Source: a virus
Length of the DNA stretch: 22,424 nucleotides
Strand: one strand, 5' to 3'
Virus record (IMG/VR): IMGVR_UViG_3300032287_002311
Span: 1-22,424 of that record
Shown: positions 1 to 22,424 of the stretch, one piece after another
Layout: the number at the start of each line of letters is the position of its first letter
How positions within the stretch are numbered: the stretch's first letter is position 1
Notes under the pieces: model-generated
Told to the model about the DNA's origin: nothing
The model's database searches: none
Seen by the model: the letters and a program-made list of their open reading frames with translations, nothing else
Made by a program: the position numbers and the translations under genes

Positions 1-201
1 GACGAGCGCAAAATTATTCATGCGCCAGCGTGTATAACCATTGAAGCAAATAAACATCATGGCGTAAAATCGCTCACAGATGTTGTGTGGTATTGTATTC
101 ACGCCACCGATTGCACCGATACAGACGAAATTGATGAAGTGTTAATAGTGGCTGGCGATAACGCGCAAGCCCGTGAATTGGCCCAGTGCCTTCAGGAGTA
201 A
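1..201 (+). CDS. 3' end of an unknown phage gene (partial)
   Basis: The first frame is open from base 1 to a TAA at 199-201, giving 66 residues without a start, so the gene begins outside the window. The tail reads as a normal folded protein end (DEVLIVAGDNAQARELAQCL near the stop). Its last codons contain the AGGAG that serves the next gene, whose ATG lies 3 bases after the stop, so the two are probably co-transcribed and coupled. I do not recognise the family. Its place just before the ejection-type proteins suggests a virion or tail-related role, but that is inference from position only. Confidence 0.6.
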   Translation, partial: DERKIIHAPACITIEANKHHGVKSLTDVVWYCIHATDCTDTDEIDEVLIVAGDNAQARELAQCLQE

Positions 202-204
202 ATT

Positions 205-960
205 ATGCCATGGTCGTTTATTATCCCCGCTGCGGTTAGCCTTTTTGGCGCAAGCAAACAAGCAAGCGCCGCCAAATCTGCTGCGGCTGCAACACAAGCT
301 GCTACCGATGAGGCCACGCAACTTCAGCGTGAAATGTACCAACAGACTCGTGAAGATCAAGCTCCCTATCGTGAGGCTGGCTATAACGCATTAGCCCAGA
401 TGCAACGCACGGCTGGCAATGTACCTGGCGCGTTTAAGTTTGGTGCAGGCGATTTTACTGCTGACCCAGGTTACGCATTTCGTTTGGCAGAAGGTCAAAA
501 AGCACTTGAACGTCAGGCCGCTGCTCGTGGTGGTTTGATTTCTGGCCGCGCTTTAAAAGAAGCTGGCCGCTATGGTCAAGAGATGGGTTCACAAGAATTT
601 GGTAACGCTTTCAATCGAGCGCTAACGTCATACAACACTGGCGTGGCTAGTGAAAACCAGTTGTATAACCGTCAAGCGGCATTGTCTGGTATTGGTCAAA
701 CTGCTACTAATTTAGTTGGTCAAGCCGGTCAAAATTACGGAACGTCTGTTGGTAATGCTTTGATTAACCAAGGCGCTAATGTAGGCAACGCTCGTATGGC
801 CGCCGCTAGTGCGTATGGATCTGCTTTGTCAGGTATTGGCTCTGCCTATGGTAGAAATCCTGTTAGTTTTGGTAGCTTGTACGGCGGTCGTGGTGGATAT
901 TCAGGCGCGGGTCAAGTAAACCCTATATCCGGCGAATACATGGGTTCGGTTGAATTCTAA
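205..960 (+). CDS. Internal virion / DNA-transfer-like protein
   Basis: This 251-residue protein resembles the phage proteins usually named DNA transfer or internal virion protein in podovirus-like genomes. It has a short hydrophobic N-terminus (about 3-15), an Ala/Gln-rich helical segment (20-50), the APYREAGYNAL segment (53-63), and the block DPGYAFRLAEGQKALERQAA followed by ARGGLISGRALKEAGRYG (87-124), which I recognise as a recurrent phage motif. The C-terminus is Gly/Ala/Tyr/Ser-rich and probably flexible. The start is set by AGGAG at 194-198, seven bases before the ATG. It is followed by two more large proteins of similar style on the same strand, as expected for an ejection-protein set that enters the cell with the DNA. 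Family-level recognition is from memory; the exact role (P22 gp7/gp16-like or tail-associated) is inferred. Confidence 0.65.
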   Translation: MPWSFIIPAAVSLFGASKQASAAKSAAAATQAATDEATQLQREMYQQTREDQAPYREAGYNALAQMQRTAGNVPGAFKFGAGDFTADPGYAFRLAEGQKALERQAAARGGLISGRALKEAGRYGQEMGSQEFGNAFNRALTSYNTGVASENQLYNRQAALSGIGQTATNLVGQAGQNYGTSVGNALINQGANVGNARMAAASAYGSALSGIGSAYGRNPVSFGSLYGGRGGYSGAGQVNPISGEYMGSVEF

Positions 961-969
961 AGGACGATC

Positions 970-2400
970 ATGGCGTTAAATTTTGGTCTTTTAAATACTA
1001 ATCTGCCTGGCGAAATTGCTGGCAGCGTACAACGTGGTCAAGACGAAGCGCTGCGTAATCAAATGGCGCAGCAGCAATTAAAAACTAGCGCAATGCAGCA
1101 AGAGTCTGCACAGATGCAACTTGAGCAAGCTAAACGCGAGCGTGATTCTTTGGCTAAATTGCAAGCCACTTTTGTTGCCAACGGCAAGTCGCCCGACATG
1201 CGTGCCAATTTTCAAGAGATGATGCAATCTGGCATCCCTCAGTTTATGGACATTGGCCTCAAAGGTATGCAAGCCCTTGAACGCCAGGCTAATGTATCTA
1301 GGATTCTTGGTGGTATGCCTACTGGAGCGCCAGCACCCGCTGAAGCGCCAGCTGCTGCGCCTGCGCCGTCCATGATGCGTCAGCCCGCACCTATGCCTGC
1401 TCAGAACGCTCTGGGTACTGGTATGTATGGCATGGAGCCTGCCGCGCCAGTTAATGCTTTAGCCGCTAGACCATCTGGTGCATATACACCGGTTATGCCT
1501 CGCAATGCTTTGGCCGCGCCTACTGGTGCGCCAGTAATGAGCGACATTGAAAACACTTATCGCAAGATTGACCAACTTCACGCGATTGGTGAGCATGAGC
1601 TTGCTAAATCACTTGAACAACGTGTTAAGGATAAGTTGCCGCCTACTGCCGTACAAGAGTTTGAGTACGCTAAGAAAAATGGTTTTGCGGGAACTTTTGA
1701 ACAATTTAAAACACTTCAAGCCCCTCGTACTACAGTTAATGTGCCTGTTAATGTCAGCACCGAGAAAAAGTATGGTGAGCGATTTGGTGGCCTAATTGCC
1801 GATGCCGATGCCGCTAAGTTAAGCGCTGCTGAAAGCGCACCAGCGGCAGCGGCAAACGCTGATCGTATTATTGATTTGATTTCAACTGGTAAAATTATTA
1901 CAGGTACAGGCGCAAATGTACGTTTGCAAATGGCTAAAGCGCTTAACCTTGCTGGTGGAAATGATTCGGAAAAGGTTCGTAATACCGAAGTGCTTATTTC
2001 GTCATTGGCCGAAACAACACTGGGTGCAATCAAGTCGTCAAACCTTGGCGCGGGTCAAGGCTTTACCAACGCCGATCGAGACTTCTTGGAAAAAGCCAAA
2101 GCCGGTCAACTTACCTATGATGCAAAGTCATTAACCGAGTTGGCCCGACTAGCGCGTCTTGCTGCTGAAAAGAGTGCTGAAAGCTGGAATACACGGGTTA
2201 AGAAAATACCCGCCTCTGCGCTTGAAGGTACTGGTATTTCTACAGAGCCAGTGATTGTGCCACCTCGTAAAGTGTCATCCGTGATGAACATTCCTGCCGG
2301 CGCAATTGAAATGCTTAAAAACGGTACGGGAACTCGTGAACAGTTTGATGCACAATTTGGCCCAGGATCAGCAGATCGGGTTTTACCCAAAGGAAAATAA
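970..2400 (+). CDS. Internal virion / ejection-type structural protein
   Basis: A 476-residue protein. Residues about 15-100 are a Gln/Lys/Glu/Ala-rich helical, probably coiled-coil segment. Residues about 115-195 are an Ala/Pro/Met-rich low-complexity linker with repeated APAPAEAPAAAPAP-like runs. The C-terminal half is helical and includes GQGFTNADRDFLEKAKAG (about 363-380), a segment often seen in phage virion proteins. This layout of coiled coil, disordered linker and helical C-terminus fits an internal or ejected virion protein. An AAGGA at 960-964 precedes the ATG, 9 bases after the previous stop. The product is named from family style and neighbours; no enzymatic motif is visible. Confidence 0.55.
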   Translation: MALNFGLLNTNLPGEIAGSVQRGQDEALRNQMAQQQLKTSAMQQESAQMQLEQAKRERDSLAKLQATFVANGKSPDMRANFQEMMQSGIPQFMDIGLKGMQALERQANVSRILGGMPTGAPAPAEAPAAAPAPSMMRQPAPMPAQNALGTGMYGMEPAAPVNALAARPSGAYTPVMPRNALAAPTGAPVMSDIENTYRKIDQLHAIGEHELAKSLEQRVKDKLPPTAVQEFEYAKKNGFAGTFEQFKTLQAPRTTVNVPVNVSTEKKYGERFGGLIADADAAKLSAAESAPAAAANADRIIDLISTGKIITGTGANVRLQMAKALNLAGGNDSEKVRNTEVLISSLAETTLGAIKSSNLGAGQGFTNADRDFLEKAKAGQLTYDAKSLTELARLARLAAEKSAESWNTRVKKIPASALEGTGISTEPVIVPPRKVSSVMNIPAGAIEMLKNGTGTREQFDAQFGPGSADRVLPKGK

Positions 2401-4335
2401 ATGGCTGAAAATCCTTTTGCCAAATTTGCAGCACAGCCCGCGCAATCGGATAATCCGTTTGCTCAATTTGCAGCCACTCCAGCAAGTAGCGAAATTCCCG
2501 CTGCTCGCCGTAGTTATTCATTAAGTCAAGTACCCCTCGAAGCTGGTAAAAATTTACCGGCCAGCGCTGGTCAATTTGTCAGCGGCGTGGTGCAGGCTGT
2601 TACAAGTCCTTTGCAAACTTTGACAGGCATCCTCGATTTGGGTGCGGGTGCTTTGCGCAACTCGTTGCCTAAAAGCGTGTCAGGTTTTATCGACAAGTTT
2701 GACGCAGATCCTGCCGCAGCTCAACGTGCAAGCGAGGTGGCGTCTGCTGTCGGGGGCATATACAAAGATCGATACGGTAATTACGAATCGATTAAGCGCA
2801 CATTTGCTGAAGACCCCGTGGGTACTGCTGCTGACTTGTCTACATTGTTGACAGGTGGTGGCGCGGCAGCCAGTAAGCTGGGCGCTACTCAAACTGGTGC
2901 TGCGGTGTCAAAAGCCGGAGCCATGATCAATCCAATGCGTCCCCTTGCGCCGGTGATTGAAGTGCCTGTAAAACTTGCAGGTAGAGGTGTTAGTGCTGTT
3001 TACAACGCTCTTGATCCCAAGTCCACAGCGTACCTGACTGCTGCGGAAGGTCGTGGCCCACAGATCGTTAACGCACTACGCAATCAGACTGAAATCGTGC
3101 CAGGTAGTATGCCTACTGCTGCACAAGCTGCTGCCCCCGTGGGAGCCACTCGGTTCTCTGCGATGGGTGAATCGGCAGCCCGTACTACACCAACTCCATT
3201 CTTTGAGCGCGAGCAAGCTCAAAAAGCAGCACAGTTGGCCGCAGTGCAGCAAGTGGGTAAAACGCCTGCTGAACTTAAAGCCGCTGAATCCATTCGTAGT
3301 GCTACAGCCAGAGAGTTGTATGGCATTTCCGATAAAGCCATGGTTCCTGCTGACAAGACGTTTACCGGCTTGTTGGATCGTCCATCAATGGACAAAGTAA
3401 TCGCTCGTGCAAGCGAGTTGGCCGCTGAAAAAGGCATTCCTTTCCAAATTGGTCAGAACCGTCCTCCTCAAACAATCGCATCGGCTATTCTGGACGCCGA
3501 AGGCAGACCTATGGGTGTGACCACAATCCCTGGAGAAGTGGCTAAGTACCCTGGTAGCAGTCTTCACATGATGAAGATGGCGTTTGATGACTTGATCAAA
3601 AACCCCGAACGGTTTGGCATCGGTGCAAATGAAGTGGGCGCAATCAATTCAACCCGTGGTAAGTTTTTAAACTGGGTTGAAGACAAAGCCCCTGATTACA
3701 AAACAGCACGGGAAACCTTTGCCGCTCAAAGTAAACCAATTAACCAAATGCAAGTGGGTCAGTTCCTTGAGGGCAAGTTGACTCCTGCTCTGGGTGAAGA
3801 GACAGCTCGTTTGCGTGCTGCTGGTTACGCTGGCGCTCTTGACCAGGCTCCCGGCACAATTAAGCGTGCCACCGGTCAATCTCGATTTGACGAGCTGAGT
3901 CAAGTCATGACTCCAGATCAGATCAAAGTGCTTGAGTCTGTGCGCGATGATCTGGCCCGTGCCAAGCTGGCCGAATCCCAAGCATCTGCCGCCCGTGGCG
4001 CTGGCCCTAATGTGAATCTGATGGGCACTGAGACACTGGGTAACGTGCGTGCTCCCAACTTCATCAACAACGTGACCACCGTAGCCAACGACATCCTGCG
4101 CCGATTGCAGGGTAAGCTAGATCAGAAGCTGGCTATCGAGTTGGCTGCCGAGATGCTTGATCCTGCGGCTGCCGCTGCGGCGCTTGAGAAAGCGCTGGCG
4201 CGTCAAGCCAAGGGTGAGAAAATGGCAGATCCTTTCAAGAAGACTGGTAAAGCTGCATCTCAGGTTCTTCGCACTCCTGCGGTAGTCAACATGTTGGCCC
4301 CACAATCTGAAAACCAAAACGCATTGGCACAGTAA
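2401..4335 (+). CDS. Large virion protein, probable ejection protein
   Basis: A 644-residue protein starting directly after the previous TAA, with AAAGGA about 7 bases upstream inside that gene. The N-terminus has two copies of an NPFA(K/Q)FAA element (residues about 4-11 and 18-25). An Ala/Gly-rich region follows with several amphipathic or hydrophobic helices (about 45-75 and 110-160), and then a long helical C-terminal part rich in Ala, Lys, Glu and Gln. No hydrolase or transglycosylase motif is evident. Size, composition and position as the third protein before the lysis cassette match the large ejection or internal core proteins of podovirus-like phages. A role in membrane penetration during genome delivery is inference. 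Its stop overlaps the next start by one base (TAATG). Confidence 0.5.
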   Translation: MAENPFAKFAAQPAQSDNPFAQFAATPASSEIPAARRSYSLSQVPLEAGKNLPASAGQFVSGVVQAVTSPLQTLTGILDLGAGALRNSLPKSVSGFIDKFDADPAAAQRASEVASAVGGIYKDRYGNYESIKRTFAEDPVGTAADLSTLLTGGGAAASKLGATQTGAAVSKAGAMINPMRPLAPVIEVPVKLAGRGVSAVYNALDPKSTAYLTAAEGRGPQIVNALRNQTEIVPGSMPTAAQAAAPVGATRFSAMGESAARTTPTPFFEREQAQKAAQLAAVQQVGKTPAELKAAESIRSATARELYGISDKAMVPADKTFTGLLDRPSMDKVIARASELAAEKGIPFQIGQNRPPQTIASAILDAEGRPMGVTTIPGEVAKYPGSSLHMMKMAFDDLIKNPERFGIGANEVGAINSTRGKFLNWVEDKAPDYKTARETFAAQSKPINQMQVGQFLEGKLTPALGEETARLRAAGYAGALDQAPGTIKRATGQSRFDELSQVMTPDQIKVLESVRDDLARAKLAESQASAARGAGPNVNLMGTETLGNVRAPNFINNVTTVANDILRRLQGKLDQKLAIELAAEMLDPAAAAAALEKALARQAKGEKMADPFKKTGKAASQVLRTPAVVNMLAPQSENQNALAQ

Positions 4336-4556
4336 TGGACACCCAAGTTTTATTCAACATCGCGGTAAGTTTGGCGGGGTTCTTAGGTGGCTGGGTGTTG
4401 AACAACATTTACCGATCATTGGAGCGCCTTGACACGGACGTGCGGGCTATGCCCTTGAACTACGTTACCCGCGATGATTACCGCGCCGACATGCGCGAAG
4501 TTAAAGACATGCTCGGTAAAATTTTTGACAAACTAGATAGCAAGGTTGACAAATGA
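4335..4556 (+). CDS. Small membrane protein with one N-terminal TM helix
   Basis: A 73-residue protein with a hydrophobic helix at about residues 5-25 (NIAVSLAGFLGGWVLNNIY). A charged soluble tail follows, ending in a helical segment (about 50-73) rich in Lys, Asp and Met. The ATG shares one base with the preceding TAA. Position at the head of a run of membrane and lysis genes suggests a holin accessory, antiholin or virion-associated membrane protein, but there is no diagnostic motif. The tail pattern YVTRDDYRADMREVKDMLGK is familiar from many phages as a small uncharacterised protein. I treat it as unknown function with a membrane location. Confidence 0.6.
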   Translation: MDTQVLFNIAVSLAGFLGGWVLNNIYRSLERLDTDVRAMPLNYVTRDDYRADMREVKDMLGKIFDKLDSKVDK

Positions 4557-4841
4557 ATGCGAGTGCTGCTTTTTCTACTGCTGTTGCTGCTATCAAGGGC
4601 TACGGCCAAAGAGTCATGTCTTATCTCCGACTTCTATGGGCTAAGTTGGCTCGGAAATCCGAGTGAGCGCCATCAGCGGCTGTCTGAGTGGCTAATCACC
4701 AACGGTGACTCGTGTAGATCAGAGCAACTGGTAGGTATTTGGAATAATTTGGCGCTGTGGGCTGGCGCAGCAGATAGCGCAGACTTACGAAGCAAGGTTT
4801 TGTATTACTACGCAAGGGCGATTGAGAGGGAAAAGAAATGA
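4557..4841 (+). CDS. Small exported protein with signal peptide
   Basis: A 94-residue protein beginning MRV followed by a Leu-rich core (LLFLLLLLLS) and an ATA site near residue 17, the pattern of a type I signal peptide. No lipobox is seen. The mature part has two Cys (about 21 and 53), consistent with a periplasmic disulfide, and a helical C-terminus ending YYYARAIEREKK. Proteins with the WNNLALWAGAADSA segment recur in phages beside lysis genes; I know no function. It could be a periplasmic lysis accessory, filling a spanin-like niche, but lacks a clear Rz or Rz1 pattern. The start follows the previous TGA directly (TGAATG). A second ATG four bases upstream opens a different short frame, see findings. 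Confidence 0.55.
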   Translation: MRVLLFLLLLLLSRATAKESCLISDFYGLSWLGNPSERHQRLSEWLITNGDSCRSEQLVGIWNNLALWAGAADSADLRSKVLYYYARAIEREKK

Positions 4842-5074
4842 TCACTCTAAACAAATGGTATCCGTTAGTTCAACCCACCCACACCGCTAGGCAGATGGCG
4901 TTTGACAAAGCAGTAGAAAAAGTTCAAGAAGATTACAGATATGCAATGGAATGTCTTAAACAAGTTAGAAAAACTCAAGATTTGGAAGTGGAACTCTACA
5001 ATAAGCGTGGACAACAAAACGCCATCGAACTTGGATCCTTTGAAGACCGCAGACGATTTCAAATCTTTGTATGA
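4838..5074 (+). CDS. Hypothetical small protein
   Basis: A 78-residue charged, mostly helical protein with no membrane segment. Residues about 20-60 are rich in Lys, Glu, Gln and Arg and could form a coiled coil. The start overlaps the previous stop by four bases (ATGA), and AGAGGGA lies about 8 bases upstream. It sits between two membrane or exported genes of the lysis cassette, so coupling to lysis is likely from position. I do not recognise the family. Confidence 0.5.
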   Translation: MITLNKWYPLVQPTHTARQMAFDKAVEKVQEDYRYAMECLKQVRKTQDLEVELYNKRGQQNAIELGSFEDRRRFQIFV

Positions 5075-5081
5075 GGGCAAC

Positions 5082-5324
5082 ATGGAAAACACAACAAGCA
5101 CTAAAGAAAAACTGACGCTGTATGTGACCCTAATGGTCAGCACCACATTGTGCATTTCTGTTCTGTCAATGGTCTTTGCATTTATGTTGGGTTTGTGGGC
5201 CAAGGAAGTGGACAACGCTGAGATATTCAAGATGATTAGCCCCGCCTTTAGCACTCTGATTGGCGGCATGATTGGCTTTCTGAGTGGTATCAAACTAATG
5301 CAGAATGAGGATGACAAGAAATGA
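5082..5324 (+). CDS. Small two-TM membrane protein, holin-like
   Basis: An 80-residue protein with two hydrophobic segments, about 11-37 and 54-72, separated by a short charged loop (KEVDNAEIFK), and with charged ends. I chose the ATG at 5082 because GAGGG at 5073-5077 precedes it at normal spacing. The longer open frame upstream (from 4941) is antiphase to, and covered by, the preceding gene. Two close TM helices and a charged tail fit a class II holin or antiholin topology, and the neighbour immediately downstream is a recognisable holin. This could therefore be the antiholin or a second holin. That role is inferred from topology and context only. Confidence 0.55.
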   Translation: MENTTSTKEKLTLYVTLMVSTTLCISVLSMVFAFMLGLWAKEVDNAEIFKMISPAFSTLIGGMIGFLSGIKLMQNEDDKK

Positions 5325-5728
5325 TCGGACTAGACGCACTCCTGAACGTGGGCGGCAAGCTCATCGACAAGTTAATCCCTGACCCAGAGGCCAAAGCCAA
5401 AGCGCAGCTTGAGTTGCAAAAGATGGCGCAGGATGGTGAACTGGCCAAGATGGCCAACGAAACTGAACTGTACAAAACTGAGCAAAACAACCTCACACAG
5501 CGTATGCAAGCCGACATGGGGTCTGACTCTTGGCTGTCCAAAAATATACGCCCTATGACGCTTATATTCCTTTTGGCGGCCTATTCTGGCTTTGCTGTTG
5601 CGTCTATTTTTGAATACGAAACTCGTGGCGCTTATGTTGAGTTGCTTGGCCAATGGGGAATGCTCGTCATGTCGTTCTATTTTGGTGGCCGTACCATGGA
5701 AAAGATTGCTGACAGGATTAAAAAATGA
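5321..5728 (+). CDS. Holin, GTA 3-TM-like family
   Basis: A 135-residue protein. Residues 20-65 are a soluble helical segment, followed by SWLSKNIRPMTLIFLLAAYS (about 70-89), which begins the first TM helix (about 79-97). A second hydrophobic segment lies at 105-123, then a basic tail. The SW-x-(S/A)-KNIRP entry into the membrane segment is typical of the family called 3TMs phage holin (GTA_holin_3TM) in domain databases, recognised here from memory. It would make pores in the inner membrane to release or activate the endolysin encoded next. ATGA overlaps occur at both ends (with 5082-5324 and 5725-6153), so translation is coupled through the lysis genes. Confidence 0.75.
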   Translation: MIGLDALLNVGGKLIDKLIPDPEAKAKAQLELQKMAQDGELAKMANETELYKTEQNNLTQRMQADMGSDSWLSKNIRPMTLIFLLAAYSGFAVASIFEYETRGAYVELLGQWGMLVMSFYFGGRTMEKIADRIKK

Positions 5729-6153
5729 ACCTTACAGAACACTTCACACTTGACGAGCTGACACACACGGACCACCGTGAGTTGGACAACACACCTAACG
5801 ATGCAGAACTTGAAAACCTTAAACGCTTGGCCGAATTTCTTGAAGACCTCAAAGTCGTACTTGGAGGCAAGCCCATCATGGTCAACTCAGCCTTCCGATC
5901 AAAAGCTGTCAATGACGCTGTGGGCAGTAAAGATACTTCTCAGCATCGCATCGGCTGTGCTGCTGACATTCGTGTACCCGCTATGACTCCCGACCAAGTA
6001 GTCCGTGCCGTCATTGCATCGGACCTTGGCTACGATCAGGTAATCCGTGAGTTTGACCGGTGGACACATATCAGCATTCCTAATCAAGCTACTGGATCAC
6101 CCCGCAAACAAGCCTTGATCATTGACAAGGCGGGGACTCGGGTGTTTGCATAG
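5725..6153 (+). CDS. Endolysin, peptidase M15A-like (D,D-carboxypeptidase fold)
   Basis: A 142-residue protein of the compact M15 peptidase family that cleaves peptide cross-links in peptidoglycan. Visible motifs are SAFRS (55-59), QHRIGCAADI (73-82) giving the zinc ligands His74 and Asp81, and WTHIS (113-117) giving the third ligand His115. A PDQVVRAVI helix lies between. Length matches phage M15A-only endolysins. There is no signal peptide, so export depends on the holin encoded directly upstream. The start overlaps the holin stop (ATGA). The 3' end runs 35 bases into the convergent minus-strand gene at 6119-6304, with no clear terminator between them. Confidence 0.85.
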   Translation: MNLTEHFTLDELTHTDHRELDNTPNDAELENLKRLAEFLEDLKVVLGGKPIMVNSAFRSKAVNDAVGSKDTSQHRIGCAADIRVPAMTPDQVVRAVIASDLGYDQVIREFDRWTHISIPNQATGSPRKQALIIDKAGTRVFA

Positions 6154-6304
6154 TCTTGTAGTACTTGGCAGGCATCGGGGCTTTCTTTTCAAGAAGTGCC
6201 CTTAGCCACTCCGCACCGCCAAGTTGTTGCAAAATCATCCATTGCTTGTCAGTCAATCGGATTTGTCGGCCTACAAGTGGCGCTGGTGGTTTGGGACGAG
6301 GCAT
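6119..6304 (-). CDS. Small hypothetical phage protein
   Basis: A 61-residue protein. The core RQIRLTDKQWMILQQLGG followed by AEWLRALLEK (about 13-40) is a pattern I have met in small phage proteins of unknown function; it looks like a short helical DNA-associated domain. Translation is well supported: TGAGGAG lies 6-7 bases before the ATG, and the ATG overlaps the stop of the upstream gene (TAATG). The C-terminus is antisense to the last 35 bases of the endolysin gene. It is the last gene of the leftward replication-side transcript. Confidence 0.6.
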   Translation of the reverse strand: MPRPKPPAPLVGRQIRLTDKQWMILQQLGGAEWLRALLEKKAPMPAKYYKTMQTPESPPCQ

Positions 6305-6510
6305 TACTTCTCCTCAGTGGCAAGGTGTAAATAAGCTGTTAAGCGCTTGATCTGCGCCTCACGGTACTTGCACATGGAATCTGCGTATTCTTTGGCAGTC
6401 TGGGCATCTAGCAGCTTGCGCTTACATTCTTCAAGTTCTTTAAGCGCCAGCATCTCAGCCGTTGGTACATCAAACATTGACTTGAAATAGGTTACGGTTT
6501 CTCTGAACAT
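6304..6510 (-). CDS. Small coiled-coil protein
   Basis: A 68-residue protein, mostly helical and strongly charged, with heptad-like spacing from about residue 20 to 60 (LALKELEECKRKLLDAQTAK onward). AAGGAG sits about 9 bases before the ATG in the leader GGAGTAATTGTAATG, which closely resembles that of the SSB gene at 11028 (GGAGTAAATGTAATG). It lies 36 bases downstream of the helicase stop, behind a near-perfect palindrome. No function is recognisable; it could be a dimeric adaptor. Confidence 0.55.
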   Translation of the reverse strand: MFRETVTYFKSMFDVPTAEMLALKELEECKRKLLDAQTAKEYADSMCKYREAQIKRLTAYLHLATEEK

Positions 6511-6531
6511 TACAATTACTCCTTAGTTATG

Positions 6532-6552
6532 GTGTGACACAGTGTATCACAC
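6532..6552. repeat. 21-bp near-perfect palindrome at helicase 3' end
   Basis: The stretch GTGTGA-N9-TCACAC is a perfect 6-bp inverted repeat. The central nine bases (CACAGTGTA) continue the symmetry except for one pair. The helicase stop codon (6547-6549) lies inside it. It can form a hairpin in leftward RNA or be a protein site. It lacks a U-tract, so it is not a standard terminator. A related word, GTGTAGCACAGTGT, occurs at 12941-12954 in the promoter of the same operon. Confidence 0.6.
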
Positions 6553-7953
6553 ATTTTTAGACATGCGGTATTGTTTAACTGCATTTCGTAGGCCAGCCTG
6601 CGTGGTTGCCTTTTCATCGAGTGCCAGAGCCTGAGCCTGATCCAGTGTGCCTTGGCACATGATGCGGTGGCAGATTACCGGCACACCCTGACCCTGACGG
6701 CGCACACGGGCGTTAAACTGCTCGTACAGGTCCAATGACCAGTTGAGGCCGTACCACACAAGGATGTGACCATTGTTTTGTAGGCCATCAATTCCGTGAC
6801 CCATTGATGCTGGATGACCAATCATCAAGGAGCAGTCGCCAGTCTTCCAGCGGTGCATGGCGTTGGTCAATGATGACTCGCTTTTACACTCGGTCAGATT
6901 AATCGGATCGAGGTGTTTGAACTTGTCCATGATCCGCTGTGCATCGGAGCGGTAAGCGTAAGCGCACAGCACAGGTGAGCCTTGGGCTTCGTCAAGGATC
7001 TCCTCAAGCGCTTCGAGTTTAAGGTCGTGCACCGGTTCCCACAGGGGCATCCCTGCCACGGGGTACATTGCACCATTGGAGAACTGGAGGCACTTGTTGG
7101 TCAGGGCGGCTTGGTTAAACGCTTCGATTTCCTTGCCACTGTCCAGCACCATGAAGAACTCTTTTTCCAGCCGTTCGTATTTGGTACGCAACTCATCGGG
7201 CATCTCGATCTCGACATCGTTGACCATCAAGTCGGGCAGCGGGTTGTAGTCCTCAGCGCTCATCTCAAGCGTGATGTCACCGATCAGCTTCTTGATCGTG
7301 TCCTCGGTGTCTTCATAAGGCACTTCTTTGTACGGTCCGACCTTCTTGTAAAAGCGGGTGCGGAAAGCTGTCTTTGATGTGCCCAAGCGAGTGCCCTTGT
7401 CCACCACAAGGAACTGACCATGCAGGTCTTTGTAGCCGTTGCTGGCCGGTGTTCCCGTCAGGCCCGTGGTCCAACTAAACTCATCCAGAATCTTTTTGAC
7501 TGCCTTGACTCGATTGGTTGCCGAGTTCTTGCACTTGCTGATCTCGTCCCAAACCACACCGTTGAACGGCATCGGCTTGTCTTTCTTGACAAAGTAGGTC
7601 TGTAAGGTTTCGGCCAGCCAGCCAAGGTTCTCGTAGTTGATCATGTACACGTCAGCAGGGCGCAGCAGGGCGCGGGTGCGTTGGTCCTTTGTGCCCGTGA
7701 CCATGCTGAACTTGAGGTGCTTGGTGTGCTCCCACTTCGCAGCCTCTTGCCTCCACACCAGCCGGATAACCCTGATCGGGGCCACGATGATCACACCCCG
7801 TAGGAACTGGGTGCGGATCAGGTGAGCCACCGAGGTCAAGGTGATCACGGTCTTACCCAGTCCCATGTCAAGCCACAGCATCGAGTTGGGTCGGGTGCAC
7901 TGGAAGTTGACGGCCTTTTGCTGGTAGCCGTGCAGTAAGTCGGGAGTCAGCAT
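6547..7953 (-). CDS. SNF2-type DEAD/DEAH helicase / translocase
   Basis: A 468-residue superfamily 2 ATPase of the compact SNF2 type common in phage replication modules. Seen motifs: Q-motif region LLHGYQQKAV (6-15), Walker A DMGLGKT (29-35), motif Ia VAPIRVI (57-63), Walker B with DEIS (136-139), motif III TGTPA (166-170), motif V SMGHGIDGLQ (383-392) and motif VI EQFNARVRRQGQ (411-422) with its arginine finger. Both RecA-like lobes are thus present and intact. It would use ATP to translocate on DNA, probably for replication restart or recombination. It overlaps the VRR-NUC gene by 7 bases, a gene pair commonly found together in phages. The ATG lies inside the end of that nuclease gene. Confidence 0.9.
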   Translation of the reverse strand: MLTPDLLHGYQQKAVNFQCTRPNSMLWLDMGLGKTVITLTSVAHLIRTQFLRGVIIVAPIRVIRLVWRQEAAKWEHTKHLKFSMVTGTKDQRTRALLRPADVYMINYENLGWLAETLQTYFVKKDKPMPFNGVVWDEISKCKNSATNRVKAVKKILDEFSWTTGLTGTPASNGYKDLHGQFLVVDKGTRLGTSKTAFRTRFYKKVGPYKEVPYEDTEDTIKKLIGDITLEMSAEDYNPLPDLMVNDVEIEMPDELRTKYERLEKEFFMVLDSGKEIEAFNQAALTNKCLQFSNGAMYPVAGMPLWEPVHDLKLEALEEILDEAQGSPVLCAYAYRSDAQRIMDKFKHLDPINLTECKSESSLTNAMHRWKTGDCSLMIGHPASMGHGIDGLQNNGHILVWYGLNWSLDLYEQFNARVRRQGQGVPVICHRIMCQGTLDQAQALALDEKATTQAGLRNAVKQYRMSKNV

Positions 7954-8231
7954 CCCATCACCATTACATCAATCATTGTCTTACCCTCGATTACGTTATC
8001 AATTACAAATACATTTACTTTTTGGGCGCGGAGCTTGGCATGTTCCCGCTCCTGAGCAGGAGTTGCCTTCTGACCTCCTCGTTTGAATTCACAGAACCAC
8101 ACACGGCCATCTGGTGCGATGAACAAACGGTCAGGCACAGCAGCCCGTGCGGGGCTGGTGAACTTGTACGCAAGCACACCTTTGGTACGGGCGTATTCAC
8201 AGACTCGAGCTTCAATGTCTTTCTCTAGCAT
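7947..8231 (-). CDS. VRR-NUC domain nuclease
   Basis: A 94-residue stand-alone VRR-NUC protein of the PD-(D/E)XK superfamily. Visible are Glu7 in the first helix, the PDR step (33-35), EFK (48-50) carrying the catalytic Glu and Lys, and a Gln at 60 in the following helix. The length equals the minimal domain. Family members act as structure-specific or Holliday-junction nucleases, and phage copies accompany an SNF2 helicase as here. I chose the ATG at 8231 because GGTGA lies 6 bases upstream; a TTG at 8237 is in frame but badly spaced. It overlaps the 56-residue coiled-coil gene by 20 bases and the helicase by 7. Confidence 0.85.
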   Translation of the reverse strand: MLEKDIEARVCEYARTKGVLAYKFTSPARAAVPDRLFIAPDGRVWFCEFKRGGQKATPAQEREHAKLRAQKVNVFVIDNVIEGKTMIDVMVMGC

Positions 8232-8382
8232 TTTCAATCACCAATGTTCGATATGCGTCAAGTGCAACGCGCAAATCTTCTTTCAGGGTTTCAATCTCTT
8301 TTTGTTGGTCATGCAGCTTCTCGTTTGCTTCTTCGGCAAAACGGGCAAGGTTGTTGTATTCCCACATTTGAAAACTTGTCAT
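8212..8382 (-). CDS. 56-residue coiled-coil protein between polymerase and VRR-NUC
   Basis: A short ORF read directly on the minus strand. It runs from ATG at 8382, which overlaps the polymerase stop (ATGA), to TGA at 8212, which overlaps the nuclease start by 20 bases. The product begins MTSFQMWEYNNLARFAEEAN and continues with a charged helix of Glu, Lys, Leu and Gln in heptad-like spacing. Overlap with genes on both sides closes what would otherwise be a gap in a tightly packed operon, and supports translation by coupling. It may be an adaptor for a replication protein. No family is recognised. Confidence 0.6.
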   Translation of the reverse strand: MTSFQMWEYNNLARFAEEANEKLHDQQKEIETLKEDLRVALDAYRTLVIENARERH

Positions 8383-10235
8383 GCTAATCCGAGGCAGAGT
8401 TTTTCTACCTCCCGAATGTAATAGTCAAAATCCACTGGCAACTTGCCAGCATCCTTAATGTCGTTACAAGGGTGGACACCCCACCCAGACTCAACGCCAA
8501 TCTTTCGCCATTGGCCGGGGTTCTTGGCAAGCGGAGGCATCCACTTAAACAGTCGCCCACCGCCCTCAGCGATGTAGTAGCGTGTGATGTTTTGTAGTTG
8601 GGAAGTCACACCGTCACGCTCGATGGCCAAGTGGCTGGACCGTGGCACTTTGGTGCGAAGCATGAAGTCCATGATGTCGGGCCAGTTGTGCAGGGTTTCG
8701 CGGATCGGTGCGTTCTCGGTCAAAACCTTTTCCGCAACCTTGGCAATCACTAGACCACCAGCGTTTTGATGCCAGTCCATTTCGTACTCGTATGCACCCT
8801 TGCGCTTGACGTTCCCATCCTCGTACTGGGCGATGTAGTTGTTTACGTCACGGATCATCATTGTTTTGTAGATGGCTTCCTCAAGGTTCAAGCCGGTACG
8901 CGACTGCCAGCCAGCACGGGCTAGATCGACCAACCACTTGTTTTGTCGGGGCACACGCACTGTCAGGCCATCGGTGTTCACTTGGATCAAGCGAAGCCCC
9001 TCGATGTGCATCAACCCTTCGGCCAGCAGGCACAGCAGGAGCTGGCCGTTGAGCGTAATCGACATGGTGAACAGTGGGTCATAGAACACACTGAAGCGGC
9101 TGTTGCTGTCGCCATAGACACCGTTGAGCGCCAGCTTCAGCATCGCTGATTCGGCTGACTTCTTGGGGTAGGTTTTGCGCTGCTCAAACAGGTGCTTGTA
9201 AATACTTACAAAATCCTTACCCAGATGCTGAGGATGAAATCCGTTAGTGATGGCCAGATTTGGATAATAGGAGGTAACGTCCAGATCAACAATGACATGA
9301 TCAGCATCCGATTCGACCACTTCCGATTCGATTGATCCATGAATACCGCCAAGGCCAAACACAAAATCAAAGCCATGGACGCGAGCAATAAGATCATTGA
9401 ACACCCCCTTTGTTTCAACGATTGTCTGCTCTTTTAGCCAATTTAGCACTCGGTTAAACTCGGGTGCTTCAAACTGGATCCATGGCAGGATGGCATCTTT
9501 GAGCGCAATCACTGGGCGTGGGGTCTGGCGGGGTGTGCGGCCCTTGGAGCCAAAGTCATAACAGGCAACACCGGCTTCTTCCAGCTTCATGACGAAATAG
9601 TCTTTACCGATCTTGGTGTCATTGTGGTTCATGAAGTCACGGTTGTACTTGGCCGTCAGCTCCTCACGGAACCGGATCATATCGAGCGACTTGTGATAAA
9701 ACGCTTTGGTTTCCCTTACGTCCTTGGCGTTGTACTTCTTGAGCACCTCAATCTGCTCTTTGTTTAGCATCGTGCCCACAGGGAACGGCAGATCCTCAAT
9801 GGTTTCCGAGCGCATGTTGAACTCCAGCACCTTTAGGCTGGTGGCTCGGGCTTTGTTGTCAAAGTGGTGGATCTTAAACAGATCAAGCTGCTCAACAAAC
9901 CGGTCAGACGGGTTGACTTGGTGCATCCATTTACCATTCTCGTCATCGTCTTGCGAGTGGATGATGGCCATGGCCTTGTCGTATAGGGACTGGGCGTTGG
10001 ACTTGCCCATGCGGATCAGCGTATGCAGGACGGGGTAGTCGAACCCCAAGTTGTTGTACCCGACCATGCGTGCGTTCGTATCTTTGAGATACTGGAGAAA
10101 CTCGATGATCTCTTTGGAGTCGTTACGCTGGTCGCTAATTTCAAAAGACCAGCATAGCGGTGCTTCTGAATGCTCCAGCGCCAACGTGAAGACGTTGGGG
10201 TAGGTTTCGATGTCATACACATAATCATTACTCAT
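8379..10235 (-). CDS. Family B DNA polymerase with 3'-5' exonuclease
   Basis: A compact polymerase of 618 residues from the ATG at 10235, close to the size of protein-primed phage polymerases. Exonuclease motifs: Exo I DIE (8-10), Exo II NNLGFD (61-66), Exo III YNAKD (168-172). Polymerase motifs: A, DLDVTSYYPN (317-326) with Asp319 before SYYP; B, KLALNGVYG (367-375); C, VNTDG (419-423), where the usual DTD is NTD. The second Asp, the key metal ligand, is kept. These identify family B and exclude family A. It replicates the phage genome, probably with the SSB and PriPol-helicase encoded nearby. No strong Shine-Dalgarno is seen; GGTAACTGTAATG precedes the start, and an in-frame TTG lies at 10247. 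It opens a block of overlapping genes. Confidence 0.9.
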   Translation of the reverse strand: MSNDYVYDIETYPNVFTLALEHSEAPLCWSFEISDQRNDSKEIIEFLQYLKDTNARMVGYNNLGFDYPVLHTLIRMGKSNAQSLYDKAMAIIHSQDDDENGKWMHQVNPSDRFVEQLDLFKIHHFDNKARATSLKVLEFNMRSETIEDLPFPVGTMLNKEQIEVLKKYNAKDVRETKAFYHKSLDMIRFREELTAKYNRDFMNHNDTKIGKDYFVMKLEEAGVACYDFGSKGRTPRQTPRPVIALKDAILPWIQFEAPEFNRVLNWLKEQTIVETKGVFNDLIARVHGFDFVFGLGGIHGSIESEVVESDADHVIVDLDVTSYYPNLAITNGFHPQHLGKDFVSIYKHLFEQRKTYPKKSAESAMLKLALNGVYGDSNSRFSVFYDPLFTMSITLNGQLLLCLLAEGLMHIEGLRLIQVNTDGLTVRVPRQNKWLVDLARAGWQSRTGLNLEEAIYKTMMIRDVNNYIAQYEDGNVKRKGAYEYEMDWHQNAGGLVIAKVAEKVLTENAPIRETLHNWPDIMDFMLRTKVPRSSHLAIERDGVTSQLQNITRYYIAEGGGRLFKWMPPLAKNPGQWRKIGVESGWGVHPCNDIKDAGKLPVDFDYYIREVEKLCLGLA

Positions 10236-10254
10236 TACAGTTACCAAGTTAGGT

Positions 10255-10342
10255 GGGGGCTTCGATTTGGTTTCGGCTAGGTAGGGGGGAAAGCCAGAAA
10301 ATCCCTACAGAAACATCCTCGAATGCTGGCTTAACAGCCCCC
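10255..10342 (-). other. Structured intergenic leader upstream of polymerase
   Basis: The 112-base gap between the SSB stop and the polymerase ATG holds three perfect inverted repeats: GGGGGCT (10255-10261) with AGCCCCC (10336-10342), GTAGGG (10281-10286) with CCCTAC (10303-10308), and AAGCCAG (10291-10297) with CTGGCTT (10326-10332). The outer pair can enclose either inner pair, but the two inner stems interleave, so they exclude each other or form a pseudoknot. There is no T-run for an intrinsic terminator. It may regulate readthrough or polymerase translation. No ORF with a ribosome-binding site fits here. Confidence 0.45.
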
Positions 10343-10347
10343 GATTC

Positions 10348-11028
10348 TTATTGACCGCCTAAGAACGAAGGTAAGCCCGGAAACGGCGCAGTTGGCATTG
10401 CAGGCGCACCTTGAGGCGCAGCACCGAACATTCCAGCCGGAGCAGTTGCAACCGGAGCAAACAAGTTAGACGCATCAACGGCTCCTTCACCGAATGCAGT
10501 ATCGTCACCAGCAAATTGAACAGCGATCAGGTCACAGCGGATGCCACGGCCATGCTTGTTTTCTTGCAACCAAGGTTTGACAGCGGCATTGACACGGCAA
10601 CCGCCGTACATCTTGCGTGCCAGTTGTTGAAACGCCATTGTGTTGGCAGGATCAACAGGTGAGCCATCGGCTTGGATCATCTGCGGCGCAGTGTCACGAC
10701 CAGCAGTGATAAACACATTGCCGGCGTAGCCGTCATAGGGCAGGAAAGTCTTTTTATTGACCTTCTCATTACCCATGCCAAAGCAACGCAGCTTGCGGTC
10801 TTGCTGGATCATTCCCATTACGGTGTTGGCGTGCTCTTTCCACTTCTCCAGTGCCATCGCACCGTAACGTGCCATGAACTGGGCAAAGCCTGCATGATCC
10901 TGCGGCATTAAGAATTCACAGTTGTAGGAGATTCGCTCCTTACCTGTTTGCTCGTTGACCTGCTTTTGGGGTTCTGCGAGGTGAGGAAAAGATAAACGGA
11001 CATTTGATAAAAAGATAACTTCGGACAT
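10348..11028 (-). CDS. ssDNA-binding protein, DUF2815 / Enc34 family
   Basis: A 226-residue protein of the DUF2815 family, structurally known as Enc34-type ssDNA-binding proteins with an OB fold similar to T7 gp2.5. The N-terminus FLSNVRLSFPHLAEPQ (6-21) is the familiar start of the family. LPYDGYAGNVFITAGRD (about 96-112) and MYGGCRVNAAVKPWLQENKHGRGIR (about 140-164) are its conserved strands. The C-terminus (190-226) is Ala/Pro/Gly-rich and flexible and lacks the acidic tip of bacterial SSB. It would coat single strands for the polymerase encoded next. GGAG precedes the ATG by about 9 bases. The gene lies between the DUF2800 nuclease and the polymerase, a common phage order. Confidence 0.85.
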   Translation of the reverse strand: MSEVIFLSNVRLSFPHLAEPQKQVNEQTGKERISYNCEFLMPQDHAGFAQFMARYGAMALEKWKEHANTVMGMIQQDRKLRCFGMGNEKVNKKTFLPYDGYAGNVFITAGRDTAPQMIQADGSPVDPANTMAFQQLARKMYGGCRVNAAVKPWLQENKHGRGIRCDLIAVQFAGDDTAFGEGAVDASNLFAPVATAPAGMFGAAPQGAPAMPTAPFPGLPSFLGGQ

Positions 11029-11046
11029 TACATTTACTCCATTGAT

Positions 11047-12342
11047 TTACGAAAGCCAAGCGGGAAGCTCAGCGGGGGTTTCAACTGCGCTAAACAGCGG
11101 CGCAGCATTCATTACGACAGCCTGACGGCCATCAGATTCGGGAACAACAGTCAGTTTGCCAGCCATCTTGACGACATATTCCTGCTCCATACGGGCAAGC
11201 TGTCGGTCGGTAAGCTGAACTTTTGTGCCGTCTTTCTTGTCCCACGTCAGCTTCTCAGCCTTAGCGGGGGTGACGAGTTTGGTTTCATAGATCGCGCTTT
11301 TGGGGATGCCCATCTTCACGAGCTTCTCGGCCATCTCTTCTTCGGGTAGTGCCCAAGCACGGGAGCCACGGCCATTGACCAGTTTGAGGCCGGCAATGGT
11401 TTGACCAGCTTCCAAACGGCGCAGGGCTTCCTTCTCCACACCTTCGAGGAGCTGGCGCATTAGGGGAGCGGCTTCCATGATCTGACGGATCTGGGCATCG
11501 TCCATCGTGGATGGATCTTTGTCAGCGCTTTGCTGCGCGACATCGAGTGTTTGCATTACTGGCTGGAACATAATTCCTACCTCCTTCATTACGTTACTTG
11601 CCAGCGCGGAGCATGATCCCTTAGCGCGGCAAAATTTACATTGACCTTCACCCGGTACAAGCGGTGCATCTGGTTTGTCAGTTGCGGCAGCTTGCGTGAT
11701 GATTGTACCCATATTTGCAAACAAATCGGCAACAGTCACAGTATGCGATGTGATTGGATTCATACCGCGCAGTGCCAGCTTGGGCTGGATAATCGTCATG
11801 CGAACTTTGTCAAAGGGATAGGGGCCGTTAACGGGCAGCTTGTAGCCTGCCAGCACACCATAAGCGTACTGCTCAAGCTGCAAGTTACCTTCAGCGCTAA
11901 CGACACCCATGCCATCTTTATAGTCGATCAGCTCCAGTGTGTCATAACACTCAAGCTGAACGTCAACAGTACCAGACAAGTCATTGCGGCCTAGCAGATG
12001 CGCAGGGTCAACACGGGTTTCACTCAGCACTTTAGGGATAAAGAAGGGCGTGCCCTCTTCTGCTTTTCGTTTGGCAATGTAATCCAGTGCAATCTGCACA
12101 CGTTTGGCACGGTCTGCGTCAACCTTAAACTGCCCCTCATGGTCAAAGAGATTTTGGCCAACGAAGTGTTGCGCATTGACATCTTGATCAATGCATTTTT
12201 CTAGCAGCGTGTGGCTATGTGTACCGTCAACAGCGGCTTCACCGCTTTCTGGTTCGGGGTACTTGGCCTCCTCTCGAATGCTACCAGGGCACAAGGCCCA
12301 GCGGTTGCGCTTCGAGGGGGACAACTTAGCGTGATCGCTCAC
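11047..12342 (-). CDS. DUF2800 family Cas4/RecB-like nuclease
   Basis: A 431-residue protein of the DUF2800 family, PD-(D/E)XK nucleases related to RecB and Cas4. Motifs in order: LSPSKRNRWALCPGS (7-21) with Cys18, GTHSH (40-44), GTVD (124-127) giving Asp127, LIDYKDG (138-144) giving Asp140 and Lys142, QLEQYAYG (155-162), and CKFCRAKGSC with Cys235, Cys238 and Cys244. The four Cys in a 1+3 arrangement are those that bind an Fe-S cluster in AddB and Cas4 enzymes. It probably resects DNA ends for recombination or genome processing. The start is GTG at 12342, overlapping the upstream stop (GTGA), with GAGG about 7 bases before it. Confidence 0.85.
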   Translation of the reverse strand: MSDHAKLSPSKRNRWALCPGSIREEAKYPEPESGEAAVDGTHSHTLLEKCIDQDVNAQHFVGQNLFDHEGQFKVDADRAKRVQIALDYIAKRKAEEGTPFFIPKVLSETRVDPAHLLGRNDLSGTVDVQLECYDTLELIDYKDGMGVVSAEGNLQLEQYAYGVLAGYKLPVNGPYPFDKVRMTIIQPKLALRGMNPITSHTVTVADLFANMGTIITQAAATDKPDAPLVPGEGQCKFCRAKGSCSALASNVMKEVGIMFQPVMQTLDVAQQSADKDPSTMDDAQIRQIMEAAPLMRQLLEGVEKEALRRLEAGQTIAGLKLVNGRGSRAWALPEEEMAEKLVKMGIPKSAIYETKLVTPAKAEKLTWDKKDGTKVQLTDRQLARMEQEYVVKMAGKLTVVPESDGRQAVVMNAAPLFSAVETPAELPAWLS

Positions 12343-12731
12343 TTGAGTGCCTCAACGCCAGCAAACAATTGACCATAGTGCTCAGGCTTGACATCGTTGA
12401 TGTTCTGGTAACCCAAGCTAACCAACACGTTTTGGATCTGTGAACCCTTAGCTGCGCCCAGTGCCTTATATGCACTCATGACGTAGTCGATTAGGCCTTT
12501 GCCATCACTAAACGGTGCGCCGGCAACAACAGGTGCTGGAGCTGGCGCAGGAGCTATGAAAGCTGGGGGTGCTGGCATGGCGGGAGCGGCCACCACAGGG
12601 GCAACTTCTACCACAGGTGCAGGAGCTGGCGCAACGGGTGCAGCTGGTGCTACATTCTTTGATTCCAAAATTGCAACAGTAAGAGCTTGCACAGCAATAG
12701 TGAGTGCATCAATTTTATTTTCCAATGACAT
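12339..12731 (-). CDS. Ala/Pro-linker protein of the replication operon
   Basis: A 130-residue protein in three parts: an N-terminal helix (1-24, ENKIDALTIAVQALTVAILE), a long Ala/Pro/Val linker (about 27-72), and a C-terminal helical domain (about 75-130, GLIDYVMSAYKALGAAKGSQ onward). The linker makes a tethered adaptor likely. The C-terminal domain could be a small DNA- or protein-binding fold resembling repeated phage modules downstream of SSB-like proteins. AAGGAA stands about 8 bases before the ATG. The stop overlaps the DUF2800 start, and the 5' end overlaps the regulator gene by 17 bases. Function unknown; an accessory to the nuclease is inferred. Confidence 0.55.
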   Translation of the reverse strand: MSLENKIDALTIAVQALTVAILESKNVAPAAPVAPAPAPVVEVAPVVAAPAMPAPPAFIAPAPAPAPVVAGAPFSDGKGLIDYVMSAYKALGAAKGSQIQNVLVSLGYQNINDVKPEHYGQLFAGVEALK

Positions 12732-12912
12732 ATAACGATTCCTTTTCGATTACAGGGGGTTGAATTACAAGGCGGTCAGAATTGAACGCTTGCACTATCT
12801 CACGCAAGACATCGGACGGTTTACCGTACCTATCTGCCTTTCGGTGAAATGCTTTGTGATCATTAGGCGTGAGCCTAACGGTCAAAAACTTGGTGAGTGG
12901 TTTAGTTGCCAT
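12715..12912 (-). CDS. Ribbon-helix-helix transcriptional regulator
   Basis: A 65-residue protein whose first 45 residues fit the RHH (CopG/Arc/MetJ) fold: a strand KFLTVRLTP (8-16), helix A NDHKAFHRKADRYG (17-30), and helix B KPSDVLREIVQAF (31-43). RHH proteins bind DNA as dimers through the strand and often repress their own operon. Here the gene is first in the leftward replication operon, and a GTGTAGCACAGTGT word lies in its promoter. AGGA precedes the ATG by about 10 bases. It is a good candidate for timing control of replication genes. The regulatory target is inferred. Confidence 0.7.
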   Translation of the reverse strand: MATKPLTKFLTVRLTPNDHKAFHRKADRYGKPSDVLREIVQAFNSDRLVIQPPVIEKESLYVIGK

Positions 12913-12939
12913 AATTTATTTTCCTGAACGGTTGCACAA

Positions 12940-12969
12940 AGTGTAGCACAGTGTGGTACGATTGTACAA
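12940..12969 (-). promoter_or_regulatory. Probable leftward promoter of the replication operon
   Basis: On the minus strand, TTGTAC (12969-12964) and TACACT (12945-12940) form a weak sigma70-like -35/-10 pair with an 18-base spacer. Initiation near 12933 would leave a leader of about 20 bases before the regulator ATG. The -10 lies inside GTGTAGCACAGTGTGGTAC (12941-12959), which resembles the palindrome at 6532-6552, so repression here is plausible. GTAC-GATT-GTAC (12956-12967 region) adds a small dyad. Confidence 0.4.
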
Positions 12970-12992
12970 CAGTTTGTAAATAAATTTTTAGC

Positions 12993-13023
12993 AAAGAAAA
13001 AGCCCCGGTGGTTAGACCGGGGC
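12993..13023 (-). terminator. Intrinsic terminator-like hairpin facing left, in the divergent region
   Basis: GCCCCGGT (13002-13009) and ACCGGGGC (13016-13023) form a perfect 8-bp stem with a 6-base loop. On the minus strand the stem is followed by TTTTTCTTT, as in a Rho-independent terminator, so leftward antisense RNA from inside the primase gene would stop before the operon promoter. On the plus strand the same hairpin ends two bases before a strong Shine-Dalgarno at 13025-13035. It could therefore also affect translation or stability of the primase mRNA. Confidence 0.5.
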
Positions 13024-13042
13024 CAAAGGAGGAGACAAATCC

Positions 13043-13084
13043 ATGAAACAAGTGACAACTGCATTGTCAGAAACGATTATATGA
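13043..13084 (+). CDS. 13-codon leader ORF coupled to the primase-helicase gene
   Basis: ATG at 13043 follows AAAGGAGGAG (13025-13034) at ideal spacing, the strongest ribosome-binding site in the window. The frame reads MKQVTTALSETII and ends at TGA 13082-13084, overlapping the primase ATG (ATGA). The primase start itself has no visible Shine-Dalgarno, so ribosomes probably load at the leader and re-initiate. The peptide has no run of one amino acid as in classical attenuators. A real short coupling ORF is more likely than a missed in-frame start, because the frame differs from that of the primase. Confidence 0.5.
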   Translation: MKQVTTALSETII

Positions 13085-15555
13085 GCGTATCACCACAAGT
13101 ACAACAACATCCCGCATCTGTTGATGCGTACATCCGTCACGGCTGGTCACTTGTGCCCATCCCTGCCGGCACAAAGGGGCCACGCACTCCCGGTTGGAAC
13201 CTTAAACCAAATGCTTTGAAGGCACAGGGTGACCTGCCTCAAGGCTTTGGGATTGGCCTTGCTCACGCCTACTCGGGCACGATGGCACTAGACATTGACG
13301 AGTGGGACAGCACCACCGTTGCACTTAAGCAACACGGTATCGATTTGCAAGAGTTGTATGATGCGAACGATGCTGTCATTGTGGACTCGGGCAGGGCTGG
13401 TCACGGCAAACTTTTGTTTAATATGCCGTTTGGCCTGACGCTGCCGTCTAAAAAGATCCTGATCAACGGTGTCACTGCATACGAGCTGCGCTGCGCTACG
13501 GCCAACAATCTTACGGTGCAGGATGTCCTGCCACCATCTATTCACCCAGAGACACAACAGCCTTACCGCTGGGCAGGCAAGGGGCACTGGACACGCTTAC
13601 CAGTGCTCCCGCAGCCACTGCTCGATCTGTGGCAAGGTCTGCTGGCGCAGGACAAAGAGCGCACGATTGGCACAGGTGAATCAATTGATGCCTCATGGGA
13701 AGACATCCGCACAGCGCTGGAAGCCATAAACCCTGACTGCTCTCGTGAGGAGTGGGTCACAGTGGGCATGGCGCTTAAGTGGGCTGGCGAACAGACAGAT
13801 CAGTTAGAACCTGCACTGACACTATGGAACGACTGGTCGATGCCTTCGGCCAAGTACCCTGGTGAGGGGCAGATTGTTCACCAGTGGATGAGCTTTCGCA
13901 ATGACAAGGCAACTGCTGTCAAACTAGGATCCCTTTTCCATATAGCCAAACAACACGGATGGGTGCGCCCTATGCCTGACATTTCCACAATGTTCGCTCA
14001 AGTGGAGTCACCCGCTGACCCAAAGTCAGTCATCGTTGACCTGCGGCCAAGGCCACCGATGATGGATGTTTCTTTGTGGCCAGCCGTCATTGCTAGACGC
14101 GCAAACGAGATCGGCCAGACTGTTGGCTGTGATCCTCTTGTTCCCTTGTTCGCAGGCTTAGCCGCTGTGTGTGGTGTCGTTGATGCACGCACACGGCTTG
14201 AGCTGATCAAAGATTTTAAGGTTCCCCCAGTTCTGTGGCTTATGACCATTGGTGCACCAGCAGACAAAAAGACCCCAGGCTCTGCCCCCATGCTGGCCCC
14301 CTTAAAGCACCTTGAGATAGAAGACCGTCCAAGGTTTAGAAAAGAGATGCTCGACTGGGAAGGGCAGGAGGCCATGTTTGCCTCAAGCAAAAAGGCTTTC
14401 CTTGACTTCTCAGCATCACCCGAAGCGCTGATGGATACAAGCCAAGCACCGTCAGTGTTTGAGCTGCCACCCCAGCCCGTGCCCCTGCGCATTACCGTAG
14501 ATGACGTGACCAGTCAGAAGCTGGTGCGCTTGGCAGCAGACAGACCCCGTGGGTTGTTGTGCGCCTTAGACGAAATGAACAGCTGGGTTCGGAAACTTAC
14601 CGACAAGGCCAGTGGTGAGGATCGCTCGGCATGGGTCAAGGCTTACGAGTCATCAAGCTACGAGATGGATCGCGTAGGCAGTGGCTCGATCTATGCTGAG
14701 AACCTGGCCGTGTCGATTTATGGCAACATCCAGCCCCGTGTGTTCCGTGAGAACCTGCACAACCTGAGTGCTGACGGTTTGGTTCAGCGCTTTGTGCCTT
14801 GCATTCTGAACGGTGACTTGACTAAAAAGCCCATCGAGATCCCCGACTATCTGCTAAACAAAGACCAGTGGGAGCAGACCTTGCGCATCGTGTTTGCCCT
14901 GCCTGCCATGACTTACCAGCTCAGTCCCGAGGCCAAGGTTGCTTACCAGGCGTTCCAAGACTGGTACGACAGCAAGCGCAATGATGAGCGTTTACTTCAG
15001 TCTGACGATACGTTCATGACGGCCTTCGGTAAGTTGGAAGGCTTAACAGGCCGTTTGATTCTCATGTTCCACTTGATCGAATCGCCCTTCAGCATGGCAG
15101 TCAGTGCAGAGCTGACCCAGCGGGTGATTCAGTTGGTTCAATCTTATGTTGTGCCGGCGTATCGGTATGCACTGGCCGAGCTGAGCGGCTCGTCCAATTT
15201 CGATACCTGGCTGCGTGACTACATCATCCAGCACGCCGATGAGAGCACGATTACCATGGCCGAGATTAAGCGATCAGCACGCCGTCAGATCGAGAAGGTT
15301 AACGTGTGGCAACAAGACCAAATGATCTACGGCGCGATGTATCCATTGGAGAAGGGCAGATGGGTCATGCGAATGGATGACGGCACACGGGAGAACCAGC
15401 ACCACGCCCAGTGGGCTATCAATCCTGCGCTGGCTGTGCAGTTTAAGGATCACCGCAAAGCTGTTATCGATGCCAAGCAGCGCCAGCTTGACGAGATTTA
15501 CAGGCTGTCTAAAAAAGAAAAACCCCGTGTTTACGGGGCTGAGTTGTTAGATTGA
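13081..15555 (+). CDS. Primase-polymerase fused to DUF3987 helicase-like domain
   Basis: An 824-residue multidomain replication protein. Residues about 10-185 match the bifunctional primase/polymerase (PriPol) fold: LDID (70-73) with the two catalytic acids, SGRAGHGK (103-110) with the nucleotide-binding His, and YELRC (134-138). Residues about 204-295 resemble the PriCT_2 linker (WEDIRTALEAINPDCSREEW). From about 330 a DUF3987 domain follows, with a Walker-A-like GAPADKKTPG (391-400) and an acidic Walker B LLCALDEMN (492-500). The protein would make primers and unwind DNA for the family B polymerase. The P-loop has Lys where the usual second Gly stands. The gene is alone on its strand, with a leader ORF before it and terminators behind. 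Confidence 0.85.
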   Translation: MSVSPQVQQHPASVDAYIRHGWSLVPIPAGTKGPRTPGWNLKPNALKAQGDLPQGFGIGLAHAYSGTMALDIDEWDSTTVALKQHGIDLQELYDANDAVIVDSGRAGHGKLLFNMPFGLTLPSKKILINGVTAYELRCATANNLTVQDVLPPSIHPETQQPYRWAGKGHWTRLPVLPQPLLDLWQGLLAQDKERTIGTGESIDASWEDIRTALEAINPDCSREEWVTVGMALKWAGEQTDQLEPALTLWNDWSMPSAKYPGEGQIVHQWMSFRNDKATAVKLGSLFHIAKQHGWVRPMPDISTMFAQVESPADPKSVIVDLRPRPPMMDVSLWPAVIARRANEIGQTVGCDPLVPLFAGLAAVCGVVDARTRLELIKDFKVPPVLWLMTIGAPADKKTPGSAPMLAPLKHLEIEDRPRFRKEMLDWEGQEAMFASSKKAFLDFSASPEALMDTSQAPSVFELPPQPVPLRITVDDVTSQKLVRLAADRPRGLLCALDEMNSWVRKLTDKASGEDRSAWVKAYESSSYEMDRVGSGSIYAENLAVSIYGNIQPRVFRENLHNLSADGLVQRFVPCILNGDLTKKPIEIPDYLLNKDQWEQTLRIVFALPAMTYQLSPEAKVAYQAFQDWYDSKRNDERLLQSDDTFMTAFGKLEGLTGRLILMFHLIESPFSMAVSAELTQRVIQLVQSYVVPAYRYALAELSGSSNFDTWLRDYIIQHADESTITMAEIKRSARRQIEKVNVWQQDQMIYGAMYPLEKGRWVMRMDDGTRENQHHAQWAINPALAVQFKDHRKAVIDAKQRQLDEIYRLSKKEKPRVYGAELLD
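15511..15538 (-). terminator. Leftward Rho-independent terminator inside primase 3' end
   Basis: CCCCGT (15523-15528), GTTT loop and ACGGGG (15533-15538) form a 6-bp GC stem. On the minus strand it is followed by TTTTTCTTTTTT. It lies 40 bases past the stop of the leftward gene at 15578 and within the last codons of the primase gene. Confidence 0.7.
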
Positions 15556-15557
15556 TC

Positions 15558-15579
15558 AAGCCCCGCGAGGGGCTTTTTT
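15558..15579 (+). terminator. Rightward Rho-independent terminator after the primase gene
   Basis: AAGCCCC (15558-15564), GCGA loop and GGGGCTT (15569-15575) form a stem with a stable GNRA loop, followed by a run of T to 15579. It begins 3 bases after the primase stop and its tail overlaps the end of the convergent gene at 15578. With the leftward terminator it isolates the two transcripts. Confidence 0.85.
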
Positions 15580-15793
15580 ATTGCTTCATGGCTCGGATGA
15601 TCTCAGCAGGCTCATGGGGGTCATAAAACCCAATGCCTTTGTCACGGGCATCAAACACCTTGGCCGCCTCCTCCAGCACCTGATTGCGCTGTGACGGGGA
15701 TACATAGACATCCCAATGATACGGCTGTCCACTACGCATCTTGGCTTCGTGCTCGATGCGCTCAAACTCATCGTCTTCGTCAGTATGAATCAT
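15578..15793 (-). CDS. Small acidic hypothetical protein
   Basis: A 71-residue protein with an acidic N-terminus (MIHTDEDDEFERIEHEAK), then WDVYVSPSQRNQVLEEAAKV and a C-terminal PAEIIRAMKQ helix. It has no recognised motif. The start overlaps the stop of the 43-residue ORF upstream (ATGA), so it is probably translated by coupling; GAGGA lies about 11 bases upstream. It is the last gene of the leftward small-gene block before the terminator at 15511-15538. Confidence 0.55.
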   Translation of the reverse strand: MIHTDEDDEFERIEHEAKMRSGQPYHWDVYVSPSQRNQVLEEAAKVFDARDKGIGFYDPHEPAEIIRAMKQ

Positions 15794-15921
15794 ATGGGTG
15801 CATCCTCGTAATTGTCAGGGTTGAACTTAGGAACCTTTGTACCCTTATCCAGTGGGTTTGGGAATAGGGGAAACGGCCATACGGTCGATGGTTGGTTGGG
15901 AGCCTTATAACTTTGTTTCAT
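15790..15921 (-). CDS. 43-residue Pro-rich ORF carrying the KAPN repeat
   Basis: An ORF read by hand from ATG 15921 to TGA 15790, which overlaps the next start by 4 bases. The product MKQSYKAPNQPSTVWPFPLF continues Pro- and Asn-rich, ending NYEDAPI. The coding phase is supported by the overlap and by filling an otherwise empty 170-base gap. AAGG lies about 9 bases before the ATG, inside one of the TAAGGCTCCCAACC repeats. The KAPN codons repeat the last codons of the XRE gene upstream (TKAPN-stop), so the ORF may have arisen by local duplication. Function unknown. Confidence 0.5.
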   Translation of the reverse strand: MKQSYKAPNQPSTVWPFPLFPNPLDKGTKVPKFNPDNYEDAPI

Positions 15922-15979
15922 GGTTGGGAGCCTTAATCAATGGTTGGATTCCTTAACCAACGGTTAGTTGGGAGCCTTA
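15894..15979 (-). repeat. Four copies of TAAGGCTCCCAACC
   Basis: On the minus strand the 14-base word occurs at 15979-15966 (TAAGGCTCCCAACT), 15955-15942 (TAAGGAATCCAACC), 15935-15922 (TAAGGCTCCCAACC) and 15907-15894 (TAAGGCTCCCAACC), with start-to-start distances of 24, 20 and 28 bases. Copies overlap the end of the XRE gene, the 42-base gap and the start of the 43-residue ORF. Two copies encode KAPN in different proteins. The role may be operator, RNA-level control or duplication remnant. Confidence 0.6.
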
Positions 15980-16245
15980 GTCAATTGTTTCTTAGGCCGT
16001 CCGGCGCTCTTGGTGGGAACGGCGGCGTCCGGCGGCGGCGTGAGTGCGGCCAGCACGTCAGGGGCCAGCGCTTCGAGCGTGCCCAGCACGGCCAGCAGCT
16101 GCACGGCGGCGGCGCTCGGCGCTCGTTGGCCAGCTGTCCACTTGCGAAACGTGAAAACGGGAACACCCAGCAGGCCGGCGGCCCGTGCTTCGCTCAGTGC
16201 CTGGCGATCAGTGAAGGCCAGCAGGTCGGTTTTGAATTGTGTCAT
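15964..16245 (-). CDS. XRE/HTH-type transcriptional regulator
   Basis: A 93-residue protein. Residues about 14-55 fit a helix-turn-helix of the XRE kind: DRQALSEARAAGLLGVPVFT (13-32), with the recognition helix at about 30-38 (VFTFRKWTAG), then APSAAAVQLLAVL. The tail AGRPKKQ (81-87) is an AT-hook-like minor-groove motif. GAGGATCC gives a normal ribosome-binding site before the ATG. It lies just downstream of a strong terminator, so it probably has its own promoter. Near-copies of the AACCCGCTGGGTT palindrome lie 31-80 bases upstream (16276-16286 and 16316-16325), and the TAAGG repeats overlap its 3' end. It is the best candidate for the regulator of the control region at 19.4-20.0 kb, by inference. 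Confidence 0.7.
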   Translation of the reverse strand: MTQFKTDLLAFTDRQALSEARAAGLLGVPVFTFRKWTAGQRAPSAAAVQLLAVLGTLEALAPDVLAALTPPPDAAVPTKSAGRPKKQLTKAPN

Positions 16246-16265
16246 TGGATCCTCAGAATTAGGGT

Positions 16266-16295
16266 TAAAAAAGCCCCCAGCGGGTTTGCTGGGGG
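16266..16295 (-). terminator. Rho-independent terminator of the small-gene operon
   Basis: CCCCCAGC (16274-16281) and GCTGGGGG (16288-16295) form a perfect 8-bp stem with a 6-base loop, followed on the minus strand by GCTTTTTT. It closes the leftward operon that begins at 19385. Its loop and stem contain CCCAGCGGGTT, a partial copy of the palindrome found in the control region. Confidence 0.85.
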
Positions 16296-16323
16296 TAGAT
16301 TAGGGGTTAGCCTGGCCAGCGGG

Positions 16324-16383
16324 TTATAGATCCCAGAAGGCGGCGATCAGGGCAAAAATAGCGGCGGCGATTAGGGCGCTCAT
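16324..16383 (-). CDS. 19-residue hydrophobic micro-protein
   Basis: ATG at 16383 overlaps the stop of the upstream gene (ATGA), and TAA lies at 16326-16324. The product MSALIAAAIFALIAAFWDL is one hydrophobic helix with a single acidic residue near the end, long enough to span or line a membrane. It is the last frame before the terminator at 16266-16295. Coupling by overlap is the main support. It could be a small membrane toxin or regulator, or a chance frame in Ala-rich DNA. Confidence 0.4.
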   Translation of the reverse strand: MSALIAAAIFALIAAFWDL

Positions 16384-16574
16384 GCCTGCGCCGCCGTTAA
16401 CCGTGCTTCAGCTCGGCCTTGCTCGATCAGGCGGCGGGCTTCGGTTTGAAAATCGATCCGCTCACTGGATAGCATCGAGCGCAGGCGCTGGGCCACGGCC
16501 CGGGCAGCGTCAGGGCTTCGCGCTCGCTCATACTGGAACCCAGCGTTTATGTAATCTGCTTCAGTGTGATTCAT
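16380..16574 (-). CDS. Small hypothetical protein
   Basis: A 64-residue protein from the ATG at 16574, which overlaps the preceding stop (ATGA) and has GGGAG 8 bases upstream. An in-frame ATG at 16589 lacks a ribosome-binding site. The sequence MNHTEADYINAGFQYERARS leads into an Arg/Ala/Gln-rich helical tail. It has no membrane segment and no recognised domain. It is part of the leftward small-gene operon. Confidence 0.55.
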   Translation of the reverse strand: MNHTEADYINAGFQYERARSPDAARAVAQRLRSMLSSERIDFQTEARRLIEQGRAEARLTAAQA

Positions 16575-16822
16575 CGCTCGATCTCCCATAGGTTAACGAT
16601 TCCGTCAATTGTGGCCAGCGCTTCGGCGGCGGCCCCCCGGCGCTGTTTCGCGTTCATTGTGTCGCTGTTACTCTCGGCGATGGCTTCCAGGGCGGCCACG
16701 GCCTGCCCTAGTGCCCGCTGCAGGTCGGCGATCCTGGCAAATTGTCTGGCCGTGCCTGGAAACCCTTCAGAATAGGCCAGGGCTTCGGCTTCGGTGGCCG
16801 TTAGATTTTCAAGGTTTATCAT
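16571..16822 (-). CDS. Small helical hypothetical protein
   Basis: An 83-residue protein from ATG 16822, three bases after the preceding stop. GGGA at about 10 bases upstream is a modest ribosome-binding site, and an in-frame TTG at 16837 is possible. The sequence is Ala-rich and helical (LQRALGQAVAALEAIAESNS in the middle), with NAKQRRGAAAEA near the C-terminus. No family is recognised. It overlaps the next gene by 4 bases. Confidence 0.55.
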   Translation of the reverse strand: MINLENLTATEAEALAYSEGFPGTARQFARIADLQRALGQAVAALEAIAESNSDTMNAKQRRGAAAEALATIDGIVNLWEIER

Positions 16823-16824
16823 TT

Positions 16825-17040
16825 TTAACAATCCCAATCTTCGGTAAAAATTCTAATGTTGCAGCAATCGGCGTGCGCTTTGTTCGTATGTTCGCGCACC
16901 AGGGCGCATATTGCATCGATCAATTCACGGTCGGCCAGGTCGGTCATTGTGAACATGGCGAAGGGTTCGATCTCGATCCCTTCGGGAGAAAATGCATTCC
17001 CCCGGTGAAACGTTACACGGGTTTTATCGTAGTGTGTCAT
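16825..17040 (-). CDS. Small hypothetical protein
   Basis: A 71-residue protein beginning MTHYDKTRVTFHRGNAFSPE, with three Cys in the second half (residues about 45, 59 and 60) and a fourth as the last residue. No known metal-binding spacing is evident. AAAGG within the last codons of the upstream gene precedes the ATG by 8 bases, and only three bases separate the two genes, so translation is coupled to the Cys-rich protein upstream. Function unknown. Confidence 0.55.
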   Translation of the reverse strand: MTHYDKTRVTFHRGNAFSPEGIEIEPFAMFTMTDLADRELIDAICALVREHTNKAHADCCNIRIFTEDWDC

Positions 17041-17043
17041 TGG

Positions 17044-17724
17044 TTAACCTTTCATTATTGGAATTACGCGCCGGGCCAGCGCATCAGTTACCCGGGCACG
17101 CGATCCGTGGGCGCGAAACCCGATAATTACCCGGCGATCAGCACGGGCGCAAAGCCCGCAGGTGGCGCAGGTTATATCCTCGCGGGTTTGAGCTGGGCAG
17201 ACAATGATTGTCCGGCCTTCGGGTGTCTCTGTCTTTTCCGGTGTATCCATGGGCACGATGCAAGTTAACGGGGCGCTTGATACGGCGGCCAGCGCGTCAG
17301 CTTCGCCGGCATCATCAGCGCTCAGGTTAACCGTAAAGCCCCAGTCAGTGGCGCATTGTGCCCAATATAGGGCCTCAGGGCTTTTTTTGTGGGTGTACGT
17401 GAACCCGCGGCGGCCACTGTTGGCCCGTACGATCTCACCCAAGGCGGCGGCGTCTACCTCTTCACCGGCCCCAGGCAGATCCCCGGCCACGTTGAACCGC
17501 CACAATTGGCCAGCGGGCAGGGCTTCGATTGACGCGCACAGCTCGGCCAGCGTGCCCCCTCTCTCGGCCACTTTGTCCCAGCTCATACGGGTGTAGTAAT
17601 CCTCAGCGTAACAGTCGGCCCGGTAATGGGGGCACGACTGGGGGCAGGTTTCCCGCTGGGAATAAGTAACGGGCAACGGGCCGGTTTTGCTGTTAGCAGA
17701 TTTCAAAATAAAATGGTATTTCAT
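17044..17724 (-). CDS. Cys-rich phage protein with CPxxCPxxxxxxCYA motif (DUF7227-like)
   Basis: A 226-residue protein I recognise as a widespread, uncharacterised phage family, recently named DUF7227 as far as I recall. Key features: KTGPLPVT (13-20), CPQSCPHYRADCYAE (27-41) with Cys27, Cys31 and Cys38, LWRFNVAGDLPG (74-85), GFTYTHK (107-113), VNLSADD (132-138), and a second cluster CPAQTREDITCATCGLC (176-192) with Cys176, 186, 189 and 192. Seven placed Cys suggest an Fe-S or zinc cluster. The CxxxCx6CYAE part resembles the gp37/gp68-like (DUF5131) phage family, where radical-SAM relatedness has been proposed; that link is inference. It is the largest protein of the small-gene block and overlaps the upstream acidic ORF (ATGA). 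Confidence 0.7.
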   Translation of the reverse strand: MKYHFILKSANSKTGPLPVTYSQRETCPQSCPHYRADCYAEDYYTRMSWDKVAERGGTLAELCASIEALPAGQLWRFNVAGDLPGAGEEVDAAALGEIVRANSGRRGFTYTHKKSPEALYWAQCATDWGFTVNLSADDAGEADALAAVSSAPLTCIVPMDTPEKTETPEGRTIIVCPAQTREDITCATCGLCARADRRVIIGFRAHGSRARVTDALARRVIPIMKG

Positions 17725-17885
17725 GATTCATCGCTCCCGTCGTCGGTGTCGGCTTCGGGTTCGCTTTCATCGTACGGGGCCTCGGGATCCCCAGGCAGAT
17801 AGCGCAGCGAGGTTAGCAGGCGGCGCTTAGTTGCTCGGTCTTCATTGGCCAGCGCTTCGGCCTCATCGTCGTATTCGTAGTGCAT
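17721..17885 (-). CDS. 54-residue acidic protein upstream of the Cys-rich gene
   Basis: A short ORF read by hand, ATG 17885 to TGA 17721, overlapping the Cys-rich gene start by 4 bases. GAGGTAA lies 7 bases before the ATG. The product starts MHYEYDDEAEALANEDRATK, has a basic middle (KRRLLTSLRYL), and ends in a strongly acidic tail (EADTDDGSDES). Acidic small proteins of phages often mimic DNA or bind basic partners, but nothing here proves that. The tight coupling to the Cys-rich protein suggests a shared process. Confidence 0.6.
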   Translation of the reverse strand: MHYEYDDEAEALANEDRATKRRLLTSLRYLPGDPEAPYDESEPEADTDDGSDES

Positions 17886-17888
17886 GGT

Positions 17889-18167
17889 TTACCTCACGTT
17901 AATAATTTGAACATGGTTTCTCAGAAACCGGGCGGGATCCGTGGCGTTCAGCTCAGCGGCGATACTATCGGCGGCGATATCCTTAATCCAGCCGTGGCCG
18001 TACCAGTTGCCGGCGTTGCCCTGCTTGTCCAGGGTGAACCAGTTTTCACCCCATTGAACCTCAATAAAAGTGTGGCCAGCATCGGCCAGCTCGGCGCAGC
18101 GCTTAAAAATCTGGGCTTTGCTGGGCTTGCGGCCCTTGAATTCGATTAGCTTAGGTGTGTGATCCAT
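17889..18167 (-). CDS. Hypothetical small protein
   Basis: A 92-residue protein with an aromatic-rich middle (FIEVQWGENWFTLDKQGNAG, then WYGHGW) suggesting a small beta-rich fold, and basic residues in the N-terminal KGRKPSKAQIFKR. Its stop lies 3 bases before the acidic ORF, and its last codons supply that gene's GAGG. A GGGGCAGG stretch precedes the ATG. I do not recognise the family. Confidence 0.55.
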   Translation of the reverse strand: MDHTPKLIEFKGRKPSKAQIFKRCAELADAGHTFIEVQWGENWFTLDKQGNAGNWYGHGWIKDIAADSIAAELNATDPARFLRNHVQIINVR

Positions 18168-18177
18168 GGCCTGCCCC

Positions 18178-18477
18178 TTATGCTTTCCGAGCGCTCACGC
18201 GCACGGTGTAGAACGCGGCGCCGGTGGCCGTGTGCGCCGTGATCAACTGGCGGGACGGCGCAAAGTGTTCAGCGATGGATCTCCAATCGGTTACATCGCG
18301 GCCAGGGCAGAAGCTAACGGCGGCCCGGTGTAACTGGCCTTCAATAGCGGCCTGGCCTGCTTCGATCAGCTGGGCCTTGATCTGATCCTCTTCGGCCTTC
18401 AAGTTGGCGATCTGGGCTTTGATCAGTGCCAAGCGATCAACGGCGGCGGCGAGTAGAACGGGGTTTTCGTTTTTCAT
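18178..18477 (-). CDS. Small phage protein with N-terminal coiled coil
   Basis: A 99-residue protein. Residues 14-45 form a likely coiled coil (LALIKAQIANLKAEEDQIKA), followed by GQLHRAAVSF and a C-terminal part with WRSIAEHFAPSRQLITAHT (about 66-84). This arrangement is familiar from many phage genomes as a small protein of unknown function with a SRQLI-x-AHT segment. GAGAGGG precedes the ATG by about 7 bases, and the ATG overlaps the preceding TAA by one base. Confidence 0.6.
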   Translation of the reverse strand: MKNENPVLLAAAVDRLALIKAQIANLKAEEDQIKAQLIEAGQAAIEGQLHRAAVSFCPGRDVTDWRSIAEHFAPSRQLITAHTATGAAFYTVRVSARKA

Positions 18478-18764
18478 TATGCGGCCCTCTCGATAGCAGC
18501 ACGGGCGAGCTTCACGGCGTCAACGATCTCGCCGGTTTTCTCAAGATCTGGGCAGTGCTCGAGCATGGCCAGCAGGGCGGCCAGCAGATCAGGGGCGGCG
18601 GCCATCAGGCGGGCATTGTGCAGGGCGTCGGCGCTCGTGCTGCGCTTGTCTCCCTTGACTTTGGCCAGGGGCGCGAAACCCCCAGATTGTGCAGTGACGT
18701 TGAATTCTCCACTTCGGATAGCAGGCCGAGCGAACCAGGGGCCGGGGGTGTGTTTCAGTTTCAT
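18477..18764 (-). CDS. HTPGPW-type conserved phage protein
   Basis: A 95-residue protein with the signature HTPGPWFA near the N-terminus (5-12) and the ARLMAAAPDLLAALLAMLEH helix (51-70). Both are hallmarks of a very common phage and prophage protein family without an assigned function. GGAGAATC precedes the ATG at normal spacing in a leader that also contains three GTAAC units (18780-18798). It lies within the leftward small-gene operon between two coiled-coil or membrane proteins. The family call is firm; the role is unknown. Confidence 0.75.
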   Translation of the reverse strand: MKLKHTPGPWFARPAIRSGEFNVTAQSGGFAPLAKVKGDKRSTSADALHNARLMAAAPDLLAALLAMLEHCPDLEKTGEIVDAVKLARAAIERAA

Positions 18765-18800
18765 GATTTGATTCTCCAGGGTTACGGTTACGGGTTACAG
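18765..18800 (-). repeat. GTAAC-repeat leader upstream of the HTPGPW gene
   Basis: On the minus strand the leader reads TGTAACCC-GTAACC-GTAACCC followed by TGGAGAATCAAATCATGAAA. Similar leaders precede two other genes: 18959-18936 (TGTAACCCTTGGAGAATCGA) and 19417-19386 (GTAACTTGTAACTGTAACTT, then GGAG). The three share (GTAAC)1-3 plus YTTGGAGAA. They look like a reused translation-initiation cassette. Confidence 0.5.
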
Positions 18801-18935
18801 TGAAAACAAAACGATCAGGACAAAGCCCAGGCCGGCCAGCAAAGCCACGGCCCCGGCAATGATGGCCAGATCTGAGGGTTCCTCAGCGGGCACGCGCTCA
18901 GGGTTTAATTCGATGTAGTGTTGATTGTGTTTCAT
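18795..18935 (-). CDS. 46-residue single-TM protein
   Basis: A short ORF read by hand from ATG 18935 to TAA 18795. The first 22 residues are polar and acidic (MKHNQHYIELNPERVPAEEP). Residues about 23-46 are one hydrophobic helix (LAIIAGAVALLAGLGFVLIV and onward) that ends at the stop. TTGGAGAATC gives a good ribosome-binding site, nearly identical to that of the next gene. A tail-anchored inner-membrane protein with the N-terminus in the cytoplasm is likely. Function unknown. Confidence 0.6.
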   Translation of the reverse strand: MKHNQHYIELNPERVPAEEPSDLAIIAGAVALLAGLGFVLIVLFSL

Positions 18936-18960
18936 GATTCGATTCTCCAAGGGTTACAGT

Positions 18961-18981
18961 GGCCAGGCGCGAAGCCTGGCC
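18961..18981. repeat. Perfect hairpin in intergenic gap
   Basis: GGCCAGGC (18961-18968) and GCCTGGCC (18974-18981) form an 8-bp perfect stem with a 5-base loop, between the stop at 18989 and the ATG at 18935. There is no T-run on either side, so it is not an intrinsic terminator. It may stabilise or pause the leftward transcript. Confidence 0.55.
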
Positions 18982-18988
18982 GGGTTGT

Positions 18989-19180
18989 TTATCGGGTGAG
19001 GGCTTCGCGCTCGGCGGCGGCCAGCTCGGTCAGTGCGCGATTGATCACGCCCTGCATGGCTTCGATGCTTGACGCATCACGCGCTTCGCGCTCGATTGTG
19101 CTCAGGGCCAGCTTGCGAGCTTTGGCGATCTCGTTGGCCTTGTGCAGTGCGATCAATGTGGCGGGGTTGTTTAGGTTCAT
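18989..19180 (-). CDS. Small helical hypothetical protein
   Basis: A 63-residue, Ala/Glu/Arg-rich, fully helical protein (ALHKANEIAKARKLALSTIE in the first half, INRALTELAAAEREALTR at the end). GGGAG, formed by the last codons of the preceding gene, stands about 10 bases before the ATG. A short coiled-coil dimer is the likely form. No family or function is recognised. Confidence 0.55.
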   Translation of the reverse strand: MNLNNPATLIALHKANEIAKARKLALSTIEREARDASSIEAMQGVINRALTELAAAEREALTR

Positions 19181-19184
19181 GATC

Positions 19185-19385
19185 TCACTCTCCCACGTAC
19201 ATCAGGCAACCGTTGCGCATTGTCAGCTCGCCGCTGCTTCCAGCTCCCAGATCCTTGATTAGATCCAAGATCTCGCGCTGGGTGCGCTTGCTGCCTGCAC
19301 GGTGAATAATGGCCACAGTGCGCAGCAGTGCGCTTCTACCGTGTGGCTTTGCTCTCTCGATCTGGGCTTGCTCAAATTTTGTCAT
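19185..19385 (-). CDS. First gene of the leftward small-gene operon, hypothetical
   Basis: A 66-residue basic protein (MTKFEQAQIERAKPHGRSAL, then RAGSKRTQREILDLIKDLGA). The middle resembles a short helix-turn-helix or winged element, but it is too short and degenerate to assign. TTGGAG precedes the ATG. It is the first gene after a strong leftward promoter (19472-19445) with a leader of about 50 bases, the position often held by an early regulator or host-takeover protein. Confidence 0.55.
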   Translation of the reverse strand: MTKFEQAQIERAKPHGRSALLRTVAIIHRAGSKRTQREILDLIKDLGAGSSGELTMRNGCLMYVGE

Positions 19386-19444
19386 GATGTTTTCTCCAAG
19401 TTACAGTTACAAGTTACGGGCCGGTTTTGTGTGCCGGTGAATGA

Positions 19445-19472
19445 ATTGTAACCCAGTGGGTGAGCTTGTCAA
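19445..19472 (-). promoter_or_regulatory. Strong leftward sigma70-type promoter
   Basis: On the minus strand, TTGACA (19472-19467, perfect -35) and TACAAT (19450-19445, five of six) are separated by 16 bases. Initiation near 19438 gives a leader of about 50 bases to the ATG at 19385. The spacer is filled by the dyad AACCCAGTGGGTGA (19450-19463), one of the palindromes of the region, so a bound repressor would block RNA polymerase directly. Confidence 0.7.
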
Positions 19473-20004
19473 GCACAATCGATAAATTATTTACTAGGTG
19501 CTTTCCCTAACCCTCTGGGTTTCCCTGCTTCCCTTGGTGCGTCAATTGTGACTTACAGAAGGGAACGGGTTTCAGGATTTCCGGATTTCTTGTGCTGTTT
19601 CAAAAAGTATCAATCGGCCCCCTCGCCTGCGCGATGTCACAATTGACGCACTGGCCCCCGATCCCGCGAACCTGCGAACCCGCTGGGTTATTCCCTCACC
19701 CGCTGGGTTCCCGTGCCCATGGCCTGCGATCCCGCGAACCCGCTGGGTTTTGTGGCCACTGATTCACCCAGCGGGTAACATGGCCGCATCGATTCACCGG
19801 CGGCGGCCTGCGCCTAAGATCCACGGCGGCCAGCGATTCACGGCGGCGCGATGGCCAGCGGCCCGCGATGGCCGGCGGCGCAAAGCAGGATCCGTGCCAG
19901 TTGCGCGATGGGGCCGGGTAGGGCCGATGGCCGAGGGGGCCAAGACTGGGAGGTATCACGAACAATTTTTTATTTTTTTAAATTAACCCGTTACCCAATG
20001 GGTT
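19450..20004. repeat. Array of AACCCGCTGGGTT palindromes
   Basis: A short dyad with ACCC and GGGT arms recurs at 19450-19463 (AACCCAGTGGGTGA), 19509-19521 (AACCCTCTGGGTT), 19677-19689 (AACCCGCTGGGTT), 19697-19709 (CACCCGCTGGGTT), 19737-19749 (AACCCGCTGGGTT), 19765-19778 (CACCCAGCGGGTAA) and 19991-20004 (TTACCCAATGGGTT). The copies at 19677 and 19737 are both preceded by GATCCCGCGAACC (19660-19672 and 19728-19740). Arms are conserved and centres vary, as for a dimeric protein site. Spacing is irregular, unlike CRISPR. Confidence 0.75.
19537..19651. repeat. Perfect 16-bp inverted repeat pair
   Basis: GTGCGTCAATTGTGAC at 19537-19552 is the exact reverse complement of GTCACAATTGACGCAC at 19636-19651. 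The arms are 83 bases apart. Each contains CAATTG. They could form a cruciform base, be paired protein sites, or mark ends of a lost element. No gene lies between them. Confidence 0.75.
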
Positions 20005-20018
20005 CCGCTATCTCACAG

Positions 20019-20047
20019 TTGCACACATCCCAAAACCCCGCTATGAT
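20019..20047 (+). promoter_or_regulatory. Rightward sigma70-type promoter for terminase genes
   Basis: TTGCAC (20019-20024) and TATGAT (20042-20047) have the ideal 17-base spacing. Initiation near 20054 would give a very short leader to the ATG at 20058, or about 46 bases to the ATG at 20100. The palindrome TTACCCAATGGGTT (19991-20004) lies 14 bases upstream of the -35, so the same regulator could act on both divergent promoters. Confidence 0.6.
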
Positions 20048-20057
20048 CCACAGCACT

Positions 20058-20609
20058 ATGGAATCATTAAATCCCGATCCTGTAGGCGCAAATGTCACAA
20101 TGACCAGCGACAACAAAATCGAAATACCAGACTGGTTAGACCCTGCGCCTCGCACGCTTGCCAAATCACCCCCTGCGGTGAAGTCATTGGTATTGGCTCA
20201 GTATGAGCATGTATTCATGCGAGTCATCGATGAGGTTGCCCACGGCAAGTCCTTGTCGCAGGTGCTCAATGATGACCAGCGGCACATCGACTACAACGAC
20301 TTTTACCGGTGGATCAAGAAAGACCCGACCCGTAAGCAGTTGTTTGATGAAGCCCAAGAGATGCGCACCGAGTTCATGGCCGGCGAGATCATAGAGATTG
20401 CCGATGCGGATGACACACTCGAAGATGTGAACCGTAGCCGCCTAAAGATCGACACTCGCAAGTGGCTCATGGGTGCGCACAATCGCAAGAAGTACGGAGC
20501 GACCACTAACATTGAGATGACTGGTGGGATCTCGATACTGGCAGCCATCGAAGCGGCGAATGCCAGGGTGATTGATTTGGCCGATGTAACTGATATAGAG
20601 GCGAAATAA
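20058..20609 (+). CDS. Terminase small subunit
   Basis: The product is 183 residues from the ATG at 20058. It matches phage small terminase subunits of the kind found in P22/Sf6-like and related phages: YNDFYRWIKKDPTRKQLFDE supplies the recognition helix of an N-terminal HTH that binds the packaging site, and a helical part with DVNRSRLKIDTRKWLMGAHN follows. The start is uncertain. No candidate has a strong Shine-Dalgarno. ATG 20043 lies inside the -10 of the promoter, ATG 20058 is just after the likely transcription start, and ATG 20100 has only a distant AGG. The frame is open further left to 19851, but that part lies in the non-coding repeats. It directly precedes the large subunit. Confidence 0.8.
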   Translation: MESLNPDPVGANVTMTSDNKIEIPDWLDPAPRTLAKSPPAVKSLVLAQYEHVFMRVIDEVAHGKSLSQVLNDDQRHIDYNDFYRWIKKDPTRKQLFDEAQEMRTEFMAGEIIEIADADDTLEDVNRSRLKIDTRKWLMGAHNRKKYGATTNIEMTGGISILAAIEAANARVIDLADVTDIEAK

Positions 20610-22136
20610 ATGCAGACGTTAAAGTTTTCGCCGGAAGATGAGCAGGTCTTGATGAGCCAACTGTGGAGTTCGCAGATTGCAGACAACCCAGAGACATTTG
20701 TGCTTTTTGCGTTTCCATGGGGGCAGAAGAATACCCCACTCGAACACTTCAAAGGCCCGCGAGCTTGGCAGCGCAGGACACTTCGTAAGATTGCCGATCA
20801 CATCAAGGCCAACCGTGGACAGATGGACATGGATGCACTTCGGCGTGCTGTGTCGTCTGGTCGTGGTATTGGGAAATCTGCTCTGGTGTCGTGGTTGATC
20901 TTGTGGATGCTGACCACTCGGATAGGCAGTTCGGTCATTGTTTCGGCCAACAGTGAGAACCAGCTGCGCACGGTGACCTGGGGTGAGCTGACTAAGTGGG
21001 CCACCATGGCGATCAACTCGCACTGGTGGGAGCCAAGCGCTACCAAACTCGTGCCGGCGCAGTGGCTGACTGATCTGGTTGAGCGGGATCTGAAGAAGGG
21101 TACTCGTTACTGGGCCGCGGAGGGGAAGCTGTGGAGTGAAGAGAACCCAGACTCATACGCCGGTGTCCACAATCACGATGGCATGATGGTAATTTTTGAC
21201 GAAGCGTCAGGTATTCCAGACACTATTTGGTCGGTGGCTTCAGGCTTCTTTACCGAGAAGATTTTGGACAGGTATTGGTTTGCGTTCAGTAACCCACGGC
21301 GCAACACCGGGTACTTCTTCGAGTGTTTCAACGCCAAACGAGACTTTTGGGACACTGAAATCATTGATGCCCGCACAGTCGAGGGCACGGACAAGGGTAT
21401 CTACGACCAGATTATTGCCGAATACGGTGAAGACTCCATACAAGCACGCATCGAGGTCTATGGCGAGTTCCCCGCCGCCGGCGAAGACCAGTTCATCTCG
21501 CCCGTTGTGGTCGAGGATGCGTTCAAACGGCCTAAGTACAAAGACCTGACAGCTCCGATTGTGATCGGTGTTGACCCAGCCCGTGGGGGTATGGACAGCA
21601 CAGTCATTGTGGTGCGCCAAGGGCGTGACTTGGTGGCCATCAAACGCTTCAAAGGTGAAGATACCATGAGCGTTGTCGGTCATGTCATCGAGGCCATTGA
21701 AGAATACAAGCCTGTTTTGACCGTGATTGACGAGGGTGGCCTTGGATACGGGATACTTGACAGATTGACCGAGCAGCGGTACAAAGTGCGCGGGGTTAAC
21801 TTTGCTTGGAAAGCGAAAAACCCCATAATGTGGGGTAACAAAAGAGCTGAGATGTGGGGTATGATGCGCGAATGGCTCAGGTCAGCCTCGATTCCTACCG
21901 ACAGACAGCTCAAAGCTGACCTCACCGGGCCAACTAAAAAGCCCAATTCCGCAGGTACTATCTTTTTGGAAGGTAAGAAGGAAATGAAAGCACGAGGTAT
22001 CGCTTCACCTGATGCAGCCGATGCTTTGGCCGTTACTTTTGCCTTTCCTGTGGCTCATAGAGAATATGCTGCAAAGGAAAGAACCCGCGCATATTCTGAC
22101 CGCACGGCAGTTGCAACTTCATGGATGGGAAGTTAG
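20610..22136 (+). CDS. Terminase large subunit (packaging ATPase-nuclease)
   Basis: A 508-residue packaging motor protein. ATPase domain: adenine-binding WQRRTLRKI (53-61), Walker A SGRGIGKS (83-90), Walker B MVIFDE (193-198) with catalytic Glu198, coupling motif FSNPRRNTG (226-234), then VYGEFP (283-288). Nuclease domain with RNase H fold: GVDPARGGMDST (320-331) with Asp322, TVIDEGGLG (371-379) with Asp374, and ASPDAADALA (465-474) with Asp468 and Asp471. All catalytic motifs are intact. It cuts concatemeric DNA and pumps it into the prohead through the portal. It starts directly after the small-subunit TAA, with GAGG 9 bases upstream inside that gene. Confidence 0.95.
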   Translation: MQTLKFSPEDEQVLMSQLWSSQIADNPETFVLFAFPWGQKNTPLEHFKGPRAWQRRTLRKIADHIKANRGQMDMDALRRAVSSGRGIGKSALVSWLILWMLTTRIGSSVIVSANSENQLRTVTWGELTKWATMAINSHWWEPSATKLVPAQWLTDLVERDLKKGTRYWAAEGKLWSEENPDSYAGVHNHDGMMVIFDEASGIPDTIWSVASGFFTEKILDRYWFAFSNPRRNTGYFFECFNAKRDFWDTEIIDARTVEGTDKGIYDQIIAEYGEDSIQARIEVYGEFPAAGEDQFISPVVVEDAFKRPKYKDLTAPIVIGVDPARGGMDSTVIVVRQGRDLVAIKRFKGEDTMSVVGHVIEAIEEYKPVLTVIDEGGLGYGILDRLTEQRYKVRGVNFAWKAKNPIMWGNKRAEMWGMMREWLRSASIPTDRQLKADLTGPTKKPNSAGTIFLEGKKEMKARGIASPDAADALAVTFAFPVAHREYAAKERTRAYSDRTAVATSWMGS

Positions 22137-22397
22137 ATGGCTACAAAGAAAAATGTCTCTTTAAGCGTTGGCCGTGGCGAAAAGTTGCCGGTCAGCAAAG
22201 GTGCTGGCTTGACCGCCAAAGGGCGCGAGAAGTACAATCGAGAAACTGGCAGCAATCTCAAAGCGCCAGCGCCTAATCCAAAAACAAAAGCAGATCAGGG
22301 GCGCAAGGATTCATTTTGTGCAAGAATGGGCGCAGTAGCGGCCAACGCCAAGGATGGCGAACGCGCTAAAGCAGCTCTTAAACGATGGAAGTGTTGA
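22137..22397 (+). CDS. Small basic phage protein, DUF6321-like
   Basis: An 86-residue, Lys/Ala-rich protein that starts right after the terminase stop. The segments KGAGLTAKGREKYNRETGSN (21-40) and DSFCARMGA (58-66), and the C-terminal ALKRWKC, match a conserved phage protein family recalled as DUF6321, which commonly lies between the large terminase and portal genes. The two Cys (61 and 86) are conserved in that pattern. It may bind DNA or assist packaging, since it is very basic. The function is unproven. Confidence 0.7.
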   Translation: MATKKNVSLSVGRGEKLPVSKGAGLTAKGREKYNRETGSNLKAPAPNPKTKADQGRKDSFCARMGAVAANAKDGERAKAALKRWKC

Positions 22398-22398
22398 T

Positions 22399-22424
22399 AT
22401 GGCTACCAAACCCGGCTTATATGC
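22399..22424 (+). CDS. 5' end of next gene (partial)
   Basis: ATG at 22399 follows the preceding TGA by one base, and the window ends after MATKPGLY plus part of a codon. A KPGLYAN-like start is familiar from a small basic phage protein that sits before the portal gene, but eight residues are too few to be sure. Confidence 0.4.

Follow-up and report, generated by a model that had tools for sequence, protein, structure and literature searches.

A 226-residue protein (P0001), encoded on the minus strand at positions 17044-17724 of a virus record, is a member of the DUF7227 family, and we consider that the proteins of this family are probably compact phage enzymes that work like radical-SAM enzymes, with a [4Fe-4S] cluster held by a loop of non-canonical spacing (CX3CX6C) and with a further site made of four cysteines. 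Here and below, the window means the whole 22,424-base stretch of DNA that was analysed. We do not file DUF7227 as a canonical radical-SAM member, because both the CX3CX2C motif and a match to the corresponding Pfam family are absent, and because the direct fold scores are middling. The chain of families leading from DUF7227 through GP88 and DUF5131, described below, is a stronger argument than the fold comparison of DUF7227 itself. Such a reading would make a specific assay possible, namely the conversion of S-adenosylmethionine (SAM) to 5'-deoxyadenosine. It would also tie three uncharacterised phage and bacterial families, one of which occurs in candidate defence loci, to one first testable chemistry.

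The DUF7227 family and its seven cysteines

P0001 matched Pfam PF23872 (DUF7227) with an E-value of 1.9e-74 and 250.5 bits against a curated cut-off of 27 (positions 1-219/223), and PHROG 2554 (phrog_2554) with an E-value of 3e-44; neither Pfam nor PHROGs assigns the family a function. The gene is part of a leftward, minus-strand block of small ORFs located between terminase and primase-like genes. The terminase genes, assigned by eye and by the similar gene order in phage DSL-LC05, are divergent and run on the plus strand from ~19.85 kb, and the primase-like gene (13,081-15,555) carries Prim-Pol, PriCT_2 and DUF3987 domains.

The first-pass annotation, made from the letters of the DNA, had described two cysteine sets in the 226-residue protein (27/31/38 and 176/186/189/192) together with the motifs NVAGDLPG, TYTHK and NLSADD, and the translation of the ORF contains all of them exactly as described. 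It had also named poor conservation of the cysteines across homologues among the observations that would count against its reading, and this was not what we found. We aligned 58 sequences, comprising the window and 57 of the 73 viral loci retained for analysis, with 44-96% identity to the window, and all seven cysteines were invariant (58/58). The same alignment showed W75, R76, N78, G81, D82, T109, H112, N133, S135, P158, H206 and G207 to be invariant as well. P0001 has three more cysteines, at positions 63, 124 and 155, that the annotation had passed over, none of which is invariant. When the count was extended by pattern to 108 homologues (73 viral loci, 30 genome loci and 5 phage records, including distant ones such as Tunturi_1 and a Microcystis phage), both sets were present in 106; the remaining two are a sequence masked with X at the site (L109) and a broken sequence (L118). 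Across the 108 homologues, the spacing of the first set is CX3C-Xn-C, with n being 5, 6, 7, 9 or 13, and that of the second is CX8-10CX2CX2C.

The DUF7227 gene is under strong purifying selection, with dN/dS values of 0.036-0.118 in the six comparisons with relatives that were computable; the two further pairs involved L034, in which synonymous sites were saturated, and L020, which differs in length. Since P0001 matches PF23872 at an E-value of 1.9e-74, the seven cysteines are conserved and dN/dS is this low, we regard the observation as real rather than due to chance.

By tblastn at E <= 1e-5, DUF7227 was detected in 186 of 50,697 phage records, 166 of them from Pseudomonas phages. The carriers include Pseudomonas phages of the PAK_P1/JG004 type, cyanophages (P-SSP7), Curvibacter phage P26059A and phage DSL-LC05, whose homologue is 73.5% identical to P0001. 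A relative is encoded in 104 candidate stretches of IMG/VR, and the best 80 of these were retained; the 73 loci analysed here are these 80 minus seven that are fragments, split matches or a near-duplicate (L049, L056, L061, L062, L063, L077 and L079). Bacterial and archaeal genomes contributed 30 DUF7227 loci. In one of these (Pontivivens, L112), the gene lies beside a conjugation-type ATPase, a replication-relaxation-like protein and a fragment of a CHC2-type primase, identified by eye. These neighbours look like genes of a conjugative element, and the mobile setting of a Variovorax locus (L103) is less clear.

Among the phage matches listed (40 + 60 rows), the feature under the match was hypothetical or unannotated in every case save one. 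The exception, gp84 of Tunturi_1 (PP887698.1; positions 5977-6669 of L082), is annotated as 'DNA methyltransferase' and matches DUF7227 and GP88; no match that we saw backs the label, which on the sequence matches is probably a misannotation. In Pseudomonas phage PAK_P2 (NC_022967.1; positions 5001-5671 of L088), the DUF7227 match falls in two pieces on two adjacent ORFs, gp102 and gp103, owing either to a natural break or to a sequencing error, and a few other records also have two features under the match. A literature search, whose coverage took in few subscription journals and no preprints, found no mention of DUF7227 or DUF5131 and nothing on 'radical SAM mobile pair', 'phage-encoded radical SAM' or DUF5131 in combination with radical SAM and phage; passages in PMC12445080 and PMC12429752 did not bear on DUF7227.

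Relationship to GP88 and DUF5131, and the predicted fold

The first-pass annotation had suggested comparing the protein with radical-SAM and DUF5131 folds, and this hint pointed in the right direction, as judged by the GP88/DUF5131 chain, the fold list of GP88 and the match to a viral Gp37/Gp68-like model described below. The Pfam family GP88 (PF17338) was matched by 18 of the 58 DUF7227 proteins at E <= 0.001 (best 8.6e-7) and by 19 at E <= 5, P0001 itself giving no match at E <= 1. The two families are bridged by a group of eight sequences around Tunturi_1 gp84, which scores 32.2 bits on GP88 against a cut-off of 24.4 and matches P0001 at 2e-10; L148, whose matches resemble those of L147, was not placed in this group. 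Profile-profile alignment (hhalign) joined DUF7227 to the bridge group with a probability of 99.7%, and to 27 GP88 proteins, all Pfam-confirmed, with an E-value of 4.7e-5 and a probability of 68%. The latter alignment paired C27 with C58, C38 with C69, R76-x-N78 with R124-x-N126 and G81-D82 with S129-D130. Weaker values were obtained between the bridge group and GP88 (E 0.0084), GP88 and DUF5131 (E 0.072) and DUF7227 and DUF5131 (E 0.088).

DUF5131 (PF07505, Gp37/Gp68) was matched in Pfam searches neither by P0001 nor by any of the 58 members, and its link to DUF7227 runs via GP88, which 7 of 16 DUF5131 proteins matched at E <= 1 (best 9.4e-8). All 16 DUF5131 proteins in turn matched TIGR04471 at E <= 0.001 (best 8.4e-30). 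The name that NCBI gives to this family is 'radical SAM mobile pair protein A'. The DUF5131 scores listed reached at most 103.5 bits, far under the equivalog cut-off of 355, and the 299 genomes searched contained no TIGR04471 member over the cut-off. TIGR04471 is thus reached via DUF5131, whereas P0001 gave no match to it at E <= 1 and hence did not reach the curated cut-off.

Each family in the chain has a three-cysteine loop with a spacing of its own. It reads CX3CX5-13C in DUF7227, CX3CX6C in seven of the eight bridge sequences (the eighth has an insertion), CX6-7CX3C in 27/27 GP88 proteins and CX6-7CX2C in 16/16 DUF5131 proteins, in which it mostly ends with CYA. The commonest cysteine offsets are +0/+4/+11 in DUF7227, +0/+7/+11 in GP88 and +0/+7/+10 in DUF5131; those of classical radical-SAM proteins are +0/+4/+7. 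The first and third cysteines of GP88 align with those of DUF7227, whereas the middle one is at +7 instead of +4. GP88 also shares an R-x-N-x-x-[GS]-D motif ending the second strand and, in the models, a similar strand order. In DUF5131, we read the invariant D89 and a T-K-R motif (T in >=90%) as possible counterparts of the motifs at the ends of the second and third strands in DUF7227. A CX2CX2C motif in the second half of the protein is present in all eight bridge sequences, in contrast to GP88 (0/27) and DUF5131 (0/16). The second cysteine set thus occurs in DUF7227 and the bridge group only, which leaves the triad as the core shared by all.

An AlphaFold2 model of P0001 on the 58-sequence alignment had a pLDDT of 92.5 and a pTM of 0.90. 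Its strands (3-6, 19-22, 74-80, 106-111, 131-136, 153-157, 164-166, 172-175 and 200-204) mostly alternate with helices, and the fold is predicted with confidence to be a (beta/alpha) barrel. The three-cysteine loop follows strand 19-22 (beta1) and the four-cysteine loop follows strand 172-175 (beta6). The alternation implies that the barrel strands are parallel, which would put both loops at one face of the barrel, the C-terminal one. The annotators' proposal of a probable metal-cluster enzyme gains from this arrangement in the model, in which both conserved clusters would sit in loops of that face.

Fold comparison of the DUF7227 model alone is suggestive, not decisive. The first row in VIA-align was the pyruvate formate-lyase activating enzyme 3cb8 (Z 5.9, rmsd 5.4, 179 residues aligned, 1-223 onto 4-235), and QueE 5th5 ranked fourth (Z 5.5, rmsd 4.5, 145 aligned). 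At Z 5.5, the plain TIM barrel CutC scored level with the radical-SAM rows, and radical-SAM entries made up 7 of the 50 rows listed, all of them with Z below 6. Against the viral models of BFVD, the model retrieved DUF7227 proteins, then GP88 (first E 4.1e-4) and a Gp37/Gp68-like protein (E 1.2e-3). A model of GP88 built independently from the 27 sequences (AlphaFold2, pLDDT 86.7) supports the radical-SAM link, with Z scores that are low throughout. Radical-SAM entries took all of its top 15 VIA-align rows (Z from 5.2 down to 4.1), an entry of another kind first appearing at rank 16, and the best row was spore photoproduct lyase 4rh0 (Z 5.2, rmsd 6.7, 180 aligned). These rows comprise spore photoproduct lyase, TYW1, EpeE, viperin, BtrN, a radical-SAM methyltransferase and SkfB, that is, about seven distinct proteins, because several entries are mutants or complexes of one protein. 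VIA-align re-aligned about 1000 chains for this model, and the 50 of them listed as Foldseek matches, which include one radical-SAM protein (TYW1), give an approximate background for the enrichment. In Foldseek, neither the GP88 model nor that of DUF7227 had a PDB match at E <= 0.001.

Sequence searches against solved structures gave no match for P0001 (phmmer, E <= 10) and a best E-value of 1.8 for the DUF5131 profile. The best match of the 58-sequence profile was a short stretch of thioredoxin reductase (E 0.27), which we judged to be due to chance.

Proposed chemistry and competing explanations

In the proposed mechanism, the N-terminal triad C27/C31/C38 (17611-17646, minus strand, as are all sites given here) would bind a SAM-type [4Fe-4S] cluster in the loop after beta1, the free iron of which would bind SAM. 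Reductive cleavage of SAM would then yield a 5'-deoxyadenosyl radical. The site C176/C186/C189/C192 (CX9CX2CX2C; 17149-17199) after beta6 would hold an auxiliary [4Fe-4S] cluster or a structural zinc ion. SPASM or twitch auxiliary clusters likewise follow the sixth strand, and a three-cysteine core with a four-cysteine addition in one lineage is what we would expect of a SAM-binding cluster plus an auxiliary one. Radical-SAM enzymes carry a GGE motif at the end of the second strand. This place appears to be taken in DUF7227 by the invariant G81-D82 (17479-17484) with its acidic D82. Invariant residues mark most other strand ends of the model, as exemplified by T111-H112 at the end of beta3 (17389-17394; H112 invariant, T111 in >=90%) and by the invariant G202-F203...H206-G207 at the last strand (17104-17121).

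Compared with the pyruvate formate-lyase activating enzyme and QueE, DUF7227 is of similar size and likewise has three cysteines after beta1, and 3cb8 was aligned from end to end; it differs in having CX3CX6C instead of CX3CX2C, G-D for GGE and the extra four-cysteine set. The position of the triad after the first barrel strand is therefore that of a radical-SAM protein, whereas its spacing is not, although exceptions to CX3CX2C exist among radical-SAM proteins. None of the 58 DUF7227 members matched Pfam Radical_SAM at E <= 5. Alignment by hhalign to six mixed radical-SAM sequences, a small set and thus a weak test, was not significant for DUF7227 (E 0.47), GP88 (0.10) or DUF5131 (0.37).

These departures from the canonical pattern leave room for other readings. 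The protein could be a TIM-barrel-like zinc protein in which both cysteine sets bind structural zinc, the four-cysteine set as a knuckle, and which either catalyses a non-radical reaction or serves in binding. The CX9CX2CX2C set does resemble a zinc site, CutC scores nearly as well as the radical-SAM entries, and neither the canonical motif nor the Pfam match is there. We nevertheless regard this reading as unlikely, given that what is conserved throughout the superfamily is the three-cysteine loop rather than the four-cysteine one, that the leading rows for the GP88 model are radical-SAM proteins without exception, and that DUF5131 is linked through all 16 of its proteins to a family that NCBI names as radical SAM. 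Less likely still is a protein derived from radical-SAM enzymes that has become non-catalytic, its Fe-S sites binding or sensing a host factor during takeover. Its location in a short, early-type operon of small ORFs would suit such a role, as would the variable spacing of the third cysteine and a motif that departs from the canonical one, but the invariant polar residues at strand ends (D82, H112, N133, S135 and H206) resemble an active site, for which binding alone would have no need.

A further proposal, already present in the first-pass annotation, couples DUF7227 to the acidic 54-residue product of an ORF at 17721-17885 (minus strand), in effect a two-subunit unit. This ORF does overlap the start of the DUF7227 gene by 4 nt (ATGA), as the annotation had reported. 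Furthermore, an ORF that is acidic or charged overlaps by the same 4 nt in all 15 analysed loci in which DUF7227 is at least 92% identical. The ORFs are of two dissimilar sequence types, 3 like that of the window and 12 of the other type; the partial or split loci L062 and L077, considered for this ORF only, have the second type. Across the 73 loci, 72 of which include at least 400 nt upstream of DUF7227, homologues of the window's ORF occur in only 3, and other lineages have a zinc-ribbon ORF (11/73 loci) or other ORFs instead. The dN/dS of the acidic ORF against L006 is 0.21, a value derived from only 7 base differences. Since relatives carry different small ORFs at this place, the proposed coupling did not hold up, and a partnership of the two proteins seems very improbable to us. 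We read the acidic ORF as an ordinary ATGA-overlapping neighbour in compactly packed phage genes, replaced in most relatives.

Returning to a radical-SAM-like DUF7227, we can offer a rather doubtful guess at its substrate, which might be a nucleotide or a nucleic acid modified in early infection from the leftward operon. The guess is based on the genomic settings and on the fold neighbours, including spore photoproduct lyase, TYW1, viperin and QueE.

TcmP-like genes adjoin DUF5131 genes in L124, L129 and L136, where they are NCBIfam-confirmed, and in L126, L127, L138 and L139, where they were recognised by eye. The candidate defence models PDC-M30/M41 of PADLOC were matched by the DUF5131 protein of L123 and by the TcmP proteins of L124 and L136; DUF7227 had no match to PADLOC. 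This neighbourhood, which sets DUF5131 apart from DUF7227, would tie the superfamily to predicted anti-phage loci. It is attractive to speculate, albeit tentatively, that DUF7227, GP88 and DUF5131 belong together in a single superfamily of non-canonical radical-SAM enzymes, whose cysteine spacings are permuted and whose members act on both sides of the conflict between phage and host. DUF5131 might then work with TcmP in candidate bacterial defence, and DUF7227 and GP88 might help phages and mobile elements to counter defence or to modify nucleic acids of their own.

Gene neighbourhood in the window

No conserved partner of DUF7227 was found. Among the 18 minus-strand ORFs of the window that were queried, only DUF7227 itself exceeded 26 of the 73 loci; the loci hold at most ~3 kb per side (at least 1000 nt upstream in 68/73), so that counts for genes farther away are lower bounds. 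Two large ORF clusters besides DUF7227 (in 40 and 52 loci) were set aside, as we presume that most of their members are frames read out of register. A Cys-containing ORF of 71 residues (16825-17040, minus strand) lies 3 bases downstream of the DUF7227 gene, in agreement with the first-pass annotation. It has homologues in 5 of the 73 loci, and profile searches of Pfam, PHROG and NCBIfam gave no family match above cut-off. Another ORF on the same strand, of 93 residues (15964-16245), has homologues in 26/73 loci, matches phrog_2104 at E 9.4e-5 and shows a sub-threshold similarity to the MqsA antitoxin (E 0.018).

The zinc-ribbon ORF mentioned above, which carries two CX2C motifs, is located upstream of DUF7227 in loci such as L017, L027, L039 and L067. 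It overlaps the DUF7227 gene by 1-4 nt in 9 of the 11 loci, across homologues of 49 to 81% identity.

The intergenic region between the two divergent operons (19450-19776) contains several copies of a palindrome like AACCCGCTGGGTT, plus more half-copies. Six matches with at most one mismatch were found in the window, five of them in this region, against an expectation of 0.19. These copies look like an operator array. In addition, positions 19537-19569 and 19619-19651 form an imperfect inverted repeat of 33 nt (76%), the outer ends of which, GTGCGTCAATTGTGAC and GTCACAATTGACGCAC, are fully complementary.

Follow-up and report, generated by a model that had tools for sequence, protein, structure and literature searches.

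The window analysed here is the whole of the virus record IMGVR_UViG_3300032287_002311, a 22.4-kb contig (22,424 nucleotides) that is partial and covers about 22 of 37 kb. The record carries a terminase, a prim-pol and a DNA replication module; its nearest annotated relative is DSL-LC05, a 37.6-kb metagenome-assembled phage. Small genes form a leftward operon (15578–19385, minus strand), which was taken as early from gene content only and which includes a gene for a 93-aa XRE/MqsA-like HTH protein (15964–16245, minus strand; hereafter XRE). A DUF7227 protein conserved in many relatives is encoded in the same operon at 17044–17724 (Pfam E = 2e-74). The rightward operon starts with the gene for the terminase small subunit, terS (Sf6 type; 20058–20609, plus strand), and continues with the terminase large subunit (20610–22136, plus strand). 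A gap of 672 bp separates the leftward ORF 19185–19385 from the terS start at 20058, and this gap holds all seven copies of a short dyad.

Exact copies of the dyad ACCCNNNGGGT start at 19451, 19510, 19678, 19698, 19738, 19766 and 19993; outside the gap, the word was found only three more times in 21.7 kb (2813, 14544 and 15115), each time within an ORF. When the gap was shuffled 3000 times with dinucleotides preserved, ACCC-N3-GGGT occurred on average 0.027 times and at most twice, against the seven copies seen, and the top 4-3-4 dyad, whatever its sequence, had no more than four copies in any shuffle. The seven-copy array reported by the first-pass annotation is thus real, and its description of fixed arms around variable centres was confirmed (AGT, TCT, GCT three times, AGC and AAT between ACCC and GGGT). 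The dimensions that it gave for the dyad had to be corrected: with a spacer of 3 nt, the conserved core comes to 11 bp. Its proposal of a dimeric regulator binding at the dyads gains support from the sequence comparisons below.

Dyad 1 (ACCCAGTGGGT, 19451–19461) occupies the −35/−10 spacer of the leftward promoter PL, and dyad 2 (ACCCTCTGGGT, 19510–19520) lies upstream of PL. The middle of the array consists of dyads 3, 4 and 5 (19678–19688, 19698–19708 and 19738–19748, each ACCCGCTGGGT) and dyad 6 (ACCCAGCGGGT, 19766–19776), and the centre of dyad 7 (ACCCAATGGGT, 19993–20003) precedes the −10 start of the rightward promoter PR by 44 bp (about −56). The dyads were listed without strand. Spacings within the array are irregular, and helical phasing across the whole array is weak (R about 0.25).

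Relatives were gathered via the terminase large subunit, which yielded 80 related viral contigs, and viral contigs were also scanned with single XRE proteins as queries. A de novo search for dyads in the upstream stretch ranked this same dyad first in about half of the 80 contigs, where it has 4 to 11 copies, and its position in these uncultured podoviruses matches the locus in the window. At loci with an XRE gene, dyad density was 4.64 per kb in the control stretch versus 0.074 per kb elsewhere. Two outcomes had been named in advance as speaking against an operator array, namely that the word is equally frequent in coding regions or that related phages lack it at the locus; neither was observed: outside the control region the word is rarer by a factor of about 60, and the dyad is present in the same place in relatives. 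Pooled sites gave ACCC-A-N-T-GGGT with a flanking preference near background; since the search pattern preset the arms, information comes from the centre and flanks alone.

PL (19445–19472, minus strand) consists of TTGACA (19472–19467), a 16-bp spacer and TACAAT (19450–19445); in the sigma-70 scan it matched 11/12 consensus bases and reads TTGACA-AGCTC-ACCCACTGGGT-TACAAT, so that one copy does lie inside a promoter, as had been noted from the window alone. PL is conserved in relatives. At 32/44 non-redundant loci, the top leftward sigma-70 site and a dyad overlap, where 8.2 such loci were expected. The distance from the dyad centre to the −10 start was 6 bp at 16 loci, 17 bp at seven and 27 bp at four, which places the dyad, depending on the offset, within the spacer, over the −35 or barely abutting the −35; a degenerate dyad was present in the spacer at some of the 12 remaining loci (L023, L029, L030 and L033). 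The −35 of PL matched the consensus at 5.9/6 positions in relatives. This layout fits a repressor that would block polymerase.

The terminase promoter PR (20019–20047, plus strand) consists of TTGCAC (20019–20024), a 17-bp spacer and TATGAT (20042–20047), and dyad 7 is the copy that had been placed just upstream of the opposite promoter, 44 bp before the −10 start. In 37 non-redundant loci, the distance from the centre of the last dyad to the −10 of PR was 32–35, 42–46, 53–54 or 63 bp. These offsets are periodic at 10.5 bp (Rayleigh R = 0.86, p about 1e-12, which is overstated since loci were taken as independent). Among near relatives the dyad is found at different whole turns (44 bp in the window, 34 in L008, 32 in L009 and 54 in L010), so moves of the dyad at PR have occurred repeatedly. 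The −35 of PR matched the consensus at 3.6/6 positions (null 2.5), and an extended −10 was present in 32/37. The phased upstream dyad, together with the weak −35 and the extended −10, fits an activator-dependent promoter; the phasing would indicate contact on one face and cannot by itself separate activation from repression. The terS start CACTATGGA (20042–20066) lies 9–10 nt past the conserved −10 in nearly all relatives, which suggests that the late mRNA is leaderless or near-leaderless.

Two candidates for the protein that binds the dyads had been put forward, XRE and a ribbon-helix-helix (RHH) protein. At least three dyads were present at 28/32 loci with an XRE gene and at 0/12 without (terminase-selected loci with enough flank; Fisher p = 9e-8, not corrected for relatedness). 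L016, L025 and L033 carry the XRE gene, yet have fewer than three strict dyads at the expected place. The presence of the RHH gene mirrors that of XRE exactly (17/17 records), so presence alone cannot pick the binder, and covariation was used instead. The XRE recognition helix reads VPVFTxRKW. Lys at position 35 goes with C at the second arm position (ACCC arms), whereas His (RHW; L021, L031 and L088–L095) and Asn (RNW; L034, L119, L120 and L123) go mostly with G arms. Sites of the H and N types are AGCC-N3-GGCT plus mixed sites, mixed arms being kept in some of these phages, and in L121 and L122 the arms have drifted to further variants. L124 (IHTLRKW) has C arms and L034 (IHTLRNW) has G arms; at the loci with Ala at position 35 (L073 and L075) no dyads were found. 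XRE and the dyad word have therefore changed together in related phages. On the XRE tree (80 columns, poorly resolved), the H group and the N group correspond to one change each, and the two switches may not be fully independent of each other. For the RHH protein no such covariation was seen: its DNA-contact strand, TKFLTVRLTP, is identical in the window, with ACCC arms, and in the L031 phage, with AGCC arms, and it was rejected as binder. XRE is the best-supported candidate and probably binds the dyads, as judged by covariation of arms and recognition helix, and Lys35 is likely the specificity residue. An inverted repeat upstream of the RHH gene (GTTGCACA...TGTACAAC, 12931–12970) is kept in relatives and is probably the operator of the RHH protein itself.

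Structure prediction for XRE gave a confident five-helix HTH (pLDDT about 94 over the HTH), with Lys35 in the recognition helix, followed by a disordered basic tail; beyond these, the model contained no C-terminal oligomerisation or cleavage domain. The tail carries GRPKK, which we take to resemble an AT-hook. The Foldseek neighbours of the model were HigA2, C.AhdI and MqsA (TM about 0.5), none of them significant (all E-values >0.03). In a PDB profile search, the best match was the MqsA HTH (3fmy; E = 1.2e-5, gapless), and this alignment puts Lys35 on Arg101 and Phe31 on Asn97. Both MqsA residues are reported to be important for its DNA binding, and the MqsA site is ACCT-N3-AGGT (PMC5422877). 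The model and the 3fmy match place XRE among the lambda-repressor-like regulators, in the MqsA HTH branch. It shares with MqsA the HTH profile, the Lys35/Arg101 contact position and a 4-3-4 palindrome (ACCC-N3-GGGT and ACCT-N3-AGGT) (PMC5422877). Unlike MqsA, it has a different arm base and an array in a phage control region, and its 93 aa lack the zinc N-terminal toxin-binding domain. The Pfam MqsA match was sub-threshold and confined to the HTH part, and no MqsR partner was identified, which sets XRE apart from the MqsA family proper.

The XRE gene lies about 3.2 kb into the leftward operon, right behind a strong intrinsic terminator (16274–16295, minus strand; CCCCCAGC-AAACCC-GCTGGGGG-CTTTTTT). 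Two partial copies of the dyad had been described as flanking this gene and could have served as autoregulatory operators; both are on its 5′ side, that at 16276–16286 is the 3′ arm of the terminator (16295–16274) and that at 16316–16325 is half a site only. Within 170 bp upstream of the XRE genes, no dyad was found in any, and a terminator was present in most, so autoregulation through these copies was rejected. The terminator is kept in most ACCC-type relatives, where its stems differ in sequence yet still pair; upstream of the XRE gene it is absent from the H and N types. It ends roughly 30 bp before the XRE start codon, which leaves no room for a promoter, and read-through is thus the likely source of XRE protein.

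These observations are best accommodated, with a probability of about 0.65, by an early-off/late-on switch in which XRE would repress PL and activate PR, passing expression from the leftward genes to the terminase and virion genes. An XRE dimer would sit on each 11-bp dyad, its two recognition helices taking one ACCC arm each, and the second position of the arm would be read by Lys35. At dyad 1 it would occlude RNA polymerase from the strong PL, and because the XRE gene is in the leftward operon driven from PL, this would close a negative feedback loop. At dyad 7, on a fixed helix face upstream of the weak PR, it would recruit polymerase, so that the early, leftward genes give way to the late ones, for terminase and virion. 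Dyads in the middle probably serve to load extra dimers or to aid cooperation between the ends. With a terminator before its gene, XRE would be made by read-through, late or at a low level, which would build a delay into the circuit. The operator array is real and conserved, and the case for repression to the left and activation to the right, although built from sequence, is strong. As a wider variant of this scheme, XRE on all seven dyads might fold the 550 bp into one nucleoprotein switch that jointly controls early transcription and two other conserved elements, an origin-like one (19537–19651) and one near the terminase (19915–19981), and lineages would be insulated from one another through a joint change of one recognition residue and every operator; we regard this as unlikely.

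A small XRE-type HTH with operators in divergent promoters is also what an immunity system would look like, with XRE as a prophage repressor that silences both promoters. The DSL-LC05 homologue is annotated as 'repressor protein C', and arm specificity varies among relatives as in immunity groups. However, tyrosine integrase, serine recombinase and partition genes (PF00589, PF00239 and PF13614, the last for ParA) were found in 0/22 related records, mostly of 36–42 kb, a result that is weak where records are partial. DSL-LC05 is virulent as predicted by its authors with BACPHLIP (PMC10611076), and a genome scan returned no close prophage, the sole close match being a 3.2-kb MAG contig. Since integrase, recombinase and ParA were not found in these records, the predicted lifestyle is virulent and the one genome match is short, a lysogeny repressor is not the leading reading; the lack of oligomerisation and cleavage domains in XRE, and a dyad 7 that lies upstream of PR with no overlap, also speak against it. 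Neither lysogeny nor partition is indicated, no integrase or ParA being found, and the immunity reading is considered unlikely.

XRE might instead be a repressor in both directions: it would occlude PL and lower PR through a same-face or looped complex, shutting off both operons late. The overlap at PL is clear, dyads 450–550 bp apart could loop, and looped repression likewise depends on helical phase. The two ends differ, however, in that the dyad at PL targets the promoter core and the one at PR avoids it; the phasing was measured relative to the −10 of PR itself, and the −35 of PR is weak and its −10 extended, which makes this reading rather improbable. The first-pass annotation had also offered an iteron-based origin, in which the dyads would be replication initiator sites or serve handcuffing control. 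Some spacings in the repeat array are indeed regular (27 bp recurs in L035, L061 and L081), an AT tract lies at 19965–19985, and the conserved element 19537–19651 is situated among the dyads. Nevertheless, the dyads are locked to promoter elements and irregularly spaced within the array, the AT tract and its GC-rich neighbour persist in relatives without dyads, and the putative binder has a regulator-type HTH. No DnaA box was matched and GC skew had no clear switch at the array (partial record), and an origin is very unlikely to explain the dyads.

The proposed switch has parallels in known systems. Lambda CI and Cro and the C-proteins of restriction systems are small XRE-fold dimers that act on dyad operators, repressing one promoter and activating another. 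The window system differs from these in that no cooperativity domain was seen, the site sequence is another and the sites extend over 550 bp. Protein p4 of phi29 represses the early promoters A2c and A2b by overlap with the −35 and activates the late promoter A3 from an upstream site (PMC3100819), and both arrangements recur here in the dyads overlapping the core of PL and in the upstream dyad phased at about 10.5 bp to PR. Common to both systems are a single phage-coded regulator and multiple inverted-repeat sites that lie between the early and the late promoters (PMC3100819). The array may accordingly work like the p4 switch but is not a member of the p4 family: p4 has another fold, a longer site (CTTTTT-15 bp-AAAATG), A-tract readout and a need for the nucleoid protein p6, whereas the window has a small XRE HTH, an 11-bp dyad and seven sites, and no homology is claimed. 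With the mycobacteriophage stoperators and the Cluster A immunity repressor it shares many sites and a motif that covaries with the repressor between phages (PMC6550527). Stoperators function in temperate phages, where these asymmetric sites of 13 bp are scattered across the genome (PMC6550527); the window dyads, unlike these, are symmetric and confined to one control region, and no integrase was found.

The assignment would supply phrog_2104, listed as unknown in phage databases, with a putative function, a DNA target and a residue that likely sets specificity, in a group of uncultured freshwater podoviruses that lack a genetic system. The K, H and N forms of the regulator occur naturally, each alongside its own operators, and together offer a specificity series ready for use; shifts of the late-promoter dyad by whole turns would predict activation directly.

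Further conserved elements were noted in the same stretch. A conserved element, which in the window lies at 19537–19651 between dyads 2 and 3, was found at 78 fetched loci; its ends are inverted (TGTGAC/GTCACA; GTGCGTCAATTGTGAC / GTCACAATTGACGCAC) and its interior is conserved too. A structured RNA was considered and rejected: on either strand, single-sequence folding beat shuffles no more than moderately (z = −2.6 and −2.1), an Rfam search of the element returned no family at gathering score, and the right arm drifts in several relatives without matching changes in the left arm. With arms that drift independently in some relatives, a DNA element, perhaps an origin, seems likelier than RNA. 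Near the terminase, GGGTAGGGCCGACGG...CACGAACAATTTTTTATTTTTT (19915–19981) recurs upstream of the terminase at 116 loci, among them those of a group that has neither XRE nor dyads; it is thus independent of the array and is possibly a packaging site or an origin. Relatives without the XRE gene have another array in the same place, TGACAATATTGCCAAT with a 26-bp period (L051, 4680–5070; also L049, L050 and L067), which presumably serves another regulator.
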